Below, one piece after another: positions 1 through 64,000 of a stretch of 64,000 nt of DNA (position 1 is its first letter; the number at the start of each line of letters is the position of its first letter). The notes under the pieces are model-generated. The model was not told the DNA's origin, did not search any database, and worked only from the letters and a program-made list of their open reading frames with translations. Position numbers and translations under genes: made by a program. The stretch spans positions 1-64,000 of the forward strand of contig JANLFY010000002.1 in the NCBI GenBank assembly GCA_024653485.1, given 5' to 3'. The stretch is from Bacillota bacterium (GTDB lineage Bacteria > Bacillota > SHA-98 > UBA4971).

Positions 1-434
1 TACGGGAAGAAGAGAAGCTGGACGGAAAGTACCTTCTTCGGACCTCGGATGATACGCTGTCGGCTGAGGACGTGGTTTTGGGATACAAGCAACTCATCGA
101 GGTGGAGGAGGCCTTTCGGACCTTAAAGAGCACGCTCGACGTGCGACCGGTGTACCACCGGCTCGATGACAGGATAAGGGCTCACGTGATGCTCTGCTGG
201 CTTGCCCTGTTACTTGTTCGCGTAGCGGAGACCCGTGCGAAGGACACCTGGCGTAACATACGGCGGGAGCTACAGAGAATGCACCTCACACAGCTCAAGC
301 TGCCGGGGGCTCTTGCGACGAGGAGGACAGAAACCACGGCGATGCAGGGAAAGATCTTCAAATTGCTTGGCGTGAAGGAACCACCCAAGGTGTGGGATAT
401 CTCCCCAGCTGAGCCAGAAGCTAGGATATCCTAG
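1..434 (+). CDS. IS1634-like transposase, C-terminal part (cut by window edge)
   Basis: The reading frame is open from base 3 and stops at 434, so only about 143 C-terminal residues are visible. They resemble the C-terminal core of IS1634/IS4-type DDE transposases: DGKYLLRT, then a segment around EVEEAFRTLKSTLDVRPVYH that carries the final catalytic Glu region, then the RIRAHVMLCWLALLL helix. The intact transposase at 4164-5843 has the same landmarks (DGKYVLRT, VERAFRELKSGLDLRPIYH, RIRGHIMVCFLALVL) but is clearly a different copy. Whether the upstream part is intact lies outside the window. Confidence 0.8.
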   Translation, partial: REEEKLDGKYLLRTSDDTLSAEDVVLGYKQLIEVEEAFRTLKSTLDVRPVYHRLDDRIRAHVMLCWLALLLVRVAETRAKDTWRNIRRELQRMHLTQLKLPGALATRRTETTAMQGKIFKLLGVKEPPKVWDISPAEPEARIS

Positions 435-802
435 ATACACGCGTCTTTCCGACCCAGGGGCCAGAGTGCCCGTCATTACTGCACTTCAGCCCCTTTGTGT
501 GCCCAGGCCTTGTCGAACTCGGGTAACGCTGGAACCCGATTTACACCACTTGACGGGACGTGACCTGAGAGCGGTCCCAGCAGCGAGTTTAGGCGTGGAG
601 GGATGCCCGATGGCACAAAGCAGAGAACTCCCCGGAAAGCGGGGAGTTCGTCTTCTCTGGTGGACGTCTGTAGCCAGGGAGCTGCGGAGCCTGTGATGAG
701 GTGCACCTGGCGACATTGGGACAACTTAGGACCTAGTAGAGTGAATCCCACCAAGTCTTAGTGCGGGTCTGGACTCCTGCTCCCCGACCGTGCTACTCTT
801 GC
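435..802. other. Intergenic region, no gene recognised
   Basis: About 370 bases between the transposase end and the end of the symporter gene. The only structure I can support is a hairpin at 625-649. Short frames on both strands have no recognisable domain and no convincing ribosome site. Confidence 0.5.
625..649 (-). terminator. Hairpin, possible terminator of the gltS operon
   Basis: GAACTCCCC at 625-633 and GGGGAGTTC at 641-649 form a perfect 9-bp stem with a 7-base loop. Read on the minus strand it lies about 155 bases after the symporter stop codon and is followed by a modestly T-rich stretch. There is no strong T tract, so termination is only likely. Confidence 0.45.
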
Positions 803-2152
803 CTAGAACCAGCGGACCTGCGGTCGACGGTACCGCCATCCTACCAATCTGCTAACCACCACAATGAGCCCGCACCCGAGTACCATCCAGCCGAAGGTAG
901 TCAGTGCGCCTACCCTGACAGCGAAGGACGATAGGAAGATCATCAGCGGTATCATGGTCGGAGACGTCAGAAACATCTTTATGGCAAAGGCATCTCCTGC
1001 GTCCGTTTTCAGGCCCGGGTCCACCATCCTCAGCAGCAGCAAAGCTTCGGATGTCGAACCCGTTGCCTGTCCGAACTCGGCCAGCGCCTTTTCGAACCAG
1101 GCGCCAGGCAGCATCCTGGGAGCAAGCCACATAACCCAGAAAAGATTCCATGCCAACCCGAGGACCAGCATACCTGTCAACGGCGCCGCGTAGGTGATTA
1201 CCACTCTCAGGGAAACGGAAGCTAGGGCCGCGACTATCAAGAGATCGAGCGCCAGACCCTGAATGGAGACGATGCTGGCTCTGTCAACATAAGTGTCAAG
1301 CCGGAGCCACTGAAGGATGACCTGTATGACCAGGCCCAGCACCAGCGAGTAAGTGAACAGCGGGACCTTTCCGAGAGGTGCACAGAGTGTGGAAAGACCC
1401 TTCCTTAATCCGAGGCCCGCAAGTATGGCAAGGCCCACCCAGGCCAGGGAATACGCCATCCCGCTCAGGGCTTCCTGGTCTACTACCGAGGCGCCCAGAG
1501 AAGGCCTGTGCTTCGGACTCAGGAAGGTGCTGCCGACCTTGATCTTATCCACGGAAGTCCCCTGGCTGAAGCCGTGCCTCACACCGTAATTGGCCAGTAT
1601 CATTCCAACAACCACTGCAAGCACGAGGCCTGCGATAGCCGCCACCTCACCCACTGCGGCGGCCTCGTGGGCGGACCAACCCAGCTGTTCGTACATCTTC
1701 CCCAGAGCCGTGGGAATCCCGGGACCGCCCTGGAAGGCCCAGACCAACTGAAACCCGAAGCCCGTATGTAGAGAGTATCCCAGCAGGCCGAAAGCTAGCA
1801 CTGCCAGCATGCCGATTCCTACCTGCGCAAGGTTACACAGCACGGCAAACAGGGTCTGGGCTCCGGCCATCGCGCCGAACTCGGATGCGCGCGGCACTTT
1901 CCTGCCCAGGAACATTCCAGCGAACACGACGTTTGTGAGAGCGGCAGAGTAGCCTGCAAACAGCTGCTGGTTCATCGGCACCAAGCCGAGTACCTCGGGA
2001 CCGAGTATGAAGCCCACTATGCCACCGATAACTGCTGCGGGCATCAGCCACCTGGCAAAGACTGTCACCCGACTACGGATCAAGGTGCCCACGAGCAAGA
2101 GTGTCGCCAGGACGCACACATCGATTACTATCTGTTCCGGTGTAAGGTTCAT
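803..2152 (-). CDS. GltS-like sodium/glutamate symporter family permease
   Basis: A 449-residue polytopic membrane protein with about ten to twelve hydrophobic segments, resembling the GltS (ESS) family of Na+-coupled glutamate importers, which are usually about 400 residues. It has the Gly-rich hairpin stretches typical of the family, such as FQGGPGIPTALGKMY and FGQATGSTSEALLLLR, and the N-terminal pattern IGGIVGFILGP. It is the last gene of a minus-strand set with the amidohydrolase and XRE-cupin regulator upstream. Import of glutamate or a related acidic amino acid that the amidohydrolase releases or processes is an inference. The ATG follows a GGAGGTGAA site. Confidence 0.85.
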   Translation of the reverse strand: MNLTPEQIVIDVCVLATLLLVGTLIRSRVTVFARWLMPAAVIGGIVGFILGPEVLGLVPMNQQLFAGYSAALTNVVFAGMFLGRKVPRASEFGAMAGAQTLFAVLCNLAQVGIGMLAVLAFGLLGYSLHTGFGFQLVWAFQGGPGIPTALGKMYEQLGWSAHEAAAVGEVAAIAGLVLAVVVGMILANYGVRHGFSQGTSVDKIKVGSTFLSPKHRPSLGASVVDQEALSGMAYSLAWVGLAILAGLGLRKGLSTLCAPLGKVPLFTYSLVLGLVIQVILQWLRLDTYVDRASIVSIQGLALDLLIVAALASVSLRVVITYAAPLTGMLVLGLAWNLFWVMWLAPRMLPGAWFEKALAEFGQATGSTSEALLLLRMVDPGLKTDAGDAFAIKMFLTSPTMIPLMIFLSSFAVRVGALTTFGWMVLGCGLIVVVSRLVGWRYRRPQVRWF

Positions 2153-2293
2153 GTTCGGTTCACCTCCATAGGGTTCGGTTGATTGGCCTACTGATCTTCT
2201 CCGTTCTTACTGTGCCTTTCCGTGTTTCTGCGACGAGTAGCCGCGGGTGCGGCGTCGCGTCCGACACTCGAGTTATGCGCGATGTGGTTGCTT

Positions 2294-3574
2294 TCAGTCC
2301 AGCCGACTCCGGACAGGTTTGAAGAAGTCGTCCAGAATCTCTCCGTCCTTACATACGAGCTTACCTCCTTTCATGACAGCCTTCACCTTTCGCAGCGCCG
2401 CGATGTCTTCCAGAGGATCGCCCTCCAGGACTACCAGGTCAGCCAGTTTTCCGCGCTCAAGTGTTCCCACCCGGCCGTCAATTCCGAGACACTCTGCCGC
2501 CGTCTTCGTCGCGGCCACAAGCGCCTTCATGGGGTCCATTCCGTACTTGACCATCAACTCGATCTCCTGGGCGTTGTCGCCGTGGTAATTGTACGGAGAA
2601 CCCGCGTCTGTTCCGGCCACCACCTTTACCCCGAAGCTGAGAGCCATTTTGAAGCTCTCCACGGCTCTATCGCGCGCTGCGAGGGACTTGGCAACCACAT
2701 ACTTCGGCAGCTTGTCGCTAATTTCATCCCGGACCATGGTCGCTCCAGCGCTGAGAGTCGGAACATAATACGTGCCGGTTCCGACCATCATTTTGCAGGC
2801 TTCCTCGTCCAGATAGAACCCGTGCTCTATCGAGTCTACCCCGGCTCTCACACATGCCTTGATGCCGGCCGTTCCCTGAGCGTGAGCAGCCACGCGCTTT
2901 CCTAATCGGTGGGCCTCCTCAACGGCTACCTCTATCTCGTCCATGGACATATGTTGAACACCTGGGTTGCTTCCTTCCGACATTACCCCGCCGGTTACGA
3001 GCAGCTTTACCAGATCGGCGCCTGCCTTCATCTGGATGCGGGCTGCCTTGCGCACTTCGTCCGGACCATCCACAATTACTCCGCCAAGGCCTTCTTCATA
3101 GCTGATGCCAGGAGCAACCCAGATGTCGCCGTGCCCCCCCGTAACCGTGATGTTTTGGCCGGCGACTATCAGCCGCGGAGCCACGATGAGGCCTTGGTCG
3201 GAAGCCCTCTTGAGTGCGATGTCCAGGAATCCCTTTTCCCCCATGACCCTCAGGGCGGTGAACCCTGCCAGCAGGTCCTTCTGGATGTTTCGGAGCGAAA
3301 CCAGTGTCCTGTACGGACTAGTCTGTTGAAACACGACATCCCAGTAATTTGGCTCACCATTGAAGCTGGTGTGCACGTGCGCATCGATAAGTCCCGGTAG
3401 TATCGTGCACCCTGGAAATGATAGCCTCTCAATTCGGTCTTCCTGGGCGAGAGACGCCATCTCCTCACGGCGACCAACAGACTCTATCCTTTCTCCGTCT
3501 ACTACTATGAGGCCGTTTACGATCACATCGCGGCCTGTCCCATCAACAACCTGTGATGCCTCGATGACCAGCAC
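2294..3574 (-). CDS. Metal-dependent amidohydrolase (imidazolonepropionase/prolidase-like)
   Basis: A 426-residue amidohydrolase-superfamily protein. Visible metal-ligand motifs in order: DAHVH near the N-terminus, a Lys in LVKLLVTGG (probable carbamylated bridging Lys), His in VAAHAQG, His in SIEHGF and Asp in AGTDAG. This is the full set for a binuclear-zinc enzyme, and the closest known subgroup includes Xaa-Pro and Xaa-Arg dipeptidases and N-acyl amino acid hydrolases. I chose the GTG at 3574 because GGGGGG lies a few bases upstream and the protein then begins directly with the first beta strand; a longer frame from 3640 would overlap the regulator. The neighbouring GltS-like transporter suggests an amino-acid-containing substrate, but the exact one is unknown. 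Confidence 0.85.
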   Translation of the reverse strand: MLVIEASQVVDGTGRDVIVNGLIVVDGERIESVGRREEMASLAQEDRIERLSFPGCTILPGLIDAHVHTSFNGEPNYWDVVFQQTSPYRTLVSLRNIQKDLLAGFTALRVMGEKGFLDIALKRASDQGLIVAPRLIVAGQNITVTGGHGDIWVAPGISYEEGLGGVIVDGPDEVRKAARIQMKAGADLVKLLVTGGVMSEGSNPGVQHMSMDEIEVAVEEAHRLGKRVAAHAQGTAGIKACVRAGVDSIEHGFYLDEEACKMMVGTGTYYVPTLSAGATMVRDEISDKLPKYVVAKSLAARDRAVESFKMALSFGVKVVAGTDAGSPYNYHGDNAQEIELMVKYGMDPMKALVAATKTAAECLGIDGRVGTLERGKLADLVVLEGDPLEDIAALRKVKAVMKGGKLVCKDGEILDDFFKPVRSRLD

Positions 3575-3612
3575 GGCTATCCCCCCAAACAAGAATGATG
3601 CTCCTGTCCCTC

Positions 3613-4167
3613 TCACCAGGAAGGTGGGCATACCACCCACACCATGACAGCAGTTTCGCCTCCCACATTCTCGAACCGGTGGGGCTCGGTGGACTTGAAA
3701 TACATGCTATCCCCAGGGCCGAGCACGTAGACATCCAGGCCCACCGTTACTCGGAGCGCGCCCTTGAGGAGTATCCCGAACTCCTCCCCATCGTGGCTGT
3801 ACAGATCGTCACCCGAGGATCCCCCAACTTCCACTTCAGTCCACATGGGCTCCATTGTGCGCGGCTCCACCGCTGCGAGGAGGTACTGCCGCACCGCCCT
3901 GTTCCCCGAGACCAGAGCCTTGCGTTCGTGGCTTCTGACTAGCACCCCAGAGTGCGCTGTCGGCTCCTCCTCGGTCTCGTCGAAGAGCGCGCTTAACCTT
4001 ATGCCTAGCGAGTCTGTAAGCTGGCGCAACGAGCTTATGGAGGGGTTCACCTCATCCCGCTCTATTTGGGCTATGTAACTCAAGGAGAGACCTGATAGCT
4101 GGGAAACCTCGCGCAGTGTAAGTCCTTTGGCGGTCCTAACCGCTCTAACTGGCGTTTGACACCTCAT
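3613..4167 (-). CDS. XRE-family regulator with C-terminal cupin domain
   Basis: 184 residues. A helix-turn-helix of XRE type covers about residues 6-60 (GLTLREVSQLSGLSLSYIAQ), and a cupin beta-barrel with HDGEEFGILLKG and GDSMYFKSTEPHRF covers about 110-180. This HTH-cupin architecture is common for local regulators of amino-acid, polyamine or amide catabolism, where the cupin senses a small ligand. It is first in the operon with the amidohydrolase and symporter. Its ATG overlaps the transposase stop codon (ATGA), so the insertion sequence ends at or within the original 5' end of this gene. The first few residues may therefore not be native. Confidence 0.85.
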   Translation of the reverse strand: MRCQTPVRAVRTAKGLTLREVSQLSGLSLSYIAQIERDEVNPSISSLRQLTDSLGIRLSALFDETEEEPTAHSGVLVRSHERKALVSGNRAVRQYLLAAVEPRTMEPMWTEVEVGGSSGDDLYSHDGEEFGILLKGALRVTVGLDVYVLGPGDSMYFKSTEPHRFENVGGETAVMVWVVCPPSW

Positions 4168-5843
4168 TTCTGCGAGGCCTTGTGGTCATTGGGTTTTGTG
4201 GCATACGACTCCCGCGTACCACAACATTCCTCTCCCGGGTCATTATGTCGGCGTGGCAGTTCGGTCACCCGTAGAGGGGGTCTTGTGCCGAGCGCTCTGA
4301 ATGCCAAATCGGCATGCCCTACGAGCTCCGTCCTCGCAAGGTACCGCTTGCCGTCGAGGTTTATCTCGACCGCCTTGACCTGCTCAAGGTGGTGAAGGAG
4401 GTCGTCGTAGGACACAGCCTCGTCGGTGATGGCTCCGAGCTTCCGACGCAGCGCCATCTCAAGCACAAGCGCCAGGAAACACACCATGATGTGCCCCCGG
4501 ATCCGCTTCTCCGCATAATGGTAGATCGGCCGGAGGTCAAGACCGCTCTTCAGCTCCCGAAACGCCCTCTCCACCTGCCAGAGGCTCTTATATGAGGTGG
4601 CTACGTCTTGAGGCGTGAGATGGGCGTTGGTCCTCAGGACGTACTTCCCGTCATACCTCTCTTCCGCCTTGATGGCATCTTCATCGATGGAAAGCCTCGC
4701 GCCCTCCATCTTGATATATCTGCGGTAGCCGCTATTTCCGATGAGCGACTTCGATGGGCCAGAGGAGAGCTTCTCTCGAAGAGCTGCCACCATGGCCTCC
4801 CGCGCAGCCCTGTCATGCTCGGCTTCCACAGGGTTAAAGCAGACTATGTACCGTGTGCCCTCGTGCACGACTTCCTTTACTTGAAGATTCTCGGCTACGA
4901 TGGAGTAGCGCCCAGCTCTCGAAAGCACCTCCCGGGCGGCCTTGGCCTTGCGCATCCTCACCCCGACTATGTACTCAAGCCCGGCCTTGTCGATCTCCTC
5001 GAGCACCTCCTCCGATACCATCCCCCGGTCGGCCACGAGGATCACCCGCTTCAAGTCGAACTGCCTCTTCGCCTTATCGAGCGCTACCCGAAACGTCTCC
5101 ACCTCGGAAGTGTCCCCGGGGAATACCTCATGGCCCATGGGAAACCCGTCGCGCGTGAGCATGACCCCGATCATTATCTGCAACCTGTCGGGCCTCTTGT
5201 CCTTGGAGAATCCGTACCTGGCAAGACTCTCGCAGGCCTGTCCCTGGAAGTAGGTGGTTGTCGTGTCCCACAGCACAAGGTCCACATCGAGGTTGAAGAG
5301 GTGAGCCGAGCGCCTGTAGAGCCCGGTTTCGATCTCGTCCTTGTGGTCGGCAAGGAAGTCTAAAGCCCGGTAGAAGTGATGTAGCTCTAGCCCCTCCCAC
5401 TCGGGACGGTACACGTCACGCATCCACTCGGTCATCGCAAGCTTGCTCATGGGGTCGCACAGCCTGTTCAGCACCATCGCAAACGCCGCTTCCTCGAAGT
5501 CGGACTCGATGGATGTCGCATCTAGAGCCCGGCTCATAAGACCGCTAAGCCCAAGGTCCTCCCACAGCCTCCTGAATACAAGCGCCGGCCCCCAGACCCT
5601 GGCCGATGTAGCCTCAAGCTCCTTGAGCTCCTTGGCCCGGGAGATGATCCACTCGCGGGCGGAGAAGCGGGCGAGCGCTTCTATGAGCTCGTCTAGCTTA
5701 CCCTCTTTGAGCTCTTCGAGCCTGCCGAGGTTAGCCACCACCCTCTGACGTATCTTCTCGCCGACTCGCTCACCCTTGACGAGCTGGAGGTATGTACGCG
5801 TTGAGCCGTCTTTGTTTCGGAAGGACTTGCTTCTAACATACAT
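4164..5843 (-). mobile_element. IS1634-like insertion sequence transposase, intact
   Basis: A 559-residue DDE transposase of the IS1634 (IS4-like) type, full length for the family. Landmarks: an N-terminal DNA-binding region rich in Arg/Lys, VLWDTTTTYF around the first catalytic Asp, VILVADRGMVSEE for the second Asp, and VERAFRELKSGLDLRPIYH for the Glu region. The frame is intact, so the element may be active. A stem-loop lies at about 4196-4224 (TTGTGGTACG against CGTATGCCACAA on the minus strand). A related TTGTG...ACG sequence lies near 5918, but I could not fix the terminal inverted repeats or a target-site duplication. Confidence 0.9.
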
Positions 5844-6589
5844 GGCACCTATATCATACCATATATACCAGCCATGTCAAGAGTATCATCGCATACACGT
5901 GGCACAACATTTTCCTATCTTGCGGATGCCGATGTCCGTTTCATGCGGGTTTCCGGGTCCATGGCACATCAAAACCCCGTTTTGCTGTCAAAGATCAGTC
6001 TAAGACGTTCTCCTATCTTCATGGGACTTTCCTCCCACAAACATAAGACATGCGGGGACCCCTCCTTCGGCCCTTTCCCAGCCGGCAAGATATTAACTTT
6101 GCCAATTCGACGTTAGCGACGCAATTCCTGCTCAAATTTGTAATGACATCGCAATCTTGCGGTTGCTCGAAATTCTAGAGACGCTGCGGCTAACTACAAG
6201 CAACTATGCCCAACGATGTACCGGCAAAGCGACCAGATGCTTTTCTCTCTTGCAAACAGCTTGAAGTATCGCTCAAGCCCTCTGTACACTTCTCATATCG
6301 CGTAGGGCGTTGTTAAGTTGATCCGGTTTCGTGGACACTTGTCAACCGCAGACCAGCAATCCCTACAACGACGGAATGAGATTCCCCAAAATCAACGACT
6401 TGAAATTCCTCGCACCCCTGTTCGCCTATTCCTTTCTCCGGCGGGCTTCTCTTCTCGAAGAAGTGTAACAGAGGTGATGGCTTGGTTCCTTAGAAACAAC
6501 GCAAGGGACCTAGAGAGAATGTGGCCTCTGAGGTGCCGTCATACTTACGGAACACTGTCCTTGCAGCAACCGCCAGATGGTCTTGTCGA
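5844..6589. other. Relatively AT-rich intergenic region before the degT relic
   Basis: This stretch holds the outer flank of the IS1634-like element and presumably the original promoter region of the XRE-cupin operon. From about 6440 onward it shows weak similarity to 49690-49730 (both contain AACAGAGGTG followed by GTTCCTTA), which marks the probable left edge of the duplicated degT/phosphodiesterase block. No gene is supported. Confidence 0.4.
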
Positions 6590-7220
6590 CAGCCTGACCT
6601 GCTTGACGGCGCTAGAGTTCATGGTGCCTGCGGCGGCACGCGCCTTGAGAGGAGCGGAGCTTATGTTCGTGGACATCGGGCTCGACACCGCGGACATTCA
6701 TCCGGACCTTATGGAAGACGCCATCACTTTCCCTGTGAAACCCACTCTCCCGGGTGCCGCCTTCTGCGCGTCCACCCACCCGCGAGCCAGCCTCAGTCCG
6801 CATGGAAATCCACGGCCAGACGGAAGGGCTCGGCTCGATGCCATCCGCGAGATCGCGGACCGCCACGGGCTCATGGTGATCCTCGTCGTGCTTGAGGACT
6901 CCTGCGAGTCCTTGGGGTCCGAGAATGAGGGCGTCAAGGCCAGGCACGGCGCCTTCTCACACGGCGCGGTGTTCGCGTTCTATCCCAACAAGCAGATCAC
7001 CACGGGCGAGGGCGGGATGATCGTCACCGACGACAACCGGACAGCGCGCCTCTGCCGGAGCATGTGCAACCAGGGCCGGGGAGGCCGGGGTGTGGCTCTC
7101 CCACGAACGGCTGGGCTACAACTACCGCATGGACGAGCTTTCGGCCGCGCTCGGGGTCGTGCAGATGTTGTGTGCATCGAGGGGATCATCGTCGAGCCCA
7201 CGTGCGCGGCCGCAGCGATC
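6590..7220 (+). pseudogene. DegT/DnrJ/EryC1-type aminotransferase relic, copy A, N-terminal and middle part
   Basis: The translation shows the DegT-family middle region: MFVDIGLDTADIHPDL, DAIREIADRHGL, and the PLP-lysine segment FAFYPNKQITTGEGGM. After CNQGRGG the frame shifts, and the neighbouring frame continues with LSHERLGYNYRMDELSAAL, the canonical DegT motif. The N-terminal PLP region and the proline-rich middle (around 6770-6830) are degraded. At about 7220 the similarity to copy B (49840-50350) stops abruptly. It resumes at about 10700, after the ABC-2 operon. DegT enzymes are PLP-dependent sugar aminotransferases; this copy cannot make a functional one. Confidence 0.8.
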
Positions 7221-7362
7221 AGCTGAGGCAATCGACAGCGTTGCCAGCGTCCTCGGACGTGCGCCATGGGTAAACCGGAGGTGGGTGCGGTCTCTCTCCT
7301 CTCATGCTGCTCCCCTCCCGTCCTCCTCCTGTCTTCCTCCCGAGAAAACTCCGGTTTTGGTG

Positions 7363-7421
7363 TTGACAGCGATGCGGAGGGGATATATACTCATAGTGCA
7401 CTAGTTATGTAGTGCACTATG
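7363..7421 (+). promoter_or_regulatory. Promoter and palindromic operator of the YtrA-type operon
   Basis: TTGACA at 7363-7368 and TATACT at 7386-7391 are separated by 17 bases, a near-ideal sigma-A promoter. Directly downstream, CATAGTGCACT (7392-7402) and AGTGCACTATG (7411-7421) form a perfect 11-bp inverted repeat with an 8-base spacer, covering the expected transcription start. This is the likely binding site of the GntR protein encoded next, giving autorepression. Confidence 0.85.
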
Positions 7422-7515
7422 ACATCATAACGCGCTCATAGCGGCCCGCAGCTAATCATGGAGAGAAGTTCCACCTAAGTCCATGGCTTCCACGAAAGGA
7501 GGGTGAACATCTGCA

Positions 7516-7983
7516 GTGAAGATCGAACTGGACCTCGCTAAGCCCATATACCAGCAGATCATTGACGAGATCAAACGATCCGTGGCTCGTGGCGATCTTA
7601 GGCCGGGCGACAAGCTGCCGTCCCATCGCGACCTTGCTCAGAAGGCCGGCGTGAACCCCAACACCGTGCAGCGGGCATACAGAGAGATGGAGCAGGCTGA
7701 GCTGGTGGAGACGCTTCGCGGACAGGGCACGTTCGTCAAAGACAACCCAAGGCTTCTGAGGGAGATACGCACCGGCATGGCCCACCGCGCCCTTGCAGCG
7801 TTCATCAAAGAGATGCGAGGCCTGGGGTTCCGGGACGAGGAGATCCTGGAACTAGTTCAGGACGGGCTGAAAGGGATAAAGGAGTCCGTCGTTCAGCAGA
7901 TTCAAGAAATCGAGGTGAGCATGAATGAGCATCTCGGCAACGAGCGGGAACCCGCCCCTCGTCAAGGCGGAGAACCTCTCTAA
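7516..7983 (+). CDS. GntR-family regulator, YtrA subfamily
   Basis: 155 residues. The winged HTH spans about residues 10-75 (PIYQQIIDEIKRSVARG, LPSHRDLAQKAGVNPNTVQR, LRGQGTFV), followed by a short helical tail of about 50 residues. The short tail is typical of YtrA, which lacks a large ligand domain and usually represses its own ABC-2 operon. The start is a GTG after AAAGGAGGG. Its end overlaps the start of the ATPase gene by about 59 bases, which implies tight translational coupling. A perfect palindrome in its own promoter supports autoregulation. Confidence 0.9.
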   Translation: MKIELDLAKPIYQQIIDEIKRSVARGDLRPGDKLPSHRDLAQKAGVNPNTVQRAYREMEQAELVETLRGQGTFVKDNPRLLREIRTGMAHRALAAFIKEMRGLGFRDEEILELVQDGLKGIKESVVQQIQEIEVSMNEHLGNEREPAPRQGGEPL

Positions 7984-8647
7984 AAGGTACTTTCTCACCA
8001 AAGCCCTCGACAAGGTGAACATCGACATAGAGAAGGGGACAATCGTTGGTCTTCTGGGTCCCAACGGGAGCGGGAAGTCGACGTTTCTCAAGTGCATCAC
8101 TGGACTTGTGAAGCCCACAGCAGGACGGGTGCTGATCGAAGGTAGGGAGCCTGACGTCGTGACCAAGGCGAAGGTGGCTTACCTCCCTGAAGTGGACCAC
8201 CTTTACCCGTGGATGTCGGTAGCTGAGACCATAGAGTTCGTAGGGGCGTTCTACAGGGATTGGCAGCCTGAGCGTGTGCAGAGGCTGCTGGAACTTGTCA
8301 ACGTCAACCCCAAGGCTCAGGTGGGCAGGCTTTCCAGGGGCCAACGCGCCAGGCTCAAGCTGCTCCTCGCTATGGCAAGGAGCGCGCCGCTCGTGCTGCT
8401 CGACGAGCCGCTGTCTGGCATCGACCCGACCTCACGAGCGAGGATACTAAAGGCCATCGTATCCGAGTACGAGGCGGGCGAGCAGACCATCATCTTGTCC
8501 ACCCATGAGGTGGCGGAGTCTGAGAGCATATTCGACAAAGTGATCTTCCTACACAAGGGCCAGGTGAAGATGGCGGCTGACGCGGAGGAACTTCGGCAGA
8601 GCCGCGGCACCTCAATCCAGGCCATGCTTGAGGAGGTGTACGCATGA
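7925..8647 (+). CDS. ABC-2 type transporter ATPase
   Basis: 240 residues. Walker A GPNGSGKST near residue 44, signature LSRGQRARLKL, Walker B LVLLDEPLSGID and the switch His in LSTHEV are all present. The Q-loop position carries Glu (YLPEVDHLYP), which is common in this class of exporter ATPase. It overlaps both the regulator and the permease gene (4 bases), so the three form one unit. The substrate is unknown; relatives in Bacillota act in cell-envelope stress, peptide export or acetoin use. Confidence 0.9.
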   Translation: MSISATSGNPPLVKAENLSKRYFLTKALDKVNIDIEKGTIVGLLGPNGSGKSTFLKCITGLVKPTAGRVLIEGREPDVVTKAKVAYLPEVDHLYPWMSVAETIEFVGAFYRDWQPERVQRLLELVNVNPKAQVGRLSRGQRARLKLLLAMARSAPLVLLDEPLSGIDPTSRARILKAIVSEYEAGEQTIILSTHEVAESESIFDKVIFLHKGQVKMAADAEELRQSRGTSIQAMLEEVYA

Positions 8648-9417
8648 AGAGCGCATATTGGCAGCTTCTCAGCAAAGAGGTCCGCAGTTCCAAGCTGGCT
8701 ATGCTGCTTTCGGTTTCGGTGATAGTCGCTTGGGACATCTTCCTTGCTACCAGATTGGCGAAGTGGCAGGAGGCGCTTGTCGCGGGCTTCGCGTGGATGC
8801 CCCTGGGGATCATGTACTTGTACGCTTTGTTCTCGGGCACAGCGTCCTTCAGCCAGGAATGGCATGGGAACCATATGCACCTGATGCTTTCTCTCCCTGT
8901 TCGAGGCTGGCAGATCTTCAGCGCAAAGGCATTGTCCACACTCTGCGAAGCCGTAGTCATCACCATCGTGACCATGGGAGGTGCTTCTCTCCTGGGGTTC
9001 GGGCCAACGGTCGCGCTGTTTCGCAGTGGAGGGGGAGTTCCGAGCGCAGTGCCTGCAAGCCTGGTCTACCGACTGGTAGCCCTTGGTATAGTGCTGCTGT
9101 GGCTTTCGGTTATCGCGGTCGTCATCATGGCCCAGTTCTCCTACGTCGCCGGCAGGATGTTTCAGAGGTTCGGAGGCCTTGTTATGGTCTGGACGCTTCT
9201 TCTTAGCTTCTGGGGACTGCTCCGGTTCATGTCCATCGTGACGCCCGCGTTCAGATGGCTTCCGGACCTGCCGTTCCAGGTTTGGAACAACGTAAACGGC
9301 TTCGTGAGGCTGGTAACCGTACACCTCGATAGCGCGCCTCTCGCGGCGGCGGCGCTGTGGATACTCATCCTGTTTTGGGTGGGTTCCTGGCTCCTTGAGC
9401 GCCATGTTGAGGTGTAG
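8644..9417 (+). CDS. ABC-2 type transporter permease
   Basis: 257 residues with about six hydrophobic segments (for example FAWMPLGIMYLYALFSGTA and WILILFWVGSWLLE), matching the ABC-2 membrane subunit fold. It starts with an ATGA overlap onto the ATPase stop and should partner with that ATPase. Family membership rests on hydrophobicity pattern and context rather than a sequence motif. Confidence 0.85.
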   Translation: MKSAYWQLLSKEVRSSKLAMLLSVSVIVAWDIFLATRLAKWQEALVAGFAWMPLGIMYLYALFSGTASFSQEWHGNHMHLMLSLPVRGWQIFSAKALSTLCEAVVITIVTMGGASLLGFGPTVALFRSGGGVPSAVPASLVYRLVALGIVLLWLSVIAVVIMAQFSYVAGRMFQRFGGLVMVWTLLLSFWGLLRFMSIVTPAFRWLPDLPFQVWNNVNGFVRLVTVHLDSAPLAAAALWILILFWVGSWLLERHVEV

Positions 9418-9483
9418 GGTCCGGCGTCGGCGTGTCCAGGCGCAGGATTCGACACGAAAGCGCACAGTCCGGGAGGGAACGAG

Positions 9484-10614
9484 ATGAGATCGAGGTTTGT
9501 GTTCTTCTTAGTCCTAGCTGCATTGAGCATTGTGGCGGTCGTGGATACCGTCCGCGGCGGGTTGAACAAGTTTGATGGAATCGGCCCCGTGATTCTCGAA
9601 TCCGAGCTTGAGAACGTTGGCGGGGGCGTGTCCACGGATTCGAAGACTCCTCATGTCACTGTGTCGGGCAGCCTCAAGATGGACGCCGGTGGTATCACGA
9701 AGTTTGGGATCGCCAACGATTTCGGGAGCGTGGCCATTACAGCCGGCGCCGGAGACTCTATAGAGGTGGACTACGATATCACGGTCTATGCTGAGTCCGA
9801 AGAAGAGGCAAAGAAGTTTGCTGACACATGTTCGGTTGAGCTTAGCGCCAGCGGCGGCAAGGCCAGGGCTCAGCTGAATCGACCACCGGAGAGCTCCACG
9901 AACATAACCGGGGTGGTCACTAAGTACACGGTGAGGCTCCCCGCTCGCCTCAAGGTTGATATGGTAAACCGCTTCGGCGAGGCGAGTATTGACGGGGTGT
10001 CGGGAGATGTGGATCTTGAGAACCAATACGGCGTTACCAGGGCGTCCAACCTCGGCGGCTCGCTGGTTGCGAGAACCGGGTTTGGCTCGGCCGAGGTCTC
10101 CAGGATCGCCAAGGACGCTGACATCACGCATGGGCATGGTCGCCTTACCCTGAACGGGGTTCAGGGCGATATCATCCTGAGGACGAGGTATTCACTGGTT
10201 GTTGTGTCGGACATCGCCGGAGAGGTTGACCTCACTGCGGAACATGGCCAGGTCTACGTGGCGGACGTGGACGGCGGCTTTACGGGTAGAACCAGCTTCT
10301 CTCCGGTGAGCGGACGAAACGTTCACGGGACTGTGCTCCTCACCTCCGAACACGGCCCCGTGGAGATCAGCGGGATCGACGGTGAGGCGCGTGTGCAGGC
10401 CAGGTACGCCCCGGTGCGGGTGGAGCTTGGAGAGGCAGCCCAGGGCTACAGGGTAGAGATGCGCGCCAGGTTCGGGAACATCGACGCGGACGTGCCTGTC
10501 ACGACCGGCAGACCCGTTCAGAACGAAGAACAGGCCACTGTTGTAGTAGGTCGGGGAGGGATCCCTGTGCACGTGGAGTCGGAGTTCGGGAGGATAACGC
10601 TGAGGACGAGGTAG
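9484..10614 (+). CDS. Exported or membrane-anchored adhesin-like (DUF4097-type) protein
   Basis: 376 residues. One N-terminal hydrophobic segment (RFVFFLVLAALSIVAVV) acts as signal or anchor. The rest is a repetitive beta-strand pattern with repeated short units such as VDLTAEHGQVYVADVDG and VLLTSEHGPVEISGIDG, typical of the right-handed beta-solenoid of DUF4097 'putative adhesin' proteins. These often sit in YtrA or stress-response operons with ABC-2 transporters, as here. It lies 66 bases after the permease and ends the operon. The molecular role is unknown. Confidence 0.8.
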   Translation: MRSRFVFFLVLAALSIVAVVDTVRGGLNKFDGIGPVILESELENVGGGVSTDSKTPHVTVSGSLKMDAGGITKFGIANDFGSVAITAGAGDSIEVDYDITVYAESEEEAKKFADTCSVELSASGGKARAQLNRPPESSTNITGVVTKYTVRLPARLKVDMVNRFGEASIDGVSGDVDLENQYGVTRASNLGGSLVARTGFGSAEVSRIAKDADITHGHGRLTLNGVQGDIILRTRYSLVVVSDIAGEVDLTAEHGQVYVADVDGGFTGRTSFSPVSGRNVHGTVLLTSEHGPVEISGIDGEARVQARYAPVRVELGEAAQGYRVEMRARFGNIDADVPVTTGRPVQNEEQATVVVGRGGIPVHVESEFGRITLRTR

Positions 10615-10689
10615 TGGAAGTGGATGGCGAAGAGGCAGCGATGTCAAATGTCAGCAGGTGTCAACGGAGAGCGCCGGGTGCAGGAGCAG

Positions 10690-10900
10690 CGCCATCCCTT
10701 TCCGCAGCGGCGAGTCTTTTCCTGGACCTCGCCGGACCTCGCCAGCTCCCGGGCCTCGTCAGGGGCACGGCGGCATGGCGACCGCAGGGCGAAGCCTGCG
10801 ATCATGAACATCGGACATGACGCCACGCCCGTGTGCCCATCGGTTAGGCAGGCATCGGCAAGTCAAGTGCGCTGTCGTAACGCGACAATGCGAGCGTAGC
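10690..10900 (+). pseudogene. DegT relic copy A, distal part, separated by the ABC-2 operon
   Basis: From about 10700 the DNA is colinear with copy B at 50350-50540: the shared TTCCGCAGCGGCGAGTC, then GCCTCGTCAGGGGCACGGCG, then GGCAAGTCAAGTGCG and the final GCGAGCGTAGCGTGC. In copy B this stretch directly continues the degT relic, whereas here about 3.5 kb with the ABC-2 operon lies between the two halves. No functional frame is present. Confidence 0.75.
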
Positions 10901-10945
10901 GTGCACTCTCGTCGTGCACTGTCGCCCAGCAAGCGTGGGTGTGGG

Positions 10946-10973
10946 AAAGGGTCCCCTTTCGGGGGACCCTTTC
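10946..10973 (+). terminator. Strong hairpin downstream of degT relic copy A
   Basis: AAAGGGTCCCC and GGGGACCCTTT form an 11-bp stem around a short TTTCG loop, followed by TTCGTCCTTC. The equivalent hairpin is conserved in copy B at 50574-50596 with changed flanking bases. It probably terminates transcription from the left, and also from the convergent phosphodiesterase gene. Confidence 0.65.
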
Positions 10974-11048
10974 GTCCTTCGAACTAGCATTGGGCCATCT
11001 CCATCTTCCGTTTGCGTTGAGCTGGGCCACTTCGAGGTCTTGCGCCCT

Positions 11049-12329
11049 CTACCAAGGCTTCTCCTGGTCTGTGAGAATCCTCCCTGGAAGCGGCGGCTTG
11101 AGCCTTGAAACGTCCACTCCCATGCGGCTGAGAATCGTGGGCGCTATGTCTCTCTGGTCGCCCCTCCTTCGAACCATATCGTCATTTGTGGCAAGGAACA
11201 CGTATGGAGCCATCGAGTGTGAGGTCTTTCCTTCGTCGAAACCGTGATCCGAGGTAACGTAGATCCGCGTCCTCTCGTATACTCCTAGCTGCTTGAGCTT
11301 TTCCACTATGCGGCCCAGCCACCTATCTACTTCCACGATGGCGTTCGAGTAATCCTGGGAGTTCTCGCCGTGCTTGTGCCCAGCCGCATCAGGGTCACCG
11401 AAGTGGAAGAAAGCGAAGAACCGCTGCGTGCCATACCGATCCAAGCTATTCAGGGCCAGCTGCCCCACTTCATCAGCAGGCCTTGGCTGGTCGCCCTGGA
11501 AGAGATCGATGTCTTGCTTGGCGTTGTAATATGGCTCACCTCGACGCAGGCGTAGCTGCACTGCCCCGCGATATCTTGCCTTGGCTCTCTCAGGGAGTCG
11601 TGGAAGCCGCGGGAGCTGCGGGATCCGTGCGGACTGCAGCCTCGGCAGAAGCTCCTTCAGAACCCTGGAGCGGAACTCAGTCATGGTGGAGACTATGGCA
11701 CGCCCGACCTTATCATCCCCGAACACCTTTTCCAGCCTTTCGAGGACCTGCTCCCGAGATATGCTCTCACTTTTCAGCCGGGTCCGGTCCAGCAACCGGG
11801 TCCCGCCCGACCGGCTCCGGGCGCGCCTGGCGATTGACATGCCTGCTCGACGAGCCTCTGAAGCCGGCCCCTGGGAGCCCAGGTTTCCGCCCTTGCCGGT
11901 AACCATGATCGTCGCGATGCCGTCGTCACCGAACGCGTCTTCGAGCCGCTCGAAGATTGTGTAGCCTTTTGGAATCGGCCGGTACACGGAGTTGCTGAAT
12001 ACCCCCGTGACCTCCGGACCATAACCCGTGAGCATCTGCGCATGGCCGGCTTTGGTGTCCGTCTTATGAGTCACGTCTATCTCCACTATCGCGCCCTCGG
12101 CTATGAGGGCTTCGAGGTTGGGCAGTTGACCCGCGTCGAGTAGCTCACGTAGGTGCTCTCTCTGCACTCCGTCCCACGAAATGAGAATCGCGTTCTTGAC
12201 TGACCCGGTGGCTTCCTCTGCAATACCGATGGAGCTTGTGGCGCTAACAACGAGCAAAGCGACTAGTACACACGCCAGCGCATGCCAGGCTGCATGATAC
12301 CCTCTCCTTCCGCACCCGGACTGTCTCAT
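11049..12329 (-). CDS. Exported alkaline-phosphatase/phosphodiesterase superfamily protein, copy A
   Basis: A 426-residue protein with a signal peptide (Arg-rich start, then LACVLVALLVVSATSS). It belongs to the type I phosphodiesterase/nucleotide pyrophosphatase branch of the alkaline phosphatase superfamily. Metal and nucleophile sites are visible: ISWDGV, DTKAGHAQMLTGYGPE (Thr nucleophile), GDPDAAGHKHG, TSDHGFDEG and a final His in TSHSMAPYV. The ATG at 12329 follows GGGGGGTG. It hydrolyses a phosphate mono- or diester outside the membrane; the substrate is unknown. It is nearly identical to the copy at 50669-51949, with 455 bases without any difference. An Arg-rich central stretch (RRAGMSIARRARSRSGG) is unusual. 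Confidence 0.85.
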   Translation of the reverse strand: MRQSGCGRRGYHAAWHALACVLVALLVVSATSSIGIAEEATGSVKNAILISWDGVQREHLRELLDAGQLPNLEALIAEGAIVEIDVTHKTDTKAGHAQMLTGYGPEVTGVFSNSVYRPIPKGYTIFERLEDAFGDDGIATIMVTGKGGNLGSQGPASEARRAGMSIARRARSRSGGTRLLDRTRLKSESISREQVLERLEKVFGDDKVGRAIVSTMTEFRSRVLKELLPRLQSARIPQLPRLPRLPERAKARYRGAVQLRLRRGEPYYNAKQDIDLFQGDQPRPADEVGQLALNSLDRYGTQRFFAFFHFGDPDAAGHKHGENSQDYSNAIVEVDRWLGRIVEKLKQLGVYERTRIYVTSDHGFDEGKTSHSMAPYVFLATNDDMVRRRGDQRDIAPTILSRMGVDVSRLKPPLPGRILTDQEKPW

Positions 12330-12536
12330 GGTTAGCACCCCCCCCGCATGGTTTGTGGTCTCGCTCTATCTATGACGGACCATCCCCTCCGGAGGTTCCC
12401 GGAGTGGGGAGGGCGATAGCGCACAGGAGCACAGGCGCACAGGCTCACGGGCAGACGGGCAGACTGGTCGACCGGCCGACCTGGCCGGCGGGCCGACAAC
12501 CCGGTCGATCATCGAACGTTTGCGCTCCAAGAGCCT

Positions 12537-13949
12537 TCACTCGAAAGCAGGCAAGGCTCTTGAAGCTGGAATGAGAGACTTGTTACGCCAGGTCCCTCGA
12601 CGGTACCAAAGGTAATTGGCGACCGCCCCGGCGGTCCAGCTTATGAGGAGCGAGAAGAACAGAGCATTTGGGGATCCTGCGGGGTACGTTTGGCTTCTGG
12701 TAAGCCATGCCCAGAGATACGCAACGGGCACGCGCACTACAACAGTGGTGAACAACGAGATCCACATGGGCGGCATGGTGTCGCCGGCTCCCCGCATGAT
12801 GCCTCCGTAGACCTGAGAGATCGCCATGGCCACGTATCCTGCGGCCAAGATGCGGATCTGCCGCACGCCCAGGCGGATGATCTCCTCGGTTGTGGTGAAC
12901 ATGGTTATCAGGTTCTTGCCGAACAACAGCAGCAATGCCACGAGCACAAAGGACGTAGTCAAGCTCATGCCCAGTATGTCCTTTGTCCCCTGGTTGACCC
13001 GGTCCATTCTGCCCGCCCCGATGTTCTGGCCGACGAAGGTAGCGATAGCCATGCCGAAGGTGAAGTTGGGCATCATTGCGAAGCCGTCGATCCGCATGAC
13101 CGCGGTCGTGCAGGTCACTACCTGATAGCCCATGCTATTGGCCAGCGCCTGCACGATGACCATGGACATCGAAAAGATCGCCTGCGTAACGCCTGCCGGC
13201 AGCCCCAACCGCAGTAGCTGCCCGGTCAGCTTCTTGCACGGGACCAGGTTCGCGCCGTTCGTGCTCACGACGTCTGTCATGGTATATAGCCTGATCATGC
13301 ACAACACCGCAGAGATGGCTATCGAAATGACCGTTGCCACGGCAGCGCCTGCGACTCCCATACCGAGTCCCGCGACCAACCAGATGTCCAGGACTATGTT
13401 CAGGAACGACGTCAGCATCAGGGTGAGCAATGGAAAGATGGAATTGCCCAGTCCGCGGAGGATTCCCGACAGTATGTTATAGAATCCGACCCACACGATT
13501 CCCCAGAGGATGATAGTGAGATAGGAGCGAGCCATATCGAATGTTTCCACAGGCGTGTTCGTCATCATCAATAGGGAATCCACCAGAGGTATCCCGACAG
13601 CCACAACCAGAAGCGCAGACACTGCGGCCAAGCTGATGGCATTGCCAATTGCGCGCGAAAGCGACTCTCTGTCCTTGGCCCCATAGTATTGCGCAACCAT
13701 GATTCCTGCGCCCGTCGAGATCGACATGAAGAGGACATACAGCAGGTTGATGATAGGAATGGTCGTCCCGATGGCTGAGAGAGCTCTATCACCCACATAG
13801 CGACCTACAATGATTGAATCGGCGGTGCTGTACAGTTGCTGGGCCAGGTTGCCGATGAGCAGGGGTAAGGAAAAACTCAGCAAGGCGGACCTTGGTTTGC
13901 CCACCGTCATGTCCTGAGCGCCGAACAATGCATTGAGCTTCTCGATCAT
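12537..13949 (-). CDS. MATE-family efflux transporter
   Basis: 470 residues with twelve hydrophobic segments in two similar halves, typical of multidrug and toxin extrusion antiporters of the NorM/DinF kind (usual length 440-480). Family hallmarks near the N-terminus: PLLIGNLAQQLYSTADSIIV and VGRYVGDRALSAIG. I start at the ATG at 13949, which has AAAGGTGGT in front; a longer frame to 14072 has no site and no similarity. It is probably a Na+- or H+-coupled exporter of cationic compounds. It stands alone and runs away from the IS21-like relic upstream. Confidence 0.9.
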   Translation of the reverse strand: MIEKLNALFGAQDMTVGKPRSALLSFSLPLLIGNLAQQLYSTADSIIVGRYVGDRALSAIGTTIPIINLLYVLFMSISTGAGIMVAQYYGAKDRESLSRAIGNAISLAAVSALLVVAVGIPLVDSLLMMTNTPVETFDMARSYLTIILWGIVWVGFYNILSGILRGLGNSIFPLLTLMLTSFLNIVLDIWLVAGLGMGVAGAAVATVISIAISAVLCMIRLYTMTDVVSTNGANLVPCKKLTGQLLRLGLPAGVTQAIFSMSMVIVQALANSMGYQVVTCTTAVMRIDGFAMMPNFTFGMAIATFVGQNIGAGRMDRVNQGTKDILGMSLTTSFVLVALLLLFGKNLITMFTTTEEIIRLGVRQIRILAAGYVAMAISQVYGGIMRGAGDTMPPMWISLFTTVVVRVPVAYLWAWLTRSQTYPAGSPNALFFSLLISWTAGAVANYLWYRRGTWRNKSLIPASRALPAFE

Positions 13950-14085
13950 GCAGCAACCACCTTTTCCCTGATGATTATGCCACGTAAATGCCGACAGCGC
14001 AATGTGGGGTTTCAAGCCGCCTCGTGTCCATCCAGCCTTCCCTCGCTCCACTGATGAGAGCATTGCGGGCAAGCGGGTTGGCGTG

Positions 14086-14222
14086 CATTCCGGGGAAATC
14101 GACCACCCATTCCGGCCGAATTAGATCACCCATTCCGGCCGAATTCGATCGCTGATTCCGGCGAAATCCGATCACTGATTCCGGAGTAAGCCGATCACCC
14201 ATTCCGGTGGCATTCCGATCAC
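14086..14222. repeat. Six degenerate ~23-bp tandem repeats, probable IS21-family end relic
   Basis: Six units begin with CATTCCGG or GATTCCGG and end with variants of CGATCACC, spaced about 23 bases. Multiple terminal repeats with ATTCCGG...GATCA units are characteristic of the ends of IS21-family elements, where IstA binds. No istA or istB gene is nearby, so this looks like a solo end left after deletion. The assignment rests on motif resemblance only. Confidence 0.6.
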
Positions 14223-14642
14223 TTTTGCTGATTGTCCAGAATTGACGATCCGACGTCTCCGGAATGAGACTGGCGGCCCAAGATGGCAGCGTGAAGCGGT
14301 GATTGTGTCTCCCGCGAGGTGTCGCTGAGCCTGGAGGCGATACGCTAGAGGCCCGAAGAGAGAGGCCCAAGGACGGGCTGCTTGCGTTTGCAGCGTGGTG
14401 CGTAGAGGCGGGGCTCAACACGCTCGAGACGTGCTCGGGAATCGCGTTCCCGTCCAAACGAGCTGGCTCGAAGGCCAAGCGTTCCACGCCAGACCAGCCT
14501 GGCAGACCCGAAGCTACTGGCCTCCGCTTGCCGAGCTCGACCGCAGGGCGATCACAAGAAGCGGCGGGACCTTCGGCGTAGCAGGCCCGAAGCTACTGGA
14601 CTCCGCGCCGTCAGTGTGGTTTCACTAGGGTTTCGAACTTGC
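14223..14642. other. Non-coding stretch with a pair of direct repeats
   Basis: No gene is recognised. Two direct repeats of about 26 bases, 14502-14526 and 14581-14605 (core CCCGAAGCTACTGG), differ at two positions. A similar core, CCCGCAGCTACTGG, occurs in the MITE-like repeat near 30648. The stretch may be the inner part of the element whose end lies at 14086-14222. Confidence 0.4.
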
Positions 14643-15257
14643 TCAGCTACGGACCCCAAAGACCCAATTCATTTCCATCAAGAATCCTTTCAGCAGGGGG
14701 CTTGCCAGTGTTGTTCCTAACGGATAGACCTGCACGGTGGCAAGCTCTCTGCCATTGTGCGAGGCAACCTCGATACTACGGCCCTCAGGATCCGCTATCC
14801 AGAGTTCGCGAGCCCCATATCGTCCATACAGTCTTCGTTTTGTCACCCGGTCCAGCTCTACGGTGGCAGGCGAAAGGATCTCGACTACCAGATCGGGGGC
14901 GCCCTGGATATAAGCGTCCTTGATTATCCCGAGACGCTCTCTACAGATGTACAGGATGTCGGGCTGAACTACATTATGCTCGCTCAAGACCACATCGATC
15001 GGGGCATCGTACACCTCGCCCAGGTTGTGATCATCGACCCATTGTCTCAGCGCCTTCTCGATTTTCCCCGAGACTCTCTGGTGAAGAACGCTTGGAGCCG
15101 GCGTCATTCTCCTCAGGTCCCCCTCCACGAGCTCGTATCGTTCTCCAGATGGCATCCGGCGATAATCCTCGTAAGTGAGTCGCAACTGAGGGGGGACGTA
15201 TTGGGGTGCTGTTTCACTCACCACTCCTCTGTTCCTCTCCTGACTTGGGTCCTTCAT
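14643..15257 (-). CDS. Uma2-type restriction-endonuclease-fold protein
   Basis: About 204 residues of the Uma2 (DUF820) family, which has a PD-(D/E)XK nuclease fold. Visible: LTYEDYRRMPSGERYELVEGD, the common N-terminal block; VVQPDILYI; and GAPDLVVEILSP with a following Lys in KRRLYGRYGARELWI. These give the expected Asp, Glu and Lys. The ATG at 15257 has GGGGTGATT just before it; a start at 15281 is also possible. The family is abundant in cyanobacteria and mobile-rich genomes, and its function is unsettled. It is a single-gene unit here. Confidence 0.85.
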   Translation of the reverse strand: MKDPSQERNRGVVSETAPQYVPPQLRLTYEDYRRMPSGERYELVEGDLRRMTPAPSVLHQRVSGKIEKALRQWVDDHNLGEVYDAPIDVVLSEHNVVQPDILYICRERLGIIKDAYIQGAPDLVVEILSPATVELDRVTKRRLYGRYGARELWIADPEGRSIEVASHNGRELATVQVYPLGTTLASPLLKGFLMEMNWVFGVRS

Positions 15258-15782
15258 CACAATCACCCCGCATTTCCGCACTCATTTGATCCTCGCCCCT
15301 ATATCCTGATTTTACCAGGCGCCTGATGATTTGTCAACGTAACGGCGCGGCCTGGTGGCACCGGCGAGCGTCCATTCTCGGGAGGACGTGGTCTGGCATG
15401 TTATCCACGGTCTTGTCAGGTGACAGGCGCTCACCCGGCACTCGAACGGCCTGATCAGGGCCGAGTCGGTATATGGTCTGGCCATGCACATTGTCCAGCA
15501 TCCAGGTCAATGGCCGCCTCGCCGTTCCGTGGCCCATGATGGCATTTTGCCTCCCGAAGGTTGACGGCGGATTAGATCTGTGGTCAGACGAACGTGGGAA
15601 TGGGTAGACGGGCGGCCGGGCGGGTGAGACGTCGGTGGACCCGTGTGTCCTGGACAGTCTGGACAGCATTGGCGCGCCCCTTGGGCTCCCGGACGTGGCA
15701 AGGCGCCTTCGCGCGGAGGAGGGCGGCGAAGGTTGCGCGTCCCTTGGGAATCTTGTTGTCCAGGCGATGGGCGTCTCCGTCT
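15258..15782. other. Intergenic region, no gene recognised
   Basis: Upstream DNA shared by the divergent Uma2 and beta-CASP genes. Frames present are compositional shadows rich in Arg and Pro. A small imperfect palindrome TGTCCTGGACAGTCTGGACA lies near 15646-15668. No promoter is clear. Confidence 0.35.
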
Positions 15783-15832
15783 CAGGAAGCTCGCGCGGGG
15801 TGTGAAGCAGGAAGCTCGCGCGGGGTGTAAAG
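15783..15832 (+). repeat. 25-bp tandem duplication before the beta-CASP gene
   Basis: Two adjacent 25-base units (15783-15807 and 15808-15832), both containing GGAAGCTCGCGCGGGGTGT, differ by one base. They end immediately at the ribosome site AAGGAGGG of the gene at 15847. Confidence 0.8.
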
Positions 15833-15846
15833 AAGGAGGGCGATCG

Positions 15847-17417
15847 ATGAGGATAAGGTTCCTGGGCGGCGCTCGCGAGGTCGGCGCCTCGTGCATGCTA
15901 GTGACGAGCGCGTCCGGCAGGAACGTCCCGCTTGACTGTGGCGTGAGGGTGAACGAGGAAGGGACGGAGATGCTCCCGGACCTCGAGCCTCTCCGCGACC
16001 TCCGCGTTGACGCCGTCGTGATGTCCCACGCTCACCTGGACCACTCAGGCGCCCTACCGCTCGTCATGAAGGTCCTCCCGGGAACGGGCGTCCCTGCCAC
16101 GGGGGTCGCATACGCCCACGCAACCGCGGCGACGAAGGACCTCGCGAGGGTCCTACTCTACGATGCGATGAAGGTGGCCGAGTTCAGGGAGGGCCTCAAG
16201 CTCTACGACGAGGCGGACGCGGAGAGAGCGCTCGACAGCACCTTGACCCACGGCTACTATCAGCCGTTCGACGTGGCCGATGGCGTTCGCGCGGAGTTCC
16301 TGCCAGCCGGGCATATTCCGGGGGCGGCGTCGGTGCTCCTGCAGTTCGAGGAGGGCACGCTCCTCTACACGGGCGACTTCACCTCGTTCGACCAGGAGAC
16401 TGTGGGGATGCAGAAGTTCACTCCGGCCCTGAAGCGCGGAGTGGACGTGGTCGTAACGGAAGCCACGTTCGGCTCGAGGCTTTATGCCGCAAGAACCCAC
16501 GAAGTCGAGGGGCTGCTTGACGCGGTCGCCGAGACGGTTGCGGCCGGCGGCAAGGTACTCGTACCCGCCTTTGCCGTGGGGCGGGCTCAAGAGATAATCC
16601 TCGCTCTAAGGAACCACTTAAGAAGGACGAAGATGAAGATCCCTGTGTACGTCGACGGCCTTGTGAGGAACGTCAACGCCGTGTTTGCGGCGAACGCGGA
16701 GTATCTGGCGCCGAGGTACAACAGAGAGGTCCTCCGGGGCCGCGAGCTCTTCTGCACCAACGGCATAGAGGCCGTTGGTTCGAAGGCGAAGAGGGACGAA
16801 GTGTTCGCCTCGAACGGCCCGTTCGTGGCCATCGCAAGCTCAGGGATGCTGACCGTTGGCGTATCCCCGCTTTGCGCGGAGAGGATCGTCGGGGACGAGA
16901 GGAACCACCTTGCGATAGTCGGTTATCGAGACGAGGAGTCGCCTGGGCGCCGGCTGCTGGAGCTATCGGAGAAGCCTCCGGGCGAGCGCAGGCTGACTTT
17001 GAACGACGCCGATCTCGAGGTGAACTGCAAGGTCGGGAAGTACGGGCTCTCCGCGCACGCGGACTCCCTCGAGTCCTGCTATCGGTTAAGACTCTGCGAC
17101 CGGAATCCGTGCTGGTCAATCACGGCAACGACGAGTCCTGCGCCGCGCTCGCGACCTCTCTCGCTTCGGAGATGCCCTGGGCGCGCATCGAGGTCGCAGC
17201 GAGAGGGCGCGAGCATGAATGCGCGCCGGGTCCCAGTGCCGCTAGAAAGTACTCTTTGAGCCCGCGGATCAGAGCCATTTCCCTCTACAGGGACGAAGCT
17301 TTGCGAGCGGAGGAGCTCTGGCGGCATCTTGTCGCGAACGGGCTTGCCGGGACCACCTCGACGGTGAAGGACCTCATAGCGGCATGGTATGGAGGGCGAG
17401 ACCTGCCGAAAGGGTAG
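15847..17417 (+). CDS. Beta-CASP metallo-beta-lactamase-fold nuclease, frameshifted near the C-terminus
   Basis: An MBL-fold/beta-CASP hydrolase of the RNase J/CPSF-like class. The motif HAHLDHSG holds the metal ligands. Further landmarks are PAGHIPGAAS, LLYTGDFT, the beta-CASP stretch LVPAFAVGRAQE, SSGMLTVG and motif C in GLSAHADS. The ATG at 15847 follows AAGGAGGG. After AHADSLE (about 17070) the frame drifts into a non-homologous tail that stops at 17259. In the next frame the expected ending VKTLRPESVLVNHGND continues to 17417. One lost G at about 17069-17077 explains this. Restored, the protein would have 523 residues. It may be a real decay event or an assembly error. Confidence 0.8.
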
Positions 17418-17422
17418 AGGCC

Positions 17423-17722
17423 CTATCCGCTGACACGCTTGGGCCGGGAAGCCTTGGGAAGGAGATGACCAAGATTGGCTGCAATGAAACCAATCTTGTT
17501 CTCGATGGGGTCGAATCTGTCATTGGACACCTCTCGGGCGTCGCAAGCTGCACGTGTCTTCTCCACAGCCTCGCTGTTCACGAGGGGCACGGCGGCCGAC
17601 GCGAGGAACACCCACTCGACGATCGTGTGATGGTAGGTCGTGCGAGCGATCCCGACGGCCATCGGGAGATGGTGTGCGACGAAGCACGCGTACACAAGGT
17701 CCACCGTGCCTGACCAAGTCAT
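17423..17722 (-). CDS. Possible orphan ORF, 99 residues, unrecognised
   Basis: The frame has a balanced composition and codon choice (MTWSGTVDLVYACFV at the start, then LASAAVPLVNSEAVEKTR, NKIGFIAANLGHLLPK). I recognise no family. No ribosome site precedes the ATG, so it may be the remaining C-terminal part of a larger decayed gene. The rest of 17418-17993 holds no supported feature. Confidence 0.25.
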   Translation of the reverse strand: MTWSGTVDLVYACFVAHHLPMAVGIARTTYHHTIVEWVFLASAAVPLVNSEAVEKTRAACDAREVSNDRFDPIENKIGFIAANLGHLLPKASRPKRVSG

Positions 17723-17993
17723 GCGGCGCTCACACGAGCCCTAACTGGGCGGGGCTCTGGTTCTCACGCGACAGCGCCACGAGGCAGGACTCGGGCTCGA
17801 GCGGGCGCTGGAGGCGGCTCGGCGGCGGGTTACGCGGGGCGGCGTCCCGCTGCTGTGCCGGTCCGCCTGTCAGGCCGCCGGGACAGATGCGGGGACAGGT
17901 ACAGTCTCGACCCGAGGCCAGCACCCCTCAGAGGCGGACCCGCCATGTTTTCTTCATCCCATAGAGAGGAGTCATTGAGATTGCGTCGAAGAG

Positions 17994-18020
17994 ATTAAAT
18001 CGATTAATGGAACGATTTAA
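17994..18020 (+). promoter_or_regulatory. Probable LacI-type operator
   Basis: TTAAATCG (17995-18002) and CGATTTAA (18013-18020) form a perfect 8-bp inverted repeat, and a second near-palindrome ATTAAATCGATTAAT overlaps its left arm. The AT-rich patch with a central CG step fits LacI-family operators. It lies about 100 bases before the LacI gene, so autoregulation is likely. Confidence 0.65.
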
Positions 18021-18117
18021 TGGGCCCGGGTCGTGCGAGTCGCGGCGCATCGTCGGGGCGATTCTTTGGGGCTGTCGACAACATGGAACGCCTTGGGATA
18101 TCTCAAGAGAGCTGCGG

Positions 18118-19179
18118 GTGAGTTTTGCTTTGACCACAGTCAAGGACGTCGCCAAACGCGCTGGGGTATCTCCAGCTACCGTATCAAACGTGATCAACCA
18201 GAAAGGGAATGTGAGCCCAGCGCTCGTGGAGTCGGTGACGAGGGCCATAGAGGAACTCGGGTACCGCCCGAACGTGCTGGCAAGGGGGCTCAGGGTAAGC
18301 CGCACCTACACCGTCGGGCTCGTAATCTCCGACATGCTGAACCCGTACTTCTCTGAAATAGCGGCTGGGGTCGAGCGGGTCTGTTCCAGGCGCGGATACA
18401 CCGTGCTGCTTTGCACGACGAACGACAACAAGAGCGCCGAGGCGAAACACGTCCAGGTCTTGAGAGACAGACAGGTCGACGGCATAATCATCGCCTCGAC
18501 AGGCACGGGCAACGAGCTCATCGAGAAGCTCGTCACCGACGAGTATCCGCTCGTCCTCATCAACCGTCGGCTCGACGGGGTCGAAACCGACTGCGTGGTA
18601 AGCGACAACGTCGGCGGAGCCCTGCAGGCGATGGACTATCTGGTCTCTCTCGGTCACAGGCGCATCGGGTTTGTCGGGGGCGCGCGCGACTCGCTGCCGA
18701 GCCGCGAGCGGCTCGAGGGCTACTTGCGCGGCCTTGCCAAGGCGGGCATACCGGCTGACAACGAGATCATCCGCTACGGGTATCTCAAGTATTCGGGCGG
18801 TTATGAGGCGGCAAAGGATCTAGTAAGAATATCCGATAGACCCACAGCCATATTCGCAGCCAACGACATGATGGCGATAGGCGTGATGGACGCGGTCCTT
18901 GAGGCCGGTCTCAGAATCCCTGAGGACATATCGCTTGTCGGCTTTGACGACACGATGCTGAGTTCGCTCAAGAGAATCAACCTTACGACTGTGCGGCAGT
19001 CGTACTTGGAACTGGGCGAGATCGCGACGAAGATGCTCCTCGACAAGCTATCGAAGAGGACGGGCAAACGTTCTGTCAGGAAGCAAGTGGTTCTGTGTTC
19101 TCTCGTCGTACGCGGAAGCTGTACGCGGGCGGAGACGGAGGCGAGCGGGCGTTCCGATGAAATGGGGCAGGCAGAATAG
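18118..19179 (+). CDS. LacI-family transcriptional regulator of sugar operon 1
   Basis: About 353 residues. The HTH and hinge helix are textbook: TTVKDVAKRAGVSPATVSNV, then ELGYRPNVLARGLR. The periplasmic-binding-like effector domain follows (VGLVISDMLNPYFSEI, DGIIIAS, FAANDMMAIGVMDAV, LVGFDDTMLSSL). I use the GTG at 18118; a TTG 12 bases later, preceded by GGTGAG, is equally plausible. The frame extends further upstream without similarity. It precedes a sugar ABC importer by 260 bases and should sense the imported sugar or its phosphate. Confidence 0.9.
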   Translation: MSFALTTVKDVAKRAGVSPATVSNVINQKGNVSPALVESVTRAIEELGYRPNVLARGLRVSRTYTVGLVISDMLNPYFSEIAAGVERVCSRRGYTVLLCTTNDNKSAEAKHVQVLRDRQVDGIIIASTGTGNELIEKLVTDEYPLVLINRRLDGVETDCVVSDNVGGALQAMDYLVSLGHRRIGFVGGARDSLPSRERLEGYLRGLAKAGIPADNEIIRYGYLKYSGGYEAAKDLVRISDRPTAIFAANDMMAIGVMDAVLEAGLRIPEDISLVGFDDTMLSSLKRINLTTVRQSYLELGEIATKMLLDKLSKRTGKRSVRKQVVLCSLVVRGSCTRAETEASGRSDEMGQAE

Positions 19180-19438
19180 GCTGGGTCAGGCGGGAACATG
19201 ACTCACTGGGCACAGGCAATGAGGTTGCCCCAACGCGATAGCGGAGACGATGTAACCGGCAGAGTACTATCTGGGGGTAGGTGGTGCGACGGGGGTCGAG
19301 GCGATTCAAAGGGCGCAAACGCGAGGATTTCAGGATGTCATTGGGAATTATGGTTGAAGAAGCGAGTTGCTCCAGCAAGGACGAGCGACGCGCCTGCTGA
19401 GGCGGCCCGCAAGCGATTATCGAAGGAGGTCGTCGGAG

Positions 19439-20752
19439 TTGAAACGCATGTTCGGCAGGTCGAGAGTGTTGATGGCCGCGGTGCTTGCGCTTACTTGCTG
19501 CTTTGTTGCAGGGACGGGCTATGCGTCGGGCAACGTCGATCTCACCTTCACAGCGTGGTCGTACGGAGTCGAGACGGTCAACGACAATATCGCCAAGTTT
19601 GAACAGATGTACCCGGGGATAAAGGTCGCGTTTTCCGACTTCTCTTGGTTCGATTACCACGACATCATGGCCACGAGGTTCTTCTCCAAGACTCCTACCG
19701 ATGTATGCTACAGTTCGGACCACTGGCTTCAGGAGTGGGCAGCCGCTGGATGGATCGTGCCTCTCGAGGACTACTTCCCGTGGGTCCGTGAATCCAAAGC
19801 TGAGTTCGCCAAGTATGCTGTCGAGGGCATGACTTACAACGGGAAGCTCTATGGGGTTCCATATTACGCGGATCTCATGATCTTCATCTACAACGAGGAA
19901 ATGCTGAAGAAGGCTGGTTTCAACCAACCGCCCAAGACATGGGAGGAGCTCGCCGAACAAGCCAAGGCCATGAAGGCCAAGGGCATCTGCAACTATCCGA
20001 TCATCTTCGAGTTCGGTCAGCAAGAAGGAGCAGCCAACGAGGTCCTCATATCCATGGTTTACTCCCGGAAAGACGGGCACATGTTCAACGGCTTGGAGCC
20101 GGTCTTCAACAAACCAGGGTCGGCTGCTGCCAAGACGCTTGAATGGATAACCGAGGGAATGCAGAAGTCAAAGATCATCGACCCGGCATCACTCACGATG
20201 GCCGAGATCGAGCTGGTCAAGAGCATGCAGTCTGGGCAGCACGCGTTCACCATCCTTCCTAAGTACAACCTTGCCGAGCTGAACAACCCTGCTTCCTCGA
20301 AGCTGGCCGGGAAGTTCAAGATGGCGCTCATGCCGGGCGACACGCACGAAACCGTCGGCTATGTCAGGTTCTACGCGATGACCAAGATGGCAGTGGACCG
20401 CGGCAAAGACGTTGTCGATGCGGTCGGCAAGTTCATCCAGTACTTCGGCGGCAAGACCAACGGTAAGTACATCGTGGAGAAGCGCTGGGCAGTGGAAAAG
20501 GGCCTTGGTTTCGCCCAGTTGCCTCTGTACGACGATCCAGACGTTGTCAAGGCCATTAACTCGTGGGGCGACGTTAAGCTCGAGCTCGAGCAGGCCAAGC
20601 TTGCGAGGGCCAAGGAAGGGCTGAGCCCCTTCTACGGAACGTGGGATCTGTTTGTGAGGACAGAACTCCACAAGGCCTACCTCGGTCAACAGTCGCCTCA
20701 GCAAGTGCTGGATACCTGCGCCAAGAAGTGGAACGAGATGAGGAAGAAGTAG
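19439..20752 (+). CDS. Sugar ABC transporter solute-binding protein (operon 1)
   Basis: 437 residues, family-1 extracellular solute-binding protein. The TTG start at 19439 sits 9 bases after AAGGAGGT and is followed by a signal sequence (MKRMFGRSRVLMAAVLALTC); the Cys in LTCC could make it a lipoprotein, though the lipobox is poor. Family features: TFTAWSYG near the N-terminus, FSDFSWFDYHD, and GVPYYADLMIFIYNEEMLKKAG. It binds a sugar outside the cell and delivers it to the two permeases that follow. The sugar is not predictable from sequence. Confidence 0.9.
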   Translation: MKRMFGRSRVLMAAVLALTCCFVAGTGYASGNVDLTFTAWSYGVETVNDNIAKFEQMYPGIKVAFSDFSWFDYHDIMATRFFSKTPTDVCYSSDHWLQEWAAAGWIVPLEDYFPWVRESKAEFAKYAVEGMTYNGKLYGVPYYADLMIFIYNEEMLKKAGFNQPPKTWEELAEQAKAMKAKGICNYPIIFEFGQQEGAANEVLISMVYSRKDGHMFNGLEPVFNKPGSAAAKTLEWITEGMQKSKIIDPASLTMAEIELVKSMQSGQHAFTILPKYNLAELNNPASSKLAGKFKMALMPGDTHETVGYVRFYAMTKMAVDRGKDVVDAVGKFIQYFGGKTNGKYIVEKRWAVEKGLGFAQLPLYDDPDVVKAINSWGDVKLELEQAKLARAKEGLSPFYGTWDLFVRTELHKAYLGQQSPQQVLDTCAKKWNEMRKK

Positions 20753-20818
20753 CCCGAAGAAAGAGCAGCCCGCAGGTGCCAATGGTTCTGATTCTCTGAC
20801 TGCGCTCCAGTCGGGCTA
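20751..20818 (+). other. Possible stem-loop between binding-protein and permease genes
   Basis: TAGCCCGA at 20751-20758 pairs with TCGGGCTA at 20811-20818, bracketing 52 bases just after the binding-protein stop. Better hairpins stand at the same place in the operons at 40287 and 60752. The remaining bases to 21011 contain two repeats of CCCGCCCGAGGGTTCT-like sequence and no gene. Confidence 0.35.
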
Positions 20819-21011
20819 TGCACGGCAGTACACCCTCGGGTTTACGGGGCGGCTCCGCGCACGGGTCACGGTGCTCGGAGCTTGCCCCGCCCGAGGGTTC
20901 TCCCCGCCCGAGGGTTCTACGTCCGGGGGTTCTCAAGGAATTGGAGTCGGCACGGACCGAGGGCGCGGATCTGGCACTTTACCTCTGCTTTACGGGCCGG
21001 GAGGTATTTAG

Positions 21012-21941
21012 ATGAGTCCTGTTGGAGTTAGTGGACGGGGTACGCTCGCTTCGAGTACACCCATGATCAGTGGTCGTCGCGAGAAACCCTTCCTTCTTGT
21101 CGTTCCGACGCTGGGAATTGTCCTGTGCTTCACCGTGTTTCCGATCGGGTACGCCCTAGTTCTGAGCCTGAGGCGTTTCCTGCTTACGCAGCCCTGGGAC
21201 ACTTCGTTTGTGGGTTTGCGCAACTATTGGGAAGTGATAACGAGCGATTACTTCCGTGCCTCCATTGCGAGCACGTTCAAGTTCGCCGCGCTTGCAGTGG
21301 TCTGTGTCCTCATCTATGGCGGTCTGGTCGGCCTCCTCCTCGATGCGAGACTGTGGACTTCACGGCTGCTTCAGGTGCTTATCCTGCTGCCATGGGCGAT
21401 CCCTCCGGCCATCGCCGGCATCATGTGGAAGTGGATATTCCATGCCGACTATGGTGCGGTCAACGGGTTTCTTGTAGGGCTTGGTCTGCTGAAGGATTAC
21501 TTTCCGTGGCTCAGCACGCCTTCCACCGCAAGAACTTGCCTTGTCATCGCCCACGTTTGGAAAGAAGGCTCGCTCGCCGCAGTCTTGGTTCTTGCTGGGC
21601 TACAGACGATCCCTCGCGAACTCCGCGATGCCATCTTTTGTGATGGTGGCGGGCCGTGGACGTATTTCAGGCATGTCGTGATCCCGTTCCTGAAACCTAC
21701 CCTGCTTGTGATAGCGATCTACGAAACGATGATTGCGATTCTGACGTTTGACCTTGTTTACGTGATGACCGGAGGAGGGCCTGGGAACGCGACGGCTTTG
21801 GTCTCCTGGTATGCGTATATCGAGTCCTTCAGGTTCCTCAACTTCGGGCACGGCGCCGCGCTATCGTTCACAATTGCCGCGGTCATCCTGGTGATGATAC
21901 TGGTGTACCTGAGAGTGCTCAAGACAGAGGAAGTGTACTGA
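21012..21941 (+). CDS. Sugar ABC transporter permease, MalF type (operon 1)
   Basis: 309 residues with six transmembrane helices (PFLLVVPTLGIVLCFTVFPIGYAL first). The cytoplasmic EAA loop that docks on the ATPase is recognisable but altered: ELRDAIFCDGGGPWTYFRHV, where most relatives have EAAxxDGA. FVGLRNYWEV near residue 70 and the YVMTGGGPGNAT loop are typical of MalF/UgpA-type subunits. It pairs with the permease at 22056. ATG start; the upstream site is modest (GGGAGG). Confidence 0.9.
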   Translation: MSPVGVSGRGTLASSTPMISGRREKPFLLVVPTLGIVLCFTVFPIGYALVLSLRRFLLTQPWDTSFVGLRNYWEVITSDYFRASIASTFKFAALAVVCVLIYGGLVGLLLDARLWTSRLLQVLILLPWAIPPAIAGIMWKWIFHADYGAVNGFLVGLGLLKDYFPWLSTPSTARTCLVIAHVWKEGSLAAVLVLAGLQTIPRELRDAIFCDGGGPWTYFRHVVIPFLKPTLLVIAIYETMIAILTFDLVYVMTGGGPGNATALVSWYAYIESFRFLNFGHGAALSFTIAAVILVMILVYLRVLKTEEVY

Positions 21942-22055
21942 CAGGACGCTCCGGCAGGTCGTTCCGGTGACGGCGTCCGCGTGGGCGTGAGAACCTTGCG
22001 GCGTCCCTTTGGTCTTGCCTCGTAGATAGGTGGTTTCCTGGGGGTGTTCGAAGTC

Positions 22056-22952
22056 ATGGTGGGGGCCAAGCGCAGGCGCTTGCGACTCGCGTTTCTCTAC
22101 GGTGTGTCGATTCTCCTGGTCGTGTTCATTTTGTTTCCGTTCTACTGGGTGTTCCGCTCAAGCCTAATGGGTGAGGAGGACCTCTTCTCGCGCCCGATTG
22201 TGTGGCTCACGCGGCACCCGACCCTGGACAACTACAGGTACGTCTTCACGGGCGAAATACCCACGAGTTACCAGGTCAAGGGCCTCATGAGGAGCAGGGT
22301 TTCTCAAGAGACCCGGTACATTCTGGGCGCTCTCAAGAACAGCACAGTAGTTGCCGTCTCCGTGACCCTGGTGAATCTCATTTTCGGAACGCCGGCCGCC
22401 TACGTTTTCGCAAGGATGAGATTCAGGGGATCCCTGAGAGTATACCAATTCATCCTGATGAGCCGCCTCCTCCCCGCGGTTGCCATCGCGATCCCATACT
22501 ATCTCATCATCAAGTGGGTGGGCCTACTCGATACGTATCTCGGACTGATCCTGGTATACAGCGCGATAACCCTTCCGTTCTCCGTATGGTATCTCACGTT
22601 GTATTTTCGAAGCGTGCCAGCCAGTATGGAGGAGGCCGGCCTCGTGGACGGGTGCACGCGCCTTCAGGCTCTACGGTTTGTGTTGGCTCCGGTTGCGGCG
22701 CCGGGCATAACGGCTGCTGCTGCGTTTGCCTTCATGGCGGTCTACAACGAGTTCCTTTTCGGGCTCATGCTCACGCAAACCATCAAGAGCAGGACAATGC
22801 CTGTGCTCATAGCTGGCATCTCAACGAACCCGGACGTAAGCTATGCCCTTCTCTGTGTCTGCATAACGCTGGCGATAATTCCGCCTGTCATACTTGCCCT
22901 TCTCCTCAGGCAGTACATCACGAGGGGGCTTCTAACCACGATTTCGAAGTAG
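22056..22952 (+). CDS. Sugar ABC transporter permease, MalG type (operon 1)
   Basis: 298 residues from the ATG at 22056 (a GTG at 22044 is an alternative), six transmembrane helices. The EAA loop reads MEEAGLVDGCTRLQALRFV, and the C-terminus ends in LLLRQYITRGLLTTISK, the usual MalG-type end. There is a longer than usual periplasmic segment after the first helix (about 22200-22310). A direct repeat of TTCGAAGTAGG spans its stop codon (22942-22979). Confidence 0.9.
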   Translation: MVGAKRRRLRLAFLYGVSILLVVFILFPFYWVFRSSLMGEEDLFSRPIVWLTRHPTLDNYRYVFTGEIPTSYQVKGLMRSRVSQETRYILGALKNSTVVAVSVTLVNLIFGTPAAYVFARMRFRGSLRVYQFILMSRLLPAVAIAIPYYLIIKWVGLLDTYLGLILVYSAITLPFSVWYLTLYFRSVPASMEEAGLVDGCTRLQALRFVLAPVAAPGITAAAAFAFMAVYNEFLFGLMLTQTIKSRTMPVLIAGISTNPDVSYALLCVCITLAIIPPVILALLLRQYITRGLLTTISK

Positions 22953-23009
22953 GCCTGTCGCGTTCGAAGTAGGTCTATCGGGGCACTGATTGCGATCGGG
23001 GGTGTCACA

Positions 23010-24119
23010 GTGGAAAAGACGCTGAATGTGGGCGTGATTGGACTGGGTCTCATCGGTTCCCTACATGCGAGGATCATGCGCCAGCTTCCCAACGCGAGCC
23101 TTGTGGCAGTAGCAGATGCCGACCCGGAGAGGGCTCGTGCCGTCGGCGAGGAAGAGCGGTGCTGCTCATACACGGACTATCGCGACCTGCTTGCTAGGGG
23201 CGATATCGACGCTGTCTCCATATGCGTTCCTGACACGTACCACCTGGAGGTGAGTGCCGCAGCAGCCTCGTCAGGCAAGCACATTCTGCTTGAGAAGCCG
23301 CTTGCTGCGACCGTGGCTGAAGGCGAGGAGATCATAGACGCAGTCCAGGCAGCTGGGGTCCGGATGATGGTCGCGCATATACTGCGCTTCGACCCCAGGT
23401 ATGTGCAGCTTCACGATGCTCTGGTTCGCGGAGAGCTTGGAGAGCCGATCCATCTACGCCTGAGACGGCAGAACCCCGTGCTGACGGCCAGAAGACTGGG
23501 TGGCTCTGTTCCAATACTGCAGTACCTTGGTATCCACGACGCCGACCTCATCCGCTGGTACGCATCGAGCGATGTCGACCGAGTTTACGCCCAGAGAGTC
23601 ACCAAGTTCTCCAGCGGCGAGGGCAGCGGCGAGAGCAGGAGCCAAGGCGGGAGCCAAGGTGGCGGCCAGGGCAGCGGACAAGGCAGTGGCGAGGGTAGCG
23701 GGCAAAGCCGTGGCCAGGGTGGCAGGCAAGGTGCGGAGGACGCCCTCATTGCTCTCCTGACGTTCAAAAGCGGGGCGATTGGGACGATCGAGCTTGGCTG
23801 GGCGCTTCCCCAGAACTTTCCTTCTGGCATCTATGCTTCCGCGGAGGTGGTTGGGACCAAAGGAGCAGGTTACGTGAACATCCTGGACCAGGGCCTGTGC
23901 ATATACACGGAGAACGGGCTCAGATGTCCCGATACTCTGCATTGGCCGGAGGTGAACGGGCAGATCGTCGGCGACCTGCGAGATGAGATAGCTCACTTTG
24001 TGGACCGGACACTCGACGGAGAGGAGTACGCGGTGAGTAACACGGATGCTCTTGCAGCCGTCCGGATCATCGAGGCATGCGCAAAGTCCATTGACCGAAA
24101 CCAGCCGGTGCAGCTATGA
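23010..24119 (+). CDS. Gfo/Idh/MocA-family oxidoreductase with a Gly/Ser/Gln-rich insertion
   Basis: 369 residues. The Rossmann NAD(P) site is GLGLIGSLHARIM, followed by the family's EKP motif (LLEKPLAAT) carrying the catalytic-site Lys. These enzymes oxidise or reduce sugars, inositols or their derivatives. About 40 residues at 203-242 (23616-23735) are a low-complexity run of Gly, Ser, Gln, Glu and Arg, encoded by short GGCAGCGG-like repeats. It sits within the C-terminal substrate domain, between a beta strand (YAQRVTKF) and ALIALLTFKSG. Without it the length would match the family (about 330). The frame is kept, so the protein may be functional with an external loop. Its stop overlaps a 37-codon ORF. 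Confidence 0.9.
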   Translation: MEKTLNVGVIGLGLIGSLHARIMRQLPNASLVAVADADPERARAVGEEERCCSYTDYRDLLARGDIDAVSICVPDTYHLEVSAAAASSGKHILLEKPLAATVAEGEEIIDAVQAAGVRMMVAHILRFDPRYVQLHDALVRGELGEPIHLRLRRQNPVLTARRLGGSVPILQYLGIHDADLIRWYASSDVDRVYAQRVTKFSSGEGSGESRSQGGSQGGGQGSGQGSGEGSGQSRGQGGRQGAEDALIALLTFKSGAIGTIELGWALPQNFPSGIYASAEVVGTKGAGYVNILDQGLCIYTENGLRCPDTLHWPEVNGQIVGDLRDEIAHFVDRTLDGEEYAVSNTDALAAVRIIEACAKSIDRNQPVQL

Positions 24120-24229
24120 CGTTTGTAACCGGCGCAGGTCTGATGTTTGCGGCCGGTGCCGCTCTGGCGCTCGCAGCCAGTGTAGCTCTGACGTTTGCAG
24201 CCGGCGCAGGTCCGATATTCGTCTTGTGA
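24116..24229 (+). CDS. 37-residue hydrophobic peptide made of octapeptide repeats
   Basis: The ATG overlaps the dehydrogenase stop codon (ATGA), and the frame reads four 8-residue units, TFVTGAGL, MFAAGAAL, ALAASVAL and TFAAGAGP, then IFVL. At DNA level these are four 24-base tandem units (24119-24214). The product would be a single Gly/Ala-rich membrane-spanning helix. The repeat origin makes a chance ORF possible; exact frame maintenance and translational coupling argue for a gene. I know of no family. Confidence 0.4.
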   Translation: MTFVTGAGLMFAAGAALALAASVALTFAAGAGPIFVL

Positions 24230-24277
24230 CCGCCTTGCGCTCACCGTCAGGATATAGCAATACCAGGAGGGGTTGAG

Positions 24278-25042
24278 ATGAACAAGACTCGAGTGCTCTA
24301 TGTTGGGGATTCAGCGGGAGTGGTTGGGCCCGTCTTCGTGGCCTCACCGTTTGAGGTCGAGGTGAAGGGGTTCAACGTTCACGTGTGGGGACAGCCTCTC
24401 ATCGACGGACTTCAGGCTACCGGCGAGATCGAGGTGACCCATCAGCCCAGCTGGCAAGCCTATGGTTCGTACCCGAAGACGCCCGAGGAAATGGCTGCGT
24501 ATGATGTAGTTATAGTAAGTGACGTCGAGAAGGACGTACTGGTGCTCTATCCGGTATGGACGAAGGCTCCCATGGGACCGAACAGGCTCGAGACAACGCG
24601 TAAGTACGTAGAGAACGGCGGCGGGTTCCTCATGGTCGGAGGATGGACCTCCTTCTCGGGTCGTTACGGCAAGGCGGCCTACTATGGGACTCCCATCGAG
24701 CAGACACTGCCTGTGGAGTGCCTTGCCGGGCTGGACGACCGGGTCGAGTGTCCTGAGGGCGCAGTCATCAAGACACTAGAGCCCGACCACCCCATTCTCA
24801 GGGGCATCCCGAAGGAATGGCCGATCATGTTGGGATACAACAAGGTAAAGGTCAAGCCGGGCGCCAAGGTGCTGGCAACCATCAACGACGACCCGTTCAT
24901 CGTGGTATGGGATTATGGCAAAGGCCGCTCCATGGCTTTCACCACCGACTGCTCGCCTCACTGGGGCGTTGACTTCGTAAAATGGGATTACTACGGGCAG
25001 TTCTGGAGACAGGCCATCCAATGGCTTGCTCGGAGAGCGTAG
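24278..25042 (+). CDS. GATase1-like (DUF1355-type) cytoplasmic protein
   Basis: 254 residues with a class-I glutamine-amidotransferase-like fold: RVLYVGDSAG at the start, YDVVIVSDVEKDVL, RKYVENGGGFLMVGGW, GIPKEWPIMLGYNKV, WDYGKGRSMAFTTDCSPHWG. The nucleophile elbow lacks the usual Cys, as in other DUF1355/ThuA-like proteins often found with sugar ABC importers and Gfo/Idh/MocA enzymes. AGGAGGGG precedes the ATG. It is the last gene of operon 1. Function is not known; a role with the dehydrogenase in converting an unusual sugar is inferred from context. Confidence 0.8.
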   Translation: MNKTRVLYVGDSAGVVGPVFVASPFEVEVKGFNVHVWGQPLIDGLQATGEIEVTHQPSWQAYGSYPKTPEEMAAYDVVIVSDVEKDVLVLYPVWTKAPMGPNRLETTRKYVENGGGFLMVGGWTSFSGRYGKAAYYGTPIEQTLPVECLAGLDDRVECPEGAVIKTLEPDHPILRGIPKEWPIMLGYNKVKVKPGAKVLATINDDPFIVVWDYGKGRSMAFTTDCSPHWGVDFVKWDYYGQFWRQAIQWLARRA

Positions 25043-25123
25043 GCCCAGCGCCATGGGGAGCGTAGGATCACAGCACGGGGACTAGAAAAGCCTCCTAGGT
25101 GTAGTAAGCTGTGTAGCAAGCTC

Positions 25124-25189
25124 CACTGTCCGCGGCCATCGCGGCGGCTGCGACTGCGGCTGCGACTGCGGCGGTGGCCGCGGACAGTG
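25124..25189 (+). terminator. Large GC-rich hairpin after operon 1
   Basis: Left arm 25124-25142 (CACTGTCCGCGGCCATCGC) and right arm 25171-25189 (GCGGTGGCCGCGGACAGTG) form a 19-bp stem with one mismatch. The 28-base loop consists of GGCTGCGACTGC repeats. No T tract follows, so it may stabilise the transcript rather than terminate it. Confidence 0.5.
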
Positions 25190-25567
25190 CTGGCGAGGCC
25201 CTCCTGTCTGCGTCCTCACATGAGTCGGTCATCGTCTCGGCCGGCGCCGGCCGTTACATGGCGTACAGTAGGCACAGGTGCACAGGTGCAGGTTTCGCGA
25301 CGGCGTTGGTGTCAGGGCGGTTGCCGTGAGAACGACGAAAGGTTCATCGGCAGGGGGCAGGATTGCACGATGTCTTGTCGAAGTAGGCGACTGGATATGT
25401 CTGGATAATCGTCGGTTCCTTGTCGACGGTCATGGCATAGACTCGGCATGCCTGAAGCGTCTGCAGCGTCGCATGTTCTGAGGGAAGGGAGCGTATGACT
25501 AAACCGTCAAATACGCTGTCCGGAGAGTGCGTCGCCCTCCAACCGGACGCAAAAAGAGGCTGATCGG
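25190..25567. other. Intergenic region, nothing recognised
   Basis: Between the hairpin and the next gene. No promoter consensus, RNA gene or repeat stands out, and small frames have no ribosome sites. Confidence 0.4.
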
Positions 25568-26644
25568 GTGGTACCGATGGCAGGACAGAGTCTTTGCATG
25601 ACCATTGACGGGGAAGGGATCAGAGAAGGGGTGCCGCTGCAACTCCTCGCGACAGTCTTTAGGGGCGTGCAGGACACGATTTACCACATGGCCATGGCCG
25701 AATCCGGCCACGATGTACGCCCGAGGGCTCGCGTGCCCGACGATATCAGGACGCAGTATCAGCTGATACGCGCGGCGGAGCACAACAGTGCATATACCAT
25801 TGAAGCCGCGTTTGCATCCCCCGCGCAAGCTTCCCTATCGTTCGAACCGAACAGGCGGACGGCGGTGCTCGAGAAGTACACGTCCCTTCTGGGTGCTCTC
25901 TCGGAATCCGGCGACCACACGTTGTCTGTGCTGTTTCCTGATACGATGTGGCGGAGAAGGATACTCCGGTCTCTGGAGGTCTATTGCCCAAAGAAGGGGG
26001 ACCAGTGGCACCTGACCGTGAGTCACGAGCCCAAAGGCACTGCGGCAACTCTGTCAGCCGTGACCCGTGAGCGGATATCTAGGCTCCTTGCTGAACCGGG
26101 ATTCGAGGAGACGACTGTTAGCGGAGAGCTTGTGCGGATACATCTGGACGAGCACAAGCTTGGGATCTATTATCAACCGACAAGCCGCGTGCTGGACTGC
26201 TACTACGACCCTGAACTGGAGGACCTAATCGTGGAGAATCTGAAAGGAATCGTCCATGTCGCCGGCAGGGTGCAACTCAGGGTGCAACTCGATGCGAACG
26301 GCTTTCCTGACAAGATCGTCGATGTCTCCGACATTCGTGCTCTTGACCTTCGACCGCTCATGCTCAAATCAATCGAAACGGCTGAGGGGAGGCTCGTTCT
26401 CAGGCGGGCGGAGTCAGTCAGGCCATCATTCGAGGACGGGGAGGTCGTATTCGAGCTGCCCGACTTGCACATCGTCGCATCGGGCGCCACGCGTGAGGAC
26501 GCTGTGGAGAAGCTCTTTTCCGATCTCATTTGGTTGTGGAAGGAGTACGTGCTCGCACCCCATGAGGAGTTGTCTCAGGACGCGAGGGAGCTCGCGGAAC
26601 GTCTTCGCGGAATGATCGAGGAGGCTTCGGTGGGGAATGGGTGA
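25568..26644 (+). CDS. Unrecognised 358-residue protein, possible large antitoxin-like partner of a HicA-like protein
   Basis: No overall family is recognised. The middle alternates beta strands and helices. The C-terminal 70 residues (LPDLHIVASGATREDAVEKL, then WLWKEYVLAPHEEL and LAERLRGMI) resemble the partial RNase-H-like strand-helix of HicB antitoxins and the linker seen beside HicA toxins. It overlaps the next gene, a HicA-like protein, by 8 bases, the usual arrangement of a coupled pair. Start: GTG at 25568 or ATG at 25577, both after purine-rich bases. There is no signal peptide or membrane segment. A toxin-antitoxin or defence role is inferred from the neighbour only. Confidence 0.65.
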   Translation: MVPMAGQSLCMTIDGEGIREGVPLQLLATVFRGVQDTIYHMAMAESGHDVRPRARVPDDIRTQYQLIRAAEHNSAYTIEAAFASPAQASLSFEPNRRTAVLEKYTSLLGALSESGDHTLSVLFPDTMWRRRILRSLEVYCPKKGDQWHLTVSHEPKGTAATLSAVTRERISRLLAEPGFEETTVSGELVRIHLDEHKLGIYYQPTSRVLDCYYDPELEDLIVENLKGIVHVAGRVQLRVQLDANGFPDKIVDVSDIRALDLRPLMLKSIETAEGRLVLRRAESVRPSFEDGEVVFELPDLHIVASGATREDAVEKLFSDLIWLWKEYVLAPHEELSQDARELAERLRGMIEEASVGNG

Positions 26645-26930
26645 GGCGAACCGCAGGGACGTGGAAAGCGCGTTACGCAAGAAAGGGTTTCGGCAGTCAG
26701 GTGGCAGCCATCGCAAGTTCGTGTTCTACACGTGCGGCGGAAAGAAGACGTCGGTATGGACCGAGATAAGTCACGGATCCAAACACAGAGACCTCTCGGA
26801 ATTCATACTTCACAAGATGGCCGATCAGTGCCGCCTCTCCTATCCTCAATTCAGAAGACTGATCGAGCGTCCTATGTCACGTGAGGAGTACGAGGGGCTG
26901 CTGGTACAAAGTGGGAGTACAAGAGAATAG
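26637..26930 (+). CDS. HicA-like small RNA-binding/toxin-fold protein
   Basis: 97 residues. The N-terminal half shows the HicA-like double-stranded-RNA-binding pattern: a helix, then LRKKGFRQSGGSHRKF with the GSH His that is catalytic in HicA mRNA interferases, then a beta strand. It then departs with KHRDLSEFILHKMADQCRLS and a C-terminal helix not seen in short HicA toxins. The start is 8 bases inside the upstream gene. It may be an mRNA interferase controlled by the 358-residue protein; this is inference. Confidence 0.65.
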   Translation: MGEANRRDVESALRKKGFRQSGGSHRKFVFYTCGGKKTSVWTEISHGSKHRDLSEFILHKMADQCRLSYPQFRRLIERPMSREEYEGLLVQSGSTRE

Positions 26931-27180
26931 GGCATTCAGCTTTCCCTTCACCGAATCCGCCAAGTCTGCCTTCACTGTCTGGCCTGCGGGGCGCACGAGC
27001 ATCGCCATCCCGTTCCACAACCACCTCAACGCCACGGAGGTCGACTACGTTTCCGGCATCCATGAGCGCGCGCTGGAGCTGGAGGATGTGCAGTAGGCGC
27101 ACTCACGATCTCGCGGTCGCGATCACGTGGCGGGGTGCGCCGAGAGGACATGCCCCGTGCAGGCAGACTCAGTCACCTCA
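26931..27180 (+). pseudogene. 3' end remnant of a DegT-type aminotransferase with downstream flank
   Basis: A short frame from about 26937 to 27096 reads like the DegT C-terminus: SIAIPFHNHLNATEVDYVSG, then a final helix ending EDVQ. The 120 bases from 27063 onward are closely similar to 48632-48745 (GAGCGCGCGCTGGAG, then CACTCACGATC, then GCCGAGAGG and CCGTGCAG). It is therefore one of at least two scattered degT 3' fragments, separate from the relics at 6.6 and 49.8 kb. The right edge coincides with the broken end of the MNT gene. Confidence 0.65.
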
Positions 27181-27388
27181 CTCCCTCCTCGAAGCGGTCA
27201 CGTCCGAGGTCGGGTGAGACGATCGCAACGTCGATGTCGCTCTCGCCGTCCGCGTCCCCTCGAGCGTGGGACCCAAACTCATCTTTGACAGCGAGACAGG
27301 GTTTTGATGTGCCACGGACCCAGAAACCCGCATGTCGAAGCGTCTCCACGTACCGTCTTATGAGGCATTCAACTGATTCTCGAGCCAC
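27173..27388 (-). pseudogene. MNT nucleotidyltransferase (HEPN partner), truncated at C-terminus
   Basis: 71 residues. The minimal-nucleotidyltransferase motif FGSHARGDADGESDIDVAI gives the Gly-Ser and the Asp-x-Asp metal site. A normal MNT antitoxin has about 100-140 residues; this one stops soon after SPDLGRD, where the DegT 3' repeat begins. It lies just downstream of and overlaps the HEPN frame by 31 bases, the standard HEPN-MNT arrangement. A GTG start is likely. Probably inactive. Confidence 0.75.
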
Positions 27389-27696
27389 GCCATCATCTCC
27401 CTGGTATCATCCAGAGTTACGCGCGCAAAGTCCCTATCGCACCTTGTAGACAGCTGCGCCCTGTCCCCAGGGTATCGCGCTTCTATATAGAATTCCGTGA
27501 GCGTCGAGAGGAGGACCTTCTGCCTATCCGAACATTCGCCCCAAACGCCGGCCTCATCGGCGAGTCGCACCAGCTCGTGCTTGCGGGGCGGGACCTCTTC
27601 TGTCAGGGTTCGAGAGGCGCCCCGCCGGTTCGAAGACTGCGCCAGGTGTGATCGTCTGTTAATTTGGCGGAGGCTCGCGTCTGTCTGGGAACCCAC
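27358..27696 (-). pseudogene. HEPN-domain protein, N-terminus lost
   Basis: The C-terminal two thirds match HEPN proteins that pair with MNT: PRKHELVRLADEAGV, then EFYIEARYPGD, then a final helix DTREMMAWLENQL. The first 30 or so residues of the frame (rich in Arg, Ser and Gln) do not look like the HEPN N-terminal helix, and no ribosome site is seen. In intact pairs HEPN is an RNase or AMPylation target and MNT its modifier. Both partners are broken, so this is a dead toxin-antitoxin locus. Confidence 0.7.
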
Positions 27697-27828
27697 CTGG
27701 CCATGGCAAGATGGCAGGAGGGCGAACGTGTTCAGCAGCGCTTCGGCGGTCCCCGTCCCAGCCCTGCAAGCCCCAGTCCATGCGGGCGCCGACGGTATGC
27801 AAGCGCTGTCCCAGTGTCAAGGCGAGGG

Positions 27829-27998
27829 GATCCCGCCGAAACGCGGAGCCCGCAGTGGCGCGGGTCCCGTAAGAGCGTGGGGCCCGCGGAAGCGCGTGTC
27901 CTGCAGAAACGCATGCCCCTCGGAATCGTGCATCCCGGAGAAGCGCGGATCCCGCAGAAACGCGGGTCCCGGAGAAGCGCGGATCCCGCATAAACGCG
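27829..27998 (+). repeat. Ten tandem copies of a 17-bp unit upstream of the MmgE/PrpD gene
   Basis: Ten consecutive 17-base units, consensus GATCCCGCAGAAACGCG, run from 27829 to 27998 without a break, with 0-6 differences per unit; the last four are the most alike. The last base of the array directly abuts the ribosome site AAAGGAGG (27999-28006) of the next gene. 17 is not a multiple of three, so this is not a coding repeat. The array looks like a minisatellite or an array of binding sites. Unit spacing is too short and spacer-free for CRISPR. Confidence 0.9.
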
Positions 27999-28016
27999 AA
28001 AGGAGGCTCCGAAGGC

Positions 28017-29438
28017 ATGACAGGCAAGCGATGTGTGTCAGCCGGACTCGGTGACTTCGCGACGCGAACCCTCGCCTCTTGGGCTTCGCGGGTCGAAATC
28101 CAAGACCTACCCGAGGACGCAATCGCGATGGCTGTGGAGTGCGTTGTGGACTGGGTCGGGGTTGCGCTAGCGGGGTCCGCCCAGGATGTCGCAGCCCTGG
28201 TCGCGCCGCTATTCGATGGCGCCGTGGACGCTGTGCCTCGCCGGGGGGCGTCGACCGTCTTGAGAGCCGGGCTCGACAAGTTCTCTGGCATGTGGATGTG
28301 GGCATCCTTCCTGAACGGCTTCAACGGACACGTGCTCGGGCTTGACCACGTCCACAGGAGCACGCTGCTCCATCCCGGGGCAGCGGTGATCCCTGCGGCG
28401 CTCGCGTGCGCTGAGAGATACCGGGCTTCCGGGTCTCGCCTGCTAGCGGCGATTGTGGTCGGCTACGAGGTGTGCTCGAGGGTTGCGGAGGCCGCGGGAC
28501 GTTCACATCATGCCAGATGGGATACCACTGGCACGTGCGGGGCGTTCGGCGCGGCCGCCGCCGCTGGCAAGGTCCTCGGCTTGGACGACGTCGAGATGTG
28601 CTGGGCGCTGGGACACGCTGGCGCCCACGCTTCAGGCCTTCGGCAGGTTCGCGAGGATGGCGCGATCTCCAGGCCACTGTATGCCGCGAAGGCGGCGCTA
28701 ACCGGGCTCCTGGCGGCCCTCATGGCCAAGTGCGGGTTCGGCGGGCCTGTGCGGATCCTCGAGGGAGAGCAAGGCTTCTTGAAGACGATGTCATCCGAGC
28801 CCGCCCTCGAAGCGCTCACCGACCGGTTGGGCGAGAGATACCGGATCTGCGAGGTGTCCATGAAGCCCTACCCTTCTTGCAAGCACTCGCACGCCCAGGT
28901 CGACGCGGCGCTAGAGATCGCGGCCGAGCCTGGCTTCGATCCCGACAGGGTCCGGGCTGTCAGGGTGCGCACCTACGAGACCGCCGTCAAGGCGGCCATC
29001 ACGTCTACGGGTGGGGGCGGGAAGTACCCGCGCTCTCCGAGCGAAGCCTTTCGGAGCTCCCCGTACTGCGTCGCCGTCGCGCTTCAGAAGGGGCGTCTTG
29101 GGCTGCGCGACTTCCGTCCCGATGCGATAAGGCTCAACGACTACGCGAGGAGGCTCATTCCCAACACGACCCTTGAGGTCGACGACGAACTCGACGCGGA
29201 GTACCCCAAGATGTGCGGCGCGGAAGTCGAGGTCACCATGGACGACGGCGCGACGCTGTCCTCGTCCGTCATGCGGCCAAAGGGAGACCCCGAGAACCCC
29301 ATGTCTCTGGAGGAAGTGTGCGACAAGGCGGTGGACCTAGCGGAGATCGCCTTGCCTCATGAGCAGGCGGTGGCTTGCGTGCAGCAGGTCGCTGACGTGC
29401 AGAACGCGAAAGACGTGGCCGTGTTGTTGGATGTCTGA
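28017..29438 (+). CDS. MmgE/PrpD-family protein
   Basis: 473 residues, full family length. MmgE/PrpD proteins include 2-methylcitrate dehydratase, cis-aconitate decarboxylase and iminodisuccinate epimerase. Family landmarks: FLNGFNGHVLGLDHVHRS, LHPGAAVIPAALACAERYRASG, VVGYEVCSRVAEAAG, GTCGAFGAAAAAGKVLGLD and MKPYPSCKHSHAQVDAALEI. The start ATG follows AAAGGAGG, which abuts a 17-bp tandem array. There are no prpB/prpC neighbours, so the methylcitrate cycle is not indicated. The substrate is unknown and it stands alone. Confidence 0.9.
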   Translation: MTGKRCVSAGLGDFATRTLASWASRVEIQDLPEDAIAMAVECVVDWVGVALAGSAQDVAALVAPLFDGAVDAVPRRGASTVLRAGLDKFSGMWMWASFLNGFNGHVLGLDHVHRSTLLHPGAAVIPAALACAERYRASGSRLLAAIVVGYEVCSRVAEAAGRSHHARWDTTGTCGAFGAAAAAGKVLGLDDVEMCWALGHAGAHASGLRQVREDGAISRPLYAAKAALTGLLAALMAKCGFGGPVRILEGEQGFLKTMSSEPALEALTDRLGERYRICEVSMKPYPSCKHSHAQVDAALEIAAEPGFDPDRVRAVRVRTYETAVKAAITSTGGGGKYPRSPSEAFRSSPYCVAVALQKGRLGLRDFRPDAIRLNDYARRLIPNTTLEVDDELDAEYPKMCGAEVEVTMDDGATLSSSVMRPKGDPENPMSLEEVCDKAVDLAEIALPHEQAVACVQQVADVQNAKDVAVLLDV

Positions 29439-29517
29439 ATCCGGGTTGTCTGGCTTCCGCCTTCTTCGCGCTCTTTGAACCGCTTGCGTGCAGTTCGTAC
29501 TTCCCGGGATGTGCTTC

Positions 29518-29886
29518 CTACCTGTTTGGTTTCGCGCCATGGTTCCCACGGCTCGCGCTGAGCCTCTCGATCAAGTACAGAATCACCTTCTGGTCCTCGG
29601 GTGCGAGGCTTTGCAGGGTGCGGGCCATCGCCTCGACCTGGTCTGTTTCCTCCACCCCCTCGCCGGTCGCCAGCCTGAGTAGATCCTGCGCGGCTATCCC
29701 GTACCCGTTTGCTATGCGCATCAACGTCTTCGCGGAAGGATTCACGGGCCTACCTGTGCGCGCGTCACGGCCTCGTTCGAGTGCGCTCAGGTAAGTGTGG
29801 CTGATTCCAACCTTCTCGGCCGCCTCTCGGAGACTTAGGCGCCTTTGGATGCGGATTTCGCGGAGCTTGTCTCCTATCTGGTTCAA
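29518..29886 (-). CDS. XRE-family helix-turn-helix regulator
   Basis: 122 residues. An N-terminal XRE HTH spans about 5-65 (LREIRIQRRLSLREAAEKVG, then ISHTYLSALERGRDARTG). The insertion with PVNPSAKTLMRIANGYGI between helices is typical of SinR-like stand-alone regulators. The C-terminal helix (EDQKVILYLIERL) is a likely dimerisation element. TTG start after GAGGCGATGTGA. It is divergent from the promoter at 29965, which it may control. Confidence 0.8.
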   Translation of the reverse strand: MNQIGDKLREIRIQRRLSLREAAEKVGISHTYLSALERGRDARTGRPVNPSAKTLMRIANGYGIAAQDLLRLATGEGVEETDQVEAMARTLQSLAPEDQKVILYLIERLSASRGNHGAKPNR

Positions 29887-29964
29887 TCACATCGCCTCGT
29901 TTCTACCAAAATCGCTGCTGTGTTCGTGGACGCGGGGAGGACAGAAATCGTGCGTACAATATAA

Positions 29965-29993
29965 TTGACATGCTGGGCAGTCTGTGTTACAAT
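29965..29993 (+). promoter_or_regulatory. Consensus-like promoter without an obvious gene
   Basis: TTGACA at 29965-29970 and TACAAT at 29988-29993 with a 17-base spacer. It points right, away from the XRE gene, into about 500 bases where I find no convincing reading frame. Confidence 0.6.
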
Positions 29994-30491
29994 CTGTCCG
30001 GAAACTACACAAGGCGCTCACATTGTCCCGCTGTCCTGCGCTATTTCGGAACGCAGAAAGGGGGAGTCCGATCGTCTAGGAGTGGAGTGTGTCTGTCACA
30101 CAAAGCGTGCCCTGTCGGCGCCGGCGCTAGTCTCCGCTTGGCGTCTCGCATGGAAATGCCGGCTTCCCCGCGGCTGGCGCGAGGCGGCGCAGGTGTCGAA
30201 GGCGCCGCTGGCGCACAAGATGACTCGGGCGCAGAAGGTCCCAGAGCCGTCGCAGCCACGGGCACGCCGTACCGTGGACGCGGAGAAATCACGCCGGAGT
30301 CGCCGAGACATGATAAAGCCGTTCATTGTTTCGCCGTGTGGGTGCGCTTGTCCTTCCAGGCTGAAGGCATGTCGCTATGACGTCCGAGCTCCGCGAGGCC
30401 GAGCGAGCGAGGCTGACGGTGTGCCCGGAGGGTGTGGGAAGGCAAGGCGGCGGGCGCTCGCGAGCGATCCCCTGATGCCTGTGAGCCATCC
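29994..30491 (+). other. Transcribed? region with no recognised gene
   Basis: Downstream of a good promoter. A palindrome GTGTGTCTGTCACAC lies near 30087-30101. Long frames here are Arg- and Ser-rich, without domains or ribosome sites. A small RNA, a leader or a decayed gene are possible. Confidence 0.3.
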
Positions 30492-30690
30492 ATTAAGTGA
30501 GGGTACAGAAATGCTCCCGACCTTTGGAAGAGTTTGCCGGTGATTGCACGAGGGGTGTTAGAATCCGGCCACTGGCCAGAGGGGCGGATTATGTCAAGAC
30601 GCCCCGCTTGGGGCGCCGTCCCCGAGTGCAACACCGACAAACCCGCAGCTACTGGAGGAGGGGCGAGAATCAACGCACCCTCACTTAGCG
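30492..30690. repeat. MITE-like element with terminal inverted repeats, copy A
   Basis: The left end TTAAGTGAGGGT (from about 30494) is the inverted complement of ACCCTCACTTAG at the right end, enclosing about 195 bases. Inside are GCCGGTGATTGCACGA, a hairpin AATCCG...CGGATT and a second hairpin around CGCCCCGCTTGGGGCG. The left two thirds are similar to 49440-49580. There is no coding capacity. Confidence 0.65.
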
Positions 30691-30831
30691 TTGCGATGGT
30701 CGCTGACGGTGTCGAGGGAGCCTCTCCGCCCCCTGCGACCTAGGGGCTATCCGGTTGAGCCGGGGTTCCGGGGTTCCGAGGGGGCTATGAAGGTGTGGCA
30801 CACGCGACACGCCGGATGAGCGCGTCTCTCC

Positions 30832-30934
30832 CTGTCCCTGCACTTCCGGTTCGTGATCTCGTGAGACTCCGGCGGAGTGGGGTCGTCGGTGCCGCCGAGG
30901 AGCTGTCCCTGCACTTCCGGTTCGTCATTTCGTG
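30832..30934. repeat. Pair of 32-bp direct repeats before the transketolase relic
   Basis: CTGTCCCTGCACTTCCGGTT followed by CGT begins at 30832 and again at 30903; the 32-base units differ at two or three positions. The copies are 71 bases apart. Between them and 30690 nothing else is recognised. Confidence 0.7.
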
Positions 30935-31003
30935 GGGCCCCTTGGCGGCGGCGACGTGGAACCTAGCCCACCGCAGTGCCGCGCCTGCTTGTACGGCGAG
31001 GCC

Positions 31004-31783
31004 ATGGGGGTGGAAGACATGACGGAGGGCCAGCAAGCCGAGGTACCCGCACTGGAGTCCACAGCTTGCGCGATTCGCCAGCTGACGGCAAAGACCCACA
31101 AAGCCTGTGGACGCGTTCCCCATGATGGCTCACTCTCCTTGAGCGAGATTCTGGCGACTCTGTACTTCGCAGTAATGAGAGTTGATCCAACCCGACCCGG
31201 GTGGCCTGACCGAGATCGATTGGTCCTTGGAAAAGGCCACGCCTTCGGTGTGCTCTGTGCGGCTTTAGCCCTCAAGGGGTACTTCCCCGAATCAGATCTG
31301 TTGGCCACGCTCAACAGACTCAGGAGCCCGTTGGGGACACACCCTGAAATGAACAAGGTCCCTGGTGTGGACATGACCACAGATTCCCTGGGCCACGGCC
31401 TCCCCGTCGCCATGGGAATGGCCTTGGCCGGTAAGCTCGCTGATCGCGACTATCGGGTCTTTCTCGTCGCGGACGACGGCGAGCGCCACGAAAGACTCGT
31501 GTGGGAGGCTTTCACGGCTGCGGCCCATCATGGGCTCGACAACCTCGTAGTGATCATTGACAAGAAGAGCCCGTCCACGGGTAGCCCGTCCATGGGTGGC
31601 CCGACGCGGAAGACCATGGCGTCGGAGCACTTCGTCGAGAGACTTCGGGCGATTGGATGGTACGTCGCGACAGTGGAGGGGCACGATATCGCTCAGCTCT
31701 TGGAGGCTCTTCGAGACATCCCCGGTCGGCAGGGACGACCGACCGCGATCATAGCGTTTACGGTGAAAGGCGAGCCAAGGTGA
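31004..31783 (+). pseudogene. Transketolase N-terminal subunit, degenerate at cofactor and active sites
   Basis: About 259 residues, clearly related to the N-terminal (pyrophosphate-binding) half of split transketolases: DRLVLGKGHAFGVL, GYFPESDLL, HPEMNKVPGVDMTTDSLGHG and VAMGMALAGKLADRDYRVF. The usual GHPGGSLS block has become VPHDGSLSLSE. The thiamine-diphosphate metal motif GDGE is DDGE, and the downstream Asn of the motif is gone (IIDKKSPSTG). No C-terminal subunit gene follows. It is still an open frame, so it may be recently inactivated or repurposed. The ATG at 31004 has only a weak ribosome site. Confidence 0.7.
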
Positions 31784-32246
31784 GCGTCGGGCTGGGAGTC
31801 GAGGCGACCAAGGCACATGACGAGCCGGGAGCGGAGGGAGGCACGCGCGCGCCGAGCTGGGAAGCGGGGCAGGGATGGCGCGCGTCGGACTGGCGCTCGA
31901 GCTGGGAATCGAGAGGAATCGAGGTCGAGGACAAGATACGTGGCCGGAACTCTCGTGGTGCCGGAACCCCGACGATTTGCCCGGAGTGCCTCAGATATCC
32001 GACACTTCACAAGAGCGTGCGGGGGCTCCTTAAGAGTGGTCTTGCCGACCGCGTAGCCTATGACGCGGATCTTGTCCAACAGCACGCTGTAGTTAAGCAT
32101 CCCTTCCTTGATGCGGCTGAGCAGATGCGGTTTGAGATGGATTCGGCGTCTCTAATTCGGTGGGGGTGGGGGAATTCCCATCCGGCCTCCACGGTGGATT
32201 GTACAACCGGCCGCAAGATCCTGTCATATCAGCCACCTATAGACGG
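31784..32246. other. Non-coding stretch, probably decayed DNA
   Basis: No gene is recognised on either strand. Minus-strand frames such as the one containing MLNYSVLLDKIRVIGYAVG (near 32100) look protein-like over short distances but match no family I know. Confidence 0.35.
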
Positions 32247-32504
32247 TTAGGAACCTCCTACGTGAAACCTCGCTCCACTAGGTCCCGCAAAGGCTCTCTT
32301 GAGAATCCCACATCTCTCGCGCAAAAGCCGGTTCTCTCGCCGAAGCCGGACGAGCTCCTTTACTGGCCGCGTCTCGAGTAGGCGCAACAGCCTCGCTACG
32401 ACCCGTGGTCGACACCACTGTCGGACTTCCAGGCGCGGCGAGACGGCGACGTGGCGGGAAAGACGTCGGCCTTGATCGCGCGGACCATCGAGAGCATGGT
32501 GCAC
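32247..32504 (-). pseudogene. IS3-family OrfA fragment
   Basis: Within the frame, residues 50-71 (about 32292-32357) read ELVRLRRENRLLRERCGILK, the leucine-zipper C-terminal signature of IS3-family OrfA. No HTH start or OrfB DDE region remains. Flanking sequence to 32900 contains no other transposase part. It is a relic. Confidence 0.6.
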
Positions 32505-32950
32505 TAGGAGGGCCGTCGTGGCACTTTCGCGTGAGATCCCCGGCCAACGTGATTCCGATAGCCAACATGACCCCGTCGGGCCTTTGAGCCGAGCTTGCTC
32601 TTAGACTGAAAACCAAGTGAGTAAAGGCAGGAATTTGGGCAAGCGCGGTGAACAATTACTCCAGTAACTTAATAAGGCACTCAAAGTATCCCCATAGGCC
32701 TCCGGGCTCGGTTGCCCCGCATGGAATAGACTTTAAGAGACGGGAGGGGGGATTCAGGGGCAGGGAGTCAGCCCTGCACTTGACGTCGGAGGGATGGCCA
32801 CGGGGCCGGCTCACGCCCAGGCCGACGCTGTCAGGGCCAGCCTAGACTCGCACGGCAAGGTGAACAACGCGAAGGACGCCATGGAGAACGCACGGTGGGA
32901 TGCAAGTGAGGGATGTACGCACACCTGCCAACGTAAGGGGGGACGGCAAT
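32505..32950. other. Upstream region of the PIG-L gene
   Basis: A locally AT-richer patch at 32645-32690 (AATTACTCCAGTAACTTAAT) may hold a promoter, but no clear -35/-10 pair is seen. No gene is supported. Confidence 0.35.
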
Positions 32951-35554
32951 ATGCGGAAGGTTCGGATGGCGGCTTTCTTACTAGCGTTGACCCTAACCTT
33001 TATCCCAGCTCCTTTTGCTATGGCACGAAACGCTGAGTTCAACGCGATTCCAGAGACGGGAATGGCGAAGATTATCCTGGATATGCAGAAGCTCCCTGTA
33101 GTGGGAACGGTCATGATGGTGGGGGCTCACCCAGATGACGAGGATAACGCGCTCCTCGCTTATCTGACCAAAGGGGCGCATGTGAATGCATATTACCTTG
33201 TCGCGACCCATGGTGAAGGAGGTCAGAACGAGATCGGTCCGGAGCTGTACGAGGCCCTCGGGGTGCTACGATCTCAGGAACTCGCGTCCGCTCGCACAAT
33301 AGACGGCGCGATCCAGCTATACCTCGGAGCTACTGACTTCGGCTTCTCCAAATCGGGCGACGAGGCCCTCCAAAAGTGGGGACATGCACAGCTTCTATCG
33401 CGCATGGTGCGGGTCTTTCGGCAATATCGTCCTGATATTGTGATGACACATCACGACCCCATTCACGGACACGGTCACCATCAGGCTGTAGGGAGATTGG
33501 TTCTCGAAGCGGTCAGAGCTGCGGCGGATCCAAGCCAGTTCCCAGAGCAGATACGCGATCAGGGGCTGCAACCCTGGCAGGTCCTGAAGCTCTATGTCGC
33601 GGACTCCAGGGAACCAATCTACCTGACGCCGGACCTCCAGGCAAGAGTGAGTGACGAGTACAGCATGAGTGCCTGGGCAGACAAACCCACCGTCGACATC
33701 AACGTCGGTGCGTTCGACCCGATCCTCGGTCGCTCCTACCAAGAGGTCGGCGCGCTCGCCCGGTCCATGCACAAGTGCCAGGGCATGGTCCGTCCGGGAG
33801 TGAAGGGAGACCAGATCGTCCATTACAGGCTGGTCGAAAGCGCCGTTGGCGTCCAGGCGAACGCCAAGGAGAAGAGCGTGTTCGACGGGATCGACACGTC
33901 TCTCAATGCGCTGCTTGCTGGCCTTAACGCGCCTTCAGACGCGCTTACGAGCCTCCGCCAGCGGATCGTTGAACTAGACAGCACGGTCCGGGACGTGCTC
34001 GCTGGGCTCAGCTATGCTCAGCCTCAGGCTGTGGCCGGCGACTTACTGAGAGGGCTTCAGTTGGTCCGGGAGATGGAGCGCGAGGTGTCTGCGATGCCGA
34101 TAGCGCCGGCAGATAGATCCCTCGTTCTCCAGCGCCTTGCCGACAAGGAACGCGACTTCGTGCAGGCCGCGCAAGACCTCTTCGCTGCGTCGCTCGATGT
34201 AACGACCGATGATGCCGATGTTGTGCCCGGCCAGACCGTGACTGTCACAGCCGCGTTCTGGAACCGGGGGGATGAGCCCGTCGAGAATATCCGCATTCAC
34301 CTCGACCTTCCTGTTGGCTGGACCGTCAGCCCCGAAACGGTCGAGTTCGCCAGCGTGACTCATAACCAGAAGGTGGAAGCGAAGTTCAAGGTCACCGTGG
34401 CACCCAAGGCGTCATACACTGACGCGCACGATAACAGCCCGGTCCAAGCCACAGCGGACTGGGAGGTTATGGGCGTGCCCCTGTCGACGGCAGGAGCTGC
34501 GGAGATGCGAGTCGTGCCGGTTGTGGCCGTGTCGCTGACGCCCGAGAAACTCATGACGCTCGCGCTTGACACCGCCGTGGTGAAGGAGTTGGCCGTAGGT
34601 CTTCGCAACAACAGCAAGGGGCCTATCACGGGGCGGGTGGTTCTGGACCTCCCCAAGGGCTGGACTTTGGCGGATTCTTCGGCCACGGAATTCACGCTGA
34701 AGTCGGAGGGCCAGGAGACCTCCGTGCCTGTGAAGGTCGTCATCCCGGCGCACGCACTCACTGGCCGATATATGATAGGAGCCAGGGCAGAGTACGGTGG
34801 CGGCGAGTCGAACGTAGGCTATCAAGTGATTGCCTATCCGCATATCAACACACGCTATCTTTACAAACCAGCCCAAGCGCGCCTGGCCGTCATCGATGTG
34901 AAGGTCGCACCCGAGCTCAAGGTCGGCTACGTCAGCAGCGGGTTCGACCAGGTGCCGGAGTACCTCGAAGAGATGAGCGTGAATGTCCACCTCCTGACCG
35001 CGGCTGACCTGAACGCCTCCGACCTGTCGCAATACGATACCATTATACTTGGGATCCGAGCCTATCTCAGCCGTCCGGACCTAGTTGCCAACAACGGGCG
35101 CTTGCTCGACTACGTGCGAAATGGTGGCAATCTGATCGTCCAATACAGCAAGACCGGAGAATGGCGCCAAGATTACGCTCCGTTCCCGATCACAGTGAGC
35201 AGCAACCGCGTTACGGTAGAGGAGGCTCCGGTGACGGTGCTGCAACCCGACCACGTCCTCTTCAACGCACCGAATAAGATCTCCGCGGAGGACTGGGAAG
35301 GATGGATTCAGGAGAGGGGCCTGTACTTCCCCAATAGCTGGGCCAAGGAGTATACCGCTCTCACCGCCTGCAACGACCCGGGCGAGCCATCTCAGCAGGG
35401 CCCGTGGCTGATCGCGCGGTATGGGAAAGGGACGTATATCTATACAGCGTATGTCTGGTATCGCCAGCTTGATAGCCTAGTGTCTGGCGGATACCGGATC
35501 TTTGCCAACATGATCAGCCTCCCCCGGGTGCAGCACGGCGACGCAACCCATTGA
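32951..35554 (+). CDS. Large exported PIG-L-type deacetylase with Ig-like and GATase-like C-terminal parts
   Basis: 867 residues from the ATG at 32951 (AAGGGGGG upstream), with a signal peptide (MAAFLLALTLTFIPAPFAMA). Residues about 45-260 are a PIG-L/LmbE domain: the zinc motif AHPDDED and the second site MTHHDPIHGHGHHQA. The middle (about 400-660) carries two NEW3/NPCBM-associated Ig-like repeats (VTAAFWNRGDEPVENIRI and similar). The last 180 residues form a Rossmann-like GATase/ThuA-type domain (YDTIILGIRAYLSRPDL, YVRNGGNLIVQYSKTGEW). PIG-L enzymes deacetylate N-acetylglucosamine-type sugars, so an extracellular glycan deacetylase is likely. The sugar operon starting at 36030 may use its product. 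Confidence 0.85.
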   Translation: MRKVRMAAFLLALTLTFIPAPFAMARNAEFNAIPETGMAKIILDMQKLPVVGTVMMVGAHPDDEDNALLAYLTKGAHVNAYYLVATHGEGGQNEIGPELYEALGVLRSQELASARTIDGAIQLYLGATDFGFSKSGDEALQKWGHAQLLSRMVRVFRQYRPDIVMTHHDPIHGHGHHQAVGRLVLEAVRAAADPSQFPEQIRDQGLQPWQVLKLYVADSREPIYLTPDLQARVSDEYSMSAWADKPTVDINVGAFDPILGRSYQEVGALARSMHKCQGMVRPGVKGDQIVHYRLVESAVGVQANAKEKSVFDGIDTSLNALLAGLNAPSDALTSLRQRIVELDSTVRDVLAGLSYAQPQAVAGDLLRGLQLVREMEREVSAMPIAPADRSLVLQRLADKERDFVQAAQDLFAASLDVTTDDADVVPGQTVTVTAAFWNRGDEPVENIRIHLDLPVGWTVSPETVEFASVTHNQKVEAKFKVTVAPKASYTDAHDNSPVQATADWEVMGVPLSTAGAAEMRVVPVVAVSLTPEKLMTLALDTAVVKELAVGLRNNSKGPITGRVVLDLPKGWTLADSSATEFTLKSEGQETSVPVKVVIPAHALTGRYMIGARAEYGGGESNVGYQVIAYPHINTRYLYKPAQARLAVIDVKVAPELKVGYVSSGFDQVPEYLEEMSVNVHLLTAADLNASDLSQYDTIILGIRAYLSRPDLVANNGRLLDYVRNGGNLIVQYSKTGEWRQDYAPFPITVSSNRVTVEEAPVTVLQPDHVLFNAPNKISAEDWEGWIQERGLYFPNSWAKEYTALTACNDPGEPSQQGPWLIARYGKGTYIYTAYVWYRQLDSLVSGGYRIFANMISLPRVQHGDATH

Positions 35555-36029
35555 CCCGGACGGGAGTCGAGAGTCCGAGCGGGTCGGCCGCGAGTGCCCT
35601 ATTAGGCCTGCAGGCTACAGTGAGGCGCCTCATCCGGCCCATGCAGATGATGGCCTCGTGGGCCGGTCGCACTAGGGTTGCGGCGATCGCGCGACTAAGC
35701 GTTGCGGAAGGTGGTTTGTCGCGAGCACGATGGAGATGACGGGAGCCGTGTGGGCGGCTGCGAGCGTGAGACCGCCCGACCGCCAGATGCCAGGAGCCCG
35801 GACTCGGAAATCCCGGCACGGACGCCGCCGCCAGTTATGCTATGAGGACGTCAGCAAGGACGATCGCTCCCGTTCGAGCAGGGCGCTTCGCGGTCGCACC
35901 CGCGAAAGAGGTGAGTTGTGAGAAGGAATCCGGCTGTTGGTGTAGAAGGCACAACTAAGTTAGGCACGGTAATAAAGTTAGTCTCCTCGAGCCCAATTGA
36001 TTGGAAAGAATGGCAGGTTGGTGTGAACG
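35555..36029 (+). promoter_or_regulatory. Intergenic region with probable ROK operator half-sites
   Basis: No gene is seen. At 35956-35963 (TAAGTTAG) and 35974-35981 (AAAGTTAG) two direct heptamers AAGTTAG lie 18 bases apart, start to start, in an AT-rich patch. The first lies within AACTAAGTT, an odd palindrome. This spacing, about two helical turns, and the position before the ROK gene suggest a regulator site. Confidence 0.45.
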
Positions 36030-37271
36030 ATGGCCTTTGCATCACTTCGAACCACCGCGAGCGTGCGTCGCCACAACTTGAGTCTGCTTCTGGAGATCAT
36101 CGAGTCTCAGGGCCCCATTTCACGGGCAAGCCTCTCAAGGGTGACAGGTTTGAGCCAGCCCACGGTGGGGGCTGCGATAGATGTGCTCTTCCGGAGCGGG
36201 CTTGTTCGGCCGGTCGGGACCGGTGAATCGAGCGGCGGCCGTCCGCCAATCATGTTGGAGTTCAACGCCACGCACGGGTTCATTGTGGGAATCGACTTAG
36301 GAGGTACCAACATCAAGGTCGGCCTGACCGATTTGCGGGGTCGGGTGCTTTGCCGAATTGAGGAGCCGACGCCGAAGTGGCAGAATGGCTCTCCTGGCGC
36401 CGTGACCGACGCGATCTGCGCCGCCGTTCAGAAGGCCGTGGACGAAGCGGGAGTGAGTTGGGAGAGGGTCTTGGCGATTGGGGTCGGCGCGCCGGGAGTG
36501 ACGGACCCCAATACCGGCACGGTGAGCCTCGCGCCTGCGGTGGGGTGGGACAGGACCCCTGTGCGAACTCTTCTCACCGAAAGGTTCCGAATCCCAGTGC
36601 GTGTGGATAATGACGTGAACGCTGCTGCCATGGCGGAGCAAGCCTTCGGCCACGGCCGCGAGTATCCCAATTTCGTATTCGTGGCGATAGGGACGGGCAT
36701 CGGCGCCGGTGTCGTGATAAACAGCCAGTTATATAGGGGGGCCACCTATGCGGCCGGCGAACTGGGGTACATGGTCATAGACCATTCGTGGAATCCGGCC
36801 GATGTGCGGGACTTCGGGTGTCTTGAGAGCATGGCTGCTGCGCCAGCCATCACGCGATGGGCACAAGAGGTCTTGCCGGGAAGCATGTCTGATGAGAGCG
36901 TCGGCCCGCGCGAGCACGCTGGCGGCGCGACCGACGCCTCGACCATGCTGACGGGAGGGCCGGAGGCGCTATTCAAGGCCGCAGAGGAGGGCTATGAGCC
37001 TGCCAAGCAGGCTGTTGCGAGGATCGCTGGGTACTTGGCGGCTGCTCTAACCAACGTGGCGGTGTTGTTGGATCCTCACGCGATCATCCTCGGCGGCGGG
37101 ATCTCACAAGCCGGCGACACGTTGCTCAACCCAGTGATAGAAAGAATGAGGCAACTATCCCCGGTCGTTCCCGTGCTGCGTTTCTCCGCGTTAGGCGCCG
37201 ACGCCGGGCTCTTGGGCGCCGCGGCTCTGGGGATTTCGGAGATAAAGGAAAGGTTGCTGAACGGGGAATGA
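36030..37271 (+). CDS. ROK-family transcriptional regulator (operon 2)
   Basis: 413 residues. An N-terminal winged HTH covers about 1-75 (VRRHNLSLLLEIIESQGPIS, LSRVTGLSQPTVGAAI). A ROK sugar-binding/kinase-like domain follows: IDLGGTNIKVGLTDL, IGVGAPGVTD, VDNDVNAAAMAE and AIGTGIGAGVV. The zinc-binding CxCGxxGCxE cluster is reduced to GCLE (DFGCLESMA), so the structural zinc site appears to be lost. It belongs to the NagC/XylR-type repressors that sense sugars or sugar phosphates. Its stop overlaps the lyase gene by 4 bases. ATG after the AGGTTGG-like site. Confidence 0.9.
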   Translation: MAFASLRTTASVRRHNLSLLLEIIESQGPISRASLSRVTGLSQPTVGAAIDVLFRSGLVRPVGTGESSGGRPPIMLEFNATHGFIVGIDLGGTNIKVGLTDLRGRVLCRIEEPTPKWQNGSPGAVTDAICAAVQKAVDEAGVSWERVLAIGVGAPGVTDPNTGTVSLAPAVGWDRTPVRTLLTERFRIPVRVDNDVNAAAMAEQAFGHGREYPNFVFVAIGTGIGAGVVINSQLYRGATYAAGELGYMVIDHSWNPADVRDFGCLESMAAAPAITRWAQEVLPGSMSDESVGPREHAGGATDASTMLTGGPEALFKAAEEGYEPAKQAVARIAGYLAAALTNVAVLLDPHAIILGGGISQAGDTLLNPVIERMRQLSPVVPVLRFSALGADAGLLGAAALGISEIKERLLNGE

Positions 37272-38872
37272 CGCTGATGACGCATAGTCCCAACGGAGAC
37301 AAGCAGCGGGCCTGGTCCCCGGATGGACGTAGAGCGACCGCGAAGGAGAACCAGACGCAGGCAACCGCGGGGCAGCTCAACGAGGAGCGGAACCCCGTAT
37401 ATGTGGAGGCTGTCTTGCGACCGGACTTCGCTTTCGCGAGAGAACGGCTCTTGCGCTACATCCTCGAGGTGGATGTAGCCCACGTCATCATGCTCATGCG
37501 CTGCGAGATCGTCCCTGCCGAGACGGCTCGCGCCCTCTTGCGAGTAATCGGGCCGATGATGGAGAGTCCCGAAGAAACCGCGCCTGCTGTGTACGATCCC
37601 CGGTTCGAGGATCTCTTCTTCATGATTGAGGAGTGCGTCGCAAGGGACGCTGGAGACGAAGCCGCCGGGTCAATGCATGTGGCGCTGAGTCGCAACGACC
37701 TAGATACGGCTATCTTCAGGATGGCGGCACGCGACAGGCTCATCGAGCTGGGCCGGAGATTGGATGCACTGCGTCGAACCCTTTTGGACGTGGCGGAACG
37801 GGAACGTGCCACTGTCATGCCCGCGTACACCCACAATCAGCAAGCTCAGCCCACCACGTTTGGGCATTACCTCGCCGCCGTTGAGGCGGTGGTGGCGCGC
37901 GACGGGCAAAGGCTCATCCAAGCGTGGCCTCGCACCAACCTCTCCCCGCTGGGCGCCGCAGCACTGGCAGGCACCGGGTTTCCCGTGGACCGCGAGTGGA
38001 TCAGTGCCTCGCTCGGCTTCGAAGGCCTAGTAGAGAACACGTATGATGCGGTGTCTTCCGCGGATTACGCCCTTGAGCTCGCAGGGATCTGTAGCGGAAC
38101 GGCTGGGGATCTGAGCAGGTTCGTCTGTGACCTGATGTTCTGGGCCACGAACGAGGTGGGTGTTCTGCGGCTGGACGACGCATTCATCCAGGTCTCAAGC
38201 ATCATGCCGCAAAAGCGCAACCCGGTGGCCCTGGAGCACACGCGTGCCCTTCTCGGGAAGGCGATCGCCGGGGAGGCAAGCGGGAGGCTGCTGTTGCACA
38301 ACGTTCCGTTTGGAGACGTGAACGACGCCGGCGTCCAACTGCAGCCCATAGTGCATGAGCAATGCAGCCGCCTACGCGAGGCCGTGGCCTTGCTTGGCGA
38401 GGTCCTGGCAACCATGAAGGTCGATCAGGAGGTGCTGAAACAGCGGGCCATCCGCAGCTTCGCCACCTCCACCGAGCTGGCTGACACTCTGGTGCGCCGA
38501 GACCGCCTTCCATTCCGCCTCGCCCATCGGGTTGTGAGCAGGCTGGCGGCTCGGCTCAGTGCGGCAGGTAGGGTGTGGTCCGAGCTCGCCCTCTCAGAGT
38601 TGGAGGCGGAGGTGCGCGCGGTCACCGGAGGGAGTCAGGGGACAAGTTTAACAAGCGATGAGCTCCAGGCCGCTTTGGATCCCCTTGAGTTTGTGGCGCG
38701 ACGGCGAGTCCCGGGCGGGCCTGCGGAAGCAGTGCTCGGGGAGTACTTGAAACGGCGGCGCCAGGCCTTGAGCGAAAGCACGGCCTTTTGGGACAAGTGT
38801 GAGGCATCCATGAAGGCTTATAGAGAACGGCTCTCGCGAGAGTGGCGCAAGGCGGTGCAAAGTCAGGCCTAG
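37268..38872 (+). CDS. Argininosuccinate-lyase-like enzyme of the fumarase/aspartase superfamily
   Basis: 534 residues. The superfamily signature SSIMPQKRNPV, which covers the catalytic flexible loop, is clear, as are MHVALSRNDLDTA and PAYTHNQQAQPTTFGHYL, which match argininosuccinate lyase more than adenylosuccinate lyase. It lacks a partnering argininosuccinate synthase and lies within a sugar transport operon (4-base overlap with the ROK gene, binding protein 104 bases downstream). It is longer than typical ArgH (about 460) by an N-terminal tail and C-terminal helices. I infer a lyase acting on an amino- or carboxy-substituted sugar derivative rather than arginine synthesis. Confidence 0.75.
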   Translation: MTLMTHSPNGDKQRAWSPDGRRATAKENQTQATAGQLNEERNPVYVEAVLRPDFAFARERLLRYILEVDVAHVIMLMRCEIVPAETARALLRVIGPMMESPEETAPAVYDPRFEDLFFMIEECVARDAGDEAAGSMHVALSRNDLDTAIFRMAARDRLIELGRRLDALRRTLLDVAERERATVMPAYTHNQQAQPTTFGHYLAAVEAVVARDGQRLIQAWPRTNLSPLGAAALAGTGFPVDREWISASLGFEGLVENTYDAVSSADYALELAGICSGTAGDLSRFVCDLMFWATNEVGVLRLDDAFIQVSSIMPQKRNPVALEHTRALLGKAIAGEASGRLLLHNVPFGDVNDAGVQLQPIVHEQCSRLREAVALLGEVLATMKVDQEVLKQRAIRSFATSTELADTLVRRDRLPFRLAHRVVSRLAARLSAAGRVWSELALSELEAEVRAVTGGSQGTSLTSDELQAALDPLEFVARRRVPGGPAEAVLGEYLKRRRQALSESTAFWDKCEASMKAYRERLSREWRKAVQSQA

Positions 38873-38976
38873 GAGGTGAGGCACAGACGGGGTTTCGAAA
38901 CCGGACCGTCAGAAATGATTGTGCTTCGTGCGACTCGGGTCTCAACAGGGAAAGTCATCCGAAGGAGGAGAAGGCG

Positions 38977-40266
38977 ATGCTTAAGCGTTGGCTGAGCTTA
39001 TCCATGATAGTGGTCATGACCACTCTACTGTGGGCTGCATCGGCTTCGGTTGCGGCGGCCAAGGAGGTCACCATCGAATACTGGCAGTACTACTACGAGA
39101 GCAAGGTCAAGCTCATGACCGACCTCATCAAACAATTCGAGCAGCAGAACCCGGGAATCCGCGTGGAGCAGAAGACCTTTCCTTACGAGCAGTTCAACCA
39201 GAAGGTCGCCATTTCCGTTCCTGCGGGCACGGGGCCGGATGTGGTCAACCTTTACTATGGCTGGGTGCCCAAGTACGTGGACGGTGGCTACCTCCAGCCA
39301 TTGCCGGCTGACGCCTTTCCGGCCAGCACCATACAGAAAGAGTTCCTCCCCATGGTAGAAGCTGCCAAGCTGAACGGTCAGTACTGGGGGCTGCCCACAG
39401 CCGTGCGCGCGCTGGCATTGTTCTGGAACAAGGACCTCTTCAAAGAGGCGGGGCTCGATCCGAACGCTCCGCCACAGACATGGGAGCAGCTGCAGGAGTA
39501 TGCAATCAAGCTGACTAAGCGCGACAAGAACGACCAACTCGTCCAGGAAGGCTATGCTTGGAACGCCGACGGGCAAGACAACCACGTCTTCATCCAGGTG
39601 CTGCTCCGGCAGTGGGGCGTGACTCCATTCTCACCCGACAACAAGCAGGTGCTGTGGAACTCCAAGCCCGGTGGATATGAGGCTTTCCAGTGGTGGACGG
39701 ACCTCGCGGTCAAGCACCGCGTAGGCGATCCCACGTTCATGGGCGACTACCGCACCGCGTTTATCACGGGCAAGGCAGCCATGATGATCGACGGCTCCTT
39801 TGCTCTTGGGACGTTGAGAGATAAGGCGAAGAACATCAACTGGGGCGTCACGACCCTCCCGGTGCGGGCAGCGAACCCGAGCGTACGCGCAAACGTTGGC
39901 TCCTTCTGGATGAATGCCTTGACGGTCAACGCGAAGGACGAGAAGCGCGACGCTGCCATCAAGTTCCTGAGGTTCCTCACCTCTCCAGAGGTGATGAAAG
40001 TTTGGATGGAGAAGGTCGGTGAACTGCCGGCGCGGAGCGCCTTGACCGAGGACCCAGCGCTTCAGAAGGACCCGATCTACGGTCCGTTCCTAGCAGGACT
40101 GAAGTACGCGCATGCTACGTTCTTCGTGGATGAAACATCCGAGCGTCAGGCGATAATCGATGCCACCAACGAAGTCCGTCTCCAGGGCACGAATCCCAAG
40201 GTGGCCCTCGATCGTCTCGTAGCCAGTGAGCAGAAGATCCGGGACGAGTACTTCAGCAATCGGTAA
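38977..40266 (+). CDS. Sugar ABC transporter solute-binding protein (operon 2)
   Basis: 429 residues. The ATG at 38977 follows AAGGAGGAG and a typical signal peptide (WLSLSMIVVMTTLLWAASASVAAA). Family-1 binding protein features: TIEYWQYYYESKVKLM, GTGPDVVNLYYGWVPKYV, WGLPTAVRALALFWNKDLFK and ITGKAAMMIDGSFALG. It supplies the permeases downstream. The ligand is unassigned; the upstream PIG-L and ROK genes suggest an amino sugar or oligosaccharide. Confidence 0.9.
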   Translation: MLKRWLSLSMIVVMTTLLWAASASVAAAKEVTIEYWQYYYESKVKLMTDLIKQFEQQNPGIRVEQKTFPYEQFNQKVAISVPAGTGPDVVNLYYGWVPKYVDGGYLQPLPADAFPASTIQKEFLPMVEAAKLNGQYWGLPTAVRALALFWNKDLFKEAGLDPNAPPQTWEQLQEYAIKLTKRDKNDQLVQEGYAWNADGQDNHVFIQVLLRQWGVTPFSPDNKQVLWNSKPGGYEAFQWWTDLAVKHRVGDPTFMGDYRTAFITGKAAMMIDGSFALGTLRDKAKNINWGVTTLPVRAANPSVRANVGSFWMNALTVNAKDEKRDAAIKFLRFLTSPEVMKVWMEKVGELPARSALTEDPALQKDPIYGPFLAGLKYAHATFFVDETSERQAIIDATNEVRLQGTNPKVALDRLVASEQKIRDEYFSNR

Positions 40267-40286
40267 CCTGTGACCGATCCGGTGTG

Positions 40287-40306
40287 ATGCCCGGTACACC
40301 GGGCAT
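40287..40306 (+). other. Hairpin between binding-protein and permease genes (operon 2)
   Basis: ATGCCCGGT and ACCGGGCAT form a 9-bp palindromic stem only 20 bases after the binding-protein stop, with no T tract. Such intergenic stem-loops usually protect the binding-protein mRNA and lower permease expression, as known for malE-malF. Confidence 0.6.
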
Positions 40307-40361
40307 GCCAGGGTGTGCGGCGGGCGCTTGCCTGCCGTACACCCGCCATGGGGGTGTGTTG

Positions 40362-41276
40362 ATGGCGAGCATGCACTTGTCCTTGCGCCAACGGAAGGCG
40401 TTGTGGGGGTACGCGTTTCTCGCGCTGCCACTCATCTTTTTCCTGGTCGTCCGCATCTACCCAGCGCTATCGGCTCTGAACATGAGCCTGCACCAGTGGG
40501 ACGTCATGTCGGCGCGAAAGCCTTTCGTTGGGCTGCGGAACTTCGTTGAGCTATGGCATGACCAGGTCTTTTGGAAAGCCGCCCTCAATACCCTCCTGTA
40601 CGTCGTGATCTCCGTGCCCCTAGAGCTCATCCTGGGCCTCCTGGTGGCCGTGACGATTCAATCTGTGAATCGCTTTAGAGGGTTCTATCGCACGATATAC
40701 TTTGTTCCGTATATCACGTCCACTGTCGCGGTGAGCTGGGTTTGGCGCTGGATGTACTTTAAGAACGGCGGCGTGTTCAATCAGATCTTGCTCAGCCTGG
40801 GATTGCCAGCTCAATCTTTCCTGTCAGGGCCGGAGCAAGCCTTGTATTGCGTGACTGCGGTGGTGGTGTGGCAGGCGCTTGGGTACTACGTGGTGATCTT
40901 CCTTGCCGGTCTGGAGATGGTTCCCTCGATGTACAAGGAAGCGGCTAAGATCGATGGGGCAAGCAGTTGGCACGTCTTTCGGTATGTCACGCTCCCGCTA
41001 CTGAATCCCACCGTCGTTTTCCTGGCGGTCTTGGGAACAATCAATTCCCTTCAAATCTTCACCCAGATCATGAACATGACCTCCGGCGGCTATGGGCAGG
41101 GAGACCTCGGCGGTCCCCTGAACAGCACGCTCAGCTTGGTTGTGTATATCTACAAGCAAGCATTCTATCGGTTCCAGATGGGATATGCGTCTGCCATCAC
41201 CGTTGTCCTTTTCGCGATCATTTTGGTGGCAACGCTGATTGAGCTCAAGGTCCTGAGTCGTCGCGTAGAATACTGA
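40362..41276 (+). CDS. Sugar ABC transporter permease, MalF type (operon 2)
   Basis: 304 residues, six transmembrane helices (AFLALPLIFFLVVRIYPALS first). The EAA loop YKEAAKIDGASSWHVFRYVT is canonical, and MTSGGYGQGDLGGP replaces the usual GGGP loop. The ATG at 40362 follows GGGGGTGTG; in-frame starts upstream have no similarity. Confidence 0.9.
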   Translation: MASMHLSLRQRKALWGYAFLALPLIFFLVVRIYPALSALNMSLHQWDVMSARKPFVGLRNFVELWHDQVFWKAALNTLLYVVISVPLELILGLLVAVTIQSVNRFRGFYRTIYFVPYITSTVAVSWVWRWMYFKNGGVFNQILLSLGLPAQSFLSGPEQALYCVTAVVVWQALGYYVVIFLAGLEMVPSMYKEAAKIDGASSWHVFRYVTLPLLNPTVVFLAVLGTINSLQIFTQIMNMTSGGYGQGDLGGPLNSTLSLVVYIYKQAFYRFQMGYASAITVVLFAIILVATLIELKVLSRRVEY

Positions 41277-41311
41277 GCCGGTCCCGGTCAGATGAGAGGA
41301 GAACGCCACCG

Positions 41312-42187
41312 ATGCGAGAGTCAGCAATGCAGAGGGATGTACGTGAGAGAGCGAGACAGGCGGGCGTCTTGCTCCGAACCCAGGATGTTCGTGCCGCCAG
41401 CCTGCATGCCCTTCTCATAGCCGGGGTCATCTTGATGGTCTTTCCGTTCTTGTGGATGCTTGCGACGTCGTTCAAGGAGAGCGCGGAGGTCTTCAACATC
41501 AGCCTGATACCGCGCAGGCCGACCTGGGAGAACTACCGTACGCTGCTTGAAGGCACCCAGTACCTACGCTGGTATCTGAACAGCGCGATAGTGGCGGTTA
41601 TCACCACTATGAGCGAGGCCTTCTTTGACACGATGGCGGGATATGGTCTGGCAAAGATCAGGTTCCCTGGGCGCGGGTTGATCCTGGTGTTGATCCTGAG
41701 CACGCTCATGATCCCCACCGAGATGTTGATCATTCCCTGGTACATGATGTTTACGAGGGCAGGGCTTGTGGACACATACTGGGGCATCATGTTGCCGGGC
41801 CTCGTGTCGGCGTTCGGCGTGTTTCTCATGAACCAGTTCATGCAGGGCATCCCCGATGACTTGTTGGACGCAGCTAGGATCGATGGCTTGAGCGAGTTCG
41901 GGGTGTGGTGGCATGTGGCATTGCACCAAGTAAAACCCGCCTTAGCGGCCTTATGTATCTTGGTATTCCTGGGAAACTGGAACGCGTTCTTGTGGCCCGT
42001 CATCGTCATTGAAAGCCCTGCCATGCGCACCCTGCCGGTGGGTATCGCCCTCTTCAGTGGGGAAGCGGGGCCGGAGTGGCAGCTCATAATGGCTGCGGCG
42101 AGCCTGGCTGTGGTCCCGGTCGTGGTGGTCTTTGCCTTCTTCCAGAGGCAGATCGTCCAGGGAATTGCCCTGACTGGGATGAAATGA
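41312..42187 (+). CDS. Sugar ABC transporter permease, MalG type (operon 2)
   Basis: 291 residues, six transmembrane helices, ATG after GAGAGGAG. The EAA loop is LLDAARIDGLSEFGVWWHVA, and the C-terminus FFQRQIVQGIALTGMK is typical. No ATPase gene follows, so the importer must borrow one, plausibly the MsmX-like subunit at 62871. Downstream to 42413 the two operons converge; no clear terminator is seen there. Confidence 0.9.
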   Translation: MRESAMQRDVRERARQAGVLLRTQDVRAASLHALLIAGVILMVFPFLWMLATSFKESAEVFNISLIPRRPTWENYRTLLEGTQYLRWYLNSAIVAVITTMSEAFFDTMAGYGLAKIRFPGRGLILVLILSTLMIPTEMLIIPWYMMFTRAGLVDTYWGIMLPGLVSAFGVFLMNQFMQGIPDDLLDAARIDGLSEFGVWWHVALHQVKPALAALCILVFLGNWNAFLWPVIVIESPAMRTLPVGIALFSGEAGPEWQLIMAAASLAVVPVVVVFAFFQRQIVQGIALTGMK

Positions 42188-42413
42188 CGGCTCATTGCGG
42201 GGCGGTGTGATAAGTCGCGGCAAGAGCGCAGCTAGAGTAAGGAGGCGGCGTTGGACGCGAAGCGAGTCGCGGAGCACAGCGCCCGCGGAGCGTCGCCCCA
42301 GATAGCGGCTCGCCGCGTCGCACTCGCGGTGGCCGCGTGACCGCGCCCTCGGGAGGGTCATGTATGTGCCGTGGCCGACGCTGCGAGCGGCCGGTTTCCG
42401 CTTGCCCTTGCAC

Positions 42414-43619
42414 TCAGACTAAGGCTAAAGCCGTATCCAAGTCACTTATGAGATCGTCGGCGTCCTCGAGGCCGATCGCAAGCCTTACGAGGGCAGGCTC
42501 TACTCCTGCCGCCTTCCATACGGCCTCCGGCTGCTCCTTGGCCATGCTGATGATCGGCGCCCATGCGAGGCTCTCGAACCCGCCCCAGCTTACCCCCAGG
42601 CCGAAGAGGGTGAGACCGTTCACGAATCGTCTCACGCCCTCCGAGTCGGTGTCGATCACGATACTCATGAGCCCACTCGAGCCCGACATCTGGGAGACTG
42701 CTAGCTCGCGTTGAGGGTATGAGGGAAGCCCGGGGTAATTGACGCGAGCCACCTTAGGGTGTGCGGCAAGGAATTGAGCCACTTTCATGGCGTTCTGTTC
42801 GTGGCGCCTGAGGCGAACGTCTAGAGTTCGAAGCCCTCGAAGCAGCAGCCAGGCTTCGAACGGTCCGAGAATGCCGCCGAGCAGGACTCGCTCGTTAGCG
42901 GCGATCTTGTCCACGAGGGCTTTGCGGCCTACGACGACACCGGCGACTATGTCGCTATGTCCGCCGAGGTACTTGCTGGCCGAGTGGATCACCAGGTCGA
43001 TGCCAAACTCGATCGGACGCTGGAACACCGGCGTGGCCCACGAGTTGTCGATGGCGGTGACGATGCCATGCTCCTTCGCTATTGCAGACACCGCCCTAAG
43101 GTCCTGGAGCTCAAAGATTATGCTTGTTGGGCTCTCTAGGTATATGAGCTTCGTCTCCGGCCTGATCGCGGCCTCGAACTCCGCGGCGTCCTTGCCGTCC
43201 ACGAACGTCGTGGTCACCCCGAAACGGGGAAGCCAGCCACGAAGGAAACTCATCGCCGGTCCATACGCGGATTTCACGCATACGATGTGGTCTCCCGAGC
43301 CAACCTGGGACAGGATGGTGGACGATATTGCGGCCATGCCGGAGCCAAAGAGCTTCCCGGCCTCAGCGCCTTCGAGATCCGCGATCTTGGAGGCGGTCAG
43401 CTCCACCGTTGGATTCTGTTCGCGCGTGTATATGAAGTGGTGTTCCCTGTTACCAAAAGCCTCGTCTAGATCCTCATAGCTGTCGTAGACGAAGAGCGAA
43501 GTCTGGAAGAGCGGGGGCACTACCGCGTTCAAGTACGTGCCCGGTTCTTCGCCGATGTGTAGTAAGCGAGTTTGCTGCTTCCATTGTGACATCCTGGCCT
43601 GATCATTCCTGCGTGCCAT
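42414..43619 (-). CDS. Cys/Met-metabolism PLP enzyme (cystathionine gamma-synthase/lyase-like)
   Basis: 401 residues, fold-type I PLP enzyme. The PLP Lys is in IHSASKYLGGHSD. Further landmarks: LEGAEAGKLFGSGMAAIS, KLIYLESPTSIIFELQDL, VTAIDNSWATPVFQRP and FGLGVSWGGFESL. I choose the ATG at 43619, which has GGAGGTG 9 bases upstream; the longer frame runs into the permease gap. It catalyses beta/gamma elimination or replacement on a sulphur or oxygen amino acid. It is the last gene of sugar operon 3, an unusual place for such an enzyme. Confidence 0.9.
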   Translation of the reverse strand: MARRNDQARMSQWKQQTRLLHIGEEPGTYLNAVVPPLFQTSLFVYDSYEDLDEAFGNREHHFIYTREQNPTVELTASKIADLEGAEAGKLFGSGMAAISSTILSQVGSGDHIVCVKSAYGPAMSFLRGWLPRFGVTTTFVDGKDAAEFEAAIRPETKLIYLESPTSIIFELQDLRAVSAIAKEHGIVTAIDNSWATPVFQRPIEFGIDLVIHSASKYLGGHSDIVAGVVVGRKALVDKIAANERVLLGGILGPFEAWLLLRGLRTLDVRLRRHEQNAMKVAQFLAAHPKVARVNYPGLPSYPQRELAVSQMSGSSGLMSIVIDTDSEGVRRFVNGLTLFGLGVSWGGFESLAWAPIISMAKEQPEAVWKAAGVEPALVRLAIGLEDADDLISDLDTALALV

Positions 43620-43725
43620 ATCGCCGTGCACCTCCATCGGAAGTCCGGTCCATCCGTGGGCCGTGCGCCGGCAGACCTGCCGGAATACCCGCGCCCGTTT
43701 GGGCCCCACCTCCGCCCGCGCTCAA

Positions 43726-44562
43726 TCAGCCCTTGACCGCGCCCATGGTAAGGCCCTGGACCAGGTACCTCTGTATGAAACCGAATAGGATTGCCACCGG
43801 GATGAGTGCCAACGTCGCGGCGGCCATCATCATGCCCCAGTCGACGTTGAACTTGCTCACGAACATCGTTAGCCCGACGGGCACCGTCTTGAGTCCTTCG
43901 CTGTTGATGAACATTATCGCGAATATCATCTCGCTCCACGCAGCGGTAAACACGAATACGATCGTGGCGACGAGTCCCGGCCACAGCGACGGCACGAGCA
44001 CCCTCCATATGGCCGCCACACGGCTGCATCCATCGATGTGTGCTGCCTCCTCGATCTCGACAGGGACGCTCTCGAAGTACCCGCGCATCAGGAACACTGC
44101 GAATGGTATGTTGAGCGTAACGTATATGAGAATCAAGCCGACGAGGGTATTGAGAAGATGCATCTTGGCGAACAAGATGAAGATCGGGCTCACCAGTATG
44201 ACCCCGGGGAACATCTGGGTGGCAAGGAGAATCATCAGGCTTGCCTGCCTGCCTTTGAACCTGAACCTGGCGATAGCATACCCACCGAAGATGCTGATCA
44301 CCAGGACTGTCAACGATGTGATGCCCGCGACGAGCAGGCTGTTCCTGAAGTACACCGGGAACGATGTGCGCCGGAGCACTCCCAGGTAGTGCTGCAGACT
44401 GGGATTCAGCGGCCAGTAGTTGATGTTGTGCGAGAACAGTTCCTGGGTTGGCTTGAGCGAGGTCAGGACCATCCAATACAATGGGAACAATGCAAAGACA
44501 AGGAAGCAGAGAAGCCCGAGCCCACGCCCCACTCGTTGCCAAGCGGGTCTGCGGTGAATCAT
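43726..44562 (-). CDS. Sugar ABC transporter permease, MalG type (operon 3)
   Basis: 278 residues, six transmembrane helices. EAA loop IEEAAHIDGCSRVAAIWRVL; C-terminal end FIQRYLVQGLTMGAVKG matches the canonical MalG end. It overlaps the preceding permease gene by 4 bases (ATGA). The gap of 106 bases to the PLP enzyme gene has no terminator. Confidence 0.9.
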   Translation of the reverse strand: MIHRRPAWQRVGRGLGLLCFLVFALFPLYWMVLTSLKPTQELFSHNINYWPLNPSLQHYLGVLRRTSFPVYFRNSLLVAGITSLTVLVISIFGGYAIARFRFKGRQASLMILLATQMFPGVILVSPIFILFAKMHLLNTLVGLILIYVTLNIPFAVFLMRGYFESVPVEIEEAAHIDGCSRVAAIWRVLVPSLWPGLVATIVFVFTAAWSEMIFAIMFINSEGLKTVPVGLTMFVSKFNVDWGMMMAAATLALIPVAILFGFIQRYLVQGLTMGAVKG

Positions 44563-45458
44563 GCGCCCTCCCTCCCGAATCTGGTGATTCCCATGTACAC
44601 TGCTGCGAAGACGAGTAGCCCGAGGAACAGCACGACAGAGAGCGCTGCAGAATATCCAATGTTGAGCGACTTGTAGCCCGTAGCGAAGATGTACGTTGCG
44701 AGGGTCTGGGAGGCACCTGCGGGACCGCCCTCGGTCATTATGTAGATGAGGTCCGGAAAGTTGGCGATCCAGATGAACCTAAGGAGCGTGGATACGATGA
44801 TTGTCGGCTTGAGGAGAGGGAGTGTAACGTGGTAGAAGAGACCGGTTGACGACGCTCCATCGATCGTCCCGGCCTCGTACAGCTCGTATGGTATGGACTG
44901 CAGGCCTGCCAGCAACGTGATGGCGAAGAACGGCACGCCGAACCACACATTGGCGGCGATAACCCCTAGCAACGCAGTGGACGGGTTCGAAAGGATGCCA
45001 ACCGGCTGGCTTATTAGGTGTAACCGCATGAGTATGTCACTTATCACTCCAAGCTCCGCATTGAACATCCACTTCCAAGTCATTCCGATGAGAAACCCCG
45101 GCACCGCCCAGGGCAAGAACACTAGTGCCTGATACAAGGGTTTGCCCGGGAATGGCCCGGCGTTTAGGAGTAGGGCCAAGGTCATGCCCAGGATGAACTG
45201 CAATGCAAGAGAGACGACTGTCCATACCACGGTATTCCGGACGGCTGTCCAGAAGGTGCGGTCGCCAAGAATACGAGAGAAGTTGTCGAGCCCGATGAAG
45301 GCCCTGTTGAATGGGTCGAAGAACATGTAGTTCTGGAACGAATACAGGATGCCCATGCCAACGGGCACGGCCATCAGCGTGACTATGAATGCATAGGAAG
45401 GGCTCAGCATTAGGTACGGAGTTAGCTTTCTTGTCCAGGACTTCGAGCGCGCGTGCAT
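44559..45458 (-). CDS. Sugar ABC transporter permease, MalF type (operon 3)
   Basis: 299 residues, six transmembrane helices (LMLSPSYAFIVTLMAVPVGM first). EAA loop LYEAGTIDGASSTGLFYHVT; YIMTEGGPAGASQTLATYIF is the usual loop. ATG preceded by GGAGGAC. It lies 306 bases after the binding-protein gene, a long gap that contains an 8-bp repeat array. Confidence 0.9.
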   Translation of the reverse strand: MHARSKSWTRKLTPYLMLSPSYAFIVTLMAVPVGMGILYSFQNYMFFDPFNRAFIGLDNFSRILGDRTFWTAVRNTVVWTVVSLALQFILGMTLALLLNAGPFPGKPLYQALVFLPWAVPGFLIGMTWKWMFNAELGVISDILMRLHLISQPVGILSNPSTALLGVIAANVWFGVPFFAITLLAGLQSIPYELYEAGTIDGASSTGLFYHVTLPLLKPTIIVSTLLRFIWIANFPDLIYIMTEGGPAGASQTLATYIFATGYKSLNIGYSAALSVVLFLGLLVFAAVYMGITRFGREGA

Positions 45459-45554
45459 GTCCGAGTCCTCCTCGGCTCCTGATTGGGCTCCAGACGAACG
45501 TCTTCCCGGGGCTGTCGCCGGATGGCAACGCCACGCCTGGCAATGGACCGGGAA

Positions 45555-45594
45555 TTGCGGTCTTGCGGTCTTGCGGTCTTGCGGTCTTGCGGTC
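45555..45594. repeat. Five tandem copies of the octamer TTGCGGTC
   Basis: Perfect 8-base units from 45555 to 45594, in the 306-base gap between binding-protein and permease genes of operon 3. Nothing else is recognised in that gap. Perfect identity indicates recent slippage. Confidence 0.95.
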
Positions 45595-45764
45595 GGGCGG
45601 TACCTCCTCTCTCCTCTGGGTGGCTTTCGGGTCAGGAGAGGCTCTCGGGCCCTCGGAGTGGAGGGACGCTCAGCTGCGGCTGCGGGTCTACATCGCCGCC
45701 GCGTCCTCGCCGTCGCGTCCCTCCCTGCGAGGGTTCTATGGTGCGCTAACGTTTCTATGATGCG

Positions 45765-47042
45765 TCAGCGCTTTCGGTACTTCTGCTCGGCATCGGTAAG
45801 GAACTTCGCCCACTTGTCAGCGGCTTCCTGCGCTGTCATCTGCCCCAGGAGCACCTTCTGGAAGTCCGTGGGAACGATCTGGTTGAAGAACGTGCCCCAC
45901 TCAGGCAGGTACCACGGAGGAACGATCTTCACGTACTCGGGCGCATCGAGCTCGGTGAACCACGCCTGGTAGATCGGATCTTGGTAAATCCCCACCTTCT
46001 GGGCACTTCTTGCAACAGGCAGCGCGCCGGTGTCTGCTGCGAACTTCACACTGGTTTCGGGAGAAGCCAGGAATGATAGGAGCTTCCAGGCCTCCTTGGG
46101 GTACTTGGTCCCCTTTGACATGGACCAACCAGCGAAGCCCAATTGGAAGAAGCTCTTCCCAGACGGTCCGAGTGGGAGTGGAGCCACAGCGTATGTTCCC
46201 TTTGCCATGTGCGTCTGTACCGCTGTCAAGGTATCGGGGTCCTGGTCGAGCATCGCGGCGTGGCCAGAGTAGAAAGCCCCGACGATGTCGTTGAAACCCC
46301 ACGTTATCGAGTCCGGGGATGCCCAGCCCTTCTTGTAGATCTCGGCGAGCTTCTCAAGCCCCTTGACGGCTCCCGGCTTGTTGAGGTTGCACTTGCCCTC
46401 GCTGTCAAAGTAGTCGCCGCTGCCGAGGTAGCCGAGCATCCAGAGCTGGATGTTGTCCCAGCACCCGCTTGCCCCTCGCAGCGCGTAACCGTAACGGCCT
46501 TTCGCCTTGTTGGTCAGCTTCTCTGCGGCACTCAGGAATTCCTCAAAGGTCGCAGGCGGCTTCAGCCCGGCCTCCTTGAACCAATCCGCCCTGTAGTACA
46601 GCGCCCTTTCATAGAAGCCCCACGGGATCAGGTAGGCCCCGCTCCCGGCTATCCGGCTCATTTGCCGAGCCGCACTCGTGAAATCCCCCCACTTGTCCCA
46701 TGCCTCGACGTACGGCGCGAGATCCTCAAGTGCCCTCATTGCGGCAAATTGAGATACCCATTTCTCCGTCATCTCGGTGACATCGGGTCCCTGGCCCGCT
46801 GTATACATGGTGAGTAGCTTCTGATAGGACTCCTCCCACGGAAGCGAGATCAGGTTGACCTTGATATCGGGGTTCTGCTTCTCAAACTCGCTCAGGACGG
46901 ACGCCATCAACTGGTCACGCGTGGGACTGGGCATCACAATCACGAGGTTCAGGGTAACTGTCTTTGCAGCGGCTATTCCCGACAATGCCAACGCTCCTAT
47001 CATGACGACACACAGAACCAGGCTGATTCCGGCCTTGCGCAC
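45765..47042 (-). CDS. Sugar ABC transporter solute-binding protein (operon 3)
   Basis: 425 residues. The GTG at 47042 follows GAGGAGGGG and opens a signal peptide (AGISLVLCVVMIGALALSGI, cleavage near AAAKT). Family-1 binding-protein features: FEKQNPDIKVNLISLPWEES, QGPDVTEMTEKWVSQFAAM and AGWSMSKGTKYPKEAWKLLS. It delivers its ligand to the two permeases downstream. Confidence 0.9.
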   Translation of the reverse strand: MRKAGISLVLCVVMIGALALSGIAAAKTVTLNLVIVMPSPTRDQLMASVLSEFEKQNPDIKVNLISLPWEESYQKLLTMYTAGQGPDVTEMTEKWVSQFAAMRALEDLAPYVEAWDKWGDFTSAARQMSRIAGSGAYLIPWGFYERALYYRADWFKEAGLKPPATFEEFLSAAEKLTNKAKGRYGYALRGASGCWDNIQLWMLGYLGSGDYFDSEGKCNLNKPGAVKGLEKLAEIYKKGWASPDSITWGFNDIVGAFYSGHAAMLDQDPDTLTAVQTHMAKGTYAVAPLPLGPSGKSFFQLGFAGWSMSKGTKYPKEAWKLLSFLASPETSVKFAADTGALPVARSAQKVGIYQDPIYQAWFTELDAPEYVKIVPPWYLPEWGTFFNQIVPTDFQKVLLGQMTAQEAADKWAKFLTDAEQKYRKR

Positions 47043-47474
47043 GAATATCCCCTCCTCGTATAGTGCGTGTTCATGATGTGGATTCCCGTCTGGCGGCGCT
47101 GACGCTGGTCGCGCTCGCTTCGATTGGTGGTTCCGGCCGCCGCCCATCCCGACCGGTGCTGATCCCACCACGTGCCGATCCCGACCGGGCTTAATCGGGC
47201 GGTGCTAGCTCCAGCATCACTGACCTCGGCAGTACCAGCTTCAGCAGTGCTAACTTCAGTGGCGCTGCCTCTCCCGGTGCCAACTTCGATAGCGTTCACG
47301 CTGACAACGTTATGCACGACGACGCCGACTGCAACACATGCTTCGGTCTGCCGACTCCGTCACCACCTCCCTGCTTGGTCTTCGCGACTTGGCCTTCACG
47401 CCCTTCTCGCATGGCGCCTTGCATGGCGCCTTGCATGGCGCGCTCCTGCTCACTCCTGCCTTTGAAGGCCGCAC
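47043..47474. repeat. Intergenic region with degenerate 15-bp and 12-bp tandem repeats
   Basis: Six degenerate 15-base units (47207-47296; for example AGCTTCAGCAGTGCT then AACTTCAGTGGCGCT), and three 12-base units containing ATGGCGCCTTGC (47409-47440). The 15-base unit encodes a 5-residue repeat on the minus strand but without a supported gene. The rest holds the spacing between the FadR-type regulator and the binding-protein gene. Confidence 0.6.
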
Positions 47475-48155
47475 CTACGGTCGTTTCTTCCTGATATTTG
47501 CCTCGATCCTATCCATGAGCCGCCTGACGCTCTTCCTGCCGGCGGCCTTGTTACGTGCACAGATCGCGTCGTAGATCGGTCGGTGGAACTCATGCGAGTC
47601 GTCGAACAAGTGAGAGTCGCCGAGTGGATTTTCCCAGAACAGAGAGAGTTCCTTGATTGCCGAGAGCACCTGGGCGAGTACATCGTTGCCAGATACCTTG
47701 TATATCAGTTGGTGAAAGGCGGCGTCCTCCCTGGTGTTGCTGCGCCCCTCGGCTCTTGCCCTTTCCAGAGAATCGAGAGCCTCACCGATGGCCTTGAGGT
47801 CCTCTTCGGTGGCGTTCTCGATGGCCTCTTCGACGGCGAGCGTCTCGAGGTAACGGCGGACCTTCAAAGCTTGCAGAGCGGTGCGCTTGTCGGAGAGAAA
47901 CTGCATCCTGACGGTGTGGTGGTCCGGGGGGCCGGGAGCCACGAAAGTCCCTTTCCCTTCGCGAATCTCGACGACGCCGTTGACCTCCAGGATTCGTATG
48001 CCTTCGCGTAGAGATGACCGGCCCACCCCAAGGAGCTTCATCAGCTCACGCTCACTGGGAAGTCGGGAACCCGGGACTAGCCTTGCATCTTTGATGTACT
48101 TCTCGATCTGCTGCGCTACCGCGGCAGGCACTTTCTGCCGTATGATCCGATCCAA
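47475..48155 (-). CDS. GntR-family regulator, FadR subfamily (operon 3)
   Basis: 226 residues from the TTG at 48155, chosen because GGAGG lies 8 bases upstream; the frame continues to 48206 without a site. The winged HTH spans about 5-75 (GSRLPSERELMKLLGVGRSS, LREGIRILEVNGVVEIREGK). The all-helical FCD effector domain follows, with the metal-binding residues Asp and His visible in REDAAFHQLIYKVSGN, HEFHRPIYDAI and a final helix. FadR-type FCD regulators sense carboxylic or sugar acids, which hints that the imported ligand is acidic. It is first gene of operon 3. Confidence 0.9.
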   Translation of the reverse strand: MDRIIRQKVPAAVAQQIEKYIKDARLVPGSRLPSERELMKLLGVGRSSLREGIRILEVNGVVEIREGKGTFVAPGPPDHHTVRMQFLSDKRTALQALKVRRYLETLAVEEAIENATEEDLKAIGEALDSLERARAEGRSNTREDAAFHQLIYKVSGNDVLAQVLSAIKELSLFWENPLGDSHLFDDSHEFHRPIYDAICARNKAAGRKSVRRLMDRIEANIRKKRP

Positions 48156-48208
48156 TTCAATAGCCTCCGGTGGAACATGGTCGTGTTGAACTTCCCATAG
48201 AATCAAAA

Positions 48209-48241
48209 GACATCTGGTCTGACGTCAGCCCATCTGATGTC
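48209..48241 (-). promoter_or_regulatory. Probable operator of the FadR-type regulator
   Basis: GACATC (48209-48214) and GATGTC (48236-48241) flank TGGTC and a perfect palindrome CTGACGTCAG (48219-48228). A nested dyad with TGGTC next to the regulator start is typical of GntR/FadR sites. Confidence 0.55.
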
Positions 48242-48631
48242 AGCAACAAGGGAGTTCGCCGCCGAATTCGGAATTCCTTCCGTGCCCATAAGGATATGTG
48301 TAACTGTGAGGGCGCCCCACCTGGTCATTGTGGCAGTTACCACATCCTGACGCGGCCGGCAGCCGGCACGCCGTGGTGTTGTGCGCCCGGCATGGGCGCT
48401 GTCTGTGGGCCTCGCGTCCTTACCCCTCGGAAGGGGGCTTGCGACCCTCTCGCCCCGGCTGCCCTCACCCGGTTGGCAGCCATTTCCCCCAAGCTCTAGT
48501 GAGGCCCAGCCACTACGGCTAGTTACCGGCCTGCTGACATCCCCGTACGATCTGCTCCTTGAACTCCTCCGAAATCCCGGGGAGTTGTTGTTCCGGCCGC
48601 TGAGCTTCTTGCGGGACAGGCTTCGCCGGCG

Positions 48632-48745
48632 TCCTCGAGCGCGCGCTGGAGGAGGTGCGGTAAGCACACTCACGATCCTCGTGGTCGCGATGCCATGGAG
48701 GCGGGCGCCGAGAGGGCATGCCCGGTGCAGACAGAATCACCTGCA
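48632..48745 (+). pseudogene. Second degT 3' end remnant
   Basis: Closely similar to 27063-27180: GAGCGCGCGCTGGAG, then CACTCACGATC, then CGCCGAGAGG and GGTGCAG in the same order, with small insertions and deletions. Only the last few codons of the DegT frame and its downstream flank are kept. Confidence 0.55.
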
Positions 48746-48871
48746 CTCTCGTGAGTGCTGGGCTCGGCAGGAGGCAGGGCTAACGCTACTCTGCCAGGTA
48801 GGCAGCGCGTGGAAAAGTGGAAACTGTTGGGTGACACAACCGCTGCACGCGCCCACTATTGTTTCAACGCT

Positions 48872-48899
48872 TTGAACCGTCCCTTTCGGATAATATAAT
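48872..48899 (+). promoter_or_regulatory. Promoter of the UPF0175/PIN pair
   Basis: TTGAAC at 48872-48877 and a perfect TATAAT at 48894-48899 with a 16-base spacer, about 130 bases before the start at 49028. Confidence 0.65.
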
Positions 48900-49027
48900 G
48901 AATTTAACGGAGCGTCTGGCGCTCCGCAGTGACTTGTCTTGGCGCGGGACCCCGGCAGACATAGGGGCAAATGGGCAAATGGCGTTGCGTCGGGCAAAGG
49001 CGCATGCCCCACAAGGAGGGGTGTCTG

Positions 49028-49276
49028 GTGGAGACCACCTTGACCTACTTGGAGGTCCTGTCTCGGGAGAGCAAGAAGCCCGAAGTTGAGATACTGGCAA
49101 TGGCACTTCGCGCAGGCCTTCGCCAGTTGTGGCGTGAACGGACCCTCGGCCGTTATCTCCGAGGCGAGCTTAGCCGCGACGAGGCAGTCGAGCTCGTAGG
49201 GATCGACTGGGTCGAGCTGGCGGAGCGGCAGTATGATGCGGCGAAGGAGGATCTCAAATGGGGGCTGGAGCAGTAG
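49028..49276 (+). CDS. UPF0175-like small antitoxin-type protein
   Basis: 82 residues from the GTG at 49028, which has AAGGAGGGG about 8 bases ahead. The pattern RYLRGELSRDEAVELVGIDW followed by VELAERQYDAAKEDLKWGL fits UPF0175 proteins, ribbon-helix-like antitoxins that accompany DUF3368/PIN-domain nucleases. The gene overlaps the truncated PIN frame by 19 bases. As the toxin is broken, it may be an orphan antitoxin. Confidence 0.65.
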   Translation: METTLTYLEVLSRESKKPEVEILAMALRAGLRQLWRERTLGRYLRGELSRDEAVELVGIDWVELAERQYDAAKEDLKWGLEQ

Positions 49277-49368
49277 GTCCTGTCGTGGCGGACTCCGGCC
49301 CCCTTATCCATCTGGCAGAAGTAGGCCTCCTGGGCCTTCTTCGTATGTTTGAGGCGGTTCATGGATGA
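49258..49368 (+). pseudogene. PIN-domain (DUF3368-like) toxin, truncated to 36 residues
   Basis: The frame reads VVADSGPLIHLAEVGLLGLL, the N-terminal strand of DUF3368 PIN nucleases with its first catalytic Asp, and then ends at a TGA at 49366-49368. About 110 residues with the other acidic residues are missing. The break lies close to the MITE-like repeat starting near 49437. Confidence 0.7.
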
Positions 49369-49436
49369 GCTTCGCAAGTCGTCAGGTCCTTAGGAGCGAC
49401 TGGCTCGTGCAAGCCTGCTGCGCCTCCTTGCAGCCT

Positions 49437-49640
49437 ATGTGAGAGTGCAGAAATGATCCCGACTCCTGGGAGGAGTTGCCGGTGATTGCACGACAGGCCG
49501 CAGAATCCGGTCACTCGCCCAATGGGCGGGATTCTGCCAAGGTGCCTCGCTCGGGGCGGCGTCCCTGGAGCCGAGTACCGGTAACCCGCCAGATGTTGGC
49601 AAGTTGGCGGAATTAACGAACCTCTAGCAACCGCTAGCTG
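49437..49640. repeat. MITE-like element, copy B (right end lost)
   Basis: TGTGAGAGTGCAGAAATGAT then CCCGAC aligns with the left end of the element at 30492-30690, followed by the shared GCCGGTGATTGCACGA. An internal hairpin GCAGAATCC...GGATTCTGC is better paired here (9 bp) than in copy A, and a second GC-rich hairpin follows. The right terminal inverted repeat is not found. The stretch to 49799 carries no gene. Confidence 0.55.
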
Positions 49641-49799
49641 ATCTATCCCGATGGAGACACCTCCCGTCTTGCCGTTCCTGTGGCATGCTGACAACAGAGG
49701 TGGTTCGTTCCTTAATACGACGGTACGAACGGAACGGAGCAGGAAGTCAGCACTGTGCGGCCGGGCGGTCCTGATCAGCATTCGCTCTCCGAATCAGTA

Positions 49800-50540
49800 G
49801 CATGGGACAAGACTTCCAGCTGTTGAAGCCCCCTGGCTGCAGTTGCCCGTGGACATCGAGCCCGATACGGGGGACATCCACGCAAACCTCAGCAAGGCTG
49901 CCATCACCTCCCTCCGCACGAAGGCCATCCTCCCAGTGGACGCCTTCGGCCAGCCGGCGAGGCTCGATGTTATCCGCGAGCTCGCGGACCGCCACGGACT
50001 CGTGGTTATCGAGGACCCCTGCGAGTCCCTGGGTCGAATACAAGGGCACGAAGGTCGGGCACGGCGCCTTCTCGCACGGGGCGGTGTTCGCGTTCTATCC
50101 CAACAAGCAGATCACCACGGGAGAGGGCGGGATGATCGTCACCGACGACGACGGGGTAGCCCGCCTCTGCCGGAGCATGTGCAACCAGCGATGGGGAGGG
50201 AGGCCGGGGTGTGGCTTTCTCACGAGCGGCTGGGCTACAACTACCGCATGGACGAGCTTTCGGCCGCGCTCGGGGTTGCGCCGATCTCGCGCATCGAGGA
50301 GATCATCGTCAATCGCGAGCGGGTTGCGGCGATGTACTCGGGACAGTGTTCCGCAGCGGCGAGTCCCTTGCCGGGCATGGCCGGCTCCCAGGCCTCGTCA
50401 GGGGCACGGCGGCGTGGCGACCGCAAGGCGAAGCCGGTGGTCGTGAACATCGGGCATGACACCGCGCCCATGCGCCCATCGGCTAGGCAAGTATCGGCAA
50501 GTCAAGTGCGGTATCGCAACGCGATAATGCGAGCGTAGCG
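49800..50540 (+). pseudogene. DegT/DnrJ/EryC1-type aminotransferase relic, copy B
   Basis: Pieces in successive frames give most of a DegT enzyme: VDIEPDTGDIHANL, ILPVDAFGQPARLDVIRELA and VVIEDPCESLG. After a shift comes HGAFSHGAVFAFYPNKQITT with the PLP Lys, and after a second shift LSHERLGYNYRMDELSAAL and ISRIEEIIVNRERVAAMYS. At least two frameshifts and loss of the N-terminal 70 residues make it non-functional. It is uninterrupted, unlike copy A, and is better preserved. Confidence 0.8.
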
Positions 50541-50573
50541 TGCGCTGTCGTCTAGCAAGCATGGGTGTCGTGC

Positions 50574-50596
50574 GGGGTCCCCTTTCCGGGGACCCC
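50574..50596 (+). terminator. Hairpin downstream of degT relic copy B
   Basis: GGGGTCCCC and GGGGACCCC pair around TTTCC, the counterpart of the hairpin at 10946-10973. It lies between the convergent degT relic and the phosphodiesterase gene. Confidence 0.6.
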
Positions 50597-50668
50597 TTCA
50601 CCCTTCGAATTTGTACTGACCCATCTCCTGTTTGCTTTGGCCTAGGCCACTTGGAGGTCTTGCGCCCG

Positions 50669-51949
50669 CTACCAGGGCTTCTCCGGATCCGTCAGAAGCC
50701 TCCCGGGAAGCGGCGGCTCGATCTTCGAGACGTCCACTCCCATGCGGCTGAGAATGGTGGGCGCTACGTCTCTCTGATCGCCCCTCCTTTGAATCGTCTC
50801 GTCATTCGTGGCGAGGAACACGTATGGAGCCATCGAGTGAGAGGTCTTTCCTTCATCGAAACCGTGATCCGAGGTAACGTAGATCCGCGTCCTCTCGTAC
50901 ACTCCTAGCTGCTTGAGCTTCTCCACTATGCGGCCCAGCCACCGGTCTACTTCCACGATGGCGTTCGAGTAGTCCTGGGAGTTCTCGCCGTGCTTGTGCC
51001 CAGCCGCATCAGGGTCACCGAAGTGGAAGAACGCGAAGAACCGCTGCGTGCCATACCGATCCAAGCTGTTCAGGGCTAGCTGCCCCACTTCATCAGCAGG
51101 CCTTGGCTGGTCGCCCTGGAAGAGATCGATGTCTTGCTTGGCGTTGTAATATGGCTCACCTCGACGCAGGCGTAGCTGCACTGCCCCGCGATATCTTGCC
51201 TTGGCTCTCTCAGGGAGTCGTGGAAGCCGCGGGAGCTGCGGGATCCGTGCGGACTGCAGCCTCGGCAGAAGCTCCTTCAGAACCCTGGAGCGGAACTCAG
51301 TCATGGTGGAGACTATGGCACGCCCGACCTTATCATCCCCGAACACCTTTTCCAGCCTTTCGAGGACCTGCTCCCGAGATATGCTCTCACTTTTCAGCCG
51401 GGTCCGGTCCAGCAACCGGGTCCCGCCCGACCGGCTCCGGGCGCGCCTGGCGATTGACATGCCTGCTCGACGAGCCTCTGAAGCCGGCCCCTGGGAGCCC
51501 AGGTTTCCGCCCTTGCCGGTAACCATGATCGTTGCGATGCCGTCGTCACCGAACTCGTCTTCGAGCCGCTCGAAGATTGTGTAGCCCTTTGGAATCGGCC
51601 GGTACACGGAGTTGCTGAATACCCCCGTGACCTCCGGACCATAACCAGTGAGCATCTGCGCATGGCCGGCTTTGGTGTCCGTCTTATGAGTCACGTCTAT
51701 CTCCACTATCGCGCCCTCGGCTATGAGGGCTTCGAGGTTGGGCAGTTGACCCGCGTCGAGTAGCTCACGTAGGTGCTCTCTCTGCACTCCGTCCCACGAA
51801 ATGAGAATCGCGTTCTTGACTGACCCGGTGGCTTCCTCTGCAATACCGACGGAGCTTGTGGCGCTAACAACGAGCAAAGAGACTAGTACACACACCAGCG
51901 CACGCCAGGCTGCACGATACCCTCTCCTTCCGAGCCCGAACTGTCTCAT
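50669..51949 (-). CDS. Exported alkaline-phosphatase/phosphodiesterase superfamily protein, copy B
   Basis: 426 residues, intact, with the same motifs as copy A at 11049-12329 (ISWDGV, DTKAGHAQMLTGYGPE, GDPDAAGHKHG, TSDHGFDEG). The two proteins differ mainly in the signal peptide and the last 60 residues (for example NDETIQRRGDQRDVA here, NDDMVRRRGDQRDIA there). Bases 51078-51532 are identical to 11458-11912. Both copies keep all metal ligands, so both should be active. ATG at 51949 after GGGGGGTG. Confidence 0.85.
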   Translation of the reverse strand: MRQFGLGRRGYRAAWRALVCVLVSLLVVSATSSVGIAEEATGSVKNAILISWDGVQREHLRELLDAGQLPNLEALIAEGAIVEIDVTHKTDTKAGHAQMLTGYGPEVTGVFSNSVYRPIPKGYTIFERLEDEFGDDGIATIMVTGKGGNLGSQGPASEARRAGMSIARRARSRSGGTRLLDRTRLKSESISREQVLERLEKVFGDDKVGRAIVSTMTEFRSRVLKELLPRLQSARIPQLPRLPRLPERAKARYRGAVQLRLRRGEPYYNAKQDIDLFQGDQPRPADEVGQLALNSLDRYGTQRFFAFFHFGDPDAAGHKHGENSQDYSNAIVEVDRWLGRIVEKLKQLGVYERTRIYVTSDHGFDEGKTSHSMAPYVFLATNDETIQRRGDQRDVAPTILSRMGVDVSKIEPPLPGRLLTDPEKPW

Positions 51950-52351
51950 GGTTAGCACCCCCCGTATGGTTTATGGTTTCGCTCTATCTATGACGGACCA
52001 TCCCCTCCGGAGGTTCCCGGAATGGGGAGGGCGGAGCAATAAGCCTCGTTCCGGCGGTGTTCATAGTCCTGTTCCTGCAACGCTACCTCATCACGGGGTT
52101 GACGGCTGGCGCGGTCGGGGAGTATGTCGGGAACATCATGGTGGATGCCGTCATCCTCCGGCCTGTGCCTCACGTCTGTTCTCGCGCATGTCCGTCCTGA
52201 GCCGAGTAGACTACTCTCCTTTGGCGAGTGGCGAGGATTTCATCGGGAAGGAATGTGCTGCGGACGCTGCGAGACGGACGCCGTGGCAGGGGGCTGTGGC
52301 ACCGGCGCCGCAGCAGGCGGGCTATGGCACGGGTGGGTACGCTGGACAATG
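51950..52351 (+). other. Edge of the duplicated block and a fragment of a sugar permease
   Basis: Similarity to 12330-12415 ends at about 52033. Directly after it, 52039-52113 reads in frame SLVPAVFIVLFLQRYLITGL then TAGAVGEYVGN, which is the C-terminal end of a MalG-type permease. The rest of that permease is absent, so the block insertion or a deletion cut it. 52200-52351 shows nothing more. Confidence 0.6.
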
Positions 52352-53365
52352 CTAGACAATATAGAGAATCTCTGCGTGAGGTAGCACCGCCTCGATTTGG
52401 CTCTCGAAGAACTCTCGAATCTCGTCCATCACGTTATCCGGGTAGACATACTTGCCGTATCCGAACTGACCGTACTTGAATCTCCGCTCTTCCTCGCCGA
52501 GAGGGACCTCGGTGCCAGGATACACTTCTTTGATGATCTTCTTGGCCCTCGCCGTGAAGCGGTGTGTTATGAGCTCGAAGGTAACCTGAACGTCCTCGGG
52601 CAGGTGGTCCCTCACTGTGCGGAGGAGGTTCGCGTACTCCTCTTGCCATCCCTCGAACACAAAGATGGGTCCCACGAGAAAACCCAAGGGGTACCCGGCC
52701 TTCGCGATCTCCCGCGCTGCTTTGAGCCTGTGCTGAAGCCGCGGCGTTCCCGTCTCGAATTTCTCAAGGGCGTAGTTGCAGTTGACGCTGAACCTGACCT
52801 CGGTCTTGCCCTGGTGTGGGAGCCCGAGCAGCCCGCCGACGTCAGTGTACTTGGTCACGAACCGGAACCTGGCGTTATCCAGACCGGCAAAGAACTCTAT
52901 CGCCCGCCGAAGTGAGCCCGTCCATGCTTCGACCGCGACGGGATCCGATGTGGCGGAGCCCTCGAATACAGTGGTCGCCGGGCTACGCTCGTCTACGTAG
53001 TCCCGTGCCCGATCCATGATTTCGTCGACATTCACATACACCTTGACGTAAGGGGTTCGCCCGAGATTGGTGTTCAAGTAACAATACTGGCACAATCCTG
53101 GACATCCGGATACCAGGGGCAGCTGATAGTGCGCCGATGGCCTGCAAGTCTGGAAATCCCGACCCCGCCATACCAATACCACCATCGTTCGCTTGGACAG
53201 GAAGAACCGCTCTGAGAAGTCTTGTCTCGGCAGGACCGGGATCCGTTTCTCGTAAACCGACACTTCAATGCCTTTGGCCTTTAGCCGATTCATGAGTTCG
53301 CGTCCCAACGGATACGCGAGAGCTGCTTGCTGGATAAAGGCCAGCCTGGGAATGAACGAGCCCAC
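52352..53365 (-). CDS. SplB-like radical SAM protein with Ala in place of the catalytic Cys
   Basis: 337 residues, the length of spore photoproduct lyase. The radical SAM cluster is C88-x3-C92-x2-C95 in SGCPGLCQYCYL; Y94 and Y96 match the hydrogen-transfer tyrosines Y97 and Y99 of B. subtilis SplB (constant offset of 3). The segment FEGSATSDPVAVE aligns with the SplB block that normally reads SCTSD; A138 stands at the position of catalytic Cys141. The C-terminus (KYVYPDNVMDEIREFFE) is family-like. It probably acts on DNA or a related substrate with altered chemistry. It is a single-gene unit; no splA is adjacent. Confidence 0.85.
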   Translation of the reverse strand: MGSFIPRLAFIQQAALAYPLGRELMNRLKAKGIEVSVYEKRIPVLPRQDFSERFFLSKRTMVVLVWRGRDFQTCRPSAHYQLPLVSGCPGLCQYCYLNTNLGRTPYVKVYVNVDEIMDRARDYVDERSPATTVFEGSATSDPVAVEAWTGSLRRAIEFFAGLDNARFRFVTKYTDVGGLLGLPHQGKTEVRFSVNCNYALEKFETGTPRLQHRLKAAREIAKAGYPLGFLVGPIFVFEGWQEEYANLLRTVRDHLPEDVQVTFELITHRFTARAKKIIKEVYPGTEVPLGEEERRFKYGQFGYGKYVYPDNVMDEIREFFESQIEAVLPHAEILYIV

Positions 53366-53719
53366 CCGTCTTCACCTCGTAGTCGTAGTGATCACTGTAC
53401 TAATGCTGCCCCCGGTTCCCGATTGTTAACCTCTCTAGATTCCATGCCACAATGGGCTTAGGGTCGCATGACCGGTTGACGCCCTTGACGCCGTCGGCGG
53501 TCCGTGATGACGTGTCGATCCCTCCGACGAGTCTCCATTCGGGCGGACACACTCGTGATCAGAAAATCCTTACGCGATTAGAAGGAAATCTGGACTGCCT
53601 ATCGAATACTCCTCATAAGGACGTTATAACGGGATGATCTATTACCGTTATAATGGCCACTGCGCGGGGGCGTCTGACGATTTCCCCTGCAAGATCTTGA
53701 GCACATGGGAGACGTTGAA
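53366..53719 (+). promoter_or_regulatory. Regulatory region of operon 4 with an inverted-repeat operator
   Basis: CGTTATAACGG (53622-53632) and CCGTTATAATG (53645-53655) form a nearly perfect 11-bp inverted repeat with a 12-base spacer. The right arm contains TATAAT (53649-53654), so regulator binding would cover the -10 element. No good -35 is seen. This is the likely site of the GntR/UTRA regulator encoded just downstream. The rest of the region (53366-53620) shows no gene. Confidence 0.7.
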
Positions 53720-54460
53720 ATGCTGAACAGAGACAACCCTACTCCGCTGTATTACCAGCTAGCTGAGGAAATAAGGTCCAGGATTGAGTCCAATGAGTAC
53801 GTCATTGGGGAGGCCATCCCGCCTGAGCCGGAACTTGAGCAGCTGTTCAGAGTGAGCCGCGTGACTGTACGGAATGCCATCGACCTTCTGGTATCCCAAG
53901 GCTTGCTTGTCAAGCGGCCGGGGAAGGGAACGTTCGTGCGCGCTGCCAAAGTCACGCAGCCCCTCAATGTCATAAGCAGCTGGACAGAGACGATGCTTGC
54001 ACGCGGTGTGAAGGTCGAAACCAGGGAACTAAGAGTCGAAGAGAAACTACCGCCTGCCAGAGTGGCAGAGGTCCTGTGCCTGCAGCCCGACGAGCCGGTA
54101 GTCGAGGTATTCAGACTCCGAATGGCGAACGGCGAACCTATGACTCTGATGACGAACTACCTCGTCACATCGATCGGCAGGCCTCTAATGAAGATAGGGG
54201 TGACCGATGAATCTCTATACAGAGTCCTCGAGGAGAAGCTGGGCGTGGTCCTTGCCAGTGCTGAGGAGATAGTCCAGGCACTCGCCGCAGATGGGGAACA
54301 GGCAAAACGCCTGGGGGTGAAAAGGGGGTTTCCATTGATACAGGTGGCTCGAGTAACCTATGACTCGGAGGGCACGCCGATCGAATACGTGACAGTGGTG
54401 TCTAGGGCGGACCGATATCAATACAGCGTTCATCTCGCCGGGCGACCGAAGCGTTCTTAA
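53720..54460 (+). CDS. GntR-family regulator, HutC/UTRA subfamily (operon 4)
   Basis: 246 residues from the ATG at 53720 (GGGAG 9 bases upstream; an ATG at 53705 is possible). The winged HTH spans about 5-75 (LYYQLAEEIRSRIESNEYVI, FRVSRVTVRNAIDLLVSQGL, RPGKGTFV). The UTRA ligand domain follows (WTETMLARGVKVETREL, RLRMANGEPMTLMTNYLVTS, EYVTVVSRADRYQYSV). UTRA regulators bind sugar phosphates, sugar acids or urocanate-like ligands and usually act as repressors. It is first in operon 4 and faces the TTATAA-containing operator. Confidence 0.9.
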   Translation: MLNRDNPTPLYYQLAEEIRSRIESNEYVIGEAIPPEPELEQLFRVSRVTVRNAIDLLVSQGLLVKRPGKGTFVRAAKVTQPLNVISSWTETMLARGVKVETRELRVEEKLPPARVAEVLCLQPDEPVVEVFRLRMANGEPMTLMTNYLVTSIGRPLMKIGVTDESLYRVLEEKLGVVLASAEEIVQALAADGEQAKRLGVKRGFPLIQVARVTYDSEGTPIEYVTVVSRADRYQYSVHLAGRPKRS

Positions 54461-54511
54461 GAGCACGCGGTGCGCACCGAGCACACGTTAGCAGAGAAGG
54501 AGGCGCAATGG

Positions 54512-56323
54512 GTGTCGATAGGAGGGTTTCACGGACGTCTACTTCTCGTTGATCTGAGTTCCCGGGAGTGGGGGACGGAGACAGTCCCGGGGGAGTACTA
54601 CGAGGCGTTGCTTGGTGGACGCGGCGTGGCTGCACGCTACTACTACGACCGGACCGGGCCTTCCGTCGACCCCTTCGGAGAAGACAACGAGCTGATCTTC
54701 TTCACGGGTCCGCTGACCGGAGTGAAGATCCCCTGCGGAACAAAGCTGAGTCTGTCCACCCGCTCACCTCTCACCATGCACTATACCTGCTCGAACGCCG
54801 GCGGCGACCTCGGACCACGCCTGAAAGCGGCGGGGTACGACGGCCTCATCGTTCGCGGCAGAGCGACCTCACCAGTCTACATCAAAGTGTCGGAGCAGGG
54901 CGTAGACATCCGCGACGCTGCTGACCTTTGGGGGCTGACAGTGTCCGAAACTATGGAGAAGCTTCGCGACACGTCGGTTTCCCCTTCCGAGAGTGTCCTG
55001 ACCATAGGGCCAGCTGGGGAGAGACTTGTACGCTTCGCGTCAATGATGGCCGACGACCGGGTCTTTGGCCGAGGAGGCGCCGGGGCCGTGATGGGCTCCA
55101 AGCGCCTCAAGGCTATAGTGGTGGGTGGCAGCCAGGAAGTGCCAGTTGGTGACGCCAGGGCGATCGACGCTGTTGTGCCGGAACTAGCCAGGACGATCCG
55201 TGGCGAGAAGTTGGATCTAGCGGAATTTGGCACCTCTCAGCTGACGCAGATCATGAATGACCTTGGCTGCTATCCCATCGAGAACTTCCGCACATCGTAC
55301 TCGGAGAATATCGAAGCCATCAACGCAATCACCATGAAGGCTAAGTATTGGTTCAAGAATTCCTCATGCTACAGATGTCCCATCGCGTGCGGACAGGTGT
55401 GTAAGGTCAAGGAGGGGCCATTCGCGGGTTGCGCAGTGAGGCCCGAGTACGAGTCCAGCTGGGCCCTCGGCGGGCACTGTGGCGTGACCGATTATTCTGC
55501 GATTCTTGGGGCGCTTCATCTGTGCAATGAATATGGGCTAGACTCCATGACGGCCGGGTACATGGTCGGGTTTGCGATGGACCTTTTCCAGCACCGGCTA
55601 ATAGATTCGAGACATCTGGCTGGTATATCTCTCGAGTTCGGCGACGGCGAAGATTTGGTGAAGATGATCGAAATGATAACTCTTCGTGAGGGACTGGGAG
55701 CCGAGCTCGCAGACGGTATTCTAGCTGTGCTCGAGCGTCACCCCGACTGGGCTGAGTACGCAGTGCACGTCAAGGGTATGCCGTTCGCCGGCTACGATCC
55801 CCGGGCGTTCCACGGGATAGGACTGACGTACGGAACCTCGAGCCGAGGTGCATGCCACAACGTCGGCGGCTGGACCATTTCTGATGAACTCTTGTCCGGC
55901 CGGTATGACCGATACGCGTTGGTAGGCAAAGGTGAGCTAGTCAAACGGCTTCAGGATGTGCGCGCGTTCGTGGACTCGTCGGGCATCTGCACCAACGCTC
56001 GAAGACCATTGGGTCTCACCGACAAACCGAAGGATGTCGTTCTGAAAGCCGTCACGGGACTGGACATGACACCAAGACTCATTGAAATTGGAGAACGCAT
56101 ATATAACCTCGAGCGGCTGTGCCTCAACCGGGAAGGCGTGGGTCGCCGCGACGACCTGCTCCCGGCGCGGATGAGCGTTCCGATACCGACCGGACCGGCC
56201 GCCGGCCATAGTCTTGGCTCGGCTGAGTATGACGTGATGCTGGATGAATACTACCGCACGCGGTGCTGGAGCGTGGATGGGCGGCCGAGTGAGGAGAAGC
56301 TGAAAGAACTCGGTCTATCTTGA
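54512..56323 (+). CDS. Aldehyde ferredoxin oxidoreductase family protein (operon 4)
   Basis: 603 residues from the GTG at 54512, which is 8 bases after AGGAGG and gives the usual N-terminus GFHGRLLLVDLSSRE. The tungsten/molybdenum-pterin N-terminal domain has LGGRGVAARYYYD, FFTGPLTGVKIPCGTK and RGGAGAVMGSKRLKAI. The 4Fe-4S ligands are C286-x2-C289-x3-C293 (SSCYRCPIACG) and C493 (DSSGICTN). AORs oxidise aldehydes to carboxylic acids with ferredoxin in anaerobes. The position between a sugar regulator, cupin and FGGY kinase suggests that a sugar aldehyde or a breakdown aldehyde is the substrate. No dedicated cofactor gene is in the window. Confidence 0.92.
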   Translation: MSIGGFHGRLLLVDLSSREWGTETVPGEYYEALLGGRGVAARYYYDRTGPSVDPFGEDNELIFFTGPLTGVKIPCGTKLSLSTRSPLTMHYTCSNAGGDLGPRLKAAGYDGLIVRGRATSPVYIKVSEQGVDIRDAADLWGLTVSETMEKLRDTSVSPSESVLTIGPAGERLVRFASMMADDRVFGRGGAGAVMGSKRLKAIVVGGSQEVPVGDARAIDAVVPELARTIRGEKLDLAEFGTSQLTQIMNDLGCYPIENFRTSYSENIEAINAITMKAKYWFKNSSCYRCPIACGQVCKVKEGPFAGCAVRPEYESSWALGGHCGVTDYSAILGALHLCNEYGLDSMTAGYMVGFAMDLFQHRLIDSRHLAGISLEFGDGEDLVKMIEMITLREGLGAELADGILAVLERHPDWAEYAVHVKGMPFAGYDPRAFHGIGLTYGTSSRGACHNVGGWTISDELLSGRYDRYALVGKGELVKRLQDVRAFVDSSGICTNARRPLGLTDKPKDVVLKAVTGLDMTPRLIEIGERIYNLERLCLNREGVGRRDDLLPARMSVPIPTGPAAGHSLGSAEYDVMLDEYYRTRCWSVDGRPSEEKLKELGLS

Positions 56324-56349
56324 TCTGATTCGGAAGGAGGCATGGGCTG

Positions 56350-56730
56350 TTGTCTCCCAAAGTCGTTGATCTTCACGTTGAGGCCGTGGATTCGGATGTG
56401 TGCTCGTTCCCGACTCTGCTCAACGCTAAACCTGATGCAATAGTGAGAGACTCGTTCGTCCTCTTGTCGCCGGAGAAAGGGGGCTCTGAGAGCATCACCA
56501 TGGGCTATACGGTGGTGTACCCGGGGTGTCGAACGCGCGGTCATCAACATGCTGACCTGGAGGAGGCGTACTTCGTTGTGAAAGGCCGTGGCACGGCCGT
56601 TGTCGGGGAAGAGGAGTTTGAGATAAGCCAAGGCAGCGCGTTCTACGTGCCGTTTGGAAAGTTTCACGCGGTGAAGAATCCCTACAAGACATGCCTGGAG
56701 TATGTGTGGGCCATTGCGCCCAAGCGCTGA
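56350..56730 (+). CDS. Cupin-domain protein (operon 4)
   Basis: 126 residues, a single cupin barrel: RTRGHQHADLEEAYFVVKGR (first motif with two His and Glu) and GSAFYVPFGKFHAVKNP (second motif with His). The TTG at 56350 is 9 bases after AAGGAGG. Small cupins of this kind are sugar isomerases, mutarotase-like enzymes or lyases. It lies between AOR and the kinase and may isomerise the sugar or sugar acid; this is inference. Confidence 0.8.
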   Translation: MSPKVVDLHVEAVDSDVCSFPTLLNAKPDAIVRDSFVLLSPEKGGSESITMGYTVVYPGCRTRGHQHADLEEAYFVVKGRGTAVVGEEEFEISQGSAFYVPFGKFHAVKNPYKTCLEYVWAIAPKR

Positions 56731-56763
56731 TGGACTTCGGTTCTCCGGTCGAGGTGAAGCCGA

Positions 56764-58296
56764 ATGGGTTCAAAGGACTACGTATTGACAATCGACATAG
56801 GAACCGAGACAGGACGCGCGGCTTTGGTCGACCCGAGCGGATCGTGTGTGAGGATTGTCTCAGTCCCTTATGAGGTTGACTGCCCAAAGCCCAATTGGGT
56901 CCAACAGGATCCGGAGATGTGGTGGACATCGACATGTCACAACATTCAGCAGCTGCTGAAGGAGTGCGAAGTCGATCCAGCCTCGATAGCATGTGTTGCC
57001 GCGTGTGGACAGATGCACGCGCCTGTCTCCCTGGCGAAGGATGGATCGCTGGTTCCCGGACCGGTTCCCCTCTGGTGTGACAAGAGAACGGCCGACTTGT
57101 GCAAACAAATCCGGGCGTCCAATGACGAGGTGGCATTGGCGCGACTAGCTGGCAATCCGGTATGTCCGTCTTGGACCGGACTGAAGATGGCTTGGCTGCG
57201 TGAGAACAGCCCGGCGGTTTACGAACGCACATGGAAGTTCCTTACCTGTAAGGATTTCATCAACTACAAGTTGACGGGGGAGGTCGCAACGGACTACTCC
57301 GAGGCTTCCGGAACGTTCTTGATGGATGCTGAGAGAAAGGCCTGGTCGGTTGAGCTTTGCGACGTCTTGGACGTTGACATCGGTAAGCTCCCACCCATTC
57401 TGCCGGCGGACCACGTAGTCGGCACGGTAACGAGAGAAGCCGGAAGGCAGACGGGTCTTGCCGAGGGTACGCCGGTCGTAACGTGCGGCGGCGACATGAT
57501 GTGTATCCTTCTGGGAGCGGGAGTGGCAGTCCACGGAGTAGCGTGCGACGTCACGGGCACTGCTGCGGACATATCGGTCTTCTGCCCGTCTCCCGTCACC
57601 GACATCCGTCTCATGAACCTGCATCACGTTGCGCCTGGCTGGATCGCTTTCGGTATCCTCGACGCCGGCGGCGGCAGCCTGAAATGGTTCAAGGACGAGT
57701 TCTGTCAAGAGGAGCGGCGTGAAGCCCAGGAGTGCGGCGTCTCGGTATATGAGGTCATGAGCAAGAAGGCATCGGCCGTGGGGCCTTGTTCTGAGGGAGT
57801 GGTCTTCCTTCCCTACCTGTTGGGCGAGCGAACCCTGGGGACTCCCAATGCGCGCGGAGTCATTTTCGGCCTTACGACTCGACACACGAAAGCCCATGTC
57901 ATCAGAGCAATCATGGAGGGAGTCAACTTCGACTTGAGGCAGAGTCTAGAGATCATAGAAGAAAGCGGGGTGAGTGTTAGGGAGATCAGGGCTACCGCAG
58001 GAGGCGCTAGGAGCTCCGTGTGGTGCCAGATCAAAGCCGACATCTACAAGAAACCCATAGTCGCGCTCGAGGAAACTGAAGGAGGGATCATGGGCGGCGC
58101 AATTCTGGCATCGACGGGCGCGGGATTGTACGAGTCTGTCGAGGAAGCTGCGTCCGCAATGGTGAAACGCGGACAGACCTATTTGCCGTCGCCTTCTTCG
58201 GTGGTCCGCTATGACGAAGGCTATCGCGTATTCAAGTCGCTTCATGACGCTCTCCAAGACAAGTTCGACGCGGCGGCTAGGGTCTTCGCGGGCTGA
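56764..58296 (+). CDS. FGGY-family carbohydrate kinase, xylulokinase-like (operon 4)
   Basis: 510 residues, full FGGY length. N-terminal domain: TIDIGTETGRAALVD (phosphate-1 loop) and ACGQMHAPVSLAKDG. Catalytic Asp in TCGGDMMCILLGAGV. C-terminal ATP site with GTAADISVF, LDAGGGSLKWFKDE and RATAGGARSSVWCQIKADI. It phosphorylates a sugar, sugar alcohol or sugar acid with ATP. Closest by pattern to xylulokinase and related ketose/aldonate kinases, but the substrate cannot be read. The start follows GAGGTGA, 33 bases after the cupin gene. Confidence 0.92.
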   Translation: MGSKDYVLTIDIGTETGRAALVDPSGSCVRIVSVPYEVDCPKPNWVQQDPEMWWTSTCHNIQQLLKECEVDPASIACVAACGQMHAPVSLAKDGSLVPGPVPLWCDKRTADLCKQIRASNDEVALARLAGNPVCPSWTGLKMAWLRENSPAVYERTWKFLTCKDFINYKLTGEVATDYSEASGTFLMDAERKAWSVELCDVLDVDIGKLPPILPADHVVGTVTREAGRQTGLAEGTPVVTCGGDMMCILLGAGVAVHGVACDVTGTAADISVFCPSPVTDIRLMNLHHVAPGWIAFGILDAGGGSLKWFKDEFCQEERREAQECGVSVYEVMSKKASAVGPCSEGVVFLPYLLGERTLGTPNARGVIFGLTTRHTKAHVIRAIMEGVNFDLRQSLEIIEESGVSVREIRATAGGARSSVWCQIKADIYKKPIVALEETEGGIMGGAILASTGAGLYESVEEAASAMVKRGQTYLPSPSSVVRYDEGYRVFKSLHDALQDKFDAAARVFAG

Positions 58297-58476
58297 TAGT
58301 CGGGACGGCTTCGTACATCGCGTGGCATCGAGCCATAGTCAACGTTGGCCCGAAGGCGGCGGCCCAAGGGCATCGCCTAGGCTGGGCTGAAGACACCACC
58401 GGAGACGCCCGTGGGTTGTCTTCCGGAGCCGACTCTGAGTAGCTCAACACATAGCGTTGACAGGAGGTCATCTGCC

Positions 58477-59205
58477 ATGACAATTAAGACACGCGAGTGG
58501 GGTTACACGAATCCGATAATCGCTCCGCTCTATCCGAGACCACCGATTTACTGGGTCGGTGCCAAGGTACAACTCGTGCTCTATGAGGCAGACATTGACG
58601 CCATAAGGAGCGTTGTTCCTGAGCCCTTGGAGGTTACGTCGAACAAAGTCATCGCCTGGATTTCCGACCTTCCCATGGGCACTCAAGGCCCCGGCCAGGA
58701 GGCTTGCATCTACGTGACGGTTCGCTACGGCGATTACGTGGGTACCTATGAGCCTTTCTTGTACGTTGGTCACGAGATACCGCTGGCAGGCGGCAGGGAA
58801 ATCTGGGGGTTCTGCAAGAAGCTCGCCAATATATCGCTCACCTTCGACAAGGAGGTCGTCCTGGGCGAAGTCGAGCGTCGAGGCACGAAGATCATGAAGC
58901 TCCAGAACACCATCGACGAACCAGCGTCGCTCTCCGAGCTTCCTCTGGGACCCGTGTTCTCGCTCAAGTACATACCAGGAGCTGCCGAAGGAGAACCGTC
59001 GCTCAGACAACTAGTGTTCACGCGCGCCGATCTCAAGGCTCGACCCGGTGAGTTCTTCAGGGGGCGCGGGTCTGTCAACTATGAGAGGTCGGACATAGAT
59101 CCTACCTACTTGCTTTCTCCCACGAAAGTGATCGCGGGTTACTATGGCATCTGTGACATGGTGCTTCCCCTCGGAGAGATCGTACATCGGTACCCTGAAG
59201 GTTGA
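58477..59205 (+). CDS. Acetoacetate-decarboxylase-family protein (operon 4)
   Basis: 242 residues from the ATG at 58477 (AGGAGGT 8 bases ahead). The Schiff-base lysine pair is present: GREIWGFCKKLANIS gives K114-K115, equivalent to K115-K116 of clostridial acetoacetate decarboxylase. Other family patterns: PEPLEVTSNKVIAWISDLPM, YEPFLYVGHEIPL and IAGYYGICDMVLPLG. The family covers decarboxylases, aldolase-dehydratases and others, so a beta-keto acid derived from the imported sugar is a fair guess. No ctfAB or solvent genes are nearby, which argues against acetone production. Confidence 0.85.
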   Translation: MTIKTREWGYTNPIIAPLYPRPPIYWVGAKVQLVLYEADIDAIRSVVPEPLEVTSNKVIAWISDLPMGTQGPGQEACIYVTVRYGDYVGTYEPFLYVGHEIPLAGGREIWGFCKKLANISLTFDKEVVLGEVERRGTKIMKLQNTIDEPASLSELPLGPVFSLKYIPGAAEGEPSLRQLVFTRADLKARPGEFFRGRGSVNYERSDIDPTYLLSPTKVIAGYYGICDMVLPLGEIVHRYPEG

Positions 59206-59388
59206 TACCGGGCGGACACCATGTCAGGGCGACGCACGCTTCAGGACAATACCCACTAAACGAGGGGGGTGGTCTTCGGGAAACAGGCCGCGAGCGATCA
59301 CCACTGTGCGTGCAGCAAGCCGGGGACTATGGAGACGGACCTGACCGTTTGAGCATTCGATTCTACGAAAGAAAGAGGGGACGCAGAA

Positions 59389-60741
59389 GTGTCCAAGAGA
59401 GCCTTGAAACGCGTGGTGTTGCTGGTCACCATGCTGACAGTGTTCGGAATGTTGACGGTTGGGGCACAGGCACGCGTGACGCTGAAGTGGGCGACGATAG
59501 CAGGCTTTTACACTGACTGGGCCAGCGAGCTCGTGAAAGAATTCGAGGCGAAGACGGGCGTAGACGTCCAGGTTGTTCAGATAGACCTCGCGACGATGTA
59601 CGAGAAGGAAGCCATCGAGATGGCAGGCCGCACAGGTGCATACGACCTCGTGACAGTTGAGAGCACGTGGCTTGCCGAATGGGCCAACGCAGGGTGGCTC
59701 GAGCCTCTTGACGGCTTCATTTCGCAGACGCCTAAGTCGGAGTTCGACATCAACGACGTGAGCCCAGCTTTGGTGAGGATCTCGTGCTCATACAAGGACA
59801 GGGTATACGCTTTGCCATACTACACGTTTACCGCTGGAATGTTCTACCGCAAGGATCTCTTTGACGATCCAGGAGAGCGGGAAGCCTTCAAGAAGAAGTA
59901 CGGATACGACCTGGCGGTTCCGAAGACGTGGGAGCAACACAAGAACATCGCGGAGTTCTTCACGCGCAAAGCGGGACAGACACTCAAAGGTCAAGTGCTG
60001 AAAAGCGACTTCTACGGTGTCGGCATGATGGCAGGTCGATTCGACGAGATTCAGGACGAATGGCAGGCCATTCTCTGGGCCATGGGCGGGGAAGTCATGG
60101 ACAAGAACATGAATCCCGTTGTCAACAGCCCTATCGGCGTTAAGGCTACTCAGCACTATCTCGACACCCTCAAGTTTGCACCTCCAGGAGCGTTGACGTC
60201 ATCCTATGATGAAGTAATTGCGCAGCTGCAGCAGGGTATGATCGCCATGACCATGGGCATGTTCCTAGACCAGTGGGCCAACGCGGTCAAGACAGAGAAG
60301 AACGTTCCTGGAGCTGTGATAGCCTGCGCGCCTGCACCTGGCTACACGGCATTCATCGGATCCTTCTCGGTGTCGATTCCGCGCGACTCTAGGCAGAAGA
60401 AGGAAGCCTGGGAGTTCCTCAAGTTCCTGTCCGGACCGGCGACTCAGAGGAAGTTCGCCCTCGGCGGAGGCACGACCTGCCTAATGAGTGTATTGCTCGA
60501 CCCTGAAGTCCAGAAACATCGTGACGTCGCTGGGCACTACCCCGTCCTGGCCGACATTCTGAAGTACCACGCCGACAACCATGTGGAGCATCCCTGGTTG
60601 AATTCGCCCGCTGCAGGCAAGATATATCGGGAAATGTCCGTGTGCCTCTGCGCGGCGGTGGCAGGCGAGATGACAGCGAAGCAGTCAATGGACACGCTGG
60701 CTGAGAGAATAAGACTCTACCACTCACAGGCGACAAAGTGA
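59389..60741 (+). CDS. Sugar ABC transporter solute-binding protein (operon 4)
   Basis: 450 residues. GTG start after AGAGGGG and a signal peptide (RVVLLVTMLTVFGMLTVGAQA). Family-1 features: VTLKWATIAGFYTDWASELV, TGAYDLVTVESTWLAEWANA, YALPYYTFTAGMFYRKDLF and FIGSFSVSIPRDSRQKKEAW. Its gene is followed by a hairpin and then the permeases. Confidence 0.9.
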   Translation: MSKRALKRVVLLVTMLTVFGMLTVGAQARVTLKWATIAGFYTDWASELVKEFEAKTGVDVQVVQIDLATMYEKEAIEMAGRTGAYDLVTVESTWLAEWANAGWLEPLDGFISQTPKSEFDINDVSPALVRISCSYKDRVYALPYYTFTAGMFYRKDLFDDPGEREAFKKKYGYDLAVPKTWEQHKNIAEFFTRKAGQTLKGQVLKSDFYGVGMMAGRFDEIQDEWQAILWAMGGEVMDKNMNPVVNSPIGVKATQHYLDTLKFAPPGALTSSYDEVIAQLQQGMIAMTMGMFLDQWANAVKTEKNVPGAVIACAPAPGYTAFIGSFSVSIPRDSRQKKEAWEFLKFLSGPATQRKFALGGGTTCLMSVLLDPEVQKHRDVAGHYPVLADILKYHADNHVEHPWLNSPAAGKIYREMSVCLCAAVAGEMTAKQSMDTLAERIRLYHSQATK

Positions 60742-60751
60742 CCGGGCGGTT

Positions 60752-60789
60752 CCGGTGGTGGGCGGGCTTGGCTAGCCGCCCACCACCGG
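60752..60789 (+). other. Perfect 14-bp hairpin between binding-protein and permease genes (operon 4)
   Basis: CCGGTGGTGGGCGG (60752-60765) pairs perfectly with CCGCCCACCACCGG (60776-60789), loop of 10 bases, starting 10 bases after the binding-protein stop, without a T tract. Its place and strength point to mRNA protection and differential expression. Confidence 0.8.
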
Positions 60790-60813
60790 GGTCCAGGAGG
60801 GGGGACGCTTGTC

Positions 60814-61746
60814 GTGGCCGTCGAAGAGCTAGTGCGCCCACACGGTGCCAGACGTTCTCTGATGTTCGAGTTGACTCGTGGCAAGTACTTTCGTTACGTC
60901 ATACTTGCTCCGGCGATGGTGATCATATTCTTCTTTGCACTCTTCCCTCTCCTTTATACCCTGCGGCTCAGTTTCATGAATCAGGTGCTGACAAACCCGG
61001 GCGCGCCTTCGTTTGTCGGTCTCGCAAACTACCGCAGGGCGTTGAACGATCCCATGTTCTGGTCGTCGCTGGGGCGAACCATGTCCTTTACCCTTATCGC
61101 GGTCTTCTTGGAGATGCTTCTGGGAACCCTCATTGCGTTCTTGCTTGCTCAGCCTGTCGGAGGACGGGGGTTGGTGAGAACGCTGATGCTCTTGCCTGTC
61201 ACCGCCGCTCCTGTCGCAATGGGCCTAGTGTGGAGATACATGTACCATGCCGACTTCGGGATCATCAACTTCCTTGTGCAGAAGGTCGGGCTCGCCAGGA
61301 GGAACTGGCTTGGCGAACCATCCATTGCGATGTACGGGATCATATTGTTTGACGTCTGGCAATGGACGCCCTTCGTGGCCTTCGTAGTATCTGCCGGCCT
61401 TCACGCCCTCTCCAAGGAACCATTTGAAGCCGCCCAAGTAGACGGGGCTCCCAAGTGGCTCGTTTTCAAGTCATTAATCGCACCGATGATGGCTCCTCTG
61501 TGGGTCTTCGTGTTCCTCTTGAGAGTCATAGATGCCGTTCGCCTTTACGACCCGATTTACGCCCTGACGCGCGGCGGCCCCGGCACTGCCACGGAAACCC
61601 TCAGTTGGTACCTCTACCGAAACGCGTTCGCCTACTGGGACACCAGTTATTCTGCGGTCATTGCACTCCTCTTTCTGTATGGAATGATGATCATCAGCTC
61701 TCTCACGATACGAGCTATGGAGAAAGCGGTCGGGAAGGAGCGGTGA
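60814..61746 (+). CDS. Sugar ABC transporter permease, MalF type (operon 4)
   Basis: 310 residues, six transmembrane helices. EAA loop PFEAAQVDGAPKWLVFKSLI; loop ALTRGGPGTATETLSWYLY. GTG start after AGGAGGGGGG. The stop is 3 bases before the next ATG. Confidence 0.9.
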   Translation: MAVEELVRPHGARRSLMFELTRGKYFRYVILAPAMVIIFFFALFPLLYTLRLSFMNQVLTNPGAPSFVGLANYRRALNDPMFWSSLGRTMSFTLIAVFLEMLLGTLIAFLLAQPVGGRGLVRTLMLLPVTAAPVAMGLVWRYMYHADFGIINFLVQKVGLARRNWLGEPSIAMYGIILFDVWQWTPFVAFVVSAGLHALSKEPFEAAQVDGAPKWLVFKSLIAPMMAPLWVFVFLLRVIDAVRLYDPIYALTRGGPGTATETLSWYLYRNAFAYWDTSYSAVIALLFLYGMMIISSLTIRAMEKAVGKER

Positions 61747-61749
61747 CCC

Positions 61750-62586
61750 ATGCCTCCGAGCCTGCTTGCGAGCAGACCAAGGATCAATGTCATTGCCACG
61801 GTTGCTATCTTTGCCGTTTCTCTAATGTTTGTGTTCCCCGTGTACTGGATGGTTGCTACTTCATTCAAGCAGCCGCTGGACATCCTCACGCCGCGGCCGA
61901 AGATCCTATTCTCGCCAACATTCGAGAACTACGCGTACTTGATTGAGAACAGCGAGTTTGGGCGATACCTCATAAACAGCCTGATCGTCTCGGTCTGTTC
62001 CACGGCGGCTGTATGCGTCCTCGGTTTTCTGGCTGCGTACTCGTTCGCCAGGTACGACGTCGGGCGCGGCCAGCTGACGTTCTTCATCCTTTCAACGAGA
62101 ATGTTCCCGCCTATCGCGGTGGTGATACCGTACTTCCTCATTTTCCGGTCACTGCACCTCATCGATACGAGACTCGGTCTCATCCTCTGTTACACGATGT
62201 TCAATTTGCCGTTCGCCATCTGGCTCCTCATGGGATTCATAAGTGACGTTCCGGTCGGCCTTGAGGATTCGGCCCGGATCGACGGCCATACTCCTCTCCA
62301 GGCGCTCTGGAAAGTGGTCGTACCTCTGGTGGCGCCTGGTCTCGCAGTGACCGCCATTTTCTGTCTTCTGTTCAGCTGGAACGAGTTTCTGTTCGCGTTC
62401 TTGCTCACGCGATCTGTGGCGACCACGGCGACCGTTGGTGTTTCGGGGTTCTGGACTCAACGCGGAATACTCTGGGGCCCGATGTGCGCCGCTGCGACCA
62501 CGGCCGTGGCTCCCATGTTCATATTCACTCTATTCCTCCAGAAGTACATAGTGAGAGGGCTTACGTTTGGCGCTGTGAAGGGCTGA
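61750..62586 (+). CDS. Sugar ABC transporter permease, MalG type (operon 4)
   Basis: 278 residues, six transmembrane helices. EAA loop LEDSARIDGHTPLQALWKVV; the C-terminus FLQKYIVRGLTFGAVKG is the canonical MalG end. GGAAGGAG precedes the ATG, inside the end of the upstream gene. Confidence 0.92.
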   Translation: MPPSLLASRPRINVIATVAIFAVSLMFVFPVYWMVATSFKQPLDILTPRPKILFSPTFENYAYLIENSEFGRYLINSLIVSVCSTAAVCVLGFLAAYSFARYDVGRGQLTFFILSTRMFPPIAVVIPYFLIFRSLHLIDTRLGLILCYTMFNLPFAIWLLMGFISDVPVGLEDSARIDGHTPLQALWKVVVPLVAPGLAVTAIFCLLFSWNEFLFAFLLTRSVATTATVGVSGFWTQRGILWGPMCAAATTAVAPMFIFTLFLQKYIVRGLTFGAVKG

Positions 62587-62598
62587 GGAGGGACTCGC

Positions 62599-62775
62599 AT
62601 GAGCACAAGTGATCGGATATTCTGGGGGGTCGTGACGTTCGTTTTCGTGTGCCTGTTTTGGCTGAAGTTCGTGGAAAGGTTTCTTCCCATGTGGTTCGGA
62701 ACGATCGTTGCTATAGGCGCCTTCCTGGGGGTACTGGCTTTCGGTCGTCCGAAGGCGGGGGCGTCGCGGAAGTGA
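62599..62775 (+). CDS. 58-residue two-helix membrane protein in operon 4
   Basis: ATG at 62599, 8 bases after GAGGAGG and 12 bases after the permease stop. The product starts MSTSDRIFWGVVTFVFVCLF, has a second hydrophobic segment MWFGTIVAIGAFLGVLAF, and ends in a basic tail RPKAGASRK. The two-helix hairpin, strong ribosome site and tight spacing make it a real gene. I know of no named family; it could be a small accessory subunit of the importer. Confidence 0.75.
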   Translation: MSTSDRIFWGVVTFVFVCLFWLKFVERFLPMWFGTIVAIGAFLGVLAFGRPKAGASRK

Positions 62776-62870
62776 TCGAGCTGATGAGTTCCATCGTAGG
62801 GGAGTGCTGATTGGGTCGATTGCCGGCGCATCGGGCGACCTTGAAGTTAGGTCCATGGGGGTACATAGCG

Positions 62871-63962
62871 GTGGCCAAGATAGAAATAAGAAATCTCACC
62901 AAGCGGTTCAGGCACGTCGTTGCCCTACAGGATGTCTCATTCACTGTGAATGACCAGGAGCTGTTCGCAGTGCTGGGTCCATCGGGTGCGGGGAAGACGA
63001 CGCTCTTACGGATAATAGCTGGAGTGGAAACCCCTACCGCCGGGGACGTGTATCTCGACGACGTTTGCGCGACGCGGTGGGCTCCCGAGGAGCGTCAGGT
63101 TGCGATGGTTTTCGAGGACTACCTCCTCTATCCCCACCTGACGGTCCGTGAGAACCTGGGGAGTTCCTTGCGTGTGCTCAAATGGTCGCAGGATGACCGT
63201 AACGCGAGAATCAGCGAGATAGCGGATGCGCTTCAGATAGGGCACCTGTTGGATAGATATCCCGGTCAACTGAGCGGCGGACAGAAGCAAAGGGTCGCAC
63301 TCGGGCGCGCACTCGTGAAACCGGCACGGGTATACCTTCTCGACGAACCGATAGCGCACCTCGATGCCAAGCTGAGGCACAGGATGCGGGGAGAGCTCAC
63401 CCAGATGTGCCGTCAGCTCAGGTCGACGATAATCTATGTTACGCACGATTACAGGGAAGCTCTAGCCATGGCTGATCGGGTGCTTGTCCTGAACTCCGGT
63501 CAAGTGGTGCAGATCGGCTTTCCAAAGGAGATATACGCAAGGCCTGCCACGCGGTTCGTGGCCGATTTCGTAGGAGACCCTCCGATGAACCTGATCGACG
63601 GTGTTCTGGCCGTCCAGGACGGGAGAACGACCTTGAGAGTGGGCGAACAGGAGCTGGCTCTGCCTGAGTCGGTCTGGTCTAGGTGCCGTGACGGCGACCG
63701 GCAGGTGCCGCGGGGTGTGACGTTGGGGATAAGAGCCCAACACCTGGAAGTTCGCGACGCCTTCCCCGGAGGACCTTGCCTTAGAGGCAAGGTGTACGTT
63801 ACAGAGGTGATTGGCCGAAGGGTCATCCTGACATGTTCCGTAAACGGCATGCTCGTTCAAGCCATAGTGGGCAGAGAGAGCCGCTTCGATATGGACCAGA
63901 CCGTTTGGCTGGTGCCTGACATGGACCGTGCCGTGTTGTTTGACCTCGATTCTGCGAGCTAG
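62871..63962 (+). CDS. Sugar ABC transporter ATPase, MsmX/UgpC type (operon 4)
   Basis: 363 residues from the GTG at 62871 (GGGGG 9 bases upstream; TTG at 62811 would add 20 unrelated residues). Nucleotide domain: Walker A GPSGAGKTT, signature LSGGQKQRVALGRA, Walker B VYLLDEPIAHLDAKLR, switch His YVTHDYREA. The Q-loop Gln is replaced by Glu (MVFEDYLLYPH), as in some relatives. The C-terminal 130 residues form the MalK-type OB/TOBE regulatory domain (TLGIRAQHLEVRDAF). It is the only MalK-type ATPase in the window and could also serve the three importers without one. Confidence 0.92.
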   Translation: MAKIEIRNLTKRFRHVVALQDVSFTVNDQELFAVLGPSGAGKTTLLRIIAGVETPTAGDVYLDDVCATRWAPEERQVAMVFEDYLLYPHLTVRENLGSSLRVLKWSQDDRNARISEIADALQIGHLLDRYPGQLSGGQKQRVALGRALVKPARVYLLDEPIAHLDAKLRHRMRGELTQMCRQLRSTIIYVTHDYREALAMADRVLVLNSGQVVQIGFPKEIYARPATRFVADFVGDPPMNLIDGVLAVQDGRTTLRVGEQELALPESVWSRCRDGDRQVPRGVTLGIRAQHLEVRDAFPGGPCLRGKVYVTEVIGRRVILTCSVNGMLVQAIVGRESRFDMDQTVWLVPDMDRAVLFDLDSAS

Positions 63963-64000
63963 GCCGCGGTTATGTCTGGACGCGACCTGACACAACGAAC

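Follow-up and report, generated by a model that had tools for sequence, protein, structure and literature searches.

A clostridial-type spore photoproduct lyase with alanine at the Bacillus donor position and a putative hydrogen-donor cysteine at position 74

The gene at 52352-53365 of the analysed window (64,000 nucleotides of contig JANLFY010000002.1 from a Bacillota bacterium) very probably codes for an ordinary, functional spore photoproduct lyase (SPL) of the Cys74, or clostridial, type, a DNA-repair enzyme of spore formers in which Cys74 would act as the hydrogen donor. The initial annotation had described the product as an SPL relative that lacks the catalytic cysteine, with alanine at the position of Cys141 in B. 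subtilis SplB. Alignments bear out this Ala138, and its coordinates are exact, but the cysteine has been relocated to position 74, where it had been overlooked. Several lines of evidence point to a Cys74-type enzyme, namely the equivalog match, the exchange of two cysteines across 160 SPLs, the invariance of Cys74 and of the cluster and tyrosine residues, the predicted fold, the best match to the structure 4RH0, the repair activity of the Clostridium acetobutylicum enzyme, the Spo0A and SASPs of the host and the constraint on the gene. No evidence against this reading was found in these analyses. The Cys74 layout is already described and the importance of the case is only modest; it illustrates how a residue-level comparison that relies on B. 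subtilis SplB as the sole model can give an ordinary enzyme the appearance of being without its catalytic residue.

Family membership, fold and key residues

The window protein matches the NCBIfam equivalog TIGR04070 with 468.7 bits (E 9e-141; residues 4-337 on profile positions 1-338), against an equivalog cut-off of 400 bits, and the Pfam SPL family PF20903 with 390.5 bits (cut-off 27). Its top PDB sequence match is 4rh0 (E=4.5e-90) and, as judged from these scores, its similarity to SPLs is far above chance. An AlphaFold model, built with 25 relatives as input, reached a pLDDT of 90.7 and was compared with the six SPL crystal structures, which represent all solved SPLs. The TM values obtained were 0.96-0.97, with 4RH0 as the closest fold match (TM 0.97, rmsd 1.4).

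The cysteines of the CxxxCxxC motif and the two flanking tyrosines (C88/C92/C95 and Y94/Y96) correspond to C91/C95/C98 and Y97/Y99 of B. subtilis SplB (numbering from PMC3742179) with a constant offset of 3, just as the initial annotation had it. Ala138 lies in the segment FEGSATSD and is aligned with C140 of the Geobacillus thermodenitrificans SPL and C141 of B. subtilis. Besides the cluster cysteines, the protein contains only two others, C74 and C196. The latter was rejected as a substitute donor, being conserved in 16% of the Ala138 relatives and in none of the Ser138 group. The following features of an SPL are present: equivalog score, CxxxCxxC motif, donor cysteine (at 74), Tyr94/Tyr96, fold and a SASP-bearing host. 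The signature of the Bacillus-type (Cys141) subgroup is absent, since the protein carries Ala138 and Cys74, not Cys138 and Ser74.

Table 1. Features of the gene and of its product in the window
Feature	Position	Strand	Basis or remark
splB, spore photoproduct lyase, clostridial (Cys74) type	52352..53365	-	337 aa plus stop; TIGR04070, PF20903 and PDB 4rh0 matches
Likely ribosome-binding site GAGGTG	53373..53378	-	Putative, from reading of the sequence; GAGG ~9 nt before the splB start
Radical-SAM [4Fe-4S] motif CPGLCQYC, C88/C92/C95	53081..53104	-	Invariant in 122 SPLs of the A138/S138/C138 groups
Tyr94 and Tyr96 codons (B. subtilis Y97/Y99, radical relay)	53078..53086	-	Invariant in 122 SPLs, both cysteine types
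Ala138 codon GCC (position of B. subtilis Cys141 / G. thermodenitrificans Cys140)	52952..52954	-	Alignments
Cys74 codon TGC, putative clostridial-type H-donor cysteine	53144..53146	-	Survey of 160 SPLs; C. acetobutylicum C74 (PMC5368176)

Exchange of Cys74 and Cys138 across SPLs

Relatives were drawn from GTDB species genomes, and 160 non-redundant SPLs were aligned. The first 123 relatives were the best-scoring only, and 40 lower-scoring stretches were added against sampling bias; none of these additions provided an exception to the mutual exclusion of Cys74 and Cys138. The residues at positions 138 and 74 are Ala and Cys in 93 proteins, Cys and Ser in 53, Ser and Cys in 13, and Gly and Cys in one. 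Cys74 is present in all 107 SPLs without Cys138 and Ser74 in all 53 with it, while an SPL with both cysteines or with neither did not occur (0/160). When the 123 relatives were checked by position, the groups without Cys138 showed no variation at Cys74, the cluster cysteines or the two tyrosines, and had no further conserved cysteine. This pattern indicates that SPLs, as far as their aligned sequences tell, retain exactly one donor thiol, and it is the natural counterpart, in 160 enzymes, of a published rewiring experiment. The strict exclusion of Cys74 and Cys141 across Bacillota is a mildly new point.

The initial annotation had proposed to examine whether Ala138 marks a clade; the opposite was found. 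In the tree, a single branch (support 99) separates the 37 Ser74/Cys138 proteins examined in this way from the rest, and they form one Bacilli clade. The window protein is placed among Ala138 proteins, its nearest relative being an 83% identical protein of the same genus. In the sequences compared, Ala or Ser138 is the usual state outside Bacilli, widespread among the other proteins, and it is the Cys141 type that constitutes the clade. Taken together, the exclusion in 160 SPLs and the nesting of the Cys138 proteins as one clade of Bacilli suggest that the exchange happened once and that Cys141 is derived. The search of this phylum with TIGR03886 gave no member above its cut-off, hence a weak outgroup for rooting; since the quick tree has a distant outgroup and several open forks, the derived state of Cys141 is a hint only. 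We see an even chance that the donor cysteine moved once, Cys74 with Ala/Ser138 being the older state across Bacillota and Ser/Cys141 the outcome of one derived exchange within Bacilli. SPLs in nature would then mirror, in reverse, the engineered C140A/S76C substitutions of the G. thermodenitrificans enzyme, and forms with both or neither cysteine would not survive.

Three divergent SPL-like radical-SAM proteins (L078, L140 and L141, from genomes G030, G138 and G146), with 28-29% identity, have cysteine at neither donor position. They score ~228 bits with TIGR04070, which is below its cut-off, and 177 bits with TIGR03886, and they carry additional cysteines near the cluster motif (CxxxCLYCYLVCN...KC). 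These proteins represent the real case of no known donor and would be a better place than the window gene to look for altered chemistry. Separately, the SPL genes of genomes G046, G098 and G624 are broken into two pieces, which suggests decay or assembly errors.

Comparison with characterised SPLs and proposed mechanism

In the C. acetobutylicum SPL, as described in PMC5368176, the conserved cysteine is C74, located opposite the conserved tyrosine in the pocket; this C74 is regarded there as the H-donor, and the flexible pocket must close, joining these residues. On SP TpT this enzyme yields ~80% TpT and ~20% TpT-SO2- (Yang et al. 2017, cited in PMC5368176). The window protein belongs to the same family and has C74, with an identical residue number, rather than a cysteine equivalent to Cys141 of B. 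subtilis. The two enzymes come from different host lineages, and they are compared by residue number, the alignment being made with other Clostridium SPLs (45-49% identical).

B. subtilis SplB and the wild-type G. thermodenitrificans SPL (4FHC) have the cluster motif, both tyrosines and the fold in common with the window protein (~42-43% identity) but, unlike it, carry the donor as Cys141/Cys140 and serine at the Cys74 position. According to their PDB entry titles, 4RH0 and 4RH1 correspond to the G. thermodenitrificans SPL engineered as C140A/S76C; indeed, the wild-type chain has serine where 4RH0 has cysteine and the window protein Cys74. The residue layout of these structures at both positions is therefore that of the window protein, though it was engineered in a Bacillus-type enzyme and is the natural state here. 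We take 4RH0 and 4RH1 to be the structures described in Benjdia et al. 2014, Chem. Commun.

An SPL paralogue without any H-donor, which acts on another substrate or whose thymine radical is quenched by solvent or small thiols, seems very improbable. In its favour, the window protein has alanine at the Cys141 position, and in the accounts given by PMC3742179 and PMC5368176 the B. subtilis C141A variant is inactivated for repair in vivo and produces TpT-SO2- in vitro. However, the window protein possesses Cys74, which is strictly conserved wherever Cys138 is absent, and SP is repaired by the C. acetobutylicum SPL of the same layout (PMC5368176). Moreover, the window gene is the sole SPL relative in the 3.0 Mb host genome, it scores above the equivalog cut-off, and the host has SASPs. 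The initial annotation had deduced another H-donor or another substrate. The first part is retained, with Cys74 as the probable donor, already known from C. acetobutylicum in the cited account and mimicked by C140A/S76C; the second is disfavoured by the score, the conserved tyrosines and fold, and the SASPs. A cysteine from another segment serving the site, which that annotation had itself named as evidence against its claim, is what Cys74 provides.

As a normal Cys74-type SPL, the window protein would operate as follows. SAM would be reduced by the [4Fe-4S] cluster on C88/C92/C95 to give a 5'-deoxyadenosyl radical, which would abstract H6proR of the spore photoproduct, and the dimer would then split. 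Cys74, which lies across the pocket from the site of B. subtilis Cys141, could donate a hydrogen to the thymine allylic radical, after which Tyr94 and Tyr96 may help return the radical to 5'-dA and SAM. The sequence, predicted fold and residue conservation come from this analysis and the chemistry from published work on the B. subtilis, G. thermodenitrificans and C. acetobutylicum SPLs; we infer from this conservation that the window protein performs the published reaction. Its exact radical relay can be proposed with less confidence than that of the B. subtilis SPL, since C74 of C. acetobutylicum is a less well-placed donor, as the 20% of TpT-SO2- reported in PMC5368176 implies.

Gene integrity, host and surroundings

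The splB reading frame on the minus strand is intact, with a GTG start and 337 residues, and an in-frame stop sits three codons upstream of the start. A sigma-70-type promoter sought upstream of splB was not found, and a search by eye for a forespore sigma-G site in the same region gave nothing convincing. Compared with the homologue of the same genus (proteins 83% identical), there are 83 synonymous and 56 non-synonymous codon differences, which argues that splB is under constraint. A decaying gene whose cysteine was replaced through drift could be imagined from the single substitution and from the fragmentary copies in some relatives (G046, G098), but this reading, to which we give almost no credence, is refuted by the conservation pattern: the full-length frame is intact, the cluster and tyrosine residues are conserved, the differences from the 83% identical homologue are mostly synonymous, and Ala138 is common to 93 of the 160 SPLs. 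The isolated alanine in a single decaying gene, which the initial annotation had also considered as an objection, is accordingly not what we observed.

The host genome encodes Spo0A (376.7 bits) and has five matches to alpha/beta-type SASPs, three of them strong. Judged here by gene content alone, the host should form spores in which spore photoproduct builds up in the DNA, so that the normal SPL substrate is expected.

Divergently from splB, the plus strand of the window at 53705-58296 carries genes for a GntR/UTRA regulator, an aldehyde:ferredoxin oxidoreductase, a cupin and an FGGY sugar kinase; these probably belong to an unrelated operon for sugar acids or aldehydes. At 49802-50538, matches to a DegT/DnrJ/EryC1-type aminotransferase extend over two overlapping plus-strand frames, which suggests a frameshifted or decayed gene.
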